From the NCBI RefSeq assembly GCF_000383975.1, contig NZ_KB913017.1, positions 1,469,105-1,533,104 of the forward strand: DNA of 64,000 nucleotides, given 5' to 3'. This document shows, one piece after another, positions 1 to 64,000 of the stretch (position 1 is its first letter; each line of letters starts with the position of its first letter). The translations under genes and the position numbers were made by a program. Source of the stretch: Natronorubrum tibetense GA33. GTDB lineage: Archaea > Halobacteriota > Halobacteria > Halobacteriales > Natrialbaceae. The notes below the pieces were generated by a model. That model saw only the letters and a program-made list of their open reading frames with translations. It did not search any database and had not been told where the DNA came from.

Positions 1-1
1 G

Positions 2-313
2 GTGATCGACTTCGTCGGGAGAGACGAGACGACCGCCCTGGCTCCGGAGATCGTCGCCGCCGGCGGCGACCACCACATCGTCGGCTACGGTGGTCACGTC
101 CACGAACCCAGTCAGGCGCTGGTCAACGGCGAGTTCGCGTTTCGCGGCACGCTGGTCGGGAAGTACGCCGAACTGCAGGAACTCGTTTCGCTCGTCGACC
201 GCGGCGACGTCGAGTTGCGGACCGAAACCTACGACCTCGCGGACATCAACACGGTCGCGGAACGCCTCGAGCACAACGAAATCGAGGGGCGCGCGGTCGT
301 CCTGCCGCCCTGA
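2..313 (+). CDS. Zinc-type alcohol dehydrogenase, C-terminal fragment
   Basis: The gene enters from the left edge; only about 103 C-terminal residues are present. They include the end of a Rossmann-fold NAD(P)-binding domain (IVAAGGDHHIVGYGGHVHEP) and the usual closing pattern of the medium-chain zinc-dependent dehydrogenases, in which a segment like FRGTLVGKYAELQELVSLV precedes the last strand. These enzymes oxidise alcohols or reduce aldehydes in the cytoplasm. The catalytic and zinc-binding residues lie outside the window, so substrate and activity cannot be judged. It ends 45 nt before the old-yellow-enzyme gene on the same strand. Confidence 0.75.
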   Translation: MIDFVGRDETTALAPEIVAAGGDHHIVGYGGHVHEPSQALVNGEFAFRGTLVGKYAELQELVSLVDRGDVELRTETYDLADINTVAERLEHNEIEGRAVVLPP

Positions 314-358
314 TTCGAGCGGCGCTACGCTCTTGTACGGCGGCGTGATACGCCCTGC

Positions 359-1738
359 ATGGCGACGCTCGAGGACCCCATCGAGATCGGCAGCTGCGAG
401 GTTCCCAACCGGCTCTATCGCGCGCCAGTGCTCGAGTGTGCGGGCAACGGACCCGACGCCGTTGACACGCTTATCGACGACCTCGAGCCGGCCGCCGAGT
501 CCGGCGTCGGCCTCCTTTGTCAGGGCGCGACGATCGTCCGCGGCGACGGTGGCTGTGCCGCACCGGGGATGACTCGCGTACACGACCCCGAGTTCGTCTC
601 CGAACTATCGCGGCTGACCGACCGAATTCACGAGCACGGCAGCCGGATCTTCGTGCAACTCGAGCACGGCGGGCTGCGGAGCATGGAGACCTGGCACGCC
701 GAGTACCGCGAGGAGCACCCGGACCTGGAGCAACTGGCAGTATCGGAGCCGCCCTGGCAGTTGCGACTGCTGGATCGGTTGGGCTTTCTCGCCTACGATC
801 CCCACGTCCTCGAGACCGAGGAGGTGTACGAACTCGCGGCCGATTTCGGCCGGTCTGCGGCCCACGCTGCGGCGGCGGGCTACGACGGCATCCACCTCTC
901 GGGGGCGAACATGGGCATCGTCCAGCAGTTTCTCTCGCCGTTTTACAACCGGCGGGACGACGAGTTCGGCGGCTCTCCGGAGGCGAGACTCGAGTTCCTC
1001 GCGCTCGTCCACGACGAGATCCGCGAACGAGCGGGCGACGTTCCGCTGATGACCAAGGTGCCTGCCGAGACACCCGCACCGCCCGCGCCAGTCGTGCGCC
1101 GAAAGCTCTCGCTCGAGGACGGAATCGAGATCGCCCGGCGACTCGAGCGAATCGGCTACGACGCCGTCGTTCCCGTCCAGACGTCGGTCGTCTGGGACAT
1201 GAGCATCGTCCGCGGGGAGTATCCCGAGCGCGCGTGGGGGAACGAGCAGTTGCACGAGGCGTACGACGCGGCGTTCGGCGGCGCGACGCGAAGACGGCTG
1301 GTCGCCGCCGCGAACCGGGTCCAGTCGCTGCAGTACGATTTCGACCCCGCGTGGAACGAGGAGTTCTGCCGGCGGGTTCGCGAGCAGGTGTCGATCCCCG
1401 TGCTCGCGGAGGGCGGGATTCGCGAGCGAGGGGAGATGGATCGATTGCTCGGCTCGAGTGGCGTATCCAGCGACGGCACTCGAGAGAAAGCGGCTTGCGA
1501 CATGGTCGGCATGGCTCGCCCCTTCTACGCCGAGCCGCGACTGGGGGCGCGGCTGCTCGAGAACGGTACCGACGCCGAGACGCCGACGGACGGCGGTCTG
1601 CGCGTGCTCTGTGAGAACTGTAACAACTGTACGGTGCCGCAAGCGACCGGCGCGCCGGGCATCTGCCGGACGCCGAGCGTGTTGCGAAAACGGGGCGAAC
1701 TCGAGCGCGAGGGCGCGTACGAACGCTCCGAGACGTAG
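359..1738 (+). CDS. Old yellow enzyme-family NADH:flavin oxidoreductase
   Basis: A 459-residue TIM-barrel flavoprotein of the NADH:flavin oxidoreductase family. Visible family features are the N-terminal entry PNRLYRAPVLE, HGSRIFVQLEHGG (flavin-side substrate pocket), GYDGIHLSGANMGIVQQFLSPFYNRRDDEFGGS and the phosphate-binding end segment CDMVGMARPFYAEP. The C-terminus holds a cysteine cluster, CENCNNC plus a later C, as in the Fe-S-containing 2,4-dienoyl-CoA-reductase-like branch, but the protein stops there, without the extra FAD/NAD domains of that branch. It probably reduces activated double bonds; the substrate is unknown. The ATG at 359 fits the family N-terminus. Confidence 0.85.
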   Translation: MATLEDPIEIGSCEVPNRLYRAPVLECAGNGPDAVDTLIDDLEPAAESGVGLLCQGATIVRGDGGCAAPGMTRVHDPEFVSELSRLTDRIHEHGSRIFVQLEHGGLRSMETWHAEYREEHPDLEQLAVSEPPWQLRLLDRLGFLAYDPHVLETEEVYELAADFGRSAAHAAAAGYDGIHLSGANMGIVQQFLSPFYNRRDDEFGGSPEARLEFLALVHDEIRERAGDVPLMTKVPAETPAPPAPVVRRKLSLEDGIEIARRLERIGYDAVVPVQTSVVWDMSIVRGEYPERAWGNEQLHEAYDAAFGGATRRRLVAAANRVQSLQYDFDPAWNEEFCRRVREQVSIPVLAEGGIRERGEMDRLLGSSGVSSDGTREKAACDMVGMARPFYAEPRLGARLLENGTDAETPTDGGLRVLCENCNNCTVPQATGAPGICRTPSVLRKRGELEREGAYERSET

Positions 1739-1740
1739 AA

Positions 1741-2427
1741 TCAGGCCGTAACGACGTCGCTCGTCAGTTCCTCGAGCGTCAGTTCGCGGGTGTAGTCGGG
1801 GGTCTCGACCTCGATCAGGGTGTCGTCCTCGAGGTCGGTGAAGTGAAGCGTTAGCTCGTAGGAGCCGTCGGCGGCGATCTCGCCGGGTTCGCGCTGCCCG
1901 GTCTCCGGTTCGTGGACCCAGGCGTACTCCCCGGCGTGGTCGGGATCACTCTGTCCCTGAACGTCGTAGGCGGGGAGTTGCTGGTCGACCTCCGAGCCCT
2001 CGAGCGGATAGCCCTCGTCGATCCACGCCTGGAGTCCTTCGTCGAGCGCGTAGACGTTCTCGTAGCCGTCGTCGATCAACGAAGCCGCGCGGTGTCCGGC
2101 CAGCGCGTGGGGGCAGACGCAGTAGGTCACGATTCGCGTCTCGCTCGACCACTCCTCGACGGGGTCGTCCTGTGGAAGCCCGTGTTCGGCGGGACTGAGG
2201 ACCGCCCCCGCGATGTGATGGGCGTCGTACTCCGTCTCTGTTCGCGTATCGACGAACTCCGTCTCGTCGTCCACGTCGTACCACTCGTAGACGTCCTCGA
2301 GTGGGGCGAGCGGAACGGACACGTCGGCGAATGACTCAGTCGGATACTCGTCGTCGCTGCCGAGACAGCCCGCGAGACCCGTGATGGTGACTGCCGCCCC
2401 CGTCGAGAGAAGTTGCCGTCGGTTCAT
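1741..2427 (-). CDS. Rhodanese-domain lipoprotein
   Basis: A 228-residue exported protein. The ATG at 2427 starts MNRRQLLST, a twin-arginine-like signal followed by the lipobox LAGC, so it should be anchored to the outer face of the membrane. Residues of about 45-145 form a rhodanese domain (FVDTRTETEYDAHHIAGA and the active-site loop YCVCPHALAG, where a cysteine can carry a persulfide). A C-terminal beta-rich domain of about 75 residues follows, with no function I recognise. A TTG start 27 nt upstream is in frame, but the signal peptide supports 2427. An Orc1-box-like sequence lies 62 nt upstream of the start. Confidence 0.82.
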   Translation of the reverse strand: MNRRQLLSTGAAVTITGLAGCLGSDDEYPTESFADVSVPLAPLEDVYEWYDVDDETEFVDTRTETEYDAHHIAGAVLSPAEHGLPQDDPVEEWSSETRIVTYCVCPHALAGHRAASLIDDGYENVYALDEGLQAWIDEGYPLEGSEVDQQLPAYDVQGQSDPDHAGEYAWVHEPETGQREPGEIAADGSYELTLHFTDLEDDTLIEVETPDYTRELTLEELTSDVVTA

Positions 2428-2488
2428 TGACGAATCATTGGGGTTCGAATTCAATATGGGTTCTGGTACGGACGACGGTATCGAACGG

Positions 2489-2512
2489 ACCCCTTCGTTT
2501 CCACTGGAGAGT
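2489..2512 (+). promoter_or_regulatory. ORB-like origin recognition box, away from oriC
   Basis: The segment reads CCCCTTCGTTTC, one base, then ACTGGAGAGT. It differs from the origin box at 37756-37783 at one position over some 22 bases. It sits between the rhodanese gene and tRNA-Gln, about 35 kb from the origin. Whether Orc1 binds here is unknown. Confidence 0.5.
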
Positions 2513-2558
2513 CGGAGAGGATGGGCTGGAAGAACTCGAGTCGAAGAACGGAGAGAAG

Positions 2559-2631
2559 TAGTCCATGCTGGATTCGAACCAGCGTCGAAGCCCCCAGAAG
2601 GCTTCAGGATTGGCCGCTACCCTAATGGACT
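2559..2631 (-). tRNA. tRNA-Gln (CTG anticodon)
   Basis: Read on the minus strand, AGTCCAT (2631-2625) pairs over seven bases with ATGGACT (2566-2560). The T arm is GCTGG-TTCGAAT-CCAGC. The anticodon stem AAGCC/GGCTT encloses the loop TTCTGGG, giving anticodon CTG, which reads CAG glutamine codons. The D arm contains GGGTAGCGG with a closing CCT. No intron is seen and no CCA is encoded; the discriminator base is A. The AT-rich stretch AAATATATC just upstream could be its TATA element. Confidence 0.95.
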
Positions 2632-2772
2632 TGATATATTTCGCCGGGTTCGTTTTCCGACGACGTATCCTTCAGTAGTGGGTGTCCGTATTAGAGTGTT
2701 ACGAACTGGACCGGGTATCGAGGTAGATCGCAGTTGTCGGCATCCGAGTTTGCGACTGTAATCGCGTGAGGA

Positions 2773-3333
2773 CTACCGTGTCGGCGGGTCGTAGTGTTCC
2801 ATTCGATGGCAGTTTGCACAGAGAACGATACAGCGATCGATCTCTTCTCGAATGCTCTCCTTCGAGTACCCGTCGACGACCATCGTTGAGATACCCTGTT
2901 CCTTCTCGTCCGGATGATGAAAGTCCAAACACGGTGGTCGCTCTTCGCCACATCGGGAGCACTCACAACGTCGTTCTTTGTACGTGTAGAGCCACCGTCG
3001 GATTTCGTTTCGTCGACGATCCTTTCGCTCGATTCGAGCCTCCCGGTTCTTGTAGTACCAGCGTTGTTGACCCGTGAGTTCCGTCCATTCGGCGTCGTCG
3101 GGTATCTCGACCCAGTCCGGTTTCGGCTGAACCGGTTGCCCGCCGGTCACAGCTCTGTCGAACGTTTCCAGTCCTGCACGCTCTTTTGCCGCGTTCCAGC
3201 CGCCGAGTGTCTTCATGATCGTCGCCGAAGCCGGCCTCAGCCCTAGCTCCTCGTACTGCGCTTTCGTCGGCGACTCGCCGAGTTTCTTCGCGGCCCGTCG
3301 CAACGCCTCGAGACACTCCTCTTCCGACGTCAC
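2773..3333 (-). CDS. HNH endonuclease-domain protein
   Basis: A 186-residue protein. Residues 1-57 match the helical repeat found beside homing-type nucleases ([24 protein letters not shown]...[20 protein letters not shown]), a likely DNA-binding module. The C-terminal 70 residues carry a zinc pair CSRCGEE, the HNH core [10 protein letters not shown] and the closing [14 protein letters not shown] place the start at the GTG at 3333 because TTTATATA lies 27 nt upstream and the helical repeat begins there; a longer reading starting 111 nt upstream would run through this TATA box. Such proteins occur as stand-alone nucleases in haloarchaea; target and host benefit are unknown. Confidence 0.8.
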
Positions 3334-3355
3334 ACCCCCGTTCGCCGCGGCATGG

Positions 3356-3364
3356 TATATAAAT
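3356..3364 (-). promoter_or_regulatory. TATA box of the HNH gene
   Basis: On the minus strand ATTTATATA is centred 27 nt before the GTG at 3333, the usual distance for an archaeal leaderless transcript. It decides the start of the HNH gene. Confidence 0.65.
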
Positions 3365-3454
3365 CGGCGGCTCCGAAGCCAGCACGGTGCCCACGAAGAC
3401 GGCCGCTCGAGTCGAACCGACACCCCTTTTCCCCTCTCTCGCACACTCCCGCGT

Positions 3455-4045
3455 ATGTACGTTGGACGATTCGTCGTCGTCGGTCCTGACGTCGGCGCCT
3501 ACCGCGTGTCGTCGCGCTCGTTCCCCAACCGGGAGATCACCGCTCGAGAGGACGCCCTCACCGTCGGGCCTACGGCGGACGCCCCCGAGACGGACAACCC
3601 CTACGTGTCCTACAACTGCCTGCGGGTGGTCGAGACGCCGACCGGCGAGACGGCCGCCTTCGGCAACGGCTCGCACGTCGATCCGATCGCGGAGAAACTC
3701 GAGTTGGGCTACCCCGCTCGAGACGCCCTCGCGGAGAGCCTGCTGGCGCTGGACTACGAGAAGGACGATTACAACACGCCCCGGATCGCGGCCATGATCG
3801 GCGATGCGGGCGAGGCTCTGATCGGCACCGTGCGCAAGGACGCCCTGCTCGTCGAGACGGTCGAGGAGCCGACGCTCGTGGCGACCTACGAGAAGGATTC
3901 GCCCGAGTCGTTCGGTCTCGAGGCCGACGGTGCCGAGGCGGCGGCGAGCGAGGTCTACGACCTCGAGTTCGAACACGCCGTCTGTGCGGCCGGCGTCGCC
4001 CGAACCGAGGACGGCTTCGAGACCGCGATCGAGAACGGCGACTGA
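3455..4045 (+). CDS. purO: IMP cyclohydrolase, archaeal PurO type
   Basis: A 196-residue enzyme that closes 5-formamidoimidazole-4-carboxamide ribotide to IMP, the last step of purine synthesis in archaea that lack the PurH cyclohydrolase. The N-terminus [20 protein letters not shown] is the family signature, followed by [18 protein letters not shown] and the NGSHVDPI loop; [11 protein letters not shown] is also conserved. The length matches the family. The ATG at 3455 is chosen because this signature begins immediately. It is divergent from the HNH gene, with 121 nt between the two starts. Confidence 0.93.
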
Positions 4046-4117
4046 TCGCTGGGCGGCACTCGGACGAGAGTCGGTAGCGGCAACAACTAACCCGGCGCGA
4101 CGCCGATCGTATCGTGT

Positions 4118-4852
4118 ATGTCGACAAATTCCGACAGCGGTATTCGTCTCGTCCGGAACGCCACCGTTCTCGCGACCGTCGGTGGGACGACCTTCCTCGT
4201 CGATCCGATGTTCGCGTCCCCGGGTGATATTCCGCCGATACCGGACACGCCGAACGACCGCGAGAACCCGCTCGTTCCGCTTCCCGACGTTGACCTGTCC
4301 CACGACGCCGTGGTCGTCACCCACCGTCACCGCGATCACTTCAACGACGCGGCGAAAGCGGAACTCGACGCGGACGTCCCGTTGTTCTGTCAGCCCGAGG
4401 AGTCGGATGCGTTCGTCGAGGACGGCTTTACCGACGTGCGACCCGTCGAAACCCAGGCGTCGTTCGACGGCGTCACCCTTCACCGGACGCCCGGTCGCCA
4501 CGGGCACGGGCAGTTAGCCGAGGAGATGGGGCCGGTCTCGGGGTTCGTCTTCGACGCCGACGACACGCTGTACGTCGCCGGTGACACGGTCTGGTACGAC
4601 GCGGTCCGCCGGACGCTCGACCGATTCGAACCCGATATGGTCGTCCTCAACGGCGGCGAAGCGCGGTTCAATCAGGGCGAACCGATCACCATGGGGGTCC
4701 CGGACATCACAGCCGTCCGTGACGCGACCGACGCCACGGTCGTCGTCGTTCACATGGAAGCCATCAACCACTGTCTGCTCACGCGGGACGAACTGCGGTC
4801 GGAGACGGAGAACGTTCGCGTTCCCGAAGATGGGGAACGGGTTCCGCTGTAA
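4118..4852 (+). CDS. Metallo-beta-lactamase-fold hydrolase
   Basis: A 244-residue protein of the UlaG-like branch of metallo-beta-lactamase-fold hydrolases. It shows the metal-binding motif THRHRDHF (residues 68-75), an early strand TTFLVDPMF, a middle ligand in TPGRHGHGQ, the Asp ligand in YVAGDTVWY and the final His in VVVHMEAINHC. These cytoplasmic enzymes hydrolyse phosphodiester, ester or lactone bonds; the substrate cannot be read from the sequence. It follows purO by 72 nt, so it may or may not share a transcript. Confidence 0.85.
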   Translation: MSTNSDSGIRLVRNATVLATVGGTTFLVDPMFASPGDIPPIPDTPNDRENPLVPLPDVDLSHDAVVVTHRHRDHFNDAAKAELDADVPLFCQPEESDAFVEDGFTDVRPVETQASFDGVTLHRTPGRHGHGQLAEEMGPVSGFVFDADDTLYVAGDTVWYDAVRRTLDRFEPDMVVLNGGEARFNQGEPITMGVPDITAVRDATDATVVVVHMEAINHCLLTRDELRSETENVRVPEDGERVPL

Positions 4853-4942
4853 TCACTTCCGACGGCGAACACCCATCCCCGAGAAATCCGTGGATCGACC
4901 GCTGGCCAACCTACAAACCGCTCGCGGCCCATATCCTCGCAC

Positions 4943-5611
4943 ATGAAAGTCGGACTCATCTCCGACGTCCACGGGAATCGCGTCGCCCTCGAGGCCGTCC
5001 TCGAGGAGATGCCACCGGTCGATCGACTACTTTGTGCCGGCGACATCGTCGGCTACAACCCCTGGCCAGCGGCCTGCGTCGACGAACTCCGGGAGCGGGA
5101 CGTGCCGACGGTGATGGGCAACCACGACGCGGCGGTCGTCGGCGACGCCCCGTTCCGATTCAATGGGATGGCGCGAGCGGGCGTCGAGCACGCCAGCGAA
5201 CAGCTCTCGGAGGAACAGCGCGAGTGGCTCGAGTCCCTGCCAATGGAGCGACTCGAGTGCGACGACCGAATCAAACTCGTCCACGGCCACCCGGACGATC
5301 CGGATCGGTACACTAGATACACCTACCCTCGGGAGTTCTCTCCCGGACTGCTCGACGAGGAGGACGTCCTCGTGCTCGGTCACACCCATATCCAGGGCCT
5401 CGAGCAGTTCGCTGAGGGGATCGTGATCAACCCGGGCAGCGTGGGCCAGCCTCGAGACGGCGATCCGCGAGCGGGCTACGCGGTCGTCGACCTCGAGGCG
5501 TTGACCGCCGAGACCCACCGCGTCGAGTACGATATCGACGCCGTCCAGGCAGCGGTTCGAGAGACCGACCTGCCCGAGCGGATCGGAACGCGACTCGCAC
5601 GCGGGGAGTAA
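4943..5611 (+). CDS. Metallophosphoesterase (YfcE/MJ0936-like)
   Basis: A 222-residue calcineurin-fold phosphoesterase. Motifs in order are ISDVHGN (metal ligands D and H), AGDIVGYNPWP, MGNHDAAV, LVHGHPDD and VLGHTHIQG, all metal or phosphate ligands of the family. The late segment NPGSVGQPRDGDPRAGYAVVD is typical of the small stand-alone members. It should be cytoplasmic and act on a phosphodiester or phosphomonoester of unknown identity. The ATG at 4943 places the first motif at residue 7, as usual. Confidence 0.9.
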   Translation: MKVGLISDVHGNRVALEAVLEEMPPVDRLLCAGDIVGYNPWPAACVDELRERDVPTVMGNHDAAVVGDAPFRFNGMARAGVEHASEQLSEEQREWLESLPMERLECDDRIKLVHGHPDDPDRYTRYTYPREFSPGLLDEEDVLVLGHTHIQGLEQFAEGIVINPGSVGQPRDGDPRAGYAVVDLEALTAETHRVEYDIDAVQAAVRETDLPERIGTRLARGE

Positions 5612-5825
5612 GTCGGTGACGGCGGTTCCGCGGGGCGATCGACGGGAAGCGAACCCTTTTAGGCCAACTCGCCGGTAAGTCTGGATATGGTATCTACCGG
5701 CCAGACGGCGCGCATCGGCAGGAACTCTCCTCGTCGCGTTACCGGCCGGTGTTGTCGCTCGAGTGGTTGCTCGATCTCGCGCCGAGCGCATCGCGCTCTA
5801 ACTGTCGCGTCCGAACCGGTGACCG

Positions 5826-6335
5826 ATGCTCCGACGACTGCGTGAGGACACGCGAGCGATGTGTGAGCGCGATCCCGCCGCAAAGCGGTGTCTCGAGGTC
5901 GCGCTCGCCTATCCTGGGGTCCACGCTGTCTGGGGCCACCGGCTCACACACCGGCTCTGGAACGCCGATCTTCAGTTGCTCGCCCGACTGCTTTCGCATG
6001 TCGTCCGCATGCTCACGGGCGTCGAGATCCATCCCGGCGCGACGATCGGTCGCCGGGTGACGATCGATCACGGGATGGGAGTCGTCGTCGGCGAGACGGC
6101 CGAGATCGGCGACGACGTCCACATGTATCACGGTGTCACGCTGGGCGGCGACACGAACGAACCGGTAAAGCGCCATCCGACGATCGAAGACGGCGTCCAG
6201 ATCGGAGCGAACGCAACGCTGCTTGGTGACATCACGGTCGGCGAGGATGCGGCCGTCGGTGCCGGATCGGTCGTCACACGGGACATCGAAGCCGGGGCGA
6301 CCGTCGTCGGCGTCCCGGCGGAACGAGTGGATTGA
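5826..6335 (+). CDS. cysE: Serine O-acetyltransferase
   Basis: A 169-residue enzyme that acetylates L-serine with acetyl-CoA, the first step of cysteine synthesis. The N-terminal helical segment contains HRLTHRLWN, and the left-handed beta-helix of hexapeptide repeats starts at [11 protein letters not shown]. Catalytic and CoA-site residues are visible in [19 protein letters not shown] and [10 protein letters not shown]. The short form, about 100 residues shorter than E. coli CysE, is normal for archaea. It stands alone: no cysK or sulfate genes are adjacent. Confidence 0.92.
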
Positions 6336-6393
6336 CCGTCGGCGCCGTCGCCGTCTCGAGTCGCGGGTCGCCGGTCGAAAGAAGCGCGACTAA

Positions 6394-6765
6394 CTACTGC
6401 TGTTCGTTGCTCACCGTCCCGTCCGAGCCCGCCGGGGATCCCTCGCCGGGGACGCCGTCGCCCGTCTCGACGCTGTCTTCGGACTGTTCGGCGTCCGAGT
6501 CGGTCGCCTCGGGGTCGGGGTCGGACGTGTAGCCGAGCTCGAGGCGGAGCGTCGCCGTGCAGTCGAGTTCGGCCTCGTCGAGTTCGGTGCCGTCCTCCTG
6601 CTGGTCCATGTACCCGTTACAGCGGCCGTGTTTGACGATGGTCATCAACGACGCCGCGGAGCCACACTCCGGGCAGTCGAGGTAGTAGTCGCCCTCGTCG
6701 TTCTGATGCCACGAGTCCGGCGTGAGTTCCGTGAACGCGATGTCCTCGCGGTTCGCTTGGCTCAT
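6394..6765 (-). CDS. Small zinc-ribbon protein of unknown function
   Basis: A 123-residue acidic protein starting MSQANRED at 6765. Cysteines 31, 34, 49 and 69 (CPECGSA, HGRCNG, LDCTA) form a likely zinc ribbon, followed by a strand TATLRLELGY. The last 40 residues are a disordered Asp/Glu/Ser/Gly tail. I do not recognise a named function. It lies between cysE and the phosphohexomutase gene, in line with the latter but separated from it by 132 nt. Confidence 0.72.
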   Translation of the reverse strand: MSQANREDIAFTELTPDSWHQNDEGDYYLDCPECGSAASLMTIVKHGRCNGYMDQQEDGTELDEAELDCTATLRLELGYTSDPDPEATDSDAEQSEDSVETGDGVPGEGSPAGSDGTVSNEQQ

Positions 6766-6897
6766 ACTCCTAGGGAGCGGACCGACGCCGGTAAAGAAGG
6801 GCCCGGAGCACGCAACCCGGAGCGGAGAGGGACGCGACATCACGGACGTAGCACGGCCGGGACGCCACCGGCTCAGCATCGAGGGGACGCCGCCGAC

Positions 6898-8298
6898 TCA
6901 AACCAGCGGCTCGACCAGTTTCTCGCCCGCCTCGAGCAACTCGCTCACTCGCTTCTCGTCCGCGGCTTCGGCGTAGACCCGAAGCACGGGCTCGGTTCCG
7001 CTGGGCCGAACGAGGAGCCAGGAGCCGTCGGCGAGTTGGAGTTTGAAGCCGTCCGCGGTGTTGATGCCCTCCACGTCGGTACCGGCGACGCGCTCGGGTA
7101 TTTCGTCCTCGAGATCCGAAAGAACCCGCGCCTTCTCGTGGTCCGGACAGGCCACGCTGCGCTTGTTCTGGACGACGGTCCCGTGTTCCTCGAGGAGACG
7201 GTCTACGCGGTCGTCCAGCGGTTCATCGGCGTGCATCACGGCCGCGAGGAGCGCCATGAGGACGCCGTCTTTCTCGCGGACGTGGCCGCGAACGGTGAAG
7301 CCGCCGGACTCCTCGCCGCCGACGAGGGCGTCGTGGTCGGCCATCGCCTCAGCGACCCATTTGAACCCGACTGGGACCTCATGGACAGTCTCGCCGTGAG
7401 CGTCGGCAACGCGGTCGATCAGGAACGTCGTCGAGACGGTACGAACGACAGCGCCCGAGTCGTCCTCGAGCAGGTAGTCGTAGAGCGCGGCGAAAAAGAG
7501 ATTCTCGTCGAGGTAACCGCGCTCGGGCGTGACGATCGCGAGTCGGTCCGCGTCACCGTCGTTCGCGATTCCGAGGCTCGGGTCGGTCGCGTCGCCGGTG
7601 ACGAGATCGATCAGCGCCTCGAGGTTCTCGGGGGCCGGTTCGGGTGCGCCGCCGCCGAACTCCGGGTCTCGGCTACAGCGTAGACACTCGAGGGAGGCCC
7701 CGGCGCGCTCGAGCAGGGCGTCAGTCGTGCCGCGGCCGCTGCCGTGCATCGCATCGTAGGCAACCGTTGAGTCCGCGGCCGAGAGGTCGGCGCTGCCGGT
7801 AATCTCGTTGACCAGTTCGAGGGCGGCGTCAGCGTGGGGCGTGACGAGATCGACCTCCTCGACGGTGCCGTGTTCGTCCTCCGGGAGCGGATCGGGTTCG
7901 GCAAGTCGGTCCGCGATGGCGTCGGTGACGCCGGGTAGGGCCGGTGCGCCGTCCTCCGGGATGAACTTCACGCCGTTGTACTCCGGCGGGTTGTGAGAGG
8001 CCGTGATGGCGAGTCCGCCCGCCAGGTCGCGCTCGACGATCGCGTGGGCGACCAGCGGCGTCGGTCGGTCGCGGTCAGGCATGATGACGTCGAAGCCGTT
8101 GGCACACAACACGCGAGCTAGTTCCTCAGCGAACCCGCGCGAGGTCTCGCGGGCGTCGTAGCCGACTACGACGGGGGCCTCGAACCCCTCGTCTCGCAGG
8201 TACGTCGCGACAGCCTGTCCGACCATCCGCACGCGCGGCGTGGTAAACTCCTCTAACGTCGCCCGCCAGCCGTCGGTGCCGAAGCTGATCGTCTCCAT
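6898..8298 (-). CDS. Phosphohexomutase (phosphoglucomutase/phosphomannomutase family)
   Basis: A 466-residue enzyme that moves a phosphate between C1 and C6 of a hexose. The four diagnostic sites are present: the phosphoserine loop ITASHNPPEYNG (Ser 101), the magnesium site NDGDADR (about 247-252), the sugar-specificity loop GGEESGG (about 327-333) and the phosphate site RPSGTEP near residue 435. The sequence cannot separate phosphoglucomutase, phosphomannomutase and phosphoglucosamine mutase, which overlap in archaea. Products would feed glycan and nucleotide-sugar synthesis. Confidence 0.92.
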   Translation of the reverse strand: METISFGTDGWRATLEEFTTPRVRMVGQAVATYLRDEGFEAPVVVGYDARETSRGFAEELARVLCANGFDVIMPDRDRPTPLVAHAIVERDLAGGLAITASHNPPEYNGVKFIPEDGAPALPGVTDAIADRLAEPDPLPEDEHGTVEEVDLVTPHADAALELVNEITGSADLSAADSTVAYDAMHGSGRGTTDALLERAGASLECLRCSRDPEFGGGAPEPAPENLEALIDLVTGDATDPSLGIANDGDADRLAIVTPERGYLDENLFFAALYDYLLEDDSGAVVRTVSTTFLIDRVADAHGETVHEVPVGFKWVAEAMADHDALVGGEESGGFTVRGHVREKDGVLMALLAAVMHADEPLDDRVDRLLEEHGTVVQNKRSVACPDHEKARVLSDLEDEIPERVAGTDVEGINTADGFKLQLADGSWLLVRPSGTEPVLRVYAEAADEKRVSELLEAGEKLVEPLV

Positions 8299-8464
8299 AC
8301 GCGTGTCTCATCGCCGGGCGCGAAAAAAGCGACGCCGTCACACGGATCCCGAAGCGTACCGGGACGGGGGAGTCGGTTGCCGCGTTACGAACCCACGAGG
8401 TGCCCGCAAATCCTCCCGTGCGGCCGAGCAACGATGTTTTCTCGACGGCGGCCATAGGGCCGGT

Positions 8465-9058
8465 ATGTCCGATACACCCTCCGTCGTCGCCGTCAACGGC
8501 AGCCTCCGCGAGACGAGTTACACGCGCACGGCGCTTCGATACGCCCTCGAGGCAGCCGCCGACGCCGGTGCGGAGACGGCGCTGCTCGATCTGGGTGAGT
8601 ACGACCTTCCCGTCTACGATCCCGACCGCGAGGACCCGGAGGCGGCCGAGGAGGCGATGCGGATCGTCCGCGAGGCCGACGCCGTCGCGCTCGGGACGCC
8701 AGTCTACCACGGCTCGTACTCGGGGGCGCTAAAGAACTTTCACGACTTCTGTGGCTGGGACGAGTACGAGGATACCACCGTAGGGCTGCTGGCGACCGCC
8801 GGCGGCGGGAGCTACGGCTCGACGCTCGATCACCTGCGGATTACGGTTCGCGGCGTCCACGGCTGGGTCCTGCCCCACCAGGTCGGACTTCGGAACGCCT
8901 CGAGCAAGTTCGAGGCCGACCCCGACGCCATTGACGGCCGCCGGTTCCGGGATCCGGACCTGCAAGAGCGAGTGGAGAAACTGGGCCGAAACCTCGCCGA
9001 GTACGCGTTCATCGAGCCGAGCGTGACGTCTTCGCGGTCCGCTGCGGCCGACGACTGA
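8465..9058 (+). CDS. NADPH-dependent FMN reductase-like flavoprotein
   Basis: A 197-residue flavodoxin-fold protein. The N-terminus SVVAVNGSLRETSYTR is the FMN phosphate loop, GTPVYHGSYSGALKNFHDF is the conserved stretch contacting the isoalloxazine ring, and GLLATAGGGSYGS is a second cofactor loop. The family reduces flavins, quinones, azo dyes or chromate; the physiological substrate here is not visible. The ATG at 8465 gives the family N-terminus, whereas the open frame extends 225 nt further upstream without homology. Confidence 0.88.
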   Translation: MSDTPSVVAVNGSLRETSYTRTALRYALEAAADAGAETALLDLGEYDLPVYDPDREDPEAAEEAMRIVREADAVALGTPVYHGSYSGALKNFHDFCGWDEYEDTTVGLLATAGGGSYGSTLDHLRITVRGVHGWVLPHQVGLRNASSKFEADPDAIDGRRFRDPDLQERVEKLGRNLAEYAFIEPSVTSSRSAAADD

Positions 9059-9097
9059 GTCGGCCTGCGATCGAGTTCCCGTTTCGCCTCCGCCGGG

Positions 9098-10087
9098 TTA
9101 CCGCCGCATCCGACTCGAGGAGGTGTTAACGCGCTGTTCGAACAGCCGTTCCCCCGTCTCGTCGCAGGTCACGGCGATCACGTCGTGGGAGCTACAGCAG
9201 GATTCGACGACCTCCTCGTCCATGCTGATTTCGCCGCCGGCACCCGGACAGGTCTCGAGGAACATCCGCAGCCCGTTGAGCACCTGCCCTTTCGTCTCGG
9301 GCGTCTGTGCGTCCCACTCGGGTGCCCAGTCCGTAAGGACGCGACTGGCACCAACGTCGGCGACCACCGCGGCGCGAGAGGGCCAGCGGCCGGCGATACC
9401 GCGGTCGCCGACGAGCACTCGGGCGTCGTCGCGGGACTCGAGTTCGAACGTCTCCGGTTGTGCGTCGAAGTCGAAGGCGTCGATCACGGCCGCCGCGTCG
9501 ACGCCGGTCTCGTCGACGTTTTCGATGGCTGCGAGCCAGTCGGCCTCGAACTCCTCGGTGAGACAGAGGTCGTCGCGGTCGGAACAGGGCTCGAGAACGT
9601 CGTGGTCGAGGAAAAAGGCCTCGAGGTCGAGCGGTTCCGGGTCAGGGTCGGACTCGGTAGTGTCAGTGGTCTCGGTCGCGGTGGCGTCGCCGTCTTCAGC
9701 CGTGGTGTCGGCGGCTCCGTCCGTCGGGTCGATCTCGGCATCCTCGGTCGCGGCGTCGGTCCCGTCGATCGAAATATCGGTCGCCTCCCGGGTTTCGACG
9801 CCGCCGAAGCCGCTCGCCAGTTCGGGCTCGGTCTCCTTGCCGAACCAGCGCAGGACTTCGGGCGGCAGATACCGCTTCGTCAGCGTCGGCGTGCCGGGAA
9901 CGAGATAGCCCCGCACGTAGATGAGGCCGATCGAGATGCCGACTGCGGCCAGCCCGCCGAGTTTCGTCTTGCGGGCCACCAGCGATCCAACGACGACGGC
10001 GATTGCGAGATTCAGTATCGTACACGGTTCACACCGATTTTCGCCGGTGTACTCCGGCTGTTTGAGGTCGGCGATGTCGATCTCCAT
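9098..10087 (-). CDS. Membrane protein with acidic linker and cysteine-rich C-terminal domain
   Basis: A 329-residue protein of unknown function. It begins with a cytoplasmic stretch containing CEPC (residues 19-22), then two close hydrophobic segments (about 24-38 and 44-61). A highly acidic Asp/Glu/Thr linker of about 55 residues follows, and then a soluble C-terminal domain with cysteine pairs CSDRDDLC and ESCCSSHDV. The cysteines suggest metal binding or redox chemistry, as inference only. Its TATA element at 10115-10123 implies a leaderless message. Confidence 0.72.
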   Translation of the reverse strand: MEIDIADLKQPEYTGENRCEPCTILNLAIAVVVGSLVARKTKLGGLAAVGISIGLIYVRGYLVPGTPTLTKRYLPPEVLRWFGKETEPELASGFGGVETREATDISIDGTDAATEDAEIDPTDGAADTTAEDGDATATETTDTTESDPDPEPLDLEAFFLDHDVLEPCSDRDDLCLTEEFEADWLAAIENVDETGVDAAAVIDAFDFDAQPETFELESRDDARVLVGDRGIAGRWPSRAAVVADVGASRVLTDWAPEWDAQTPETKGQVLNGLRMFLETCPGAGGEISMDEEVVESCCSSHDVIAVTCDETGERLFEQRVNTSSSRMRR

Positions 10088-10114
10088 GTCGTCTCGACGC
10101 AGGGACCGCTGCTG

Positions 10115-10123
10115 TATTTATTT
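10115..10123 (-). promoter_or_regulatory. TATA box of the cysteine-rich membrane protein gene
   Basis: AAATAAATA on the minus strand is centred about 31 nt before the ATG at 10087, consistent with a leaderless or near-leaderless transcript. Confidence 0.55.
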
Positions 10124-10160
10124 TTTGGAGAAATCGGGAGGGAATTCTACGCCGGTCGGA

Positions 10161-10409
10161 TCACTCGAGCCCGACGAGTCGCGCCTTCCGCCGGCGGGAG
10201 AGCTGTTTGATCTCGTACTCGCGGGACATGGCGGCCGACTTCGAGTCGTAGCGCTCGTGATATCGGAGTTCGACGGGCGTGCGGCCGCGAGTGTACTTCG
10301 CGCCCTCGCCGGCGTCGTGTTCGGCGACCCGTCGCTCGAGGTCGGTCGTATACCCGGTGTAGAGCGAGCCGTCGGCGCACTCGAGGACGTAGACGACGTG
10401 GTCAGCCAT
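10161..10409 (-). CDS. GIY-YIG nuclease-domain protein (YhbQ/UPF0213 type)
   Basis: An 82-residue single-domain protein. [17 protein letters not shown] carries the GIY-YIG signature, with Y...Y spacing normal, [10 protein letters not shown] contains the catalytic-type Arg and His, and the [30 protein letters not shown] block completes the fold, including the metal-binding Glu. Stand-alone members have been linked to DNA repair and nucleic-acid processing; the role in haloarchaea is not established. The ATG at 10409 is the only start that retains the first strand. Confidence 0.9.
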
Positions 10410-10489
10410 GGCTCAGGGTAGCAGCGTCTCGATAAAAAGCGCGACGAAGTGGGGGCGTGTGGTCGTCAGTCGCGATACTCGAGCGGGGA

Positions 10490-10639
10490 TCAGGTACCGC
10501 GAGCGCGGTGTCGCGCGGCTTCCGCGATCCCGGCGTTCGCCGAGCAGCTAATGCACGCGTGGATCTCGCCGTTCTCGTCGGCGAAGACGCGTGCGAAGCG
10601 TTCGGACACGTGCGCGTCGCAGTGATCACAGGTGGGCAT
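10490..10639 (-). CDS. 49-residue zinc-finger protein
   Basis: A short gene starting MPTCDHCDAHVSERFARVFA and ending in TGA at 10492-10490. Two CxxC pairs (CDHC near the N-terminus and CISC at 29-32) bracket a predicted strand, the layout of a minimal zinc-binding fold common in haloarchaea (I recall a DUF7563-like family, unverified). Such proteins are poorly characterised; several have been suggested to act in regulation. It is separated from the GIY-YIG gene by 80 nt on the same strand. Confidence 0.75.
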   Translation of the reverse strand: MPTCDHCDAHVSERFARVFADENGEIHACISCSANAGIAEAARHRARGT

Positions 10640-10752
10640 TGGGCAATGGTCACACCGGTCTCAACCGGTACCCGACAGTATTCGGTGTGCAATAAAAAGC
10701 CTTCCCCATACACTGTTTGGCGTTTCGGATACAGGAGAATTTTTTGTCGGTA

Positions 10753-11520
10753 TCAGGGGCTCGAGTTGCGAGCGTCGTCAATGGCCCGGGCGATGAGCGT
10801 CGCCTGCGCGCCAGCAACGAAGCCGGCGTCGATGTTGACCACCGAAAGGACGGTACAGGACTGGAGCAACCCCGCGAGCGCGGCCTCGCCCCCGCCGCCG
10901 AAGCCGTAGCCGCTCGAGACGGGCACCGCGATCACGGGCGTGTCGACCAACCCGGCGATCACGGTCGGCAGCGCTCCCTCGCGGCCGGCGGCGACGATCA
11001 ACACGTCGGCGGCCCGAAATCGGTCGACCTGATCGAGGGTGCGATCCAGCGCGGCGACGCCGACGTCCTCGACGCGATCGATCGCCGCCCCCGCGTCGCG
11101 CGGCACGAGTTCGGCCTCGTCAGCCACCGGTCCGTCGACAGTGCCAGCCGTGACGATGCCGACCGTCGCGTCGAGCGAGGGCTGGTCGAACTCGGGGGTG
11201 AGGACGCGAACAGACGTGCCCCAACGCTCGAGGGTCGCGTTCGGAAAGGAGTCCTCGAGTGCGCTCTCGAGCGCGTCGATCTGTTCGTCGCTGGTGCGGG
11301 TCACCAGCGCCCTGTCGGTGGTCTCGAGGGCGGTTTCCGCGAGGGCGACGACCTGGGCGGGCGTCTTCCCCTCGGCGAGGATGGCCTCCGGGATTCCACG
11401 GCGCTGTGTGCGGGCCGCGTCGAACCGGCCCGCGTCGTTGGTCGCATAGCCCCTGAGTTCGGCTTCGGCTTCGGACGGGGAGCGGTGGCCGTCGGCGACG
11501 GCCTCGAGGAGTTCGCGCAT
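10753..11520 (-). CDS. larB: Nickel-pincer cofactor biosynthesis protein LarB
   Basis: A 255-residue homologue of LarB, which carboxylates and hydrolyses nicotinic acid adenine dinucleotide to the biscarboxylic mononucleotide precursor of the nickel-pincer cofactor. The N-terminus MRELLEAVADGHRSPSEAEAEL is the family pattern. The C-terminal half resembles PurE-type AIR carboxylase (IVTAGTVDGPVADEAEL, VIVAAGREGALPTVIAGL, VPVSSGYGFGGGGEAAL). The partners LarC and LarE, and a LarA racemase, are not in the window, so the cofactor-using enzyme is not identified. Confidence 0.9.
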   Translation of the reverse strand: MRELLEAVADGHRSPSEAEAELRGYATNDAGRFDAARTQRRGIPEAILAEGKTPAQVVALAETALETTDRALVTRTSDEQIDALESALEDSFPNATLERWGTSVRVLTPEFDQPSLDATVGIVTAGTVDGPVADEAELVPRDAGAAIDRVEDVGVAALDRTLDQVDRFRAADVLIVAAGREGALPTVIAGLVDTPVIAVPVSSGYGFGGGGEAALAGLLQSCTVLSVVNIDAGFVAGAQATLIARAIDDARNSSP

Positions 11521-11772
11521 GTGGGGAGGTGGGAGGTGGGTGTACTCGAAGGTGTTGGGTTCTGGTTAACCCAACGTGATGTCCGACCGATCCACATACC
11601 TCCCACGCGTGACCCGTCCTGCTGTTCGGCTCTCATACTGATGGCAGCCGGGTCTGCTACTCAGGAAAGAGTAGAAGGCTTCGGTAGGATCTCGAAACAC
11701 ATCCACTGTGAGTGTGAACAATCATTCCAACGGAAGGCTCAACCAAACCCGGTTCGCCGATACTAAGCTATC

Positions 11773-12471
11773 TCAGTCGAAATTCCAGTCGATACTGAGG
11801 ATCTGAATCTCGGTATCGCCGTCGATTGCGACGATAGCCCCGGTTCCGTTGTCAGTCAGTTCGTCACCGTCAACGGTCATCAAATCACCAGTGGCCTCCA
11901 GTTCGTCCAGTTCGAACTCCTCGTTGGGAACATCTCCCCTAAGGACGAACTCCTCTGCATCACCCATGCTGGTGACGGTAAACGTTATTCTCTCGTCGTT
12001 GTTATTCACGTCAACACTCATCGCCGGGTTGACCGGCTCGCTGTCCTGCTCGAGGTCGAACTCCCACTCGACACTCCCTACAAACTGCTCGTCGTTGCCG
12101 TCGATTGCGACGATTTTCGCTCTCACTTCACTTCCCGATTCAGGCTCGAGCGTCATCGTATCACCCGTCTCCTGCAATTCGTCTAGCCGGAGTTCCTCGG
12201 TACTATCGACTTCGCTTCGGAGAACGAACTCCTCTGCATCACCCATCTCTGTAACCGAGAGTTCGACGACGTTCGACTCGTTGTCGACGGCCGTGTCTAC
12301 AGTCGGGTCCCCAGAATCGTCTCCATTGTCACCTGTCTCGAGGACGAAAATCCCAACAACGGCTGCAAGGAGAACGACAGCCACGACTGCCACCAAAACC
12401 CCGAGAGCAGAAGATACCGCACGGTTCTCGTTGTTGCCGACGGAACGGGAGTTGATTTGCGTTGAGTCCAT
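11773..12471 (-). CDS. Archaeal type IV pilin-like protein with duplicated domain
   Basis: A 232-residue protein. The N-terminus RAVSSALGVLVAVVAVVLLAAVVGIFVLE is the pilin N-terminal signal-helix region of archaeal type IV pilins, with a short charged leader before it that PibD would remove. The remainder is two copies of a domain of about 75 residues: both include a T(E/S)MGDAEEFVLR segment, an L(D)ELxxTGD motif, an IVAIDG motif and a V/I-E/D-W-F-D end. The protein is likely surface-exposed. A 252-nt stretch upstream of larB (11521-11772) shows nothing I recognise. Confidence 0.78.
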   Translation of the reverse strand: MDSTQINSRSVGNNENRAVSSALGVLVAVVAVVLLAAVVGIFVLETGDNGDDSGDPTVDTAVDNESNVVELSVTEMGDAEEFVLRSEVDSTEELRLDELQETGDTMTLEPESGSEVRAKIVAIDGNDEQFVGSVEWEFDLEQDSEPVNPAMSVDVNNNDERITFTVTSMGDAEEFVLRGDVPNEEFELDELEATGDLMTVDGDELTDNGTGAIVAIDGDTEIQILSIDWNFD

Positions 12472-12956
12472 GTGGTGTCACAGTACTTGAGCAAATGTCG
12501 ATAGCCAGTGTATTGTAATGATAACGGTTTGGAAAGTAAAGCCATCACACGTCCACGTGGTGGGCGTGCGTGGTGGAACTGCGTCGAACCGTACCTGCGC
12601 GGGGAACCATACACCGCGTCGGAGCGATTTTCTCGCTCGAGACCCGCATCGGACGGCCACCGACCCGAGTATTGCTCCCTCGACCGATCGGACTCGAGTC
12701 AACTCGATCGACCCGGCAGGTGCCGGGCCGGACCGGCCGCGCGCCCAACCGACGGTAGGGACGCCACAGCGTCCACAGAGCGCGCGCGAGCGATTTCAAC
12801 CCCGATATCGGCGGCCGAATTCCTGTCGTTTACTCATCAGTCATATACTTTCCGGTGGATTCGACCATCGAAACGGGCGGGTTAACCCCTGCAACCCCCG
12901 TATCCCGGGACACAACCAAAACCATTATATGGGGTAACGCGGAATCCGTAAATCGT
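12472..12956. other. Intergenic stretch without a convincing gene
   Basis: It separates the divergent pilin-like and histone-fold genes. Several open frames exist on both strands, but their translations are Arg/Ser/Thr-rich and lack the acidic bias of the neighbours. The only signal I can support is the TATA element at 12925-12930 near the right end. Confidence 0.5.
12925..12930 (+). promoter_or_regulatory. TATA box of the histone-fold gene
   Basis: TTATAT preceded by the A-rich AACCAAAACCA, a plausible BRE, lies 27-32 nt before the ATG at 12957 and indicates a leaderless message. Confidence 0.65.
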
Positions 12957-13124
12957 ATGGCAGACCTTATCGTCAAAGCCGCCGTGAAGGAAGCGCTCGA
13001 TGACAAAAACGTTGCCTCGGACTTCTACGAAGCACTCGACGAGGAAGTCGACGAGCTTCTCGAGGACGCAGCCCGACGTGCCGAAGCAAACGACCGGAAG
13101 ACGGTCCAGCCCCGCGACCTGTAA
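12957..13124 (+). CDS. Small histone-fold protein (DUF1931-like)
   Basis: A 55-residue protein, MADLIVKAAVKEALDDKNVA..., ending TVQPRDL. The pattern of a short helix, a long central helix with DELLEDAARRAEANDRKTV, and a final QPRDL is that of half a histone fold. The family is widespread and highly conserved in haloarchaea; a DNA-binding or structural role has been proposed from the fold but not shown. The TATA box 27 nt upstream fixes the ATG. Confidence 0.85.
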   Translation: MADLIVKAAVKEALDDKNVASDFYEALDEEVDELLEDAARRAEANDRKTVQPRDL

Positions 13125-13388
13125 GGAACGCCAACCGAGAATCATTTTATCGACGCTACGTCCGTAGCCACTGGTTTCCGCGCAGTTGGCGCGGCCGGTG
13201 TATCGAGTGGCTGTTACGACTCGATGTCTGGACGGTGGGTCGTCCGGGCTCGAGTTCGAATCCGAATCGATCGAGTCGCTCACTCGTTTCGGGGATAGAA
13301 AACCGGATTGCTAGAGTACAGCCGGTGACGCCGAGCGTGTTGCTCACGCTGCCGGCAGTGATTTCCACGCCCTCCCCAACCGATTTCT
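13125..13388. other. Intergenic stretch left of the hairpin cluster
   Basis: After the histone-fold gene I see no gene here; short frames on both strands lack the codon and charge bias of the neighbours. It leads into the inverted-repeat cluster at 13389. Confidence 0.4.
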
Positions 13389-13622
13389 CCTCACGGATGC
13401 TCTGCACCCGTGAGGATGGTTCGCGGAACCGTTAGTTCCGCGCTAACGCACACTCCCTTCGGTCGTTCGCTCATCCACTGGAAGGCGCTTTCCGTCTTCC
13501 AAGCAGTCGCTCGTTTCATCTGCTTACGGACGCTCCGCGCCCGTTCGCACGGTCCGCGGGATCGGTGGTCCCGCGTACTCGCGACTACCTCGCGTACCTT
13601 CGAGCCGCGGCTCAACACGCGC
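13389..13622. repeat. Eroded cluster of inverted repeats
   Basis: Several palindromes follow each other: CCTCACGG/CCGTGAGG (13389-13415), CGCGGAAC/GTTCCGCG (13422-13442), GGAAG/CTTCC (around 13480-13500), AAGCAG/CTGCTT (around 13501-13526), CGCGGGA/TCCCGCG (around 13555-13575) and GAGCCGCGGCTC (around 13611-13622). The part 13422-13474 is clearly homologous, in opposite orientation, to 33602-33654 in the second array: both contain the GGAACC hairpin followed by CGGTCGTTCGCTCATC. No protein gene is supported. Confidence 0.7.
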
Positions 13623-13719
13623 CACCGCACGTGGTCTGGCCCGTCCGAAGTGAGAACACCGTCGCTCGAATTTACTGCGAAGGTCGGAGTCAATCGCCCT
13701 GCAAACGCGAAAAAGTCGG

Positions 13720-14781
13720 CTACTGCCGTCGCTCCTCGAGATACTCCTTCGTCCGGCCGAGCATCACGTACTCGGCGGACTGGAGATCGTCGACCGACGC
13801 CGAACCCGTGACGAACATCGCCGTACGCAACTCGAGTTCGAGCGTCTCGATCAGGTCGACGACGGCCTCGGTACCCTGTCCCGCGGGGCCGAGAAACGGC
13901 TTCGCGAGGCCGCCCGCGCGGGCCCCCAGGGCAATAGCTTTCGCGATGTCGAGTCCGGACCGGACGCCCCCGCTGGCGATCACGCAGTCGTGAACCGACG
14001 CGGCCTCGCTGGTACTGACGACGGTCGGCTCGCCCCACGCGCGAAACAGCTTCCCGACGTGTTCCTGTCTGGACGCGCCGACGGCGGCGGCTCGATAGGA
14101 TTCGATCCCCGACCAGGTCGTCCCGCCCTGTCCGGCGACATCGATCGCCTCGACCCCCGCGTCGGAGAGTCGCTGGGCCGTCTCCCGGGAGATACCGTTA
14201 CCCGTCTCCTTGACGACGACCGGCACCGAGAGGTCTGCCGCAACCCGTTCGATCGCCTCGAGACAACCCTTGGCGTCGACGTCACCCTCGGGCTGGACGG
14301 CCTCCTGGAGGAAGTTCAGGTGGACCGCCATCGCGTCGGCCTCGATCATCTCGACGGCTCGCTCGACGTCTCCCACGTCGTACTCGAGCAACTGCGCCGC
14401 GCCGACGTTGCCGTAGAGGAGGGCGTCGGGGGCGACGTCCCGGACGACGGTGTAGGACTCGAGCAGCGCCTCGTCGTCGAGTTCGAGGCCGGCGCGCTGG
14501 CTCCCCACGCCCATGGCGATGTTCATCTCCTGGGCCGCCTCGGCGAGTGCGCGGTTGATCTTGGTCGTGTTCGGGTGGCCGCCGGTCATGCTCTCGATGA
14601 CGATCGGCACGTCGAGTTCGTGGCCGAATAGCGTCGTCGTCGTATCGATCTCGTCGCGGTGGAGCTCCGGCAGCGCCTCGTGGACGAGTTCAACGTCGGC
14701 AAAGCCCGCGCCGGACGTCTCCACGTCTTCGTCTTCGATGATTCGAATATGATCGTCTTTCCTGTCGGATGTTTCGGGCAT
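13720..14781 (-). CDS. fni: Isopentenyl-diphosphate delta-isomerase, type 2
   Basis: A 353-residue FMN-dependent isomerase converting isopentenyl to dimethylallyl diphosphate for archaeal lipid and carotenoid synthesis. Family features are the N-terminal R-K-D-D-H-I (RKDDHIRI), [63 protein letters not shown] and [19 protein letters not shown] for phosphate and flavin binding. The start at 14781 ([12 protein letters not shown]) is chosen because the RKDDH block always lies close to the N-terminus; the frame stays open 90 nt upstream. Confidence 0.95.
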
Positions 14782-14929
14782 CGGATCGTCTCTACCGGAC
14801 GCTAGCGTGAGACCATTGAAAAGGTGTCCATCGACGCCAAACGTCCGATGTCTCGGGGGGCTCCTCACCACGTGTCAGTTGCATCCACGGTCGCGTTTTT
14901 TCATGCTGGCCGGCGTATGTCGGTGCCAC

Positions 14930-15346
14930 ATGCTCCGAACACTCCTGGTCGCCTTCGGCTGCTTCGAGATCCTGAAGCCCCAGCCGGTGATCGACGCCTG
15001 CGAACGCATCGGTCTCGAGAACCCCGAGGAGGCCCAGCTCCGTCCGCACGCGCTCTGGGGGGCGCGACTCGAGGGCCTTCTGGTCGTCTGGCTGCTCGTC
15101 CGCGGCCGGGAGGGTTCGACGGTGGTCAGCACGCTGCTGGGAATGGCCGGCCTGGTCCTGATCGCCCTCCCACAGCCGGCCGTCGAACTCAGCCAGCGAC
15201 TGGTCTACGAGAACACGGACGAACTCGAGTTGAAACCCTGGATCGAGCCCGCGGCACGCGCACTCGGCGGGTTCTACCTGCTCGTCGTCGTCCTCTCGAA
15301 GCGCAGTAACGAGCCGAACCCGGGGAAGACGGCAGAGACGGCGTGA
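14930..15346 (+). CDS. Small membrane protein, first of a tandem pair
   Basis: A 138-residue protein with about three hydrophobic segments (LRTLLVAFGCFEIL, LEGLLVVWLLV, VSTLLGMAGLVLIALP and the late ALGGFYLLVVVL). It is paralogous to the next gene: both contain an xNP motif after a short amphipathic segment (LENPEEAQLRPHAL versus FENPDDGRLRPWTL), then YEN(T/P)(D/G)ELE(L/V)K(P/S)WI. Function is unknown. The ATG at 14930 aligns the two N-termini. Confidence 0.75.
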   Translation: MLRTLLVAFGCFEILKPQPVIDACERIGLENPEEAQLRPHALWGARLEGLLVVWLLVRGREGSTVVSTLLGMAGLVLIALPQPAVELSQRLVYENTDELELKPWIEPAARALGGFYLLVVVLSKRSNEPNPGKTAETA

Positions 15347-15407
15347 CTCGAGACCGAACACCGACGGTCACGCCAACCGTTTTGCGAGTGGCACACGTAC
15401 GGAGGAT

Positions 15408-15827
15408 ATGCGACGACCGCTCGCTCTGGCGCTGGGACTGTTGCTGAGTATCGCACCGAACCGAATCGTCGACGCCGTCGAACGACTCGCCTTCGAGAAC
15501 CCCGACGACGGCAGGCTGCGACCGTGGACGCTACAGGCGGGCCGATTCAAGGGAGTCGTCTTCGTCTGGCTGCTCGCCCGCCACCCCGAACACACGTCCA
15601 TCCTCAAGCGGCCGCTCAGCGTGCTCGGATTGGTGATGATACTGGTACCGCGACAGGCGCTCGCCGTCGGTCTCGACCTCGCCTACGAGAATCCCGGCGA
15701 ACTCGAGGTGAAGTCCTGGATCCGCCCCGTAACGCGTCTCCTCGGCGGCTGTTTCCTCGTCGTCGGCCTGCGTGCGGTCCGTGCCGCCGGACGGAAAGCC
15801 ACGGACGCGTCGCCGGCGGACGCCTGA
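15408..15827 (+). CDS. Small membrane protein, second of a tandem pair
   Basis: A 139-residue paralogue of the preceding gene, 61 nt downstream. It shares the order: N-terminal hydrophobic helix (LALALGLLLSIAP), FENPDDGRLRPWTLQ, a second helix (FKGVVFVWLLARHP), a third (LSVLGLVMILVPRQALA), YENPGELEVKSWI and a final helix with RLLGGCFLVVGL. The conserved residues between the pair concentrate in the loops with ENP and WI. It converges with rpiA. I do not recognise the family. Confidence 0.75.
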   Translation: MRRPLALALGLLLSIAPNRIVDAVERLAFENPDDGRLRPWTLQAGRFKGVVFVWLLARHPEHTSILKRPLSVLGLVMILVPRQALAVGLDLAYENPGELEVKSWIRPVTRLLGGCFLVVGLRAVRAAGRKATDASPADA

Positions 15828-15830
15828 TCC

Positions 15831-16538
15831 TCAGTAGGTCCGTTCCTCGACCCCGTTCTCGCGACCGACGTACGTCACGTCCGCTAACCCAACGAACAGC
15901 CCGTGCTCGAGCACCCCCGGAATCTGGGAGAGCGAGCCGGCCAATCCGTCGGGGTCCTGGATCGAGCCAAAGGCGCAGTCGAGCACCAGGTTTCCGTTGT
16001 CGGTGACGACCGGTCCGTCCTTCTGGCCGGCCTCGCGAAGCGTCGGCTCACCCCCGAACGCGCGAATTTGGTCGGCGACGACCGTGTGAGCGTCCGGCAC
16101 CACCTCGACCGGAACGGGTCGCTCGAGTCGTCCCGTGAGCTTCGAGGGGTCGGCGACGACGACGAACCGGTCGGCCGCCGCGTCGACCAATTTTTCGCGC
16201 GCGTGTGCGGCGCCACCGCCTTTGATCAGCGCGCCGTCCGCCTCCGCGTCCGAGTCGTCGACCACCTGGTCCGCGCCGTCGATCGCGAGGTCTACGCCGT
16301 CAACCGCATCGAGGGTCGTCAACGGAATCCCGACCTCGAGCGCCAGTTGTCGGGACTGAAACGAGGTTGGAATCCCCTGTACAGTGAGGCCGTCGTCGGC
16401 GGCCCGACCGATCGCCCTGATCGCGTGGGCGGTCGTCGACCCGGTGCCGAGACCGACGACGAACCCATCTTCGACCTCCTCGGCCGCGCGTTCACCCGCA
16501 TGGCGTTTCGCCGTCTCGGAACCGCCTGCCGTCTTCAT
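15831..16538 (-). CDS. rpiA: Ribose-5-phosphate isomerase A
   Basis: A 235-residue enzyme interconverting ribose 5-phosphate and ribulose 5-phosphate. Family motifs are VGLGTGSTTAHAI (phosphate loop), GIPTSFQSRQLA, DLAIDGADQVV, LIKGGGAAHAREKLV with the catalytic Glu, VVVADPSKLTGRL, VTDNGNLVLDCAFG and the end PGVLEHGLFVGLADVTYVG. The length is standard. In haloarchaea it links hexose metabolism to PRPP, purines and histidine. The gene converges with the paired membrane genes, with a gap of only 3 nt. Confidence 0.95.
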   Translation of the reverse strand: MKTAGGSETAKRHAGERAAEEVEDGFVVGLGTGSTTAHAIRAIGRAADDGLTVQGIPTSFQSRQLALEVGIPLTTLDAVDGVDLAIDGADQVVDDSDAEADGALIKGGGAAHAREKLVDAAADRFVVVADPSKLTGRLERPVPVEVVPDAHTVVADQIRAFGGEPTLREAGQKDGPVVTDNGNLVLDCAFGSIQDPDGLAGSLSQIPGVLEHGLFVGLADVTYVGRENGVEERTY

Positions 16539-16625
16539 GCCTACTCTCGCGAGGGCCGACGGGAAAAACGTTGCAATCTCGCGGACCGACTCGAGTGCGC
16601 TTCGGGTCGGCTGTTCGAAGGAGCC

Positions 16626-17477
16626 TTAGAGGTCGGCGCGACCGAACTGCCAAAGGCCGATCCCCAACGGAACGAGCGCCCAGACCGCGAGCACGACGAA
16701 GCCGAACCAGGGCTCAGCGAGCAGCGGCGGGTTCTCGACGCCGTAGGCGGTGGCCATCGTAAACTGCCCTTCGCCGAAGACGGCGGCGATCGCGGAACCG
16801 TAGGCGGCGTCCGGCGACAGCGAGAGGAGGCTCACGTACCAGTCGGGATGTTCCTCCATCCACAGCGAACCCTCGACGAGATAGAGGATCCCCATGGAGA
16901 TGAAACTCCAGAGGAACCAGAAGAACACGATCAGCCCGAACGCGCCGGCCGCCGCCCGGGTCGTCGACCCGGTCATCGAGGAGAGGCCGACGGCGATACA
17001 GACGTAGACGAACCCGAACAGGATCGTCACGACGGTAAACAGGAGGTAGTCGACGATCGAGACCGAGCCGACGAAGACGAACAGCCCGATCAGGCCGACG
17101 AGAAAGCCGACGAGGATCGAAACGGCGACGACCGCCGAGCGGCCGAGAATCTTGCCGATCACGACGTCGCGACGGGTATGGGGCAATCCGAGCAGGAACT
17201 TCAGGCTCCCGCTCTCTCGCTCGCCGGCGATGGCGGCGTAGCCGATCACCAGCGCGATGATTGGCACGAGGTAGCCCGCGGGCGTCTGTAACGCAAAGAC
17301 GAGATCCATCGTCGTCTCCGCGCCCTCACCCTCCATCTCCGCGAAGAGATCGCCGGCCCACGAGGCCAGAAACGCGCCGCCGAGCGTAAAGAGCGCGAAG
17401 ACGGCCGTCAGCACCATCAGCTTGCGCGAGCGAGCCGCGTCGGCGAAGTCCTTCTTCGCGACGGCGAGCGCACTCAT
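16626..17477 (-). CDS. ABC-2-type transporter permease
   Basis: A 283-residue membrane protein with about six hydrophobic segments and the ABC-2 family core GERESGSLKFLLGLPHTRRDVVIGK between helices 2 and 3. The large extracellular loop after the first helix (SWAGDLFAEMEGEGAETT) is typical. Its start overlaps the stop of the ATPase gene in an ATGA arrangement (17474-17477), so the two are translated together. The substrate cannot be inferred; related systems export drugs, lipids or polysaccharides. Confidence 0.9.
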   Translation of the reverse strand: MSALAVAKKDFADAARSRKLMVLTAVFALFTLGGAFLASWAGDLFAEMEGEGAETTMDLVFALQTPAGYLVPIIALVIGYAAIAGERESGSLKFLLGLPHTRRDVVIGKILGRSAVVAVSILVGFLVGLIGLFVFVGSVSIVDYLLFTVVTILFGFVYVCIAVGLSSMTGSTTRAAAGAFGLIVFFWFLWSFISMGILYLVEGSLWMEEHPDWYVSLLSLSPDAAYGSAIAAVFGEGQFTMATAYGVENPPLLAEPWFGFVVLAVWALVPLGIGLWQFGRADL

Positions 17478-18406
17478 TGAGTTACCTCCGTCCGGTTATC
17501 GGATGTGTACGCCATAAACAGGTCCTCGAGCGAGGATTCGTCCGTTGCGAAGTCCTCGATCGAGACGCCCTGTTGCTCGATCGTACGGAGAACGCTCGTC
17601 TTCGCCCGGTCCTCGCAGGTGACGACGAGCGTCGTGCCGTCTGCCGACACCTCCGAGACGCCGTCGACCGACTCGATGGTCTCGAGCGCCGCCGAGGAGT
17701 CCTCGGGTATTCGATCGACCTGCACCCGAAGCCGGGTCTGTTCCGGCATGGAATCGCGAAGGCCGTCGACGGTGTCTTCGGCGACCAGTTCTCTCTCTCG
17801 GAGGATGCCGACGCGGTCACAGATCGCCTCGACCTGGCCGAGAATGTGGCTCGAGAAGAAGACGGTCGCGCCGCGGGCGTTCTCCTCACGAATGATTTCG
17901 CGCATCTCTCGGGCCCCGTTCGGATCGAGTCCCGTCGAGGGTTCGTCCAGAATCAGCAGGTCGGGTTCGCCGACGAGCGCCGTCGCAAACATGAGTCGCT
18001 GGCTCATCCCCTTCGAGTAGCCGCCGGCTTTCTTGTCCGCCGCGTCGGCGATCCCGACCCGCTCGAGCAGGGCGTCCGGGTCGTCGTCCGCCCCCTTCGA
18101 GTCGATGGCGAACTCGACGTGTTTGCGGCCGGTCAGCCGGTCGTAGGTCTCGACGCCTTCCGGAAGGATGCCGGTTCGGGTTCGGATCTCGAGCGTGTCC
18201 TCGCGAGCGTCGAGACCGAAGACGCTCACCTCGCCCTCGGTCGGACGGATGAAATCGAGGAGCAGATTGATCGTCGTCGATTTGCCCGCGCCGTTCGGGC
18301 CGAGGAAGCCGTAAATCTCGCCGCGCTGGACGGTGAGATCGAGACCGTCGAGGGCCGTTTCGGCCCCGTATCGTTTCGTCGCGTTGGAGATATCGATAGC
18401 AGTCAC
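17474..18406 (-). CDS. ABC transporter ATP-binding protein (ABC-2 partner)
   Basis: A 310-residue ATPase. The Walker A loop is GPNGAGKST, the signature is YSKGMSQRL with Walker B LLILDEPSTGLDP, and the H-loop lies in VFFSSHILGQ. A C-terminal regulatory domain of about 90 residues follows, common in transporters of the NatA/CcmA type. Translation starts at a GTG at 18406. It is the first gene of the pair, and the AT-rich divergent region to its right contains the likely promoter. Confidence 0.93.
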   Translation of the reverse strand: MTAIDISNATKRYGAETALDGLDLTVQRGEIYGFLGPNGAGKSTTINLLLDFIRPTEGEVSVFGLDAREDTLEIRTRTGILPEGVETYDRLTGRKHVEFAIDSKGADDDPDALLERVGIADAADKKAGGYSKGMSQRLMFATALVGEPDLLILDEPSTGLDPNGAREMREIIREENARGATVFFSSHILGQVEAICDRVGILRERELVAEDTVDGLRDSMPEQTRLRVQVDRIPEDSSAALETIESVDGVSEVSADGTTLVVTCEDRAKTSVLRTIEQQGVSIEDFATDESSLEDLFMAYTSDNRTEVTQ

Positions 18407-18434
18407 GGTATTAATTATACCGATTTTAGCTCAA

Positions 18435-18446
18435 TATACATATAAG
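18435..18446. promoter_or_regulatory. Divergent TATA region
   Basis: TATACATATAAG lies about 30 nt from the GTG start of the ABC ATPase on the left and about 30 nt from the GTG at 18472 on the right. It can serve both directions. Confidence 0.5.
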
Positions 18447-18471
18447 TTTTCTCATCTAACAGTTTTGGCCA

Positions 18472-18727
18472 GTGAGCGGCCGGGCGAGCCACGCTCATCC
18501 TCGTCTCGACCGCGATCTTCCTGATCCTCTCGGTCGTCATCGGCTACTGGGTGTACAAGGATGCCTCGAAACGCGACAACAACGAGATCCTGTGGGCGAT
18601 CGGAACCGCCGGACTGACGTTTTTCACGTTCATCTTCGGGCTCGTGGCGCTCGTCGCCTACTTCATCATCCGCGGCGACGAGACGCCGGACGAGCCGACG
18701 GAAGCGGCGGCCGGCGGCGACTGGTAA
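18472..18727 (+). CDS. Small membrane protein with disrupted 5' end
   Basis: In the frame of 18488-18727 the translation is TLILVSTAIFLILSVVIGYW, then VYKDASKRDNNEILW, a second hydrophobic helix and an acidic tail ending GGDW. This is a credible two-helix protein like those beside phospholipase-D-type proteins in haloarchaea. However, the in-frame codons before it run back to a TGA at 18473-18475 without ATG, GTG or TTG. A GTG at 18472, well placed for the TATA region, opens MSGRAS in another frame. A one-base shift near 18487 would join them. This may be a real frameshift, a sequence error or an unusual start. Confidence 0.6.
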
Positions 18728-18764
18728 CGACTCGTCGACCGATCCAACACCCACTTCGATTCAC

Positions 18765-19193
18765 ATGCCACCAGCCAGCGACGAACTGAGCCGGACGGAG
18801 AGACGCGACCTGCTCGAGCGCGCCAACCGACAGAGTGCAACCATCGGCCAACAGCTCCCCGAGACGATCACCGTCGGCGACGACGAACTCCCCCTCGAGG
18901 AGTTCGTCATCGAGACGCGAAAGGTCGAGGGCATCCCGGACGACGTCCAGCCGCTGGTCAGGGAGACCGAACGCGAACTGACCGCCGAACGAAAACGGCT
19001 CGTCGAGCGACTCGAGTCGGCACCGATCAACCGTGAGGAAGCCGAGAAACTCGTCGAGATGATCGTCGGTATCGACCGCGCGAAGAGCGTCCTCCGGAGC
19101 CTGCGTCGAAAGCGGTTCGGTGCCGAAGCAAGCTCGGCCGCACTCGACGATCACGAGCGCTGGCTCGATTTTATGAGTTCGATTCGAGGGTAG
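18765..19193 (+). CDS. Conserved haloarchaeal protein, helical (DUF5788-like)
   Basis: A 142-residue hydrophilic protein. Helical, charged segments dominate (ELSRTERRDLLERANRQ, TERELTAERKRLVERLE, REEAEKLVEMIVGIDRAK), with a conserved-looking central IPDDVQPLVRETER. I recall this as a DUF5788-type family, unverified; no catalytic motif or signal peptide is visible. It sits 37 nt after the small membrane gene, possibly in one transcript, ahead of the MacB-type transporter pair. Confidence 0.7.
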   Translation: MPPASDELSRTERRDLLERANRQSATIGQQLPETITVGDDELPLEEFVIETRKVEGIPDDVQPLVRETERELTAERKRLVERLESAPINREEAEKLVEMIVGIDRAKSVLRSLRRKRFGAEASSAALDDHERWLDFMSSIRG

Positions 19194-19292
19194 TCTCCAC
19201 CGATTCGTCGGCCCGCGTCTCATCCCGGAATCGCAACCGGCGACTGTCTGGTTCGGCTGTACCTTTTTCGCAGGTGCTGCCGTTTACCACCT

Positions 19293-20150
19293 ATGGCGAC
19301 ATCGGGAACCGGAAACAAACCCGACACAGACGACACCGGCACGGCAGTCTCCCTGGAGAACGTCCGCAAGACCTACCAGCTCGGCGAGCCGGTTCACGCG
19401 TTAGACGGCGTTTCCCTCGATATCTCGCAGGGATCCTATACGGCGATTATGGGACCGAGCGGCTCCGGGAAGTCGACGCTGATGAACCTCGTCGGCTGCC
19501 TCGACACGCCGACGGAGGGGACAGTCGTCGTCGACGGGGCGGACGTGGCGACGCTCGACGACCGAGAACGGACGACCCTCCGCGGAACGACGGTCGGGTT
19601 CGTCTTCCAGACGTTCAACCTCATGCCACGGCTGACCGCCCTCGAGAACGTCGCCCTCCCGCAACTCTTCCAGAACGTCGGCCGCGGGGAGCGTCGCGAA
19701 CGGGCCCGCGAGTTGCTCGAGCGCGTCGGACTCGCCGATCGGGCCGACCACCTGCCGAACGAACTCTCGGGCGGCCAGCGCCAGCGCGTCGCGCTCGCCC
19801 GGGCGCTCGTCAACGACCCCGCCCTCGTCCTCGCCGACGAGCCGACGGGGAACCTGGACACGGACACCGAAGACGACATTCTCGAACTCTTCGCGGAATT
19901 CCACGGCAGCGGAACGACAATGATCGTCGTCACCCACGAGCGCCACGTCGCCGAGCGCGCCGAACGCATCGTCCACCTGTTAGACGGGAAGCTCGAGCGG
20001 ATCGAGGAACTCGGCAGCGCGAACGGTGCCGAACGCGACGACGTGGACGGTGGGGAACGTGAGGGCGGAAATAGTGCGGAACGCGACGGAACGGTCGGAG
20101 CGGACGACGGGTCCTCGAGTGCGAACGCTTCCGGCGGGGCGAGTCACTGA
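19293..20150 (+). CDS. ABC transporter ATP-binding protein, MacB/LolD type
   Basis: A 285-residue ATPase. Walker A is MGPSGSGKSTLMN, the Q-loop VFQTFNLMPRL, the signature LSGGQRQRVALARAL and Walker B LVLADEPTGNLD, all of the LolD/MacB subclass. After the H-loop (VVTHERHVAE) the C-terminus extends for some 65 residues as an acidic, Asn/Gly/Glu-rich tail without domain character. Its stop overlaps the next start by one base (TGATG at 20148-20152), so the permease is translationally coupled. Confidence 0.93.
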   Translation: MATSGTGNKPDTDDTGTAVSLENVRKTYQLGEPVHALDGVSLDISQGSYTAIMGPSGSGKSTLMNLVGCLDTPTEGTVVVDGADVATLDDRERTTLRGTTVGFVFQTFNLMPRLTALENVALPQLFQNVGRGERRERARELLERVGLADRADHLPNELSGGQRQRVALARALVNDPALVLADEPTGNLDTDTEDDILELFAEFHGSGTTMIVVTHERHVAERAERIVHLLDGKLERIEELGSANGAERDDVDGGEREGGNSAERDGTVGADDGSSSANASGGASH

Positions 20151-21496
20151 TGCGACCGACCGAGAGTCTACGGCTGGCCTGGCGATCGATTCGGGGCCAC
20201 AAACTGCGCTCGGCGCTGACGACGCTCGGCATCGTGATCGGTATCGCGGCCGTGATCGCGTTCGTTACGCTGGGGGCGAGCCTACAGGCGGGTATCATCG
20301 GGGATATCAGTCCCGACGACCAGCGCAACAGCTACGGCTGGGCCGCCGACCCCGACACCGAGGGCGGACCGCTCGCCGGCGCGCAACCGGTCTTTAGCCA
20401 GGACGACCTCGACGCGCTGGACGACGACGGAGATATCGACGCCGCCTACGGCTATATGCCGTTATCGACGCAAGCACTCGTCTACGAGGGAGAGATATCT
20501 CCCCAGAGCGACGCCCTCGTCGCTGCCGGGCCGCCCTACATCAGGGAGAGCACGCTCGAGGATGGCCGCCAGTTCGAGCAGGGCGAGCGCGAGGCCGTCG
20601 TCAACCCGGCCGTCGCCGGCCAGTTCGAGGAGGACCTCGAGGTCGGCGACGAGCTAACCATCGCGTTACAGGGCGGCCAGCAGACGACCGTCACCGTCGT
20701 CGGGATCACCGACAGCTCGGAAGGACTGAGCCCGTTCGAGGGGTTCGAACCGTCGCCGCGCGTCTACGTCCCGACGGACCCCTTCTACACCGAGGACGCT
20801 GCTGGAGCGGTTCCGGGTGGCGGTGGTGAGGGTGGTGACGGGGACGGTGCCGACGAAAACAGTGATGGCGGCGACGATGGGGACGAAAACGGGACCAATG
20901 ATCCCGACGGGCCCGACGACGCGCTCTTCCTCGCCATCGTCGTCGAGGCCGAATCGGCAGATGAGGCGGACATCGACCGCGCCCAGGAGAGTGCGATCGC
21001 CTACCTCGAAAGCGACGAATCCGACGCGAGCGAACTTCTGGGCGACGATCTCGAGATAACGCTGCAGACGAGCGCGGAGTTGCTCCAGCAACTCGAGGAC
21101 GTTCTCGACCTCTTACAGAACTTCATCGTCGGTATCGCAGCGATCTCGTTGCTGGTGGGATCGATCGGCATCGCGAACATCATGCTCGTCTCGGTGACCG
21201 AACGAACTCGCGAGATCGGGATTATGAAAGCCGTGGGGGCCCAGAACCGGGAGATTCTGGGACTGTTCCTCGCCGAGTCGGTGGTCCTCGGCATCGTCGG
21301 CGCGATCCTCGGGACGCTGCTCGGTCTCGTCACGGGCTATCTGGGCGCGTGGTATATCGACCTCCCGCTGATCTACCCCTACGAGTACGTCGCGCTCGCC
21401 ATCGCCGTCGGTGTACTCGTCGGGATCGCCGCCGGGCTGTATCCGGCGTGGCGAGCGGCCCGAACGGACCCGATCGACGCGCTCAGATACGAGTGA
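20150..21496 (+). CDS. ABC transporter permease, MacB/FtsX type
   Basis: A 448-residue permease. One helix near the N-terminus (TLGIVIGIAAVIAFVTLGASLQ) is followed by a large extracellular MacB-type domain and three C-terminal helices of the FtsX core (IVGIAAISLLVGSIGIANIM, the motif TERTREIGIMKAVGA, GAILGTLLGLVTGYLGAWY, ALAIAVGVLVGIAAGLYPAWRAARTDPI). The external domain contains an acidic Gly/Asp/Glu-rich insert at about residues 220-260. Such mechanotransmission systems act on lipoproteins, peptides or lipids at the cell surface; the target is unknown. Confidence 0.92.
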   Translation: MRPTESLRLAWRSIRGHKLRSALTTLGIVIGIAAVIAFVTLGASLQAGIIGDISPDDQRNSYGWAADPDTEGGPLAGAQPVFSQDDLDALDDDGDIDAAYGYMPLSTQALVYEGEISPQSDALVAAGPPYIRESTLEDGRQFEQGEREAVVNPAVAGQFEEDLEVGDELTIALQGGQQTTVTVVGITDSSEGLSPFEGFEPSPRVYVPTDPFYTEDAAGAVPGGGGEGGDGDGADENSDGGDDGDENGTNDPDGPDDALFLAIVVEAESADEADIDRAQESAIAYLESDESDASELLGDDLEITLQTSAELLQQLEDVLDLLQNFIVGIAAISLLVGSIGIANIMLVSVTERTREIGIMKAVGAQNREILGLFLAESVVLGIVGAILGTLLGLVTGYLGAWYIDLPLIYPYEYVALAIAVGVLVGIAAGLYPAWRAARTDPIDALRYE

Positions 21497-21528
21497 CAGT
21501 GACGCGGAACGCCGGCGAGGGAAGGAAC

Positions 21529-22074
21529 TCAGCGTCGGTCCCGTTCGGTATCGCGGTCGCGCCTCGAGTCACGTGCGTCGCGGCGGTCCATCTCTGGATC
21601 GAGTCTCCGTCGCGAATCCGACTGTGATCCGGACGAACGGGTCCGGGCGACTGATTCCGAGCGATCCGACGACAGCCCGATCGCCGCTCGCGTTCGAGCG
21701 TGCTGTCTCGGATACTCCTGGGCGAGATACGCCCCAAGATAGCCACCGAGCAAGGAGAGGCCGACGGTGTACAGAAACAGGAACGCCACGGCGGCGAGGA
21801 CGACGAATGCCACGAGCGCGAACCCCTCGAACGGGACCGCAGCGATCCCCATCCCGAACCCGAGCACCCCAAGTCCGAAGATCGCGAGACCGGCGAGCGG
21901 CAGGAACGTGATCGCTCCCGCCAGCGCGCCGACGATCGCTCCGTCGCGGGTGTCCGGTCCCTCGAGAAAGGCCGCGGCAGCACCACCGAGAACGGTCGAG
22001 AGCGGAATAAACGAGAGCACGACGCCGACGATGGCACCGATGAGCGCGTTGACGAGCGTCCGGCTGTTGACCAT
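21529..22074 (-). CDS. Four-helix membrane protein (DUF5518-like)
   Basis: A 181-residue protein starting MVNSRTLVNALIGAIVGVVL at 22074. About four hydrophobic segments rich in Gly and Ala fill residues 8-125, including LAGAITFLPLAGLAIFGLG and LYTVGLSLLGGYLGAYLA. The last 55 residues are a highly charged Arg/Asp/Ser tail ending RDRDTERDRR, unusual for its basic content among acidic neighbours. The function is unknown. The frame is open another 72 nt upstream without family-like sequence. Confidence 0.75.
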   Translation of the reverse strand: MVNSRTLVNALIGAIVGVVLSFIPLSTVLGGAAAAFLEGPDTRDGAIVGALAGAITFLPLAGLAIFGLGVLGFGMGIAAVPFEGFALVAFVVLAAVAFLFLYTVGLSLLGGYLGAYLAQEYPRQHARTRAAIGLSSDRSESVARTRSSGSQSDSRRRLDPEMDRRDARDSRRDRDTERDRR

Positions 22075-22161
22075 ACCGAACGAACGACGGGGACGGAGAA
22101 AAATAACGGTGGTCGGACGAATGGGGGGAGTCCCCGTCCGCAACACCGGCCGGCGGGTGAA

Positions 22162-23292
22162 TCAATCGTCGGCCGGTCGCGATCCGGATTCCTCCGGCGA
22201 CGTCATCGTGGTCTCGGTACCGGATCTAGACGCCGCGTCCTCGCCCGGTGGCTCCTCGAGGTCGGCTTCGACGATCTCGGAGAAGGTCGCGTCCCCGTTG
22301 ACTTCGTCGGCAAGCAGGTCGACGGCTTCGACGAAAACCGCGACGATCAGCGGTCCGACGACGATCCCGATCGGCCCGAGCGTAAAAAGCCCGCCGGTGA
22401 AGCCGACGAAGTAGAGGCTGCCGGGAAGCCCGGCGGAGCGGTGGGCGAGGCGCGGCCGGATGCCAATATCGGGGAACCAGGCAACGAGGGTGATGCCGAG
22501 AACGCCGACGAGTACAGCCGCGGTGAGTTCGCCCGCCGCGACGTGATAGAGCGCGATCGGTGCGATGAGCAGGCTCGGCCCGATAATCGGGACGAACTGG
22601 AGGATCGCGGCGATGATCGCGAGCGTAAAGGCCGCCTCGTAGCCCAGCAGCGAGAACAGCGGGTAGCCGATGAGCAGCGTGGCGAGGGATGTCGCGAGCT
22701 GCAGGACGTAGATCGCGTACAGCGTCTCGCGCGTGCGTTCGGCAAGCGCGTAGATAATATCTCGATACTCGTGTGGAACCGGAGCGATGGCCGCCCGGCC
22801 GGCCGCATCACCCTTGAGCACGAGCGCGAACAGCAGGATAACGAACAGCGCGAACTTGATCGCGAGCACCGGCAGTGCCGAGGCGAAGGAGACGGCGGCC
22901 CCGCTCAAGAAGTCGAGTGCGACGGACTGTACTTCGGCGACCTCGACCGTGTACGCCATGCCGAGCGCCTCGATCGGGACTTCCTGTGGAATCCCCTCGA
23001 TCACACCGATCACCTGATCGATCCGGAAATAGAGCGTGACGGCGATCGGTGCGAACACTGCAACGGCGCTGACAAAGCCGATCAGCGTCGCCCCGACGGC
23101 CGCCAGCCACTCCGAGAGTCCGCGTCTGACCAGCCAGGCCTGTACCGGCATCAGCACGTACGCCACCGTCAGTGCGAAAAGAATCGTCCCGAGAACCTCG
23201 AGTAAGATCGCACCCGTGACGAGTCCGAGTAGCGCGACGATACCGGCGAGCACGTACCGGCGGTTTCTGGGTGCAGTGGCGTTCGATGTCAC
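22162..23292 (-). CDS. AI-2E-family transporter
   Basis: A 376-residue membrane protein of the AI-2E (formerly PerM) family. The N-terminal pair of helices (YVLAGIVALLGLVTGAILLEVLGTILFALTVAYVLMP) and the C-terminal core LLIGYPLFSLLGYEAAFTLAIIAAILQFVPIIGPSLL...FTLGPIGIVVGPLIVAVF are diagnostic. Members include Na+/H+ antiporters and proposed signal exporters, so the substrate is open. Translation starts at a GTG at 23292. The acidic C-terminal 45 residues look disordered. It is separated from the divergent lipoprotein gene by 117 nt. Confidence 0.9.
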   Translation of the reverse strand: MTSNATAPRNRRYVLAGIVALLGLVTGAILLEVLGTILFALTVAYVLMPVQAWLVRRGLSEWLAAVGATLIGFVSAVAVFAPIAVTLYFRIDQVIGVIEGIPQEVPIEALGMAYTVEVAEVQSVALDFLSGAAVSFASALPVLAIKFALFVILLFALVLKGDAAGRAAIAPVPHEYRDIIYALAERTRETLYAIYVLQLATSLATLLIGYPLFSLLGYEAAFTLAIIAAILQFVPIIGPSLLIAPIALYHVAAGELTAAVLVGVLGITLVAWFPDIGIRPRLAHRSAGLPGSLYFVGFTGGLFTLGPIGIVVGPLIVAVFVEAVDLLADEVNGDATFSEIVEADLEEPPGEDAASRSGTETTMTSPEESGSRPADD

Positions 23293-23409
23293 AGCTATGG
23301 CTTACACTGCGGGAGCAAAACCTTTCGGATCGGGAGAAATTCCGAAAACATGTACGATCAATTAGACGTTGGGAACGAGACTTACGTCTTCACGACGTAC
23401 CCCCACCGA

Positions 23410-24546
23410 ATGAAACGGCGGACGGTCGTGCGGACCATCGGCGTCGGAACGGGGACAGCCGTCGGTCTCGCCGGCTGTCTAACCCGCAACGGCGACGATG
23501 ACCCGCCGAACGGCGACGAAGACGGCGATCCCGAACCCGACGAACCCGATTACGAGGGCACCCTCCGGATCGCCACCTACGGCTCGATGGTTACGGGCCA
23601 GAACCCGGCCGGGCCGTGGCTCGAGGAAACGTTCGTCGAGGAGTATCCCGACGCTGAACTCGAGTGGGTCGTCCCGAACACGGGTCTCCAGCACTACATC
23701 CGGCGGGGCGAGTACGACGCCGATATCGACGTCGACGTGCTCTTCGGGTTCACCGTTGGCGACCTAGCACGGATCGATGACCGGATCGGCGACGGAGGCC
23801 TTCTCCGTGAACTCAATCTCGAGCGAATCGACGGCCACGAACGAATCCGGGACGACCTCGCACTCGGAGATCCGCACAATCGTTCGCTGACCTACGATAC
23901 GGGCTACGTCAGCCTCGTCTACGACGAAACCGAAGTCGGGCCAGTCGACGGGTTCGACGACCTGCTCGGGTCGGCCTACGAGAACGACCTGCTGGCCCAA
24001 CATCCCGTCACCTCGAATCCAGGGCAGGCGTTCCTGCTGTGGACGATCCAGTCGGCCGACGCGGAGACCGCCTTCGAGTACTGGGAGGAACTCCTCGCGA
24101 ACGGCGTTCAGGTTCACGACTCCTGGAGCGACGCCTACTACGGTGCGTACCTCGAGGCCGAGCGGCCAATGGTCGTCTCCTACTCGACCGATCCGCTATT
24201 CGCGGCCACGGAAAGCTACGAGCCCGAACGCCACCGTGTCGCGTTCCCGAACGACGAAGGGTACGCCGTTCCCGAGGGGGTGGGAATTTTCGAAACGAGC
24301 GAGGAGCCCGATCTGGCCTACGCGTTTCTCGAACATGTACTCTCGCCAGAGATACAGCTGGAACTCGCCCGGCGGAACGTCCAGTTTCCGGCCGTCGAAG
24401 ATGTCACCCTCCCACCGGAGTTCGGCGAAGCCGCCCGTCAACCCACTGAGTCGGTGACGACGAGTTACACCGAACTTCGGGGCCACTTCGACCAGTGGCT
24501 CGATGACTGGACGGAACGGTTCGGGGACCGCTTCGAGGACCAGTAG
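23410..24546 (+). CDS. Thiamine-type ABC substrate-binding lipoprotein
   Basis: A 378-residue exported protein starting MKRRTVVRTIGVGTGTAVGL, with lipobox LAGC and an acidic linker. The mature part is a periplasmic-binding-protein fold of the ThiB/iron-binding family: LRIATYGSMVTGQN, VPNTGLQHYIRRGE, DVLFGFTVGDLARI, YDTGYVSLVYDE, DLLGSAY, ...YYGAYLEAERPMVVSYSTDP. The best family fit is thiamine or a phosphate ester of it. No permease or ATPase is next to it and no TPP riboswitch was seen. I prefer 23410 over the frame start 60 nt upstream, because the signal peptide begins there. Confidence 0.82.
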   Translation: MKRRTVVRTIGVGTGTAVGLAGCLTRNGDDDPPNGDEDGDPEPDEPDYEGTLRIATYGSMVTGQNPAGPWLEETFVEEYPDAELEWVVPNTGLQHYIRRGEYDADIDVDVLFGFTVGDLARIDDRIGDGGLLRELNLERIDGHERIRDDLALGDPHNRSLTYDTGYVSLVYDETEVGPVDGFDDLLGSAYENDLLAQHPVTSNPGQAFLLWTIQSADAETAFEYWEELLANGVQVHDSWSDAYYGAYLEAERPMVVSYSTDPLFAATESYEPERHRVAFPNDEGYAVPEGVGIFETSEEPDLAYAFLEHVLSPEIQLELARRNVQFPAVEDVTLPPEFGEAARQPTESVTTSYTELRGHFDQWLDDWTERFGDRFEDQ

Positions 24547-24700
24547 CGACCCTGTCGCCCCTTCACAATCGTTCCCTCGGACTGGGAACTGGCACATTCA
24601 CTAAAGTACGATAGCGACGGAGTGGACGACATCCGAGCGGTGTTCGACCACCGAACCAACGACCGATCGGTGGCTCGAACGAGGGACTCAGCGATCGACC

Positions 24701-25012
24701 ATGGACGAATACACACTCCTCATCGCCGGCGCGAACACCGCGACGTTGCTCACCGGTGGCGCCGTTGCAGCGCTCGCGTACCGTGCGTTTCGACGAACGG
24801 GCTCCGCCGCACTACGTGCGGTCGCGCTCGGCTTCAGCTTCATCGTCGCCGGCTCGGTTGGCGGCGCCATCGCCCACCTCGTCGGCGGCAACGTGGCGCT
24901 CGGCGTGACGATCCAGAGTGCGTTCACTGCGGGTGGGTTCGCAATCCTGCTGTACTCGCTGTACGCCGAGACGTCCGTGACGAGGACGGTAACAATCCAC
25001 CAATCCGACTGA
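24701..25012 (+). CDS. Three-helix membrane protein (DUF7521-like)
   Basis: A 103-residue protein with three or four hydrophobic segments (LLIAGANTATLLTGGAVAALAYRAF, ALGFSFIVAGSVGGAIAHLVG, TIQSAFTAGGFAILLYSLYAE) and short polar ends. This pattern is common in haloarchaeal families that sit beside winged-helix regulators, but no regulator is adjacent here. Function unknown. It runs convergent with the helicase gene, separated by 17 nt. Confidence 0.75.
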   Translation: MDEYTLLIAGANTATLLTGGAVAALAYRAFRRTGSAALRAVALGFSFIVAGSVGGAIAHLVGGNVALGVTIQSAFTAGGFAILLYSLYAETSVTRTVTIHQSD

Positions 25013-25029
25013 CGGCAACCCGCGAATAG

Positions 25030-27405
25030 CTACTCGAGTCGGTCCCGAAACCGCTCGAGTCCCATCCCGAGCATATCCGGGCTGACGGGCTGGAACTCGC
25101 CGTCGTCGGGCAGATACGGCCGAACGGAATCCCAGCTATCGCGAGCGTAGCGCTCGTCGAGGAGGACACGAACGCCGACGTCCTCGGGACTGCGAATGAC
25201 GCGGCCGATCGCCTGTCGAGCCTTCCTGACGGCCGGGATCGTCAGCGCGTACGTAAAGCCGTCCCCGAACTCGTCGTCGTAGGCCCGGCGAACCGCCTTC
25301 GTGCGCGGACTCGAGGTGTTGACGATGGGAACGCCACAGACGACGGCCGCGGAGAGGCGGTCGCCGCTGTAGTCGACGCCCTCGGTCAAGGTGCCTCGGA
25401 GACTCGTAACGAGGACCTTCCCTCCACCGTCGAAGAACTCGTTTTTGAGCGACTGAGTGGTTTCGTCGTCGCTCGCCGCGTCTAACAGGACAGGTTTTCC
25501 GAGACGGTCCTCGAGTTCGCTCGCGATCCAGTCGGCCTCGGCGTAGCTTGGCATGCCGACGAGAACGTTGCCGGACAGGCGGGCGACCTTCGTGACTGCG
25601 TCGACGTACTGCCGGCGGGTGGGGTTGTCGTCCCCCGGCCGGCCGCGGTTGTCGTAGGTGTACTTCGATGCGGCGACCGCGAAGCTCTCCCGGTTTTCGG
25701 CGGGAAAGTGCAGTCCGTAGCGCCGTTCGACGACGGGGCGCTCCTCCTCCCGCTCGAGGTAGTCCAGTCCCGTCACTTCGGTGAACGCGTCCATCGGCTC
25801 CAGCGTCGCGCTCATGAGGATGCCGCCGCCGAAGGCAGCGAGTCGGTCGCCGATGGCGTCGCTGGGCACGCAGTTGTGCAGGGCGAGTCTGGCGTTGTAG
25901 GCTCGCCGCCAGGAGTCGGCGGGTTCGGTGTCGTCCCAGGTGCGCTCGAGTTCGATCTCCCGGAAGTAGTCGGTGTGATTACAGCGGTACCACTCGCCGA
26001 GGACACGGCCGACGGCAGGGGCCGCGCGGGTTCGATCCTCGTCTTCGGCCTCGTTCAGGATTCGCTCGACGACGGCCCCGACGGAGTCGGCTCGAACCCA
26101 GTCGGCGTCGCCGTAGCCGGCGTCTCTCGCCCACTCGGTCAGCTCGTCCTCGGCCGGTTCAGCGGGGTCGCGAAGCGGAATTTCCTCGTCGTGGAGGTCG
26201 TGGGGATCCGACTCCCACCCCCTGTGGTTCCGGTCGAGATAGGCCGTCACTCGACGGTCGAGTTCGCTCCGGAGGTCCCGGACGAACTCGAGGGTGCGAT
26301 TCAGTTCCTCGAAGGTGACGTCGCTATCTTCGAGTTCGGCCCGCACGAGGTCGGCGTCGGCGGTTTTCGAGCCACCCTGTGCGTTTCGCCCCTCGCGTTC
26401 GAATTTGATCGGCTGGATCACACGCGAGAGTTCGGTTTCGGCGTCGCGCAGGAACGTATCGCTGATGCCGTCGCTGACGAGATCGCGCACGCGCGGCTCC
26501 AGCATGTGGGCCTCGTCACAGACGACAAACGTCGAGTCGTCGAGCAGCGCGCCGGTAAAGGAGCCAGTCGTACGGGGGTCGAACGCGTGGTAGTAGTTTC
26601 CGAGAACGACTTCGGCATGGCCCAGTACGGCTCCCATCACCGAGTGGGGACAGGTGCCGTGGGCGACCGACCGCGCGACGAGGTCCTCGGGCGTGATCAT
26701 CCCCGCCTCGGTGAAATCGTAGGGGACGGCTTCGACCGCGTCGCCGTCGCTGCCTTCCTCGGGGAGGTCCTCGAGGTACTGCGCGTAGAACGGACAGTAC
26801 TCGGTTTCGGCGCCGACAGGACCGCCCTCGCCATACTCGGGGAGGTCGGGTGCATACGGCGTCGGTTCGCCGGCCGTCTCGAGGAAACGGCTGCTGGTCC
26901 CACCCTGACTGCCGCTATCGGCTAACCCGATCTGCTGGCTGCGGGCGCGTGCCGCGAGGTTCTGGGCGGTCGTTTCGCCGGCCTCGCCGGTGAGGTCCCG
27001 GGTTCGGTCCCGCAAGGTCTCACAGCGATCGTAGACGTTGCCATCGTCGATCCCCGCCGCACCCTCGCGGTTGTACGGACAAACATCGGCCTTTCCGACC
27101 AGTGTGAGTCCCGAAATCGGGTTCCAGTCGGCGGGCAGGTTCTCGTTGATCGTCTCGAGATCGGCTTCGAACTGGCGCAGTTGCTGTTTGACGCTCGTGA
27201 GAACGAAGACGCGCTCGTAGTCGCTGTCGGGATCGCGAACCAGGTCGATCCCGGCGGTGAGCGCGATCATCGTCTTCCCCGTACCACAGGCTCCCTCGAT
27301 GACGGTGTAGCCGTCGTCTCGAGCGGTGTCGATGGTGGTCTCGATACCGTCGACCTGCTCGTCGTAGGGCTGTCTGTGGCCGAAGATCGATCGCCAGTCC
27401 GTCAT
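25030..27405 (-). CDS. XPD/DinG-type ATP-dependent DNA helicase
   Basis: A 791-residue superfamily 2 helicase of the DEAD_2 class. Walker A is EGACGTGKT (38-45), Walker B the DEAH box at about 297-300, followed by SATLEPMDAF, LVGMPSYAEAD and the C-terminal motif VTSLRGTLTEGVDYSGDRL...QAIGRVIRS of motif VI. Four cysteines (109, 128, 204, 252) sit where XPD-family enzymes bind a 4Fe-4S cluster. It should unwind DNA 5' to 3' in repair or recombination. Whether it equals archaeal XPD or a DinG-like paralogue cannot be decided from this alone. Confidence 0.9.
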   Translation of the reverse strand: MTDWRSIFGHRQPYDEQVDGIETTIDTARDDGYTVIEGACGTGKTMIALTAGIDLVRDPDSDYERVFVLTSVKQQLRQFEADLETINENLPADWNPISGLTLVGKADVCPYNREGAAGIDDGNVYDRCETLRDRTRDLTGEAGETTAQNLAARARSQQIGLADSGSQGGTSSRFLETAGEPTPYAPDLPEYGEGGPVGAETEYCPFYAQYLEDLPEEGSDGDAVEAVPYDFTEAGMITPEDLVARSVAHGTCPHSVMGAVLGHAEVVLGNYYHAFDPRTTGSFTGALLDDSTFVVCDEAHMLEPRVRDLVSDGISDTFLRDAETELSRVIQPIKFEREGRNAQGGSKTADADLVRAELEDSDVTFEELNRTLEFVRDLRSELDRRVTAYLDRNHRGWESDPHDLHDEEIPLRDPAEPAEDELTEWARDAGYGDADWVRADSVGAVVERILNEAEDEDRTRAAPAVGRVLGEWYRCNHTDYFREIELERTWDDTEPADSWRRAYNARLALHNCVPSDAIGDRLAAFGGGILMSATLEPMDAFTEVTGLDYLEREEERPVVERRYGLHFPAENRESFAVAASKYTYDNRGRPGDDNPTRRQYVDAVTKVARLSGNVLVGMPSYAEADWIASELEDRLGKPVLLDAASDDETTQSLKNEFFDGGGKVLVTSLRGTLTEGVDYSGDRLSAAVVCGVPIVNTSSPRTKAVRRAYDDEFGDGFTYALTIPAVRKARQAIGRVIRSPEDVGVRVLLDERYARDSWDSVRPYLPDDGEFQPVSPDMLGMGLERFRDRLE

Positions 27406-27512
27406 GCTTTCCGTACTCCGCAGCGGTCGTGCATATCCTTGACGGACTGTGGCCGCGCCATTACTGATAAACTCCAGGACAGTCCGGCGGCCGGACGTTG
27501 CCAGCGTGCTTC

Positions 27513-27518
27513 TTTAAG
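27513..27518 (+). promoter_or_regulatory. TATA element of the beta-sheet protein gene
   Basis: TTTAAG lies 24-29 nt before the ATG at 27542, consistent with a leaderless message, and supports that ATG over an alternative upstream GTG. Confidence 0.5.
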
Positions 27519-27541
27519 TGTCCGAGACCCTAGTATCACCT

Positions 27542-27781
27542 ATGAAAGTCCCCCGCTCCCTCAAGAACGTCGACCGAGACGACATTGTCGTCCGTACCTT
27601 CGAGTACGACGACGGCAGCGTTATTGCGGTCGATTTCGGCAACGCGGCCGCGGATATCTCGATGGATATCTTCGGCTCGACGGCCATCATCGTCGCCGAC
27701 GGCGAGCAGTACGAGTTCGAACTGCCGCCGGAAGCCAGCGACGTCTCGGCACAGAACGGCATCTTGACAATCAAAGAATAA
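27542..27781 (+). CDS. Small beta-rich protein, Hsp20-like pattern
   Basis: A 79-residue protein, MKVPRSLKNVDRDDIVVRTFEYDDGSVIAVDFG..., ending QNGILTIKE. The end resembles the last strand of Hsp20/alpha-crystallin domains (DGILTI) and the body could be a short version of that fold. I think of a DUF7127-like haloarchaeal family, unverified. A chaperone role would be inference. It stands alone between the divergent helicase and the DUF1684 gene. Confidence 0.72.
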   Translation: MKVPRSLKNVDRDDIVVRTFEYDDGSVIAVDFGNAAADISMDIFGSTAIIVADGEQYEFELPPEASDVSAQNGILTIKE

Positions 27782-27938
27782 CGGTCCGGTTCCAACTGCC
27801 GACGGCGACCGACGCGCAACGCGATCCGTTCGACGCCGCTCAGTTTTTTCGCCTGTCCGAAACCCGAACCGGATTCGACGGCTCGCGACGGGCGGGCGGA
27901 AACGCAACGCCTTCCCCGTTCGGTCGACTACGCTCGCT

Positions 27939-28514
27939 ATGAGCGACGCTATCGACATCGAGCGCTGGCGCGAGGAACTCGAGTCGAAACGGACCGAAAA
28001 AGACGACTTCTTCGCAGAGCACCCCCAGTCCCCGATTCCACCCGAGGAGCGCGACGGGTTCGACGGGCTGGAGTACTTCGACCCGGACCCGACCTACCGC
28101 GTGACCGCCACCGTCGAGCGCCACGACGATCCCGAAGTGGTCCTGATGGACACGACCGCTGGCCGGGAGATGCGGTATCTTCGCGTGGCGACCCTCGATT
28201 TCGAACTAAATCGGGACGACGAAGATCTCGCGGACGGCAGCTACGAACTCGCGGCCTACCAACTCGAGAGTCCGAACGAGGAGCCGCTTTTCGTCCCGTT
28301 CCGGGACAAAACGACCGGCCAGCAGAGCTACGACGGCGGCCGGTACATGGAACTGGCGCCGGATCGGGACCTCGATTCGGGCGACGAACTCGTCGTCGAC
28401 TTCAACCTCGCGTACACGCCGTTCTGTGCCTACAGCGAGACGTTCGACTGTCCGCTCCCGCCGGAAGAAAACTGGCTCGAGATCACGATTCCCGCAGGCG
28501 AACGGTTCGAGTAG
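27939..28514 (+). CDS. DUF1684-family protein
   Basis: A 191-residue protein. RWREELESKRTEKDDFFAEHPQSPIPPEER at the N-terminus, FVPFRDKTTGQQSYDGGRYMEL in the middle, and VDFNLAYTPFCAYSETFDCPLPPEENWLEI near the end are the hallmarks of DUF1684. The family is broad in bacteria and haloarchaea and uncharacterised; the conserved cysteines and Y-N-P-C pattern suggest a small enzyme or metal-binding role. No signal peptide is present here, unlike some bacterial homologues. Confidence 0.9.
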   Translation: MSDAIDIERWREELESKRTEKDDFFAEHPQSPIPPEERDGFDGLEYFDPDPTYRVTATVERHDDPEVVLMDTTAGREMRYLRVATLDFELNRDDEDLADGSYELAAYQLESPNEEPLFVPFRDKTTGQQSYDGGRYMELAPDRDLDSGDELVVDFNLAYTPFCAYSETFDCPLPPEENWLEITIPAGERFE

Positions 28515-28668
28515 CCAAACGAGTTCGGATCGGTGACGGGGGTGAGGGGTGGGTGGCTTCGAGTCGAGCTACAGCCGCAAAATCGCCCGACAAGGGTGCG
28601 ACTCGAGTCGAAGCGAGGTGGTTGTGAGACGGCAGGGTCGTCGAGTGGAAACCGGGCGTCTGCGAAAA

Positions 28669-29349
28669 TCAGGGTGCGACACCGACCGTCAGCAGGGTTC
28701 CGAACTCGCGGTAGCGTTCGACCATCGCCTCGCGGCGCTCCCAGTTGTCGGTCGGGAACTCGTCGGCATCCGGAATCGTCGTCTCGCGGTCGGGAACGTT
28801 GTCCTGTTCGGCAACGTAGAGACCCGCCTCGCGGAAGGCCTCGCGGTACTCTCGGCGATTCCAGCGGGTCATTTCGATCGAGATCCGCTCCTGCCACTCG
28901 TGGGAGTGGACGTTTTCCTCGTAGTAGTTGACCGCACAGTAGAACGTGCCACCGGGACGGAGGATTCGGGCGATTTCCTCTAAGGTGTGGTGTGGATCGG
29001 CGGCGTAGTAGAACGCCTCCATGCTCCAGACGTGGTCGACCGAGTCGTCGGCCAACGGAAGCGAATCGAAGTCGCCAACTAAAAAGCCGACCTGCGGGTC
29101 GTCGGTGTAGCTCGCCGCGTTGTGCGCCATCTCGGGCGAGCCGTCGAGTCCGTAGACGCGGCCCGCGTCGTTGGTATCCCGCAATGCACGGCCCGCGTAG
29201 CCGCTGCCACAGCCGAGATCGAGCACGGTGTCGCCCGACTCGACCGGCATGCGTGCAAGCGCGTGCTTCGCGGTGTGCCAGTGGCGATCTTCCATCCCTC
29301 GGTCGCGGCCGCTCGCCGCCCAGTCGTCGAACTCTTCGCGTACGCTCAT
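28669..29349 (-). CDS. SAM-dependent methyltransferase
   Basis: A 226-residue class I methyltransferase starting MSVREEFDDWAASGRDRGME at 29349. Motif I is DTVLDLGCGSGYAGRAL, the acidic ribose-binding loop VYGLDGSPEM, motif II VGDFDSLPLADDSVDHVWSMEAFYY and motif III ILRPGGTFYCAV. A C-terminal segment of about 65 residues, YYEENVHSHEWQERISIEMTRWNRREY, is likely substrate-binding. Substrate unknown. The iron-box-like palindrome at 29440-29455 lies 91 nt upstream, so iron control is possible but unproven. Confidence 0.9.
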   Translation of the reverse strand: MSVREEFDDWAASGRDRGMEDRHWHTAKHALARMPVESGDTVLDLGCGSGYAGRALRDTNDAGRVYGLDGSPEMAHNAASYTDDPQVGFLVGDFDSLPLADDSVDHVWSMEAFYYAADPHHTLEEIARILRPGGTFYCAVNYYEENVHSHEWQERISIEMTRWNRREYREAFREAGLYVAEQDNVPDRETTIPDADEFPTDNWERREAMVERYREFGTLLTVGVAP

Positions 29350-29439
29350 ACGCACAACGTGGCGCTCGGGTGCCAAAATGCGTTCGACTCGAGCCACGCG
29401 ACGGCTCAGCTCACGAACGGAGGAATCATCGACAGACTC

Positions 29440-29455
29440 TTTAGGTAGGCCTAAA
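29440..29455. promoter_or_regulatory. DtxR-like iron box 1
   Basis: TTTAGG-TAGG-CCTAAA, a perfect 6-4-6 inverted repeat that resembles the TTAGG-CCTAA core of DtxR/IdeR-family sites. It is placed between the methyltransferase and iron-binding protein genes. Confidence 0.65.
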
Positions 29456-29473
29456 AAAGTGTGAACGGAGAGG

Positions 29474-29489
29474 TTTAGGTTGGCCGAAA
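29474..29489. promoter_or_regulatory. DtxR-like iron box 2
   Basis: TTTAGG-TTGG-CCGAAA, the same 6-4-6 pattern with one mismatched base in the right arm, 18 nt after box 1. Confidence 0.5.
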
Positions 29490-29570
29490 CTCCGTGGGCA
29501 TCGGACGAAGGCCGAAAAACAGCTCCCGCTAGCACATTTTTTCGTGCAGAATCTCCAGAATAATCGGAAG

Positions 29571-29597
29571 CTATATGTGTTTTAGGCCGACCTAAAA
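29571..29597 (+). promoter_or_regulatory. TATA box and DtxR-like iron box 3
   Basis: The TATA element CTATATG (29571-29577) is followed by TTTTAGG-CCGA-CCTAAAA (29580-29597), a perfect 7-4-7 inverted repeat. It lies between TATA and the ATG at 29604, so a bound repressor would cover the transcription start. The 30-nt distance from TATA to ATG implies a leaderless message and supports the 29604 start. Confidence 0.75.
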
Positions 29598-29603
29598 CTA
29601 GAT

Positions 29604-30773
29604 ATGCAACAGCACAACGGCACGCCAACGCACCGAACCGCAATGGACCGACGACGATTCCTCGCGACGGCAAGCGTCTCTGCAGCCGGCATCGCGGGAC
29701 TTGCGGGCTGTCTCGGCAACGATTTCGACGATACACCCCTCGTCGAGACCGATCCGATGGAAGAACCGCTCGGCTCGTCGGTTGCCAGCTGGGACGACCT
29801 CGGCGATCTCGAGGGGGAGATCACCATCTACTCCGGTCGAACTCCCGATCAGATCTCCGCAGTGTTCGAGGCGCTCGAGGAGGAGTACGACGATTTCACC
29901 GTCAGCGTTGATTGGGACGATAATGACACCCAGGTCAACCAGATTCTCGAAGAAGAAACGCATCCAGCAGACCTGATGTACTCGCAGGACCCGGGTGCAC
30001 TGAACGAACTCTACAACAACGACGTGCTTCAGGAACTCCCGGAGGACATCCTCGAGGCAGTCCCCAGCAGCTACCAGCACAACGAGGGGTACTGGACCGG
30101 CATTACTGGCCGAACACGCTCGATTCAGTACAACGAGGACCGGTTAGACGAAACGGAGTTCGACGACTGGGAGGACCTGCCGACGGACATCATGGAGTAC
30201 GCGACTGACGAGCGCTTCGAGGGAATCATCTCAACGCGACCCAACTCCGGGACGTTCCGCGGATTCATTCAGGCGATGGTAGAACTCGAGGGCGAGGAGG
30301 AAACACGCGAGTGGGTTCGAGCGATGGCCGAAGAGCAGGACGCACAGGTCTTCGAAGGCGGTTCCGATCAGGCCAACGCCGTCAATCAGGGCGGCGACGA
30401 CGATCCGATCGTCGGACTCGGCAACAGCTACTACGCCGCACGAATCCTCGACGAGGACGACGACGCACCGATCAGAACGACATTCACGGAGAACGACGCC
30501 GGCTGTCTGTTCAGCGTCGCCGGTGTGGGCGTCCTGAACGAAGTCAACGACGCCGAACTCGTCGCCGAGTTCGTCCGTCACCTGCTGGCCGAGGAGGGAC
30601 AGGAACTCATGATGGAGGACAACGGCGAGTATCCTGTCATCGAAGGCGTCGAGTACGTCGGCCAACTCCCCAACCTCGAGGACATCAATCCACCGGAGTT
30701 CGATCTCAGTGGGTTCGACATGGATCTCCAGGAAGCAGGGGATCTCATCGACGAAGAAGGATTGGGCGTTTAA
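29604..30773 (+). CDS. Iron(III) ABC transporter substrate-binding lipoprotein
   Basis: A 389-residue exported protein: a twin-arginine-like signal (MDRRRFLATASVSAAGIAGL), lipobox LAGC, then a class of binding protein seen for ferric iron: GEITIYSGRTPDQISAVFEALEEEY, VDWDDNDTQVNQILEEE, PADLMYSQDPGALNEL, VPSSYQHNEGYWTGITGRTRSIQYNED and SYYAARILDED. It captures Fe3+ or a complex at the cell surface for the permease encoded next. The promoter layout shows likely iron control. The first ATG at 29604 is preferred, giving a 13-residue extension before the signal. Confidence 0.87.
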   Translation: MQQHNGTPTHRTAMDRRRFLATASVSAAGIAGLAGCLGNDFDDTPLVETDPMEEPLGSSVASWDDLGDLEGEITIYSGRTPDQISAVFEALEEEYDDFTVSVDWDDNDTQVNQILEEETHPADLMYSQDPGALNELYNNDVLQELPEDILEAVPSSYQHNEGYWTGITGRTRSIQYNEDRLDETEFDDWEDLPTDIMEYATDERFEGIISTRPNSGTFRGFIQAMVELEGEEETREWVRAMAEEQDAQVFEGGSDQANAVNQGGDDDPIVGLGNSYYAARILDEDDDAPIRTTFTENDAGCLFSVAGVGVLNEVNDAELVAEFVRHLLAEEGQELMMEDNGEYPVIEGVEYVGQLPNLEDINPPEFDLSGFDMDLQEAGDLIDEEGLGV

Positions 30774-31026
30774 AACGGCGGACAATCGCCGTACGACAAT
30801 ACCGAAACGGTCTCGCGTTCCCGACTACCCACCGCACCCGACGTATCCGTTCGGGTAGGAGCGTTTGCTCGCGGTGGTCCTCCAATCGCAGTAGATCCCG
30901 ATACGTGAACTGTCTCGGTCTGCTCCGTCTGTAGGCTCCGCTGGACCGGTTCGGAGGATTTAGGTGAACCTAACTCCAAGCGACTGATCAGATTCGCGAT
31001 TCCGCCGGTCGAGTCGAGCATCTATA
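30774..31026. other. Spacer between binding protein and permease
   Basis: 253 nt with no gene. Its only supported element is the iron-box-like palindrome at 30959-30974, which suggests a second regulated promoter for the permease gene. Confidence 0.5.
30959..30974. promoter_or_regulatory. DtxR-like iron box 4
   Basis: TTTAGG-TGAA-CCTAAC, a 6-4-6 palindrome with one end mismatch, 53 nt before the permease start. It has the same architecture as boxes 1-3. Confidence 0.6.
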
Positions 31027-32646
31027 ATGAAATCACTCACGAACTATCTCGATCTCTCACGGCAGCTCGCGGTGATTCGCAAACGGGTCCTCGAGACGGA
31101 TCGCTCGAGCGCCGCCCTGGCGATTTCGAGTGCCATCGTCGCCCTGCTGGTCATCTCACCGATGCTGTGGCTGCTCCTGCGAGCGACGGAAGTCGAACCG
31201 TCGCGTGCGTACAGCCTCATTGTCTCCGGTCGCACGGCGTGGGTTACGATCAACAGCATCGTCTTGATGGCCCTCGTCACGCTGTTTTCGATCGTTCTCG
31301 GCGTCCCGCTCGCCGTCCTGACGACGCGGACCGATCTCCCCTACCCGCGGTTCTGGACCGTCGTCGCCGCGCTCCCGCTCGTGATCCCGAGTTACATCGG
31401 CGCGATCGCGTTCGTCGGGATGTTCGGCTCGGGCGGCGAAGTCGACACGCTCTTCGGAACGACGCTTCCCGCCGTCGACGGCCTCTCCGGGGCGATCTTC
31501 ATCATCACTCTCTACACGTATCCGTACGTGTTTCTCACGGCTCGAGCGGCGTTGCTCTCGATGGACAGTTCGATCGTCGACGCCGCGCGCACGTTGAACG
31601 CCGGTCCGCTGGAAGCGTTCCGACGAGTCACGTTTCCACAGATCAGGCCCGGAATCGCCGCCGGGGCATTGCTCGCCGGTCTCTACGCAATCTCGGACTT
31701 CGGAACACCGGCGTTCATGGGCGCGAACGTCTTCACGAGCCGGATCTACTGGGAAACCACCGGCTTCGGACGCGAGTACGCCGCGTTGCTCGCACTGCAG
31801 TTAGTCGCGATCGTCGCCATCGTCCTCGTCATCGAAGCGGGCATCGGACGCGACGAAGACACCACGGGTGGCGGCGGAGAAGGCAGTACGATTCGACTCG
31901 GCTACTGGAAGTGGCCCGCGATGGGGTTCGTCTCGCTACTCGGGGCACTCACGCTCGTCGTCCCCGTCGCGATCTTTACGCGGTGGCTGCTCTACAGCGA
32001 AGGGGACCGGATCCCGGCCTACGAGTTCCAGTGGGAGTTCGCGTACAACTCGGTCCATCTCGCACTCCTCGCGGCACTGGTCGCGTGCGCGTTCGCCCTG
32101 CCGGTCGCGTACTACTCCGGGCGGTCGAACTCCCTCGTGTCGCGGATCCTCGAGCGGGCGACCTACGTCGGCTTCGCCGTTCCGGGCGTCGTCATCGGAC
32201 TCGCACTCGTGTTTATGGGCAACAGACTCGTCCCATCGCTGTACAGACAGGGCATCTGGCTGCTCGTCTTCGCTTACGTCGTTCGGTTCCTCCCGCAGGT
32301 TGTCGGCACCGTTCGGTCGTCCGTGCTGCAGGTCGACGACAAGACGATCGAGGCCGCCCGGACGCTCAACGCCGGCCCGCTCGAGGCGTTCCGGCGCGTG
32401 ACGTTGCCGCTGATCATGCCCGGCGTAATCGCCGGCGGCGTCCTCGTGTTCCTGACGACGATGAAAGAGCTCCCGGTCACGCTGATGCTCAGACCGATCG
32501 GCATGGAGACGCTCGTCAGCATCATCTGGAACGCACAGGACGCCATCGCCTACCGGTACGCGGCGATCCCGTCGCTCCTGCTCATCTTCATCTCCGGACT
32601 CTCGATGCTGATATTGCTCCGACAGGAAGGGAACAACGTCGGCTAA
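31027..32646 (+). CDS. Iron ABC transporter permease, fused double domain
   Basis: A 539-residue membrane protein with about twelve helices, formed by two binding-protein-dependent permease domains. Each carries the EAA loop that docks an ATPase: ARTLNAGPLEAFRRVTFPQI in the first half and ARTLNAGPLEAFRRVTLPLI in the second, nearly identical. The order is typical for FbpB-type iron permeases. An ATPase gene is not adjacent, so energy must come from an ATPase encoded elsewhere. The gene follows the binding protein by 253 nt with its own iron-box-like element. Confidence 0.9.
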   Translation: MKSLTNYLDLSRQLAVIRKRVLETDRSSAALAISSAIVALLVISPMLWLLLRATEVEPSRAYSLIVSGRTAWVTINSIVLMALVTLFSIVLGVPLAVLTTRTDLPYPRFWTVVAALPLVIPSYIGAIAFVGMFGSGGEVDTLFGTTLPAVDGLSGAIFIITLYTYPYVFLTARAALLSMDSSIVDAARTLNAGPLEAFRRVTFPQIRPGIAAGALLAGLYAISDFGTPAFMGANVFTSRIYWETTGFGREYAALLALQLVAIVAIVLVIEAGIGRDEDTTGGGGEGSTIRLGYWKWPAMGFVSLLGALTLVVPVAIFTRWLLYSEGDRIPAYEFQWEFAYNSVHLALLAALVACAFALPVAYYSGRSNSLVSRILERATYVGFAVPGVVIGLALVFMGNRLVPSLYRQGIWLLVFAYVVRFLPQVVGTVRSSVLQVDDKTIEAARTLNAGPLEAFRRVTLPLIMPGVIAGGVLVFLTTMKELPVTLMLRPIGMETLVSIIWNAQDAIAYRYAAIPSLLLIFISGLSMLILLRQEGNNVG

Positions 32647-32727
32647 GGACGGATCGGTCCGTTCGCGTGTTGGGTGTCTCATGACATCCGCACAATTAAG
32701 TCGGTGCCCGAAGTTATTCACGTCAAT

Positions 32728-33306
32728 ATGGACTATTCGCTTGCAATCGACGGGACGCCGGAGACGATATCAGGTGGGACGGGCGTACTCCTCCTCCACC
32801 CGAGCACGGGCGAAACGGACCGCATCGACACCGACTTCCTGAAAACCGACACCGACAATTTCCTCGTCATCTCCACTCGAACCACTGCCCGTGAGGTCAA
32901 ACAGAAACTCGAGTACTACGATGTCAACGAGGAGCGAGCCGAGATTCTCGACACGCTGAGCATCGAACGCGGCTACTCCCGTCGCTCTTCCGACAACGTA
33001 CACTACGTCGCCGCCCCCGACGACGTCGACGGCATCGTCGAACACATCGATGGCTTCCTCGAGGCCCACGACGGGAAGCTCCGCCTCAGTTTCGACTCCG
33101 TCACCGAACTCGCCTACTACGCCGGCGACGACGCCGCACTCGACGCCGTCGAGCGGATCCTGGAACTGCTCGAGAAACACGACGCCATCGGTCTCTTCCA
33201 CGTCTCGGAGGAACCCCACGACGTCTCCCTCGTCGACGACTTCCGCGCCCTGTTCGACGGCACCATCGATCTGGACGAGGACGGCAGCATCGAGAGCGAG
33301 TTCTAA
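32728..33306 (+). CDS. Conserved haloarchaeal protein, unknown function
   Basis: A 192-residue acidic protein, MDYSLAIDGTPETISGGTGVLLLHPSTGETDRIDTDF.... The layout of a strand, a loop with GGTGVLLLHPSTG, then repeated alpha-beta units (NFLVISTRTTAREVKQKLEYY, GKLRLSFDSVTELAYYAGDDA) resembles degenerate RecA/KaiC-like folds without a clear Walker A. I recall a DUF7090-like name, unverified. The ATG at 32728 is taken since AATTAAG sits about 30 nt upstream; a longer frame starts at 32674. Confidence 0.72.
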   Translation: MDYSLAIDGTPETISGGTGVLLLHPSTGETDRIDTDFLKTDTDNFLVISTRTTAREVKQKLEYYDVNEERAEILDTLSIERGYSRRSSDNVHYVAAPDDVDGIVEHIDGFLEAHDGKLRLSFDSVTELAYYAGDDAALDAVERILELLEKHDAIGLFHVSEEPHDVSLVDDFRALFDGTIDLDEDGSIESEF

Positions 33307-33414
33307 CTACTGGCCCCGGTTTTCGCTGCGAGTCAGTTGTGGATAGTGACGTCTCGAGTTCCCAACTCGTTTTTCCACAGTGACGCGCGCTGGCGGCGAG
33401 ACACGACCGGAGAG

Positions 33415-33745
33415 AGTGTCTCGAGATGCGAACGGCGAAGCCGTGAGCAGACGCACTCGAGCGTTGCGAGGGGGCGTCAGCGAAAGTGCGCGAGGTCTTC
33501 GTGAGTGGAACGAACGAAGTCGTTCGAGACGGCGAAGCCGTCTCGTGATGAGAAAAATCTCCGATTTTTCAGCAGCTCGTCAGAGCTTGCTCTGACGGGG
33601 GATGAGCGAACGACCGTAGGGAGTAAGCGTAGCGCGGAACCAACGGTTCCGCGGACCGTGCGAATAGTGCGAGACCGCAGGTCTCGCATACCGTGCGAAC
33701 GGCGGCAGCGCCGCCGTGAGCAGACGGGCGCGAAGCGCCCGTGAG
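33415..33745. repeat. Array of perfect hairpins, mostly 8-nt stems with 3-nt loops
   Basis: Nine inverted repeats with different sequences follow one another: CGGC-GAA-GCCG (33433-33443), CGAACGA/TCGTTCG (33511-33526), GAGACGGC-GAA-GCCGTCTC (33526-33544), GAAAAATC-TCC-GATTTTTC (33552-33570), GTCAGAGC-TT-GCTCTGAC (33579-33596), CGCGGAACC-AAC-GGTTCCGCG (33634-33654), GCGAGACC-GCA-GGTCTCGC (33669-33687), ACGGCGGC-AGC-GCCGCCGT (33699-33717) and ACGGGCGC-GAA-GCGCCCGT (33724-33742). Linkers GTGAGCAG and CGTGCGAA recur. The 33307-33855 interval holds no supported gene. Confidence 0.85.
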
Positions 33746-33855
33746 CAGAAATCGGCTGGGGAGGACGTGGAACTCATCGCTGCCTTTCGAGCAGTTACAC
33801 ATCGGTTCCCGTCAAATTCGAAACGAAAACCGTCAGATTCGAAGCGAAAAGTACG

Positions 33856-34638
33856 TTATTCGGCGAGCGAGTCGAACGTCTTCTCGGCCCATTTGACTGC
33901 GTACCCTGGACCGTGATCCCGGTACGCGCTGGTGTCAAGCGCAGCGAAGGGGGCCGGCAACTCGAGTCCGTGTTTGATCGCGGCACAGGCCAACTCCGTC
34001 GCGTCGGCGAAGTCGGTCTCCCCGCGAGCGACGGCGCGAGAGATACCGGAGACGCGGTCCTCGAGTCGATCGCCGGCATCCTGCCAGGCGTCGAAGAGCT
34101 CGGGGTGATCGTCGGTCCAGTCCGCGAATACCTCGCGGGTCTGCAGTCCGACCCAGCCGTCGAACAGTGCCGCAGCAACCTGATAGGTGTCGTTCGGATC
34201 GAGATCGGTCGCCGCGTCGAGTGCGAGATACTCATCCTCGAAGAACCCGAGGAAGTGCTCGGGGACCTCACAGTCCAGTTCGACGAGCGCTTCGGCGATC
34301 AGGAAATCGACGAACGCCTCCGGAGAGCCCTCGACGCGAGCCTTCACGAGTACGATCGGTGGCTCGGTCTGGCGGGTCCAGACGACGCTGCCGTCGCCGG
34401 GCATCCCGATGGTGAGGTCCGACCCCGCATAGCGCGCGAGCAGCGTCGGGGCGTCCGCAGGGAGCCAGTCGGCCGGATAGCTCGCGGGCTCGAGCCTGTC
34501 GACGACGAGGCCGAGGTCCTCTGCCCGCGCAGGGTCCAGCGTCTCGAAATCGCGTGCACAGTCGAGTACCTGTACGTCGGGCGCGTACTCGTTGCGAACA
34601 GCTTCGACCGGACTCGAGAGATCGCGAGCCTCGAACAT
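33856..34638 (-). CDS. Conserved haloarchaeal protein, unknown function
   Basis: A 260-residue acidic, mostly helical protein starting MFEARDLSSPVEAVRNEYAPDVQVLDC. It contains the segments LVVDRLEPASYPADWLPADAPTLLARYAGSDLTIGMPGDGSVVWTRQTEPP and FVDFLIAEALVELDCEVPEHFLGFF. No known catalytic motif is visible; I recall a DUF7089-like name, unverified. Its ATG (34638) shares a base with the stop of the upstream 29-residue gene (TAATG), so the two are coupled. Confidence 0.77.
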   Translation of the reverse strand: MFEARDLSSPVEAVRNEYAPDVQVLDCARDFETLDPARAEDLGLVVDRLEPASYPADWLPADAPTLLARYAGSDLTIGMPGDGSVVWTRQTEPPIVLVKARVEGSPEAFVDFLIAEALVELDCEVPEHFLGFFEDEYLALDAATDLDPNDTYQVAAALFDGWVGLQTREVFADWTDDHPELFDAWQDAGDRLEDRVSGISRAVARGETDFADATELACAAIKHGLELPAPFAALDTSAYRDHGPGYAVKWAEKTFDSLAE

Positions 34639-34727
34639 TACGCGAGGACGGTCTGGAAGATGACCAGCAGCGACAGCAGTGCTGCGACGGCGATCGTGGT
34701 GAGAACGACCTTGGTGGGAGTGCTCAT
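34638..34727 (-). CDS. 29-residue single-helix membrane protein
   Basis: A short gene whose translation is MSTPTKVVLTTIAVAALLSL followed by LVIFQTVLA: a charged N-terminus and one transmembrane helix. Support for reality comes from three points: TATA-like ATTTAAG (34752-34757) sits 26-30 nt upstream, the product is a plausible membrane peptide, and its TAA overlaps the next ATG as TAATG. The function is unknown; it may accompany or anchor the downstream protein. Confidence 0.7.
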   Translation of the reverse strand: MSTPTKVVLTTIAVAALLSLLVIFQTVLA

Positions 34728-35059
34728 ACACGAATACAGTCAGCCGTCTCGCTTAAATCCATCTTTCTCGCCCAATACAGCGAGCGACTCGCCGGCGAGT
34801 TCCACCGCTCGAGCTGCGAACGGATCGTCGCACGTCGCGACCTCGAGCCCACGACGGGAACGCGTCCAAACCGGAACAACGGCAGAAAACCAGTAGTTCG
34901 CCTGGAACGCGCATATCCCATTATTATCCATGAGAGTCTTGGATGACGGGGTTTGCAGTCGAAGCAATGGGGGTCGGATAACGGACCAGAACCGATCAAT
35001 CGGCGAACCCCCCGCCAGACCTACGGAGTCGGGGCCGCCGGCAAACCGTCGTCCGAGCG
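34728..35059. other. Intergenic stretch between the 29-residue gene and oapC
   Basis: Contains the TATA element of the leftward small gene at 34752-34757 and otherwise no supported gene. The right end merges into the 21-bp tandem repeat. Confidence 0.45.
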
Positions 35060-35122
35060 CTACGAGTCGTCCTCCGAACGCTACGAGTCGTCCTCCGAAC
35101 GCTACGAGTCGTCCTCCGAACG
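35046..35122 (-). repeat. 21-bp tandem repeat over the oapC stop codon
   Basis: Three full copies (35102-35122, 35081-35101, 35060-35080) and a partial one (35046-35059). On the minus strand each copy encodes RSEDDS followed by TAG, so the end of oapC including its stop is repeated in frame past the end of the gene. Confidence 0.9.
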
Positions 35123-36151
35123 CCAGGAGTCCGGCACGTCGATGACGTACCGGCCGTCTTCTTGCAGCGAGATGATGTACTCCTCGCGGTTGTAAAGCTC
35201 CATCAGGTTGAGTTCGTACTGCCCCGGGCTAACGATTTTGATGCTTTCGAACTGCTCGTTGAGCTCCGCGCGAAGCTCCTCGATCGACGGCTGGGAACCC
35301 GACGGTTCGCTGACGACGCGGCCGTGATCCGGCGGCTGCTCACCGGTACCGTCTGCGGGATCGGGTGATCCAGACGGTCCAGCGGCCCCCGTTTCCGGTC
35401 CAGCGGCACGATCGGTGTCGCCGGGCAGGTCGTCCGTCGACACGACCTCGCTTCGGGCGTCAGCCTGTGCCGTGTTCTCGCTCTCCGCGAGCGTCGGTCC
35501 GTCCGTCAGCGTCCCGTCATCCTCGAGGGATCCCCCGTCGTCGATCGAATCTGCGGGGGGAGACCCAGAGCCGGCCGCAGCGTTGTCCCCCTGAATTCCA
35601 CTGGAACCGTCGCTCGGGGGTGTCGAACGATCTTCGGGCCGTCGAGCGGTCTCCGGCCACTCGGCGAACTCGCCCGGTTCGGAACGCTCGTCAGGGTCGG
35701 CCGACTCGTCGCTGTCGGGCCACGATTGAGTTGTCTGTTGGGAGTCCGTCTGTTGGGCCCGGTTTGCATCGGCCGATCCGGACTGAGTTCCGGCCGCCGG
35801 TGTGGAGTGATCGTCGACGGTCGACGATCCGGAGCGATTCGCCGCTGTCGGTTGCGGCGACTCCGTCTCAGTACTCGAATCGTCCGATTCCGACGACATC
35901 CACCCACGAACGGTTTCTGCGGCGCGTCCGACGGTTCCAGACGTGTCGGGTTCCGCTGCCGTGTCGGGTGACGCTGCAGTTCCCGCGTCCGAATCGGCCG
36001 CGTTCCCCGCAGTTGACCCGGACGACCCGCTCGTTGCCCGACCGGACGGGGCGAACTGGAACTTGTTCCCGCCGCAGTCGGGACAGCCCGACAGCATCTC
36101 CTTGGAGCCGTCGGGAAACGTGCGACCGCAGTTCGTACATTCGTGTGGCAT
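35102..36151 (-). CDS. oapC: Origin-associated protein OapC, zinc-ribbon
   Basis: A 349-residue protein of the haloarchaeal origin locus. The N-terminal zinc ribbon has CTNC (residues 4-7) and CPDC (about 23-26). A Ser/Asp/Gly/Thr-rich linker of about 230 residues follows, presumably disordered. The C-terminal 70 residues form a small conserved domain (SIEELRAELNEQFESIKIVSPGQYELNLMELYNREEYIISLQEDGRYVIDVPDSW). The order oapA-oapB-oapC opposite orc1 is the usual one. The molecular role is not established. The start at 36151 follows from the zinc ribbon. Confidence 0.85.
   Translation of the reverse strand: MPHECTNCGRTFPDGSKEMLSGCPDCGGNKFQFAPSGRATSGSSGSTAGNAADSDAGTAASPDTAAEPDTSGTVGRAAETVRGWMSSESDDSSTETESPQPTAANRSGSSTVDDHSTPAAGTQSGSADANRAQQTDSQQTTQSWPDSDESADPDERSEPGEFAEWPETARRPEDRSTPPSDGSSGIQGDNAAAGSGSPPADSIDDGGSLEDDGTLTDGPTLAESENTAQADARSEVVSTDDLPGDTDRAAGPETGAAGPSGSPDPADGTGEQPPDHGRVVSEPSGSQPSIEELRAELNEQFESIKIVSPGQYELNLMELYNREEYIISLQEDGRYVIDVPDSWRSEDDS
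35587..35606 (+). promoter_or_regulatory. Weak ORB-like sequence in oapC
   Basis: CCCCCTGAATTCCACTGGAA lies within the linker-coding part of oapC. It matches the C-tract and the CACTGGAA half of the origin boxes, but not the CGTTTC centre. I hold it as a weak candidate. Confidence 0.25.
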
Positions 36152-36164
36152 TATTCGTGTGACA

Positions 36165-36566
36165 TCAGTCTCGAGAGACGAGCGCACTGATGAGCGTTTC
36201 GTCCTTGTGAAGCGTCTCGATCTGGTTCGCTGGTCCGATGACTGTCAGTTTGGCCGTCGATTCGTCGCCGCCCATGATCCGGCCGAGCAGCGAGGAGTCG
36301 CGCGTCGTGGATTTCGGATAGGTCTCGATCTCGATCCCGTTGAACTCGTCGGGGCTGATCTCGGACATCGTCACCTCGATGAGTTTGCTCTCCTCGTCGG
36401 GCGTCAGTCCCTCCTCTAAGATGACGATGTTGCCGTCATGGACGCCGTCCAAGATCATCCGGATCTTCTCCATCGTCGCCATGTTCTCCATGCGCTCGCC
36501 GCTGATCAGGTCGATCTGGACACCATTGGGAGCGTCCGGGTCGTCCGCGTTAGTTGCTTTTGGCAT
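36165..36566 (-). CDS. oapB: Origin-associated protein OapB (DUF2073)
   Basis: A 133-residue protein of the DUF2073 family. Conserved-looking blocks are VQIDLISGERMENMATMEKIRMILDGVHDGNIVILEEGLTPDEESKLIEVTM and the acidic-basic end STAKLTVIGPANQIETLHKDETLISALV. It lies 6 nt after oapA and 13 nt before oapC, so the three form one operon. In archaea this family travels with the GTPase gene next to it. The function is unknown, and no DNA-binding motif is evident. Confidence 0.9.
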   Translation of the reverse strand: MPKATNADDPDAPNGVQIDLISGERMENMATMEKIRMILDGVHDGNIVILEEGLTPDEESKLIEVTMSEISPDEFNGIEIETYPKSTTRDSSLLGRIMGGDESTAKLTVIGPANQIETLHKDETLISALVSRD

Positions 36567-36572
36567 CCTCGT

Positions 36573-37211
36573 TCACCCGAAGTACTCCGCGATGTTTTCG
36601 TACACTTCGTCCATATTCTCGCCCTCCTTGGCCGACAGTGGGACGGTCTTGTGCTGTGGGAACGCATCCTCGATCCGCTTGACGCTCGAGTCGTCGAGGT
36701 CGATCTTGTTCGCGAAGATAAGAACCGGGAGATCTCGAGATTCGATGATACCGATCAGCATCGTGTTGACCTGCGTGATCGGATCTTCGGCGCTGTCGAG
36801 TACGTAGATGACGCCGTCGACATCCTCGCGCAGCCAGTGCATCGCTTCCGCGACGCCTTCGGTTGCCTCGCGGGAGCGACGGATCGCGTCGTCCTCTTCC
36901 ATCTCGTCGGTGAACTCCTCGTAGTCAACCTTGGTCGTGACACCAGGTGTGTCGACGATGTCGATGGTCACCGACTTGCCGTTGCGTTCGATTTCGACGC
37001 CTTCCTTCCGGCGCGCGCGCCGCGTTTCGTGTGGAATGTGACTCTCCGCGCCGATGGCGTCACCGGTCCAGTCACGAGCGATACGATTGGCAAGCGTTGT
37101 CTTTCCTGCGTTCGGCGGACCGTAGATGCCGATTCGTTTGGGTTCCTGTTCCGAAAACAGGCGGTCCGTAACCCGAGAGATACTATCTTTGAGTTCTGTG
37201 AACAGTCCCAT
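36573..37211 (-). CDS. oapA: Origin-associated Era-like GTPase OapA
   Basis: A 212-residue small GTPase. The P-loop is GPPNAGKTT (G1), the switch region contains IDIVDTPGVTT (G3, DTPG), G4 is FANKIDLD and G5 is LSAKEG. The short N-terminal helix MGLFTELKDSISRVTDRLFSEQEPKR and lack of a KH domain separate it from bacterial Era. It heads the oap operon facing the origin. Its link with replication is inferred from position and family conservation. The ATG at 37211 is supported by that N-terminal helix; a frame of 57 nt more upstream is not. Confidence 0.9.
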   Translation of the reverse strand: MGLFTELKDSISRVTDRLFSEQEPKRIGIYGPPNAGKTTLANRIARDWTGDAIGAESHIPHETRRARRKEGVEIERNGKSVTIDIVDTPGVTTKVDYEEFTDEMEEDDAIRRSREATEGVAEAMHWLREDVDGVIYVLDSAEDPITQVNTMLIGIIESRDLPVLIFANKIDLDDSSVKRIEDAFPQHKTVPLSAKEGENMDEVYENIAEYFG

Positions 37212-37388
37212 CAGTGGGGCCCTCCAGCACCGCGGGGTGCAGTTGCGCGTACTACAAACTGAATTCACTTAAGCCTACGTCAGACGTGTATACAATTCAA
37301 CGCGACAAATAGTCTGCTCCAGCCGGTAAGAGAAATCCGGTTGGGCGACGTACCGTTCCGCGTCGGTTTTACTCGTGTACGTGCTCGT

Positions 37389-37427
37389 CGACGTCTTTGA
37401 TGGCTTGAGTAGCCGACGTCTTTGATG
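37389..37427 (+). repeat. Direct repeat in the origin region
   Basis: CGACGTCTTTGATG occurs at 37389-37402 and again at 37414-37427, 25 nt apart start to start. Its role is unknown; it lies outside the inverted ORB pair, on the oapA side. Confidence 0.75.
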
Positions 37428-37755
37428 ACTTTTTCAGTACCGCGTGTGCATGCGCGAGCACGAATGTTCAGTCGTTACGAGTCCGGGTACAACGGTCAAC
37501 GGTTGCCAGTCCGGGTACGCTCGACAGCAATTCGACTCAGGACGAGTGTTGTCGAGCGGTGTGCGCATCCGATCGGTGGTGAGAATCCTTTCCGTTGACG
37601 ACGACTCGAGTCATCTGTGCGAGAGTCTCACAAAATAGAGTGGAAACGTCACAGTGGCAACGATACCATGTGGAGCAATGATATCATGTGAACGAGCGAC
37701 AGGATCCGATGATAGAGTATGGTGAATGGCACCAATAGACGAAGTCATCAAGACA

Positions 37756-37783
37756 CCCCCACCCCTTCGTTTCGACTGGAGAG
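37756..37783 (+). promoter_or_regulatory. ORB element 1 of oriC
   Basis: A C-tract CCCCCACCCC followed by TTCGTTTCGACTGGAGAG: the arrangement of haloarchaeal ORBs, where Orc1 contacts both the G/C-tract and the imperfect dyad. It is flanked by GACAC/GTGTC. Confidence 0.8.
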
Positions 37784-37905
37784 TGTCGAGGGAGGGGATG
37801 GGAGATCGGACGAAATCGATCCCAATCTCGCCGATAGATGACGAGATTGCCTCGAGACCGGAGCGAGAAGGATTCAGCAGCGGGAATTCGACAAAAGGGA
37901 GTAGT

Positions 37906-37994
37906 CTAGTAACTCAAGGCGGTGAGAGAGACGATTCTAGTAGGGACTAGTAACTATAACCACTTTATCTAGTAAAAAATGCGCTTTGCTAGTG
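37906..37994 (+). repeat. Phased CTAGTA motifs in the AT-rich part of oriC
   Basis: CTAGTA occurs at 37906, 37937, 37947 and 37969, and CTAGTG at 37989. Start-to-start distances are 31, 10, 22 and 20 nt, close to 3, 1, 2 and 2 helical turns. The stretch 37950-37980 is the most AT-rich in the interval and a likely duplex-unwinding element. Confidence 0.7.
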
Positions 37995-38075
37995 CTACGG
38001 ACCGTGTTTCTCACCTACTAACTTAAAGATTCCCGTCCTAGAGACACCCCCTCCCCCCACCCCCTCTGTTCTCTC

Positions 38076-38104
38076 GTTCCACCTGAAACGAAGGGGTGGG
38101 GGGT
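38076..38104 (-). promoter_or_regulatory. ORB element 2 of oriC
   Basis: Read on the minus strand it shows ACCCCCCACCCC, then TTCGTTTCAGGTGGAAC, inverted relative to ORB 1, at 292 nt distance. Together they bracket the AT-rich CTAGTA region. Confidence 0.8.
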
Positions 38105-38969
38105 TGGACCTCCTCAAAACATCGTTAACATAGGTCATACACATCCGCTGGCCCTTCCCCCCGTCGTATCGTTCGGTCACTCGCCGACTTACCTACCGAC
38201 TCCCCTGTCGACCACTGATTCACCGATGCACTCGAGTTGCATTGCACTCGCTGTACCATCCCGTTCGCGTTCTTCGCGACTCGTTCGCTCGTCACCGACC
38301 AACTGACCGGTTCTTTCGGGCGGCAGTCACGGGTTACCGTTCTCGAGGGACCATCTGGTCGGTCACCGCGGTCACGTCACCGTTCGCACTTCTGATTTCC
38401 CTCGAGTCTCGTCGCTATCTCGAGTTGTCGACGGCTCCGACGGATCGAATTAGAGAGTTCGTCGCTCTGACTTTCTGCACCAACGCTGCTACATCGTCGC
38501 CGTTCGGCTTCCACATTGCAGTTGCTACACGACTGCCGTTCTAGCTTCCCATCCGATTCTCGGCCGATACCGACCGAACACCGTAGGACTCTCACCACAT
38601 GACAATTTATGTATCACTCTCCACGGTTATCGCCGACCGGTGACATCTCGGTGGGTGTCTGAATTCTGACTACTGGACCGTCGACCTGAAACGTACGTTC
38701 TGTATGCCCCCAACGGCTCCCTGACGCTCTCGTCACATGAAATCAGGCTTCTTAGCGGCGTACGGGCCCGTTCTGACGAAAAATCGCAAACAGCCGTAGA
38801 TGGAAGGGAAGAATTTAATAGCGTGGTTTTCCTCTGTTTCGTTTGCATCAACTGGACCCGGGTTGGGTGCTTGAAATTGGAGGTTGCCTCAGTCGGGCTA
38901 TCTACCGTACAATATTCCTGATTTGGGGTCCAGTCTTCCACTCGAAGTAAGGGGGTATGTATCCGACGA

Positions 38970-40613
38970 ATGTCAGACGACAATTCAGAACCGACAGGCA
39001 CGGAGGAGGGCGATAGCGACGAGAGCCGCGGGTTCTCGAACCTCGAGCGATCCGATCTCGACGACGAAGCGTCGAGTCAGGGACTGTTCGACGACCTTCT
39101 CAGCGGCGAACCGATTTTCGAGAACAAGGAAGTGCTTCGTCCGTCCTATACGCCGCACGAACTCCCCCATCGAAGCGATCAGATCAACAAGATGGCGACG
39201 ATCCTCGTCGCCGCGCTCCGCGGCGAGACGCCGTCGAACATCCTCATCTACGGCAAGACCGGGACCGGAAAAACGGCCAGCGCGAAGTTTGTCAGCAAGG
39301 AACTCGAGAGCACTTCCCAGAAGTACAGCGTTCCGTGTGACGTCGAGTACATCAACTGCGAGGTCACGGATACGCAGTACCGCGTGCTCGCACAGCTCGC
39401 GAACAAGTTCATCGAAAAGAACGAGGCTCGAATCGACGACCGGGTCGCCGAACTCGAGGAGCGACTCGCGGCCCTCGACGAGTACGCGGCCGACGCCGAC
39501 TCCAAGACGGAGGTCGACACCGCGGCGGCCGTTTCCGACGACCCCGTGGAGTCCGACCGGTTTGCCGATTCGGAGTCTCCCGAACGGGCGACTGCGACTC
39601 CCGATGCCGACGGTGCGGATGCGGACGATCAGTTGCCGGCAGCCCATCCGCTCGAGTCGACTCCCTTTGACTCCCGACGCGAGGTCGAAACGGAAATAGA
39701 GGACCTCGAGGCGGACAAGGAGTCCTTCGAGGAAGTCCCCATGACGGGGTGGCCGACCGACCGGGTCTACAGCGTCTTCTTCGACGCCGTCGATTACGAC
39801 GAGCGCGTCGTCGTCATCATGTTAGACGAGATCGACAAACTCGTCGAAAAGAGCGGCGACGACACGCTCTACAACCTCTCGCGGATGAACTCCGAACTCG
39901 AGAACTCCCGCGTCTCCATCATCGGCATCTCGAACGACCTGAAGTTCACCGACTTCCTCGATCCGCGCGTCAAGTCCTCGCTGGGCGAGGAGGAGATCGT
40001 CTTCCCGCCCTACGACGCGAACCAGTTGCGCGATATCCTCGAGCACCGCTCGAACGTCGCGTTCAAGCCCGGCGCGCTGTCGGACGACGTGATCCCGCTC
40101 TGTGCGGCCTTTGCGGCACAGGAACACGGTGACGCGCGGCGCGCGCTGGATCTCCTTCGGACCGCGGGCGAACTGGCCGAACGCTCCCAGACGGAGACGA
40201 TCGTCGAGGAACACGTCCGTCAGGCCCAGGACAAGATCGAACTCGACCGCGTGGTCGAGGTCGTCCGCACCCTTCCGACCCAGAGCAAACTCGTCCTCTT
40301 CGCGATCATCCTCCTCGAGAAAAACGGCGTCCACAGCATCAACACGGGCGAGGTGTTCAATATCTACAAACGGCTCTGTGAGGAAATCGACGCCGACGTC
40401 CTGACTCAGCGTCGTGTAACGGATCTCATCAGCGAACTCGACATGCTCGGCATCGTCAACGCCGTCGTCGTCTCGAAGGGCCGGTACGGCCGGACCAAGG
40501 AGATCAGTCTCTCGGTACCGATCGACGAAACGGAGGCCGTGCTCCTCTCAGACTCCCGGCTTTCCGATATCGACGACGTCCAGCCGTTCGTTCAGGCGCG
40601 GTTCGAGAACTAG
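38970..40613 (+). CDS. orc1: Orc1/Cdc6-family replication initiator
   Basis: A 547-residue initiator. AAA+ motifs are YGKTGTGKT (Walker A), VVVIMLDEIDKL (Walker B), ISNDLKF (sensor 1) and DARRALDLLRTAGE (sensor 2). The C-terminal winged helix (about 450-547) contains TGEVFNIYKRLCEEI and RRVTDLISELDMLGIV for DNA recognition. Between Walker A and B lies an acidic insert of about 100 residues (about 165-265), commonly present in the origin-linked haloarchaeal paralogue. It should bind the ORBs and load the MCM helicase. A CAATATT element at 38910-38916 suggests an mRNA with a leader of about 30 nt. Confidence 0.95.
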   Translation: MSDDNSEPTGTEEGDSDESRGFSNLERSDLDDEASSQGLFDDLLSGEPIFENKEVLRPSYTPHELPHRSDQINKMATILVAALRGETPSNILIYGKTGTGKTASAKFVSKELESTSQKYSVPCDVEYINCEVTDTQYRVLAQLANKFIEKNEARIDDRVAELEERLAALDEYAADADSKTEVDTAAAVSDDPVESDRFADSESPERATATPDADGADADDQLPAAHPLESTPFDSRREVETEIEDLEADKESFEEVPMTGWPTDRVYSVFFDAVDYDERVVVIMLDEIDKLVEKSGDDTLYNLSRMNSELENSRVSIIGISNDLKFTDFLDPRVKSSLGEEEIVFPPYDANQLRDILEHRSNVAFKPGALSDDVIPLCAAFAAQEHGDARRALDLLRTAGELAERSQTETIVEEHVRQAQDKIELDRVVEVVRTLPTQSKLVLFAIILLEKNGVHSINTGEVFNIYKRLCEEIDADVLTQRRVTDLISELDMLGIVNAVVVSKGRYGRTKEISLSVPIDETEAVLLSDSRLSDIDDVQPFVQARFEN

Positions 40614-40664
40614 CGCATTCCGTAGCCGTGTACCTCCGAATTTCGTTCTGCTCGAGACCTTCAT

Positions 40665-40735
40665 CCCTCAGAGTACCGTTCGACTGGAACCCTCCCCTCC
40701 TCCGTTTCCCGTTCCGCTGGAAACCCGTCTCCCCC
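40665..40735 (+). promoter_or_regulatory. ORB-like sequences downstream of orc1
   Basis: Two stretches in the 183-nt spacer behind orc1: TACCGTTCGACTGGAAC near 40674-40690 and GTTCCGCTGGAAAC at about 40711-40724. C-rich tracts flank the second on both sides. The pattern GTTTCCA..GGAAC plus G-string fits ORBs less well than the two boxes in oriC. Confidence 0.4.
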
Positions 40736-40767
40736 GGACTCCCTCTCCACGGGAGTCACCGACGAAC

Positions 40768-40775
40768 CAATATAG
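40768..40775 (+). promoter_or_regulatory. TATA box of the small lipoprotein gene
   Basis: CAATATAG, 22-29 nt before the ATG at 40797, consistent with a leaderless message. Confidence 0.5.
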
Positions 40776-40796
40776 CCGCGGTCACTTCGATTCGAC

Positions 40797-41240
40797 ATGA
40801 AACGACGGGCCGTTCTTGGTGCGACGGCGAGTCTCGTCTCGCTCGCCGGTTGTGTATTCGTCGACGGCGAGGTCGAGTACGAGCGCGGCGAGATCGATGT
40901 CGTGGTCGACGGAGACCCGGTTGACCTCGAGGCTGACCGATATCAGTCCGAACACGCCGAAAACTACTCGATCGACTTCCACCTCCACGAGCGAGACGAG
41001 TACTGGTATATGGAGGGCGAGGAGCCGGTGACGTTCGCCGAGGGGATCGATCTCCTCCCCTATTTCGAGTGCACACACGAGAACGGTGTCTACGTCGTCA
41101 CCATCGACGGGACCGTCTATGATGGCAGCGACGCGGATACGGAACTGACCTTTCTCGTCAACGAGGAGGTCGTCGACCCGACCGAACACGTGGTTCGGGA
41201 CGGCGACGACCTCCGCCTCGAGATCGACACAGACGCCTGA
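40797..41240 (+). CDS. Small lipoprotein, unknown function
   Basis: A 147-residue exported protein: MKRRAVLGATASLVS, then the lipobox LAGC with Cys 19. The mature domain of about 125 residues is acidic and beta-rich (YSIDFHLHERDEYWYMEGEEP, GIDLLPYFECTHENGVYVVTIDG). I recognise no family function. A single gene with its own TATA box, convergent with the signal peptidase gene. Confidence 0.75.
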   Translation: MKRRAVLGATASLVSLAGCVFVDGEVEYERGEIDVVVDGDPVDLEADRYQSEHAENYSIDFHLHERDEYWYMEGEEPVTFAEGIDLLPYFECTHENGVYVVTIDGTVYDGSDADTELTFLVNEEVVDPTEHVVRDGDDLRLEIDTDA

Positions 41241-41309
41241 CCGTCGCGTTCGCCTCGAGTCTCGAAAAAACGGGCGATCCGGGGCCGCAATCGACCCGAA
41301 GTCACAGAT

Positions 41310-42416
41310 TCAGTCTCGGTACCGGGTGATCGCGACGGCAATGCCGCCAGTTGCGCCGGCAGCGCCGGTGGTTCCGACGAGACCGACCTGTGCGGCGCTC
41401 GAGTCGAGCCCGGTCACTCCCGCGGGATCGGTTTCGATCACGGGTGAGGGGGCGAGCATTCCGCCGAAAATCGAATCGAACGTCAGTCTGATGTGTCCGA
41501 GCCACGGAATGCCGAATCTAGCTTTGCCGGTAACCCAGTCGGGATCGACGACTTCGCTCTGTGGCTCGTTGAAGCTGCCGTACTGCTGGTCGTAGCCGTT
41601 GTTGGCGTCACCTTTCGTGATGAACCCGTCGTGGTTCGCGGGACAGGTCTGTAAATCGTCGCAGGTCGTATCGCCGATGATCTCCTCGTCGGCTTTCGTG
41701 TCGACCCAGTTTTCGTCCTCTTCGACCCAAAAGTGGGCCCGATGGATTATCGGTGTCTGTCTCTCGTCGCCGTTAGGCTGGAAGATGATGACGTCGCCCG
41801 GTTGACCGAAGCGCTCGTGGCCGTTTTCGACGCCGTTCTCGAGGGGGACGATCCCGGTGTCACCGGCCGGATCGTCGCCGACGTATCGGTCATCATCGAT
41901 GACGAAGATGAGATCGCCTCGCTCCATATCCGGCTCCATGCTTCCGCTCTCGACGGCGACCAGCGGCGGCCAGACCCCGCTGAGTGCAAACAGGAGGAGT
42001 CCGATCACGGCGACGATGGCGACGCTGCTCAGGATATCGCGAACGAAGACGACGTTCCCGTCGTTGGATTTCAGGAACCAGCGAACGATGCCGTCGTCCT
42101 CGATCGTCACCCGATCGCCGGGAGCGGCCGTTTCGGCGGTCTCGGAGGGTCTCCCGGCCGAATCTCGGATCCCGGTGGCCGGATCTCGCTTCGCGTCAGT
42201 AACTGGGTCTCGACCCGCAGTCGCGTCCGGATGGTCGCGGTTTGAGTCTCGGCCCGCGTTTGCGTCCGGGGTACGGTTTGCGTCGCCGTCCGGACCTCGA
42301 CCCGCATTCGCGTCCGAATCCCGGTTTTCGTCACCGTCCGGACTCCCCCGCTCACCGGTGTCGTCACCACGCTCGTCGGGGTCGTCGGGTGGGTCACCGG
42401 GGTTAGAACCGCTCAT
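41310..42416 (-). CDS. Signal peptidase I, archaeal type
   Basis: A 368-residue membrane protease that cleaves Sec signal peptides. The N-terminal 100 residues are a low-complexity Asp/Arg/Asn-rich region with imperfect repeats of a DANAGRD-like unit. A transmembrane helix (FVRDILSSVAIVAVIGLLLFALSGVW) precedes the catalytic Ser in VAVESGSMEPDMERGDLIFV, the His that replaces bacterial Lys in IIHRAHFW, and the acidic residue in KGDANNGYDQQYG. A second hydrophobic stretch ends the protein. The ATG at 42416 is used; a frame 27 nt longer is open. Confidence 0.9.
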   Translation of the reverse strand: MSGSNPGDPPDDPDERGDDTGERGSPDGDENRDSDANAGRGPDGDANRTPDANAGRDSNRDHPDATAGRDPVTDAKRDPATGIRDSAGRPSETAETAAPGDRVTIEDDGIVRWFLKSNDGNVVFVRDILSSVAIVAVIGLLLFALSGVWPPLVAVESGSMEPDMERGDLIFVIDDDRYVGDDPAGDTGIVPLENGVENGHERFGQPGDVIIFQPNGDERQTPIIHRAHFWVEEDENWVDTKADEEIIGDTTCDDLQTCPANHDGFITKGDANNGYDQQYGSFNEPQSEVVDPDWVTGKARFGIPWLGHIRLTFDSIFGGMLAPSPVIETDPAGVTGLDSSAAQVGLVGTTGAAGATGGIAVAITRYRD

Positions 42417-42699
42417 CGTCACCCGTTTTGCTGGGACCCGCAATCAACCTTCTGCTCCGGCATTCTGGATCGAACGTAGTGCACACTCTCGAGGCCGTTT
42501 CACACGAGAACTGACCCGACGTGGCCGCAGACGAACACAGCTGAATCACTCGTCCGGTGCTATTTCGGTCACATGAATAACTCTACTGGTGGGATGACGA
42601 GACTGGTGGGACGACGGCCGACGATCTCGTCTATCGTTCGACAGCGCTGGACACTCCCATGACGATATCCTTTTCTCCCCGCTCGCGAATGCGAATCGT

Positions 42700-44268
42700 G
42701 TGCCACTCGAGGCCTCCGCTCGGATCGTCAGCGAACTCACCAGCCGCGGGTACAACGCCGAACGCGAGGCCGTCACGAAACTCGCGTCGGCCGACGACCC
42801 GCACGCGACCCTCGAGCGCGTCGTCGAGGAACTACCGGCGGACGCGCTGGTCGTTCAAACCGACCACGTCGAAGCCGTCCTCTCGGCGACCGAGGCGGAC
42901 GCGAAACCGACAGCGGGCGGGCAGCAATCACCCGCCACAACCGAGAACGAAGACCCCTCCGTTTCGACTGGAGATCGAACAGCCGATCCGACGGCCGTGG
43001 GCGGGGCGGCTCCAGTCGAAACAGGGGGGTCTGCAGGCGCCAACCGATCGGTTGATCCCGAGTTACGATCGCTCGAGATCGCGGGAGATATGACCGGTGA
43101 CAGCACCGGAACGGGCGAGTACGAGGATTTCGTCGCCGTTTTCCGGGATCGACTCGAGAAACTGGGATCGAAGCTTCGGGGTCGGGTCAACCACCGACCG
43201 GCAACAGCAATCCAGAAGATGCCAGGCGGCGGCGAGGTCGGGATGGTCGGGCTGGTCAACGACATTCGCTCGACAGCGAGCGGCCACTGGCTGATCGAAC
43301 TCGAGGACGCGACCGGAACGTTCCCGTGGCTAGTGATGAAAGATCGGGAGTATGCCGACCTGGTGGAGGAACTGCTCTGTGACGAGGTGTTAGCGATGGA
43401 GGGGACTCTCGCCGACGACTCCGGGATCGCGTTCGTCGACTCGATGTACTTCCCGGACGTTCCCCGCACCCACAAGCCCTCGACAGCAGATCGCCACGTA
43501 CAGGCGGCGCTGATCAGCGACGTCCACGTCGGAAGCCAGGAGTTCATGCACGACGCCTGGAACGCCTTCGCGGACTGGCTACACACCGCCGAGGCCCAGC
43601 ACGTCGAGTACCTGCTCATCGCGGGTGACATGGTGGAAGGCGTCGGCGTCTACCCGAACCAGGACGAAGAACTCGACGTTGTCGACATCTACGAGCAGTA
43701 CGAGGTGTTCAACGAGTACCTCAAACAGGTGCCCGGCGACATCGAGATCGTGATGATTCCGGGTAACCACGACGCGGTGCGCCTCGCCGAACCCCAGCCC
43801 GGATTCGACGAGAACCTCCGGGAGATCATGTCGGCACACGACTCGCGGATCGTCAGCAATCCGTCGACGGTGACCCTCGAGGGCGTCTCCGTCCTGATGT
43901 ACCACGGCGTCTCGCTGGACGAAGTGATCGCGGAACTCCCCGAGGAGAAGGCGAGCTACGACGACCCACACAAGGCGATGTTCCACCTCCTCAAGAAGCG
44001 CCACGTCGCGCCTCAGTTCGGGGGCCACACGCGACTCGCACCCGAAGAGGAGGACTACCTCGTGATGGAGGAGGTGCCCGACATTTTCCACACCGGCCAC
44101 GTCCACAAACTCGGCTTCGGGAAGTACCACAACGTGCTCGCGATCAACTCCGGCTGCTGGCAGTCTCAGACCGATTTCCAGAAGAGCGTCAATATCGACC
44201 CCGACGCCGGATTCGCGCCCATCGTCGACCTCGATACGCTGGACGTGACGGTTCAGAAGTTCAGTTGA
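42700..44268 (+). CDS. polB: DNA polymerase D small subunit (DP1)
   Basis: A 522-residue subunit of the archaeal family D replicative polymerase. Residues 1-65 are the N-terminal helical domain, a low-complexity linker of about 65 residues follows, and the OB-fold (EVGMVGLVNDIRSTASGHWLIELEDATGTF) precedes the phosphoesterase domain with 3'-5' exonuclease motifs ISDVHVGSQEF, IAGDMVEGVG, IPGNHDAVR, YHGVSLDE and HTGHVHKLGFG. All metal ligands are visible. It pairs with the large subunit encoded elsewhere. The start is a GTG at 42700 (PLEASARIV). Two ORB-like sequences lie in the linker-coding part. Confidence 0.93.
   Translation: MPLEASARIVSELTSRGYNAEREAVTKLASADDPHATLERVVEELPADALVVQTDHVEAVLSATEADAKPTAGGQQSPATTENEDPSVSTGDRTADPTAVGGAAPVETGGSAGANRSVDPELRSLEIAGDMTGDSTGTGEYEDFVAVFRDRLEKLGSKLRGRVNHRPATAIQKMPGGGEVGMVGLVNDIRSTASGHWLIELEDATGTFPWLVMKDREYADLVEELLCDEVLAMEGTLADDSGIAFVDSMYFPDVPRTHKPSTADRHVQAALISDVHVGSQEFMHDAWNAFADWLHTAEAQHVEYLLIAGDMVEGVGVYPNQDEELDVVDIYEQYEVFNEYLKQVPGDIEIVMIPGNHDAVRLAEPQPGFDENLREIMSAHDSRIVSNPSTVTLEGVSVLMYHGVSLDEVIAELPEEKASYDDPHKAMFHLLKKRHVAPQFGGHTRLAPEEEDYLVMEEVPDIFHTGHVHKLGFGKYHNVLAINSGCWQSQTDFQKSVNIDPDAGFAPIVDLDTLDVTVQKFS
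42953..43032. promoter_or_regulatory. Inverted pair of ORB-like boxes inside the polymerase gene
   Basis: At 42953-42975 the plus strand shows ACCCCT-CCGTTTCGACTGGAGAT. At 43008-43032 the minus strand shows ACCCCCC-TGTTTCGACTGGAGCC. The boxes face each other with a 32-nt gap, in the same orientation as the origin pair. They fall in the disordered linker of the encoded protein. Confidence 0.6.
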
Positions 44269-44346
44269 TCCCGCTCTCGAGACTCCCGCGAGACGCTCGA
44301 GCACGCTGGTCGTCTTTTATTGCCGCTCTCCGCTAACTGTCACCCG

Positions 44347-45108
44347 ATGCTCTCGACGCTCGGCGTCTTGTTCGTCGCCGGCGGACTGGCGGCGGTACAC
44401 GTCGGCGCCGGACGGCTCGAGTTCCTCCGCGGGATGCCTCGAAGCCGGTGGCTCTCGCTGTGTGGCGGGATCTCCGTCGCGTACGTCTTCGTCCACCTGC
44501 TTCCGGAGGTCACGGAACACCAGTCTCGAGTCGTCGAGGCGCTCGAGCCGACGAATGTCGTCCTTGCGGCGACGCACGAACGGTCGCTGTTCATCGCGGC
44601 GCTCGTTGGCTTCACGCTCTTTTACGGGCTCGAACAGATCGTTCGTCGGTCGCGCCGTGGATCAGATAGCGAAACGAGCGGCGGCGAGCGGACCATCCAG
44701 GGGGTATCCGGCGTGTTCTGGATTCATGTCGGCTCGTTTGCGCTGTACAACGGACTCATCGGCTACCTCTTGCTCCACCGAGAGGAAACCGGGGTCTCGA
44801 GTCTGGTACTTTACGCGATGGCGATGGGCGTCCACTTCGTCGTCAACGACTACGGACTGCGCGAACACCACCGGGCCACCTACGATCGGATCGGTCGCTG
44901 GCTGCTCGCCGGTTCGATCCTCGGTGGTGCGGCGGTCGGCGCGCTCGTTGGCGTGCCGGAACTCGTGCTCAGCCTCTTGCTCGCGTTTCTGGCCGGCGGC
45001 GTCATCCTCAATGTGATCAAAGAGGAACTGCCGGCGGACCGCGAAAGTCGGTTCTGGGCGTTCGCTGCCGGATTGGTGGGCTACACGATTATTTTGCTCC
45101 TCGGCTGA
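44347..45108 (+). CDS. Multi-helix membrane protein, ZIP-like features
   Basis: A 253-residue protein with about eight hydrophobic segments. Motifs VFVHLLPEVTEHQSRV, MGVHFVVNDYGLREHH and GGVILNVIKEELP carry His, Glu and Asp in membrane-associated positions, reminiscent of the HLLPE motif of ZIP metal transporters, although the full ZIP signature in helices 4 and 5 is not clear. A metal transport role is therefore only a suggestion. It follows the polymerase gene by 78 nt. The ATG at 44347 begins a hydrophobic helix; a 27-nt longer frame is possible. Confidence 0.7.
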   Translation: MLSTLGVLFVAGGLAAVHVGAGRLEFLRGMPRSRWLSLCGGISVAYVFVHLLPEVTEHQSRVVEALEPTNVVLAATHERSLFIAALVGFTLFYGLEQIVRRSRRGSDSETSGGERTIQGVSGVFWIHVGSFALYNGLIGYLLLHREETGVSSLVLYAMAMGVHFVVNDYGLREHHRATYDRIGRWLLAGSILGGAAVGALVGVPELVLSLLLAFLAGGVILNVIKEELPADRESRFWAFAAGLVGYTIILLLG

Positions 45109-45181
45109 TGGCTGGTGTTCAGGTCGATCCGTCGACGAACGGCGACGGAACGGGATCGAGGGGTCCGACGACGGCCAGTTG

Positions 45182-45619
45182 CTACGGTTCGAGTCGAAAT
45201 CGCACCGTCGGCGCGCCTTCGAACCGCGGTCCCTGCCCGCGGCGTTCGAAGCCGAGTTCTTCGGCGGCGTCCTCGATACCCGTCGTTTCGGGAGAAACCA
45301 GCATTTCGACGTTCATCGATTCGCGCTCGGCGAACCGGACGGGTTCGGCGAGCAGCCGTTTGCACGCGTCGGCCGTTCCGTCGAGTTGGGTCACGTGGAC
45401 GGTGTCCTCTTTCGCGTCGAAACTGATGAATCCCAGCAGGTCCTCCGGATCGGAGCCGTTGTACTGCGACTCCGACACGTCCGCGTTCGGGTCGTGCGTG
45501 CCGTCTTCGGCGACGCGCACCGTCCGATCGTGAACCAGGTTTCGCATTACGTCGGTCGGTGAGTCGGCGATCGACGCCAGCGCGTCCGCGTCGGCCTCGA
45601 GAGCGTCCCGTACGTTCAT
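45182..45619 (-). CDS. GNAT-like N-acetyltransferase
   Basis: A 145-residue protein starting MNVRDALEADADALASIADSP at 45619, typical of the N-terminal helix of GNAT enzymes, followed by the strands LLGFISFDAKEDTVHVTQLDGT and a C-terminal GFERRGQGPRFEGAPTVRFRLEP. The acetyl-CoA loop is weak, so activity is uncertain. GATTTATG (45645-45652 on the minus strand) sits about 29 nt upstream, indicating a leaderless message and fixing the start. Confidence 0.7.
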   Translation of the reverse strand: MNVRDALEADADALASIADSPTDVMRNLVHDRTVRVAEDGTHDPNADVSESQYNGSDPEDLLGFISFDAKEDTVHVTQLDGTADACKRLLAEPVRFAERESMNVEMLVSPETTGIEDAAEELGFERRGQGPRFEGAPTVRFRLEP

Positions 45620-45926
45620 TAGGGTGTGGTAATGCCACGCACAAACATAAATCCCGCCCGCAACAGTGTCGTTTCGGTCTCGATTCACGACACCCATCCG
45701 AACTCTGATACGACGGTTTCGATTCGACGAACTGGTGCCGTCCAGCGCGCTCGACTTGTCGAAAACCCGTCCGATGTACGGCGATTCGAAGCTGGATCTT
45801 CGTCTTCGCTCGAGCCCGAAGCACTGGTAAAAATACGAACGATGGACACAGTTATCTGCGCGCTCTGGTAACGGTCTGGCATATGAGCCAAGTGATCGCC
45901 ACGCCAGTCGCGGACGAGGTGTCAGT
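45620..45926. other. Divergent intergenic region
   Basis: It holds the TATA element of the leftward gene at 45645-45652, a TAAAAATAC element at 45828-45836 that could drive the aspartate kinase gene, and a short upstream reading frame at 45883-45939. No other gene is supported. Confidence 0.5.
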
Positions 45927-45939
45927 ATGCGCGTCGTAG
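45883..45939 (+). other. Possible 18-codon upstream reading frame before aspartate kinase
   Basis: ATG at 45883 opens MSQVIATPVADEVSVCAS and stops at TAG 45937-45939, inside the start of the kinase gene in a different frame. If translated, it would couple to or interfere with initiation at 45927. It may be chance. Confidence 0.3.
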
Positions 45940-47105
45940 CCAAATTCGGGGGAACGAGCCTCGGAAGCGGGGATCGAATCAATCGCGCCGCGGACTCGAT
46001 CGCGGCAGCCGTCGAGGACGGCCACGAGATCGCCGTCGTCGCCAGCGCGATGGGATCGACGACGGACGACCTGCTCGAGGAGATCTCTTTCGAGACTGAC
46101 GAAGCCGACCGCGCCCAGATCGTCAGTATGGGCGAGCGAACGTCCGTCCGGATGCTCAAGGCCGCGCTGTCGGCTCGAGGCATCGACGCGGCGTTCTTCG
46201 AACCCGGCGCCGACGGCTGGCCCGTCGTCACCGACGAGTACGGCGAGGTCGACGTCGAGGAGACCCAGAAGCGAGCGCTCGAGGTCGCCGAGGATCTCGA
46301 CACTACCGTGCCGGTCATCACGGGCTTCCTCGCGGAAGGGCCGGATGGCTCGATCACGACGCTCGGCCGCGGTGGCAGCGACACGACGGCCGTGATGATG
46401 GGCAAGTACATGGACGCCGACGAGGTCGTCATCGTCACCGACGTCGAGGGCGTCATGACGGGCGACCCCCACGTCGTCGAGGGTGCACGTAACGTCGGCG
46501 AGATTTCGGTCGACGAGCTTCGGAACCTCTCGTTCCGCGGGGCCGAGGTTGTCGCGCCGTCCGCGCTGTCGTACAAGGGTGGAAACCTCGATGTCCGCGT
46601 CGTTCACTACCAGCACGGCGACCTGCTCTCCGGCGGGACGAGCATCGAAGGCGAGTTCAAGAACCTCGTCGACCTGCGCGAGCGGCCGCTCGCTTGCCTG
46701 ACCATCGCCGGTCGGGCGATCCGCAACCAGCCGGGTATCTTCAACCACCTCTCGGAGGCGCTCTCCGAGAGCGACATCAACATCGACGCCGTCGCCAGCG
46801 GGATGGACACCGTCACGTTCTACATCGACGAGGCGGAGGCTGAACGCGCCGAGAACATCCTCCACCGCGAGGTTATCGCCCGCGACGAACTCTCGAGCGT
46901 TACCGTCGACTCGCCGATTGCTGTCGTCCGCGTCACCGGCGGCGAACTCCCCAACCAGCCGGGAATCATCAGCGAGATCGTCAACCCGCTCGCCGAGGAG
47001 CGAATCCACCTCCAGGACATCATCACGAGCGCGACCAGCGTCGCCCTCTTCGTCGAGTGGGACGACCGAGAGAAGACCCTCGAGTTGACTCAGGACCTCT
47101 TCTAG
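45927..47105 (+). CDS. Aspartate kinase
   Basis: A 392-residue enzyme phosphorylating aspartate, the entry to threonine, methionine and lysine synthesis. The catalytic domain begins with VAKFGGTSLGSGDRI and includes SMGERTSVRMLKAAL, GFLAEGPDGSITTLGRGGSDTTAVMMGKYMDADEVVIVTDVEGVMTGDP. Two C-terminal ACT domains (LTIAGRAIRNQPGIFNHLSEAL and VRVTGGELPNQPGIISEIVNPL) imply allosteric feedback by amino acids. The length is at the short end for monofunctional enzymes. The ATG at 45927 is fixed by the catalytic motif at residue 6. Confidence 0.95.
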   Translation: MRVVAKFGGTSLGSGDRINRAADSIAAAVEDGHEIAVVASAMGSTTDDLLEEISFETDEADRAQIVSMGERTSVRMLKAALSARGIDAAFFEPGADGWPVVTDEYGEVDVEETQKRALEVAEDLDTTVPVITGFLAEGPDGSITTLGRGGSDTTAVMMGKYMDADEVVIVTDVEGVMTGDPHVVEGARNVGEISVDELRNLSFRGAEVVAPSALSYKGGNLDVRVVHYQHGDLLSGGTSIEGEFKNLVDLRERPLACLTIAGRAIRNQPGIFNHLSEALSESDINIDAVASGMDTVTFYIDEAEAERAENILHREVIARDELSSVTVDSPIAVVRVTGGELPNQPGIISEIVNPLAEERIHLQDIITSATSVALFVEWDDREKTLELTQDLF

Positions 47106-47230
47106 ACGCGTTTCCGCCGCGGTTCCTTCGAATTGTACTTGCTCGATCGAGACCCGACGGCCCCATTTCGCCTCGAGTCGCTCCGGTAACCGGTCCATGA
47201 ACCGCCGGTAACGCCCTCGTAACGAAAGTC

Positions 47231-47839
47231 ATGAGTGTAACAGCTCTTGTCATGACCACCGACTCGACTGGTACGGAAGTGTTCGCGGACGTAGAGCCCG
47301 ATCCCGACGCGGTTCTCGCCGAGTTCGGCGTGGAATCGCCGGACGACCTCGAGGAGAGCGGCGGCGCCCACGATACGGTCCCAGACGACCAACTCGACGT
47401 CGACGATACGACGGCGGCCGAACTGTTCGCCGGACTCGCGGATGTCGAGACGGCGAACTCGGCGAGCGGGACCGATACCGAACCCGAGAGTGCCGACCTT
47501 AACGAACCCGCACCCGACACCCACGACCTCGGATTCGAGTTCGTCGGCGACTCCGACGTGACCGTCCGAGACGACGGCGACGTGATCGAGTCGGCGGCGG
47601 CCGAACTCGGCGAACTCGTCGCGGGCGACTCGTCGTTCGAGGACGGAACCGACACCGACGACGGTCTCGAGGCGGCGGACACCACCGACGCCGAGCGAAC
47701 GGCCGAAACCGCCGATTCGACCACGAAACTCACCGTTCGATCCGAACCCGCGGACGAGTTGGAACTCGTCGGTCCCGAGCCGACGCCGACGCGGGTCACC
47801 GACGACGCGTTTGGCGGTCTCGAAGCCGACGCCCGCTGA
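47231..47839 (+). CDS. Highly acidic haloarchaeal protein, unknown function
   Basis: A 202-residue protein with roughly a third Asp and Glu, lacking signal peptide or membrane segment. Only the N-terminal block TGTEVFADVEPDPDAVLAEFGVESPDDL looks globular; the remainder is Asp/Glu/Ala/Thr-rich and probably disordered, with an end segment ELVGPEPTPTRVTDDAFGGLEADAR. Two ATGs compete: 47231 and 47252. The second starts MTTDSTGTEVF directly before the conserved-looking block, so the true start may be 47252. I cannot assign a function. Confidence 0.65.
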   Translation: MSVTALVMTTDSTGTEVFADVEPDPDAVLAEFGVESPDDLEESGGAHDTVPDDQLDVDDTTAAELFAGLADVETANSASGTDTEPESADLNEPAPDTHDLGFEFVGDSDVTVRDDGDVIESAAAELGELVAGDSSFEDGTDTDDGLEAADTTDAERTAETADSTTKLTVRSEPADELELVGPEPTPTRVTDDAFGGLEADAR

Positions 47840-48061
47840 CCTCCTGTCTCCGAGCGGCGAACGCGAGTCCGTTCGTCACCGTTGCGAGCCCTGTCACCGT
47901 TCGGATCGTCGACTCTGCCGTCGTCTTCGCCGGTTCCATCGCCGCTCGAGTCGTCGACTCCGTCCATCGATGCACCGAGCCGTCCGAGAGCGGACGGTTC
48001 GAGTCGGCAACGAACACGAGATTCCAGCTAGACTGAACACGCGCGGCGGCGTTGAGTGGGT

Positions 48062-49408
48062 ATGGTTGCCTACAAGTCGAAAGTGGTCGAGCGGATTCAC
48101 CTTCCTTCGCGCGAGCGCCGCGAGCGCGCGCTCGAGGAGGCCGGCTACAACGTCTTCGAACTCGCCGCCGAGGAGGTCTTCGTCGATCTGCTGACCGACA
48201 GCGGCACCGGCGCGATGAGCGACGAGCAGTGGGCTGCGTTGCTCCGCGGCGACGAGTCCTACGCGGGATCGCGGAGTTTCGACGAACTCGAGTCCGCCGT
48301 CCAAGATGTCATGGGATTCTCACGGGTCGTTCCGACCCACCAGGGACGCGGCGCGGAGAACGTCCTCTACGGCGCGCTCCTCTCCGAGGGCGATGTCGCG
48401 CTCAACAACACGCACTTCGATACGACGCGCGCACACGTCGCGAATCAGGGGGCCGATCCGGTCGACTGTCCGGTCGACCGCGCCCACGACCTGACGGTCG
48501 ACGGCTCGTTCAAGGGGAACTTCTCGCTGGACCGTGCCTGGTCGATCGTCGACGAAGTGGGTGCGGAACGCGTCCCCGTAGTGATCTCGACGATCACGAA
48601 CAACTCGGCGGCGGGCCAGCCGGTCAGCGTCGAAAACACCCGCCGCGTCCGCGAGTTCGCGGACGAGATCGGCGCGACGTTCGTGATCGACGCCTGCCGG
48701 TTCGCCGAGAACGCCGCCTTCGTCAGGGACCGTGAGGCGGAGTTTTCCGACTCGACGGCCGCCGAAATCGCTCGCGAACAGCTCGGCTACGCCGATGCGC
48801 TCGTGATGAGCGGGAAGAAAGACGGACTGGTGAACGCCGGCGGCTTCGTCGCGACCGACAACGAGACGCTCTTCGAGCGCTGTAAACAGCGAGCGATCCT
48901 CTACGAGGGCTTTCCCACCTACGGCGGGATGTCCGGCCGGGACGTCGCCGCGATGGCCGTCGGGCTCCGGGAGGCCGTCGAGGAGGCCTACGTCACGGAT
49001 CGCCTCGAGCAGGTCCGAACGTTTGCCGAACTGCTCGAGGATGCCGGCGTCCCGATCTACACGCCGCCCGGCGGTCACGCCGTCTATCTCGACGCGGCGA
49101 GCGCGCTTCCGCACGTTCCGCCCGCGGAGTTCCCGGGGCAGGCCCTGGTCTGTGCGCTGTATCGGGAGGGCGGCGTTCGCGGCGTCGAACTCGGCAGTTT
49201 CGCGTTCCCGGATACCGATCGCCCGGAACTGGTTCGACTCGCGATTCCGCGCCGCACCTACCACCGGGAACACCTGGAGCACGTGGTCGAGACGGCCACG
49301 ACCGTTCTCGAGAACCAGGAGGCGGTGTCGGGACTCGAGGTCATTTCCGAGCCCGAAAACCGCGAGTTACGGCACTTTACGGCGTCGCTCGAGCCAATTT
49401 CGCACTGA
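48062..49408 (+). CDS. Tryptophanase/tyrosine phenol-lyase-family enzyme
   Basis: A 448-residue PLP-dependent beta-eliminating lyase. Visible motifs are PTHQGRGAENVL (PLP phosphate), NNTHFDTTRAH (substrate and cofactor), ITNNSAAGQPVSVEN, FVIDACRFAENA with the PLP-pyridine Asp, and MSGKKDGLVNAGG with the PLP lysine at about 253. The likely reaction is L-tryptophan to indole, pyruvate and ammonia; a tyrosine-type substrate cannot be excluded. Length and motifs are standard. The ATG at 48062 is preceded by an in-frame GTG two codons upstream. No transporter gene is adjacent. Confidence 0.9.
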   Translation: MVAYKSKVVERIHLPSRERRERALEEAGYNVFELAAEEVFVDLLTDSGTGAMSDEQWAALLRGDESYAGSRSFDELESAVQDVMGFSRVVPTHQGRGAENVLYGALLSEGDVALNNTHFDTTRAHVANQGADPVDCPVDRAHDLTVDGSFKGNFSLDRAWSIVDEVGAERVPVVISTITNNSAAGQPVSVENTRRVREFADEIGATFVIDACRFAENAAFVRDREAEFSDSTAAEIAREQLGYADALVMSGKKDGLVNAGGFVATDNETLFERCKQRAILYEGFPTYGGMSGRDVAAMAVGLREAVEEAYVTDRLEQVRTFAELLEDAGVPIYTPPGGHAVYLDAASALPHVPPAEFPGQALVCALYREGGVRGVELGSFAFPDTDRPELVRLAIPRRTYHREHLEHVVETATTVLENQEAVSGLEVISEPENRELRHFTASLEPISH

Positions 49409-49450
49409 TTGGAGCTGCGGAAGAACGGACCGCCGTCGGTCGTCGGCGAC

Positions 49451-49810
49451 CTAGTTCGAGATGACGCCTCGAGCCCGGTCGCGAAGGCTCGGTTCCGGTT
49501 CGGGCTCGCTCCCGAGCCGTCGTTTTGCGACGGTTCGGACGCCCTGTTTCGCGGCCGGGGAGGTCGCGGCGGAGATCGCCCAGTCGGGGACCTGCGATTC
49601 GATCTCCGCGCGCTTTTCATCCTTGAGCTGGCTGTACTTTCGTAACGCGATGCCGACGCCGATGAACAGGCCGGCGTCGACCAGTTCCCGGCGGAACCGG
49701 TTCCGATCGTTGCGTACCGCGATCGCTTTGACGAGCGAGAGGCCGCCAATCACGAGGTAGAGTTTGGAGCGTTTCGATGGGTCGCCGCTGAGTATCCGTC
49801 CGAGAGCCAT
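49451..49810 (-). CDS. Small conserved protein with one or two helices
   Basis: A 119-residue protein, MALGRILSGDPSKRSKLYLVIGGLSLVKAIAVR..., with a hydrophobic N-terminal segment, a second (AGLFIGVGIALRKYSQL) and a charged end. It contains no known domain I recognise and is basic in its N-terminal half, which is unusual among neighbours. It may be a membrane-associated protein. It converges with the tryptophanase gene, leaving 42 nt. Confidence 0.65.
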   Translation of the reverse strand: MALGRILSGDPSKRSKLYLVIGGLSLVKAIAVRNDRNRFRRELVDAGLFIGVGIALRKYSQLKDEKRAEIESQVPDWAISAATSPAAKQGVRTVAKRRLGSEPEPEPSLRDRARGVISN

Positions 49811-49964
49811 GCGAAGGGTCGTACCACGCTCTGTCCGATAAAGCTCCGCCGGAACACGCCTGCAAGGGAGAATATAGGGATCGTGATCACGCGACGCGGG
49901 AACGCACAGAGGCGAGCGAAGCGCCGATAGTTCGAGACGGGAATCTGTTGGTAGAACGCTTCTC

Positions 49965-50297
49965 TCAGCGGTTAATCAGACCCTGTATCCGATTCCGAAC
50001 GTCGTCCGCGGAGTCGTAGGATTCGTCGTTGACCGGCTCGAGTATGTCTTCGAGGGGTCTCGACCCGCCCTGCGTTTCGACTGCGTGGTCGCCGTAGGCT
50101 CCGCGGAGGTCGTCGGCAGTCGTCGGGTACTCGTGTGCCTCGAGCGCGTCGTCGAGGTCCTCGAACTGTTCGTCCTGCTCGGGATCCGTCGGCTCGAGTT
50201 CGTCGTCGCGATCGCGCGCCTCCTGCAGTTCTCGCTCTCGCTGGCGTCGCTCCTCGTCGTCGGCCTGCTTGTCTCGGGATTTCTTATCGTCTGCCAT
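49965..50297 (-). CDS. Charged haloarchaeal protein (DUF5789-like)
   Basis: A 110-residue hydrophilic protein starting MADDKKSRDKQADDEERRQ, with a coiled or disordered N-terminal half (RERELQEARDRDDELEPTDPEQDEQ) and a C-terminal block FEDLDDALEAHEYPTTADDLRGAYGDHAVETQGGSRPLEDILEP that is conserved in DUF5789-like proteins (recalled, unverified). No catalytic residues are apparent. Start 50297 is chosen because the frame further upstream lacks family sequence. Confidence 0.72.
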   Translation of the reverse strand: MADDKKSRDKQADDEERRQRERELQEARDRDDELEPTDPEQDEQFEDLDDALEAHEYPTTADDLRGAYGDHAVETQGGSRPLEDILEPVNDESYDSADDVRNRIQGLINR

Positions 50298-50423
50298 CCT
50301 CCGGTATAGGCGTGCGAGGGGGATAACCCTGCGGCCGTCCGTCGCACGCTTCGCTCGGACGAATCGGACGGCTACGTCTCCGACAGCACCGACAGGAACG
50401 GCCACGATCGATTCGACCGGCCG

Positions 50424-50846
50424 TTACGACCGGTCGAGTGCCGTGACGCCCCGGTATCGCTGGTCGTCGATCGACTCGATCGAGAACCCGAGCGACTCGT
50501 AAAACGGACGGACGCCGTCGTCGAAGCGGACCGTCAGCCGACCCTCGCGCTCGAGCGCCCGTTCCATCAGCGCGCGGCCGATGCCCTTTCCTCGGTGACG
50601 GCGGCGGACGCCGATCGCCGAGACGTGCGCGCCGTAGACCTCCTCGCGGGACTCGAGGACGACCGTGCCGAGAACTCGTTCGCTGGCGTCGTTCGCTTCG
50701 GTTCCGCCGCGATGATCGCCGGCGACGAGCACGTCCGCGTTCTCGATCCGGATTTCGACGTCGCCCGGCTCGAGCATGGCCGCGTCGAGGATGCGTCTCA
50801 CGTCGAGTGCGTCGTCGGCGGTGGCGGTGCGGACGTGGCCGTCCAT
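50424..50846 (-). CDS. GNAT-family N-acetyltransferase
   Basis: A 140-residue enzyme with the GNAT core: VRTATADDALDVRRILDAAM, VLGTVVLES, AHVSAIGVRRRHRGKGIGRALMERALE (the acetyl-CoA loop R-R-H-R-G-K-G-I-G) and VRPFYESLGFSI. Substrate unknown, perhaps a protein N-terminus or a small amine. It begins 3 nt after the peroxiredoxin-like gene ends, so they form an operon. Confidence 0.9.
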   Translation of the reverse strand: MDGHVRTATADDALDVRRILDAAMLEPGDVEIRIENADVLVAGDHRGGTEANDASERVLGTVVLESREEVYGAHVSAIGVRRRHRGKGIGRALMERALEREGRLTVRFDDGVRPFYESLGFSIESIDDQRYRGVTALDRS

Positions 50847-50849
50847 TCG

Positions 50850-51386
50850 TTACGTTTGTCGGTCGATGGTGGCCAACAACTCGTCGATGTCGGGCCGATC
50901 GAGATTCGTCCGCCCGCGGTAGGCAGTGGCGATATCGATCGCTCCGTCGTCGTCGATGTCGAAGATGATCGCGACCGGCATTCGGCCGACGACGTCGAAC
51001 TGTTCGCCGAGTGCCCCGAGGCGAATCGGTTGGTCGAAGGTGTCGCCCGCGGTCGCCTCCGGATCGGCACAGAGCGGAAACGGGAGATCGTAGCGCGCTT
51101 GCCACTGCTCGACGCGCTCACGGGGTTCGGGGACCACTGAGACGACCTGACAACCACGGTCGCGGAACTCGTCGTAACGGTCGGCGACGGCTCGGATCTG
51201 TCGGCGACACTGCCCGGCGTGGTGGTCGCGGTGGAGCAACAGGAGGATGGACTCGTGAGCCGTATCGGCCTCTTCGGTCGTCGTGGGGTCGGCCGGTTCG
51301 ACCGGCACCGCTAACTCCGCCAGCGTGAGCGGATCCGGTCCCGGGCCGACGTTCTCGAGTGTTAGTTCGGCGGCGTCACCAGTCAT
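50850..51386 (-). CDS. Peroxiredoxin-like redoxin
   Basis: A 178-residue thioredoxin-fold protein of the AhpC/TSA superfamily starting MTGDAAELTLENVGPGPDPLTL at 51386. The region SILLLLHRDHHAGQCRRQIRAVADRYDEFRDRGCQVVSVVPEPRERVEQW resembles the active helix, and PFPLCADPEATAGDTF the following strand. The usual PxxxTxxC is replaced by DHHAGQC, so the single resolving-type arrangement is uncertain. It may detoxify peroxides or act as a redox partner. It precedes an acetyltransferase gene. Confidence 0.8.
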   Translation of the reverse strand: MTGDAAELTLENVGPGPDPLTLAELAVPVEPADPTTTEEADTAHESILLLLHRDHHAGQCRRQIRAVADRYDEFRDRGCQVVSVVPEPRERVEQWQARYDLPFPLCADPEATAGDTFDQPIRLGALGEQFDVVGRMPVAIIFDIDDDGAIDIATAYRGRTNLDRPDIDELLATIDRQT

Positions 51387-51426
51387 GACTCCGGCTACGA
51401 GACTCGCCCTCAAAACGCTCGGGCTT

Positions 51427-51699
51427 TCAGCGGTTCCTGTCGCCAGTTTCGCCCGACCCGCCCTTGATCAACCGCAACACCGTTACGTGGTCGCTCTCGA
51501 CGGGCTGATCCTCGGGAACGGGCCGACCGTCGACGAGGACGCTCACCTCGTGGGGACTGAGACCGATCTCGCGCAGTAGCTCCTGGTACGTCGGTGTCGC
51601 TCCGTCGGCTTCCGTCCCGTCGTTCGGTTCGGCTTCTGACACCGCCTCGAGATCGATCTCGTGTGTCTCCTCGCCCTTGACATCGACGGTGACGCGCAT
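51427..51699 (-). CDS. samp2: SAMP2-type ubiquitin-like modifier with C-terminal extension
   Basis: A 90-residue beta-grasp protein. The second half is near-identical in pattern to haloarchaeal SAMP2 (LSPHEVSVLVDGRPVPEDQP, HVTVLRLIKGG). SAMP2 is attached to lysines via its last glycine and also donates sulfur in tRNA thiolation. Two deviations are visible: an acidic insert of about 15 residues (SEAEPNDGTEADGA) after the second strand, and nine residues, SGETGDRNR, after the diglycine (residues 80-81). The diglycine is therefore internal and would have to be exposed by a protease. Confidence 0.85.
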   Translation of the reverse strand: MRVTVDVKGEETHEIDLEAVSEAEPNDGTEADGATPTYQELLREIGLSPHEVSVLVDGRPVPEDQPVESDHVTVLRLIKGGSGETGDRNR

Positions 51700-51822
51700 G
51701 GACGACGTTGCGAGGGAACGGACTTGAGCGCGTCGCTCGACCCGTCGACTCCTCGAGGACGGTCACAGTAACGATCACTTGGAGCGAAGCGGGCGCAGTC
51801 GTCAGCCGTCACGACGGTATCC

Positions 51823-52905
51823 TCAGTCGGCCGTCGGTCCGCCGGGACCGCTCTCGCCGTGGGATTCCTGTTCGCGGACCTGCCGACGGTGGGCGTACAG
51901 CCCGAATCCGAGCGCGCCGAGACCGAGCAGGAAGACGAGTAGGTTGAGCAGGCCGCCGAGAACGGGAAGCTGTGCGAGCACTGCGCCGGCGACCAGTCCG
52001 ACGACGAGCGCGAGCCAGCGGTTGTCCACGCCGACCAGCGAGAGGAGCCACGCGGCGACGGCGTACCGGCCGTAGATGATCCCGATCCAGATGAGAAGCG
52101 CGAATCCGAACGCGCCGACGACGGCGAACGGAATGCCGATGACCGTGATCGCCGCCGCGACCAGGAGGACGGGAATCCCGACGAGGAGTGCGAACCCGGT
52201 CAGTCCGGCGCGCAGGGGATCGGTCGCGACCCGATCCGCGATCCCGTCGGAGAATCGGGGAAACAGCGCGAGCAGCGCGGCGCCGAGCAGCAGGTTCAAC
52301 GCGAGGACGTACGCCGAGAATAGCCACGACGCGATCGGAACGGCCGTTCCCGTCAGGTCGATCCCGATCGAGGAGTCCTCCGTGATCTCGCCGGCGACGG
52401 CGTCGGTGTTCCCCTCGAGACTGCCGCCATAGCGCAGGTCGCCCGCGATCGACGCGTCGTCGCCGAGCTGGATCGTTTCGGCCCCGATCTTCGCGTCTCC
52501 CTCGAGCGTCCCGTCGATCAGGACGCTGCCGGCGCCGACCGAGAGGTCGCCGCCGATAGTCGCTTCGTCGGTTATCTCGAGGCTGCCGGCGGCCGCTTCG
52601 ACGTCGCCGTCGACGCTGCCGTCGATTTGAACGCTGCCGGCGGCCGCTTCGACGTCGCCGCCGACCGCGCCGTCGATCTGGACGCTGCCGGCGACCGCGC
52701 TGACGTCGCCCGTGACGGTGCCCTCGATGATCACGGTTCCCGCAAATGCCTCGAGTTCGTCGACCGTCTCTCCCGCTTCGACGACGACCGTGCCGCCGCT
52801 CCGGCTCTCCGACTGGGCCGCGACCGCCACCGGAACCGTTCCGACGACGACGAGGACGAGTACGGCGAGGACGAGTACTGTCCGGACGCGACTGGTAGAT
52901 GTCAT
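51823..52905 (-). CDS. Bactofilin-like repeat protein with membrane domain
   Basis: A 360-residue protein. An N-terminal signal (VLVLAVLVLVVVGTVPVAVAAQS) is followed by about 12 short beta-strand repeats (residues 45-175) of the pattern G-S-V-x-I-D-G-S-V-x-G-D, characteristic of polymer-forming bactofilin domains. About five transmembrane helices come next (residues 190-330). The repeat domain should face outside. It may build a surface or envelope structure; this is inference. Duplicated repeats AAAGSVQIDG(A/S)V.GDVEAAAGS are nearly identical. Confidence 0.8.
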   Translation of the reverse strand: MTSTSRVRTVLVLAVLVLVVVGTVPVAVAAQSESRSGGTVVVEAGETVDELEAFAGTVIIEGTVTGDVSAVAGSVQIDGAVGGDVEAAAGSVQIDGSVDGDVEAAAGSLEITDEATIGGDLSVGAGSVLIDGTLEGDAKIGAETIQLGDDASIAGDLRYGGSLEGNTDAVAGEITEDSSIGIDLTGTAVPIASWLFSAYVLALNLLLGAALLALFPRFSDGIADRVATDPLRAGLTGFALLVGIPVLLVAAAITVIGIPFAVVGAFGFALLIWIGIIYGRYAVAAWLLSLVGVDNRWLALVVGLVAGAVLAQLPVLGGLLNLLVFLLGLGALGFGLYAHRRQVREQESHGESGPGGPTAD

Positions 52906-53102
52906 ATATTAACATACGTCGGGTAACGAGATAAACACGTCACTCTACAGCCACTTTCGCGTACAGTCCGCTGCCCGTGATCGTCTCCGGATGTTGTGAT
53001 CGAGTGCTCCTGCTCAACCGTCCAGTCGATTCGAGTCCCGTCGCGTCCGATCTACGCCCTCACTCCCGAATCCCTATACGTGACCGTATCGACGATACGC
53101 GT

Positions 53103-53525
53103 ATGTACACGGTTCTGATGCCGGTCAAGAGCAATCGGAGCCTCGAGGCGGCCGACTACGTCGCGGCCCTCCCCGACAGTGAGTCGACAGTCGAGGTCGT
53201 CTTGCTCAGCGTCTTCGAGGAGTTCGAGGCGGCCGACGAAGCGGGGGTCGTTCGCTCGAGCGATCTCTACGAGGAGACCGACCTCCCGGCTCACGTCGTC
53301 GAAGTCGCCGAGTCGCTCGAGGAGCGGGGTATCGATGTCACGGTCAGACGCGAACACGGCGATCCGACGGACGAGATCGTCCGCATCGCCCGCGAGGTCG
53401 ACGCGGACACAATCGCGATGGCGGGACGGGACCGTTCGGCGACCGGGAAGATCCTGTTCGGGAGCGTCATTCAGGGCGTAATCCTCGAGTCCGATCGGCC
53501 GGTGACCGTTCTCAGGCGGGAGTAA
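53103..53525 (+). CDS. Universal stress protein
   Basis: A 140-residue UspA-like protein. The N-terminal strand YTVLMPVKSNRSLEAADYVAALP and the end DADTIAMAGRDRSATGKILFGSVIQGVILESDRPVTVLR match the family; the GRxxxxG-type nucleotide loop appears as GRDRSATGKILFGS. Haloarchaea have many such paralogues, used in stress and energy sensing. The ATG at 53103 is 93 nt before RfcS ends up transcribed? No operon link is evident: the gap to the next gene is 92 nt. Confidence 0.85.
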   Translation: MYTVLMPVKSNRSLEAADYVAALPDSESTVEVVLLSVFEEFEAADEAGVVRSSDLYEETDLPAHVVEVAESLEERGIDVTVRREHGDPTDEIVRIAREVDADTIAMAGRDRSATGKILFGSVIQGVILESDRPVTVLRRE

Positions 53526-53617
53526 GGGGTCGCATCGGCTGCCGCGGACTCGACGCGTGACTCGCGACCGACGGCGGGGTTCGGTCGTTTTATCTTTCGG
53601 CCACGCTATGGCCCGGT

Positions 53618-56600
53618 ATGAGCGAGGCCGACGCCGAGGCGGCGGAGCCGACACCGGGCAAGACCGAAGTCTGGATCGAGAAGTACCGGCCGGAACGGCT
53701 CGACGAGATCAAGGGCCACGAGAACATCGTCCCGCGACTACAGAACTACGTCGAGCAGGACGAACTGCCGCACCTCATGTTTGCGGGTCCGGCGGGTACG
53801 GGGAAGTGCGTCACCGGCGAGACACCGGTGTTGACAAATGAAGGGGTCACCCCTATCTCGTCCGTTGTAGGCGATGTCGAGGGATTCGACGAGCCCGACG
53901 GGAACCTCGAGATCCTGACGTTCGATAGTGACGGCTCGTTCGAGTACGTCGCTCCTTCACACGTCTTCGCCAAGGACGCGACGGATCTCGTTTCGATCGA
54001 GACTCGCGACGGAAACGAATTTACGGTCACGCCGGAACACAAACTCCTCGTAGCGGACAAGTCGGGCCTCGAATGGCGGGAGGCCGGATTGCTCTCCGGT
54101 GAGGAACGGATCGTTCGACCGCTGGAAGCGCCCGTTATCGACGACGATAATGCCCCGTCACTCGACTGGGTCTCGTCGATGGACGGAGCGCGAACGTTCG
54201 TCACCGTCTCGGAAGCGTTCGCTGAACGCCACGAAATTCCGGCCGAAGCGAACTACGTCGGCCAGAAGAAGACGGTAATCGGCTGTCTTCGTCGCGGATA
54301 TACGGTCGACGAGATTGCCGACGAGTACGATATCGCTCGCGATACTGCGGCGAATTACGCGCGTACCGTCTCGATCGACCTCGAGAAGCCGTCGACGACC
54401 TGCTCACTCGCGTACCTCCGATCGCTCGACGTCGAGAAATCTGAACTTCAATCTCACGTGGACTCGGTCAGCTACGTGACGTCGTACAACAAGCGATCCA
54501 GCCCGATTACACCTCCCTGGGAACTCACGCCGGATCTGGCGCGGTTCGTCGGTCTCGCGATCAGTGAAGCACGGATCGAAAACGGCCGTATTAAATTCTA
54601 CAACACCGACGATTCGCTCTGCGCGTCGTTCGAGCGAATCGCCCAGCAACTGTTCGACGTCGAAACCACCTGCGGCGTACAGAAAGACGTTCCGTACGTC
54701 GAGCTCAGAACCAAGTCGCTCCACCATTTCCTCGAGTCCTGCTTCGACGTCTTCAGCGATTCGCCCTCGGCGATCGGTTCGACGCTCGTTCACGCTCGAG
54801 AAGACGTTCGAAGGGCGTTTCTACAGGCTGTCTTCGACTCGGAGGCGTATGTCGCAGATCAGGGAACGATCGAACTGACACAGAAAGACGAGTTGTTGAT
54901 TACGCTCTGTTCGTATCTGCTCGGTTCGTTCGGGATCCCGACGCGACGGAAACGAGTCGAGAAGGCAGCGACGAACGGCTCGGCGACGGTTCGAGAGTAC
55001 CATACGCTGTATATCTCAGGTGTCTCCGCACTCTCCCGCTTCGAGGAAGCGATCGGATTCACTATCGATTACAAACGTGATCGACTCGCTGATTCTACGG
55101 CGGGTACCGGGAACCCGAATTACGACACGATGCCCGCGCAGGCCGCTGTCGGCGACCTCTGTCGAACGCTCGCGCTGAAAAGGGAGCCCCTGGTGACGGA
55201 TAGCTTGAACCCCGACAATCCCGGACGGGAGTCGTATCTCGAGGACATCGATCGCGTTCTCGAAGCGGCGTCTGACCGTCTCGAGGCCGCACAACGGGTT
55301 AAACAGGACATCGAGCAGGTCCGGTCCGATATTCGATCGGTGGCTGCCGTGCCGACGGCGTGGGTCGACCAGCGAGACGCATTGGAACCGATCGAGGCAC
55401 GAAAGGCGGTCGAAGCGACGACAGGAATTCGGACGGACCGTCTACTCGAATACGCCGATGGACGTCGGTCCCCGACTGCGAGCCGCGCAGGTGAGTTGCT
55501 CGCGACGCTCGAGTCGCGCACCGAAACGCCGGATACCGCCGCTGTCCAAAAATCCCTGCGGGATGCGATCGACGACCTTGGCGTCTCGGACAATCGAATT
55601 GCGGACGGAACGGAGTTGCTCGGTACGGATGTTCGAAACCTCGTCGAGAACAACGATCACGACCTTGCGTCGCTGCCGCGGTTCGAGACCGTCGCTGATC
55701 AGATTCTCGACGTAGCCGACAAGATGTGTTCGATGGAAGTCGTCGAACAACTAGTTGCTCTCGACCGACTCTCCCGCGGCACGCTGTACTTCGACCGCGT
55801 GACGGAAATCGAACGAGTGCAGGACGAACGCCGCGTCTACGATCTTACGGTACCGGGAACGCGAAATTACGTCGCAGGCGACGTGCCAACGGTCATGCAC
55901 AACACCACTGCTGCACAGGCTATCGCCCGCGAAGTCTACGACGACGACTGGCGGGAGAACTTCCTCGAGCTAAACGCCTCCGACCAGCGCGGAATCGACG
56001 TCGTGCGCGATCGGATCAAGGACTTCGCGCGCTCGTCGTTCGGCGGCTACAACCACCGAATCATCTTCCTCGACGAGGCCGACGCGCTGACCTCTGACGC
56101 CCAGTCCGCGCTGCGCCGAACGATGGAGCAGTTCTCGAACAACACGCGCTTTATCCTCTCGTGTAACTACTCGAGTCAGATCATCGACCCGATCCAGTCT
56201 CGCTGTGCGGTCTTCCGCTTTACCGAACTCTCCGAGAAAGCGATCGAGGCGCAGGTGCGCGAGATCGCGGCGAACGAGGGCATCGAAGTGACCGACGACG
56301 GCGTCGACGCGCTTGTCTACGCAGCTGACGGCGACATGCGAAAGGCCATCAACGGCCTGCAGGCGGCCGCCGTGATGGGCGAGACCGTCGACGAGGAGAC
56401 CGTCTTCGCGATCACCTCTACCGCTCGGCCGGAGGAGGTCGAAGCGATGGTCGAACACGCCATCGACGGGGACTTCACCGCCGCTCGCGCGGCCTTAGAG
56501 GATCTCCTGATGGACCGCGGACTGGCCGGCGGCGACGTCATCGACCAGCTCCACCGTTCGGCCTGGGAGTTCGACATCCCCGAACAGGCGACGGTTCGCC

Positions 56601-56707
56601 TGCTCGAGCGCCTCGGCGAGGTCGACTACCGGATCACGGAGGGCGCAAACGAGCGGCTCCAGCTGGAGGCGATGCTGGCGTCGCTGGCGCTCGAGAACGA
56701 GTCCTGA
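53618..56707 (+). CDS. rfcS: Replication factor C small subunit, intein-containing precursor
   Basis: A 1029-residue precursor. The flanking parts join to a 330-residue clamp-loader subunit: [33 protein letters not shown] (Walker A), then after the intein [23 protein letters not shown] (Walker B), [25 protein letters not shown] (sensor 1 and arginine finger) and [14 protein letters not shown] (sensor 2). It loads PCNA onto primed DNA. The break falls directly after the Walker A lysine, at residue 63/763, so unspliced protein cannot bind ATP. Confidence 0.95.
53807..55903 (+). mobile_element. Intein in RfcS, with LAGLIDADG-type endonuclease domain
   Basis: A 699-residue intein from Cys 64 ([10 protein letters not shown], block A) to Asn 762 ([13 protein letters not shown], block G). 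Block B is [21 protein letters not shown] and the +1 residue is Thr. An endonuclease core is present, with first motif [14 protein letters not shown] (nt 54538-54579) and second motif [12 protein letters not shown] (nt 54818-54853), in both of which the catalytic acid is Glu rather than Asp. A long linker with extra helical sequence (RETESK-like region 55250-55700) follows. It is unusually long. Confidence 0.9.
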
Positions 56708-56731
56708 GCAGCCGTCTCGACCCCGCGGGCG

Positions 56732-59053
56732 TCAGGTGCCGTCGACGTCGTCCTCGACCCCGCGAAACGCGAACGCGATGCGGTCGTCGTCCTCGGCGAT
56801 ACCGATATCCCAGCCGTGAGCGTCGGCGATCCGCTCGACGGGACCGAGTTCGAAGCCGGCGCCGTCGCAGGTGGCCAGGCGGCCGAGACCGGCTCCCGAC
56901 TTCACCCCGGTGATGGTCCGGTTAGCGCCGTCCCACCGACCGGTGACGTAGAACCCGTCGTCGGCCGTTCCGACGGAGACGACGATCTGTTCGTCCGTGA
57001 TGCGGGTGACCGCTTCGTCGTCGATCGTCCCCCCATCCGCATCCCACTCCGGCCCGGTGCCGTCGTGTTCGGTTGTCTCCTCGCCGTGTACGATCGCCCG
57101 AAAGAGGTGTTCGAACAGCTCCTGGACCCGGTTCTTGTTGGCCTCGAGGACGAGGTTCTCCTCGGTCACGAGGCGCGCATCGCCGGTCTCGACGACGACC
57201 CAGGCTCGTCTGGCGACGTCGTGGAGCGCAACGGGCTCGGTGTCGACGAGCACGTGGTCTCGCCGGGCGATCGTCAGCAACTGTTCGACGAGCGCTAACA
57301 GCCGTTCTTGAGCGTCGTCGATCTCGTCGAAGTGCTCCCTGTCGCCGGTTTCCGCGGCGAGTTCGAGGTAGCCTCGAGCGACGTTCAACGGCGTCCGCAC
57401 GTCCTCGTCGACGAGTTGCGCGATCGTCTCGAGGCGGTGTTCGACGGCGGCGAGTTCGCGTTCCATCCGGTTCGTGTCGGTAACGTCGGTGTAGACGACG
57501 ATGCCCTCCGCGAGATCGTCGCCGGCCTCGACGGTGTCGTCGGTCGATTCGCGATCCGCCGCGGTCGAGCACGGAGCGACGCTGAGCCGGAACGTCCGGA
57601 TGCCGTCGACCGTCTCGCGGCGACTGACAAACTGACGCTGTTCGATCGAACGCACCGCATCGAACAGGGTTGGTGCTCGGTCCTCGAGCCCGGGCGGAAC
57701 GGTCGTTTCGCGGTCAGTGCCGTCGGTACTGCTGACGTCGTCGGCATCGCCGATACCGCTGTCGACGACCGCCGCGCGATCGACGTCGAACGTATCCGTG
57801 AACCGGTCGGTGACGGCGCGAACGACGGCTCGGTCGTCGACCAGTTCGTATCGAAGCGCCGGAACCGGGAGGCTCTTGAACGCCGCGTCCAGTCGATTTC
57901 GGTCGACTGCGAGTCGGTCGCGTTCGTTTTCGATTCGATCGCGCTCGTCTGCCAGTCGGTCACGTTTATCCTCGATCCGCTCGCGCTCGCCCTCGAGTTG
58001 GTCGCGTTCGAGGCGCAGTCGGTCGCGCTCGGCGTGCAGTCGCGTCCGCGTCTCGGATCGCTCGAGGATCGCTGCCGCGTACCGACAGCACGCCGCGAGA
58101 ATCTCGCCGGTCGTCTCGTCGAACGCGTCCGGCTCGGTGTCGGCGATCTGGACGACGCCAACGTCGGCGACGGGAGCGACGCTCACCGAGACGGCGTCCT
58201 CGAACGGCGGCTCGAGGGCCGCATCCTCGACGTCGTCGATTCGGAGCGGCTCACCCGTCCGGAAGGCGTCGCCTGCTGGTCCCTCGAGTGCTGTCGACGC
58301 GAGCGCGTCGTCGGCAACGGCGTCCGTCGCGGCTCGAGGGATGAACTCGCCGAAGTGGACGGTCGAAAGCCAGCAGTAGTCGGCCTCGCAGGCGTCGGCC
58401 ACGAACTCGACGAGCAGCTCGTAGCACCGTTCGCGCCCGCTCTCGCGGTCGCGCCAGTCGACGAGTTCGGTCAGCGACTCGAGGCTCGAGACGACGGCCG
58501 CTCGCGGGTCCGTCGGCGTCGGGTCGGGCGGTCGGTCGTCGGCGTTCGTCCCGTCGAGATCGGTCGGCCGAACGGGCTCGAGCGCGAGCGGTTCCTCGTC
58601 CGTGCTTCCGGTTTCGTTCGCGGCTCCGCCCGTCGGCGTCTCGTCGCTGTCACCGGCCGCGCCGTGGCACACCCACTCAATCTCGTCGGCGAGGTGGGCC
58701 ATCGCGTCGTCCGTATCCCGACGCACGTAGCCGGCGATGCCGTCGGTCGAGCGCGCCGCCGCCGGCGCGTAACTCGGCTCGCAGAAGAGCACCAGCGGCG
58801 TCCGTCCGCAGGCGTCGACGACCTCGAGCAGGCTCGCCCCCGCCGCGGTCGTCGGCGTCTCGGCGAAGACGACGCAGTCGGCCTCGGGAGCCCAGCTCCG
58901 AAGCTGGTCGATCGCGCTCGCCGACAGCGCCTGGACGGTTCGGTCGGGACCCGAGTCGACGTCCTCGAGTGCGGCCGCCTCGTCGCGAGCCGCAGCCGCC
59001 GCTTCGGCGATGTAGAGCACCGTACGCGGCTGTGATCGCGGCGGATGGGTCAT
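56732..59053 (-). CDS. Degenerate sensor histidine-kinase-like protein
   Basis: A 773-residue soluble protein. Domains in order: a receiver-like module without phospho-Asp (1-135), an acidic linker, a GAF domain (about 190-330), a coiled coil of repeated RxRLxxERD (about 345-390), a PAS-like part (about 395-510), a HisKA-like stretch (about 540-610) and an ATPase-like end (about 640-770). In the expected H-box the sequence is LVDEDVRTPLNVARGYLEL, with Glu/Asp where the phosphoacceptor His should be. The N-box FEHLFRAIVHG lacks the catalytic Asn. It is probably not an active kinase. Confidence 0.8.
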   Translation of the reverse strand: MTHPPRSQPRTVLYIAEAAAAARDEAAALEDVDSGPDRTVQALSASAIDQLRSWAPEADCVVFAETPTTAAGASLLEVVDACGRTPLVLFCEPSYAPAAARSTDGIAGYVRRDTDDAMAHLADEIEWVCHGAAGDSDETPTGGAANETGSTDEEPLALEPVRPTDLDGTNADDRPPDPTPTDPRAAVVSSLESLTELVDWRDRESGRERCYELLVEFVADACEADYCWLSTVHFGEFIPRAATDAVADDALASTALEGPAGDAFRTGEPLRIDDVEDAALEPPFEDAVSVSVAPVADVGVVQIADTEPDAFDETTGEILAACCRYAAAILERSETRTRLHAERDRLRLERDQLEGERERIEDKRDRLADERDRIENERDRLAVDRNRLDAAFKSLPVPALRYELVDDRAVVRAVTDRFTDTFDVDRAAVVDSGIGDADDVSSTDGTDRETTVPPGLEDRAPTLFDAVRSIEQRQFVSRRETVDGIRTFRLSVAPCSTAADRESTDDTVEAGDDLAEGIVVYTDVTDTNRMERELAAVEHRLETIAQLVDEDVRTPLNVARGYLELAAETGDREHFDEIDDAQERLLALVEQLLTIARRDHVLVDTEPVALHDVARRAWVVVETGDARLVTEENLVLEANKNRVQELFEHLFRAIVHGEETTEHDGTGPEWDADGGTIDDEAVTRITDEQIVVSVGTADDGFYVTGRWDGANRTITGVKSGAGLGRLATCDGAGFELGPVERIADAHGWDIGIAEDDDRIAFAFRGVEDDVDGT

Positions 59054-59168
59054 GGAACCGGTCAGCTATTGTGTGGACGTGACCCTCCACCCTGATAAAA
59101 ATGCACCGGGGGTGTCGAGCGTCGAGCATTTCGATCGGTCTCGAGGGGCGATTACTGTCGGAACCGTA

Positions 59169-59858
59169 TCACGAATCGGGTTCGATCTCTTCGGCCCGCA
59201 CTGCGATCGACGTTCGGATCGCGGCCTGCCAGTAGGCGCCGACGATTCCGATCGGGATGAGCCAGAGCACGCTGAAGGGAGCGTACCACTCGAGATTTCG
59301 CGGCGGTTGGGTAGCGACGAACTGGGCGACGCCGGCGGCGGCGACGAGTACGGCAAACGTGACGACCAGCAGGTGGACGGCGTCGATCCGAGCGGCGTTC
59401 CAGGGGCGAAGCGAGCCCGCCCGCCGGACGTCGGTCGCGAACAGCGCGAGCGCACAGGCCGCGGCGCCGACGGTTAGCGCGATCACCGTGTCGACCCCGA
59501 GGACGTACTGACCCGCGGCGATGTCGCCGAGGAAGACCGGCACGAGCGCCATCGCAAAGGAGAGCAGGGGGCCGCCGTTCCAGACCGCGTAGACGAACGG
59601 GAGAATGGTGATCGTCGCCGTCGCGAGCGCGATCAGGAGTTTGGTGAGCGTGTCGAATCGCGTCGTCAGCGTCTCGAGCGGCGTACCGCCGATGGAAACC
59701 GCCGACCCGGCGTAGCTGACGGCAAAGAGCGCGGTCAGGCCGAGCAAACCGGCGATCGCGATTCTCGTCCGACTGCGCTCGAGCCCCAACAGCGGGTGCT
59801 CGAGGACGTCGTCGACGGTGGGCCGGCGACCGAATCCGTAGCGGTCGTCGGTGCTCAC
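59169..59858 (-). CDS. Six-helix membrane protein, unknown function
   Basis: A 229-residue protein with about six hydrophobic segments (AIAGLLGLTALFAVSYAGSAV, LIALATATITILPFVYAVW, LLSFAMALVPVFLGDIAAGQYVL, ALTVGAAACALALFATD, AVHLLVVTFAVLVAAAGVAQFV, VLWLIPIGIVGAYWQA). Translation starts at a GTG at 59858 which overlaps the stop of the upstream gene as GTGA, so the pair is co-translated. I do not recognise the family. Confidence 0.75.
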   Translation of the reverse strand: MSTDDRYGFGRRPTVDDVLEHPLLGLERSRTRIAIAGLLGLTALFAVSYAGSAVSIGGTPLETLTTRFDTLTKLLIALATATITILPFVYAVWNGGPLLSFAMALVPVFLGDIAAGQYVLGVDTVIALTVGAAACALALFATDVRRAGSLRPWNAARIDAVHLLVVTFAVLVAAAGVAQFVATQPPRNLEWYAPFSVLWLIPIGIVGAYWQAAIRTSIAVRAEEIEPDS

Positions 59859-60535
59859 GCGTCCTCCGTGATGACGGATGCTACTCCGTCGTAATCGCGT
59901 TGCTCGTTGTCGAGGTCGATGGCGTCCGAGGCGACGGCCCAGCCGGCGGCGTCGAAGATCGATTCGACGGCCTCGAGACCGCGGTCGTAGGAGGCGATCC
60001 CGTGTTCGGGTCGGGCGCCGGTGTCCTCGTGGGCCTGCATCGAGACGATTCCCTCGAACGACCAACACCGAACGTGGAGGCGGCCGCTGGTTCCGTAGTA
60101 GCTCTCGGCGGCCGTCGCCTGCTGGCGGACGAACACAGACTCCTGTCGGTCCCAGGCGTAGCGGGTGTACTCCTCGGGATCGCGGAACCAGCCCTCGTCC
60201 TCGAGAACGTCCATTACGCGCTCGAGTCCGTCGCCGTCGACCTCGTCGTCCGGGACGAGGACGACGTTGATCGGTGCCGTCGCGACGAACGCGTCGAACT
60301 CGCTCGGGTCCGCGCCGTCCTCGATCGGCCGGTACTGGTACCGAACCATCGGCGTGTCGGTTTCGCCGGTGATCGTCCCGTCCGTCCAGTCGTCGACCGC
60401 GGGCGGCGTTTCAGATCCCTCGACGGTTCGGTCGATCGGCGTCGCGTCGGGCGGCGACGGCAACGCGGCGACCGCGAGGAGCGCGCCGGCACCCGCCGCC
60501 ACAGCCGTTCGGAGCAGCGAACGTCTCGTTCGCAT
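59855..60535 (-). CDS. Exported protein with Tat-like signal, unknown function
   Basis: A 226-residue protein. MRTRRSLLRTAVAAGAGALLAVAALP has an RRSLL twin-arginine-like motif and a hydrophobic core, without a lipobox, so release or membrane-anchoring outside is expected. The mature part contains MVRYQYRPIEDGADPSEFDAFVATAPINVVLVPDDEVDG, followed by FRDPEEYTRYAWDRQESVFVRQQATAAESYYGTSGRLHVRCWSFEG. No catalytic pattern is clear to me. The downstream membrane gene overlaps its end by four bases. Confidence 0.75.
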   Translation of the reverse strand: MRTRRSLLRTAVAAGAGALLAVAALPSPPDATPIDRTVEGSETPPAVDDWTDGTITGETDTPMVRYQYRPIEDGADPSEFDAFVATAPINVVLVPDDEVDGDGLERVMDVLEDEGWFRDPEEYTRYAWDRQESVFVRQQATAAESYYGTSGRLHVRCWSFEGIVSMQAHEDTGARPEHGIASYDRGLEAVESIFDAAGWAVASDAIDLDNEQRDYDGVASVITEDA

Positions 60536-60756
60536 CGTCTCACCCCCGGAGCTGTGTTCGTTCGGTTCGGTCCGTAATCGTCATTCGAATAGCACTTGCT
60601 AACCGAATATTATGCCCAGAATATATATCTTCCCCTTCACATGACTGGCCGTCGGGTGGGTCGTCGATCGAGACCCCAACCCACCCCAGTCGGCCGGTAT
60701 TCGGCGACTGACCGTTGCGGAACTGTTTTAGGCGCTGGCTCGCGAAGAGACGTGTA

Positions 60757-63534
60757 ATGAGCGAACTCGCGGAGGCGTACCGCCTCGAGTACTTCGAGGA
60801 GGAAGGCTTCGAGCGCAAGGAGTGTCCCTCCTGCGGTGCGCACTTTTGGACGCGCGATCACGACCGGGAAACCTGCGGTGAGCCGCCGTGTGAGGAGTAC
60901 GGCTTCATCGAGAACCCCGGCTTCGACGAGGAGTACAGTCTCGAGGAGATGCGAGAGGCCTTTCTCTCGTACTTCGAGGGCCACGACCACGAGCGGATCG
61001 AGCCCTATCCCGTCGCGGCCAACCGCTGGCGGGACGATGTCCTGTTGACGCAGGCGTCGATCTACGACTTCCAGCCGCTGGTGACGAGCGGCGAGACGCC
61101 GCCGCCGGCCAACCCGTTGACGGTCTCTCAGCCCTGCATCCGGATGCAGGATATCGACAACGTTGGGAAGACGGGCCGACACACGATGGCCTTCGAGATG
61201 ATGGCCCACCACGCGTTCAACACGCGCGAGGATGTCGACGAGGACGAGTACGCCTACTACGGCGAGGTCTACTGGAAGGACAAGACCGTCGAACTCTGCG
61301 ACGGCTTCTTCGAGTCCTTCGGCGTCGACTTGAACGAGGTCATCTACATCGAGGACCCGTGGGTGGGCGGCGGCAACGCCGGTCCGGCCATCGAGGTCAT
61401 CTACCGCGGCGTCGAACTCGCCACCCTCGTCTTCATGTCGATGGAACAGGACGCCGACGGCGAGTACGAGATGAAAGACGGGAACCGCTACAGCCCGATG
61501 GACACCTACATCGTCGACACGGGCTACGGGTTAGAGCGCTGGACCTGGGTCTCCCAGGGCACCCCGACGGTTTACGAGGCGGTCTACCCCGACATGATCG
61601 CGTTCCTCAAGGACAACGCGGGCCTCGAGCACACCGACGAGGAGGAGGCGCTCCTCCACCGGGCCGCGAAGCTCGCGGGCCACATGGACATCGACGAGGC
61701 CGAGGACATGGAAACCGCCCGCGGCGAAATCGCGGACGAACTCGACGTCGACGTCGACGAATTGACGTCGCTGATGGAGCCCCTCGAGTCCATCTACGCC
61801 ATCGCGGACCACTGTCGAACCCTCGCGTACATGCTTGGCGACGGTATCGTCCCTTCGAACGTTGGTACGGGCTATCTAGCGCGGATGGTCCTCCGCCGAA
61901 CGAAACGGCTCTGTGACACCGTCGGCGTCGACGCGCCGCTGGACGAACTCGTCGACATGCAGGCCGAACGACTCGAGTACGAGAACCGCGACACGATTCG
62001 CGATATCGTCCGCACCGAAGTCGAGAAGTACCGCGAGACGCTCGAGCGCGGCGGTCGCCGGGTCGAAGCGATGGCCGAGGAGTACGCGGAGAGGGGCGAG
62101 CCGATCCCGGTCGACGAACTGATCGAACTCTACGACTCCCACGGGATCCAGCCCGATATGGTCGCCGAGATCGCGGACGAGGCCGGTGCCGAGGTCGACG
62201 TGCCGGACGACTTCTACAGTCTCGTTGCGAAACGTCACGACACGCCCGAGACCGCCGAGGCGACCGACGAGGAGGAGGACGAGCGCTTCGAGGACCTCCC
62301 GGAGACGGAGAAACTCTACTACGACGACCAGCAGCGCACCCAGTTCGAGGCCGTCGTGCTGGACGTCTTCGAGCGCGAGGAGGGTTTCGACGTCGTCTTA
62401 GACCAGACGATGTTCTACCCCGAGGGTGGGGGCCAGCCCGCAGACACGGGGACGCTCTCGACCGACGACGCAACCGTCGAGGTCGAGGATGTTCAGACCG
62501 AAGACGGCGTTATCCTCCACCGGACCGACGAGAGCCTCGGCAAAGGCGAGTTCGTCAAGGGGCAACTCGACGGGACCCGCCGCCGACAGCTGATGCGCCA
62601 CCACACGGCGACCCATATTGTCATCCACGCGGCCCGGCAGATACTGGGCGATCACATCCGCCAGGCCGGTGCCCAGAAGGGCGTCGACAGTTCGCGGATC
62701 GACATGCGCCACTACGCGCGCATCTCACGCGAGGACGTCAAGCAGATCGAGTCCCTGGCTAACGAGATCGTCATGGATAACACCTCGGTCACCCAGGAGT
62801 GGCCCGACCGCCACGACGCGGAGGCGGAACACGGCTTCGACCTCTACCAGGGCGGGATTCCGCCGGGCGAGCAGATCCGACTGATCCACGTCGACGAGGA
62901 CACGCAGGCCTGCGGTGGTACCCACGTCGCCCGCACCGGCGAGATCGGGACGATCAAAGTCCTGAGCACGGAGCGCGTCCAGGACGGCGTCGAGCGCATC
63001 ACCTTCGCCGCGGGCGAGGCCGCACTCGAGGCCACCCAGCGCACGGAGGACGCCCTCTACGGGGCCGCCGAGATCCTCGACGTCTCGCCCGAAGACGTCC
63101 CCGAGACCGCCGAGCGGTTCTTCGAGGAGTGGAAGGGCCGCGGCAAGGAGATCGAGGACCTGAAAGAACAGCTCGCCGCGGCTCGAGCCGGCGGCGGAGG
63201 CGGCGGCGAGGAAATCGATGTCGGCGACACGACCGCGGTCGTCGACCGCATCGACGCCGATATGGGTGAACTACGTGCGACCGCGAACGCACTCGTCGAG
63301 GAGGACAAAATTGCGGTACTCGGCAGCGGCGAGAGCGGTGCCCAGTTCGTCGTCGCGGTGCCCGACGAGTCGGGCGTCAACGCCGGCGAGGTCGTTGGCG
63401 AACTCGCGTCTCGAGTCGGCGGCGGCGGTGGCGGCCCGCCGGATTTCGCGCAGGGTGGCGGCCCGAACGTTGAGGATCTGGACGCGGCGCTCGAGGACGC
63501 GCCGGACGTGTTGCGGCAGGTGCAGGACGCCTGA
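60757..63534 (+). CDS. alaS: Alanyl-tRNA synthetase
   Basis: A 925-residue class II synthetase of the archaeal type. It opens with the zinc-binding N-terminal element [23 protein letters not shown]. The aminoacylation domain (about 70-360) shows motifs [18 protein letters not shown] and YGLERWTW; the editing domain has [16 protein letters not shown] and the metal residues in [15 protein letters not shown]; the C-terminal DHHA1 part (about 830-925) contains [31 protein letters not shown] and ends after a Gly-rich segment. A TGTTTTAGG element about 29 nt upstream suits the ATG at 60757. Confidence 0.95.
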
Positions 63535-63846
63535 ATCGGCTGGCTCGATTTGTTTCGACCGACTCGAGGACGCTCTTTCGCCCGCTTTGGCCGGCTGATC
63601 GTGCGTTCCGTCTCTGCCGGTAGACGGCTGGCGACACGTTCGTCCACGTCTAGTCCGAAACAGCAGTCGGGGACTCGTTTCTACCTGCTGACTATCGAGC
63701 GTGAGTTTAGCATGACTGGTTCGTTTGTCAAAGGCGATTTTGCTGAGTTCTGCTGCTCAGTACCGGCTCAACGTAATGATCAGTTCAAGCGGGACATGAA
63801 GTGACATTTCGAAATATTGATTGTAGTACCCTGGAATAGCCGAGAC
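63535..63846. other. Intergenic stretch after alaS
   Basis: No gene is supported. One short frame reads basic and Ser-rich, unlike the neighbours. Base composition becomes less GC-rich to the right, possibly the start of a transferred or differently biased segment. Confidence 0.35.
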
Positions 63847-64000
63847 ATGCCCTCTACTGGCGAATCCATCGTTGATGGAGGACTGGTGATAGCTGTAATA
63901 GCGCTCACTTTCGCTATCGGACTTTCGGGTGCTGCCTTGACCGAAAGTATGGGAGTCGCTGTGACGTGGGTCTGGATCGGAATCGGATTGGCGATAACAT
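63847..64000 (+). CDS. Start of a membrane protein, cut by the window end
   Basis: ATG at 63847 opens MPSTGESIVDGGLVIAVIAL, followed by TFAIGLSGAALTESMGVAV and WVWIGIGLAIT, 51 residues with two hydrophobic segments. The frame stays open to the end. Codon use has a lower GC content than the rest of the window, which could mark a different origin. Identity cannot be given. Confidence 0.5.
   Translation, partial: MPSTGESIVDGGLVIAVIALTFAIGLSGAALTESMGVAVTWVWIGIGLAIT

Follow-up and report, generated by a model that had tools for sequence, protein, structure and literature searches.

The window that we have analyzed is a 64,000-nucleotide stretch of the genome of Natronorubrum tibetense GA33 (contig NZ_KB913017.1, positions 1,469,105 to 1,533,104), in which genes for the archaeal modifier SAMP2, a redoxin and a GNAT acetyltransferase follow each other on the same strand (Table 1). 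The SAMP2 frame starts at an ATG, ends at a TGA and codes for 90 amino acids. Its assignment is clear, with 105.5 bits against the Pfam SAMP2 family (cut-off 27), 119.2 bits against the NCBIfam SAMP2 equivalog NF041919 (cut-off 70, full model, residues 1–81 corresponding to model positions 1–66) and matches to the two solved SAMP2 structures, PDB 2l32 and 4hrs, at E~1e-18. Another small-protein model matched below its cut-off, and no match to the ubiquitin family was found. Upstream of SAMP2 a gene on the reverse strand (window positions 51823–52905) codes for a membrane protein that contains a bactofilin-like repeat domain (PF04519). Farther on, a frame of 1029 codons (53618–56707, forward strand) resembles by eye a clamp-loader ATPase of the RfcS type, apparently with an intein at its P-loop (GTGK/C...HN/TT, again by eye).

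Table 1. Features of the SAMP2 locus of N. tibetense GA33 (positions in the window).
Feature	Position	Strand	Basis
Predicted SAMP2 precursor gene	51427..51699	-	ORF of 90 codons + TGA; PF21965, NF041919; PDB 2l32/4hrs
Gly80-Gly81 codons (diglycine needed for adenylation by UbaA), followed by the predicted cleavage site	51457..51462	-	Sequence, alignment
Nine-residue C-terminal extension SGETGDRNR	51430..51456	-	Sequence, tail of sister species, first-residue statistics, low AlphaFold confidence
Variable acidic insert at about residues 19–36, separating strand 2 from helix 1	51592..51645	-	Alignment, length distribution, pLDDT
Redoxin (AhpC/TSA) gene, immediate downstream neighbor of SAMP2	50850..51386	-	PF00578
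Gene for a GNAT acetyltransferase, third of the cluster on this strand	50424..50846	-	PF13508

The conserved core of the protein is intact in the alignment and its beta-grasp fold ends with LRLIKGG (residues 75–81). As the initial annotation had read it, the frame then continues with SGETGDRNR (residues 82–90) before the stop, and the diglycine is not the last pair of the translated protein. The AlphaFold model of the precursor, a moderate one (mean pLDDT 75.9), has a beta-grasp core and a flexible tail, with a mean pLDDT of 51 over residues 81–90. Confidence is also low in the acidic insert (below 50 at residues 26–30). The same annotation considered this insert uncommon; it is present, but ordinary for the family, since SAMP2 measures 65–97 amino acids up to the GG in Natrialbaceae (median 76.5), whereas the rest of the order has a median of 65. 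A search of the 4.93 Mb genome, 99.9% complete, found no second SAMP2 and thus rules out a hidden copy free of the tail.

The sister species Natronorubrum texcoconense, sequenced in a separate assembly, has an in-register tail that is also nine residues long, SKPPIDRNR, and the same DNA downstream of the gene. The two SAMP2 cores share 211 of 243 nucleotides. Within the tail the two species agree at Ser82 and over the final four codons, while codons 83–86 all differ non-synonymously. Six of the 10 Natronorubrum genomes have a tail, i.e., the trait is polymorphic within the genus. We therefore give practically no weight to the idea that the original stop codon was lost through an error of sequencing or assembly, given also that tails recur across the order (at least 24 changes are required on the tree described below). 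That such errors may occur is suggested by one genome (G104), in which two SAMP2 copies near two contig ends differ by a small indel and carry different tails, SR and the 17-residue SLSPVWTRVASPSPRSP. These copies may be overlapping assembly ends, one of them with an error, and the long tail an assembly artefact.

We have read the 3' ends of 239 SAMP2 genes in 238 genomes of Halobacteriales. In 66 of them (N. tibetense and 65 others, from many genera and with intact cores) the frame runs past the GG, mostly by 2–3 residues. The diglycine of N. tibetense SAMP2 is indeed blocked, as first proposed, but it is far from unique in this, ca. 27% of the haloarchaeal SAMP2 genes being tailed. With relatives extended, a single SAMP2 in the genome and an error unlikely, the grounds that had been named for dismissing the extension did not materialize. 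Another reading is that the extension renders SAMP2 inactive or that the gene is decaying. It has in its favor the established mechanism, by which the E1 cannot adenylate a capped glycine; however, this is the sole SAMP2 of the genome, its core is conserved and the same holds for the cores of tailed genes in many genera, so that we consider inactivity or decay highly improbable.

The tails are not what simple read-through of a stop codon would produce. Tails of 1–3 residues make up 26 of 54 genus/tail units, and only 4 of the 173 tail-less genes would yield one of this size on losing their stop. Short tails are thus far commoner than stop loss would give, and read-through is inadequate as their sole source. 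Their first residue is also biased: serine, the commonest in the order, opens 31 of the 54 units, compared to 9% of downstream triplets. When each genus is given one vote, 11 of 22 have mostly serine and 15 of 22 serine, alanine or threonine. The codons used for this serine include AGC, AGT and TCC, all three more than one substitution away from a stop. Some tails begin with Arg, Glu or Gln. The preference for serine agrees with a selection of small residues behind the cut. The non-random first residue and short length could also be taken as a sign that the peptide itself has a role, e.g., in postponing activation or in labeling SAMP2 that has just been synthesized. Against this, the tail interior is not conserved (see codons 83–86 above) and most orthologues have no tail at all, which makes a function of this kind very unlikely.

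Besides the short tails, the 66 extended genes include those of 12 genomes in which SAMP2 is fused in frame, through its GG, to a redoxin. Eleven belong to one genus (g45, family f17) and the other one (G193) to family f5. Pfam searches with two of these proteins recovered SAMP2 and AhpC-TSA/Redoxin in one chain, and the redoxin part of the G162 fusion was 43% identical to the separate redoxin found downstream of SAMP2 in N. tibetense. In several fusions (G162, G140 and G193) there was no ATG, GTG or TTG between the GG and the redoxin core, making separate initiation unlikely in them. In two more genomes (G136 and G154) the SAMP2 frame runs, by eye, into GNAT-like acetyltransferase sequence. 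The fusions therefore join neighbors, as the order of the genes in the window is SAMP2, redoxin and GNAT on one strand.

Which components could process such proteins in N. tibetense? The genome codes for one ThiF-family E1 of the UbaA type (E=1.7e-84) and, away from SAMP2, for JAMM1, which reached 157.6 bits in a DNA-level search with the desampylase model NF041370 (cut-off 130). By eye the motif E...HxHx(7)SxxD can be followed in it (EEICGIF...HSHPRGPSRPSATD). JAMM2 is encoded as well, and both proteases have the HxH...SxxD motif. Among the other ubiquitin-like (Ubl) proteins of this genome, SAMP1 and a SAMP3-like protein end exactly at the GG. Two MoaD-like genes have tails (GG-SQK and GG-CR), one more Ubl ends at the GG and another one at CC. 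Over Natrialbaceae SAMP1 ends at the GG in 36 of 37 genes, while SAMP3 has no tail in 10 genes of the genus and a tail in 5 of 10 genes from a wider sample, with Ala or Thr as first residue. The first MoaD-like protein (M..TVYGPLRSATGEK...VQGG; L150, C1:1134247–1134504) has relatives in four other genomes (L152 to L155), and the five tails always start with serine (SQK, SRK, STDG, STDG and SAAS). The second one (L094, C3:48960–49214, on a 239 kb contig) ends in SGGCR, a short tail past the diglycine. The protein with the CC end (L097, C1:147030–147152, terminating in YPFMFCC) probably belongs to arCOG00539, a halobacterial family with CC ends to which Makarova and Koonin drew attention in 2010.

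The distribution of JAMM1 was determined with the single model NF041370 in the surveyed genomes, and the association with tails was counted in the 212 that were at least 90% complete. Tails were present in 59 of 169 genomes bearing JAMM1 and in none of the 43 lacking it, which are spread over six families. Tail counts within one genus are not independent; taking genera as units the figures were 18 of 48 with JAMM1 and 0 of 18 without (p=0.0014). The association held when two tail-rich families were excluded (p=3e-5) and within Natrialbaceae alone (p=0.037). To place this on a phylogeny we used a tree of the SAMP2 gene (67 columns, arbitrary root) constrained to the known families and genera. 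This tree, together with simulation, replaced the counting of independent pairs, for which the SAMP2-only tree had too few supported branches. A minimum of 24 tail changes (mentioned above) and 13 JAMM1 changes were needed. Letting the gain and loss of tails depend on JAMM1 gave a clearly better fit than independence (2dlnL 20.26, 2 df, p=4e-5), a value reached by 0 of 158 null simulations (maximum 10.9). Without JAMM1 the fitted rate of tail gain was at its lower bound and loss was very fast, whereas with JAMM1 gain and loss were similar, which is what one would expect of tails that have almost no effect on fitness when there is a protease to remove them. Two tails were found in genomes negative for JAMM1, which are 63% (G142) and 71% (G154) complete; the G142 tail is Gly-Gly and the protein still ends in GG. 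JAMM2 was present in each of the 113 good genomes sampled from the order, including those without JAMM1, and for this reason cannot be the correlate of the tails.

The initial annotation had raised the possibility of a processed modifier with a JAMM-type protease as partner. The intact JAMM1 gene of N. tibetense and, among the more complete genomes, the restriction of tails to those bearing JAMM1 lend support to this idea at the level of sequence comparison. It could be argued that another protease or a carboxypeptidase trims the tail, JAMM1 merely marking genomes that keep the full sampylation system. Most tails, with their 2–3 residues, are within reach of an exopeptidase, and JAMM1 does not appear to be the only correlated gene. 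In Natrialbaceae, ten genomes lacking JAMM1 have a single match to NF041918, which is SAMP1, and so appear to be without SAMP3, while nearly all of those bearing JAMM1 have at least two matches. Loss of SAMP3 and of JAMM1 may thus have gone together, and some other factor lost with them might be the actual partner. On the other hand, the natural fusions, of 179–222 residues, have a partner that looks intact and thus require an endoprotease. The universal JAMM2 cannot explain the distribution, and HvJAMM1 has exactly the activity needed: it hydrolyses both linear and isopeptide links of SAMP1-3 (PMC4048286) and cuts the SAMP1-MoaE fusion exactly after the Gly, a cut that is needed in vivo (PMC4443979). 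Altogether we regard trimming by a different enzyme as improbable.

The most likely reading, to which we would assign a probability of about 0.8, is that SAMP2 of N. tibetense is an inactive precursor matured by a JAMM1 cut after Gly81, and that tails are tolerated where JAMM1 exists. The protein would be translated with its diglycine capped, and JAMM1, the orthologue of HvJAMM1, would remove SGETGDRNR and expose Gly81 for UbaA, the enzyme that adenylates the C-terminal carboxylate of SAMP2 (PMC4048286). Mature SAMP2 would then enter the usual UbaA pathway, i.e., thiolation of the tRNA wobble uridine and protein conjugation. The cleavage, the identity of the enzyme and a working mature SAMP2 are what we infer from the patterns described. 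In haloarchaea with JAMM1 the SAMP2 stop codon could be lost or shifted without harm because the protease would re-create the GG end, and tails would therefore come and go. In some lineages SAMP2 would have become fused with the next gene. A wider extrapolation, tentative and open to considerable doubt, is that haloarchaeal JAMM1 is a required maturation protease as well as a deconjugase, on which lineages have become dependent through tails and SAMP2-redoxin fusions. Cleavage of the latter might free modifier and antioxidant enzyme together, coupling the supply of SAMP2 to redox stress.

One odd gene has thus led to a testable rule, namely that SAMP2 may bear a C-terminal tail only where JAMM1 exists. 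The archaeal desampylase gains a likely second job in precursor maturation, together with natural candidate substrates and cleavage sites, and with these precursors and fusions archaea offer a parallel to those known for ubiquitin. In annotation and proteomics, searches that take a terminal GG of SAMP2 for granted will go wrong for about one in four haloarchaeal genes. Trimming of precursors by JAMM proteases is already known for the SAMPs and CsUb of Caldiarchaeum (PMC6043591). In the open-access literature that we searched, we found nothing on natural haloarchaeal SAMP2 precursors, SAMP2-redoxin fusions or an association with JAMM1.

The closest reference is SAMP2 of Haloferax volcanii (HVO_0202; PDB 2l32 and 4hrs), which belongs to the same family and acts in the UbaA/NcsA thiolation pathway, N. 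tibetense likewise having a single UbaA-like E1. However, the Haloferax protein ends at Gly66, while that of N. tibetense has nine more residues and a longer acidic insert. In Caldiarchaeum subterraneum CsUb-pre also has a tail of nine residues, which a JAMM protease (CsRpn11) removes after the Gly-Gly, the step predicted in N. tibetense, and the first tail residue matters there too: small ones are tolerated, cleavage by CsRpn11 being faster with Gly and blocked by a bulky Glu (PMC6043591). As a true homologue of ubiquitin, from another phylum, CsUb differs from the SAMP2 described here. CsJAMM cleaves SAMP precursors of Caldiarchaeum (PMC6043591), but this was found in vitro for two proteins, and the haloarchaeal tail is polymorphic within a genus and tracks JAMM1 across the order. 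The SAMP1-MoaE linear fusion has its C-terminal Gly blocked as in the haloarchaeal tails and fusions, and the JAMM1 cut after this Gly activates it in vivo. It was engineered in Haloferax, and natural Ubl-MoaE fusions are reported from Crenarchaeota and bacteria, unlike the haloarchaeal SAMP2-redoxin ones. Finally, eukaryotic ubiquitin precursors and ubiquitin-ribosomal protein fusions likewise have a C-terminal cap or a fused protein from which a protease frees the modifier. That system involves a different protein family and different proteases; in haloarchaea the partner is a redoxin or an acetyltransferase and many orthologues are uncapped. Still, the confinement of caps and fusions to genomes bearing JAMM1, among the 212 of good quality, points to a trimming of modifier precursors in haloarchaea that would resemble the one of ubiquitin in eukaryotes.
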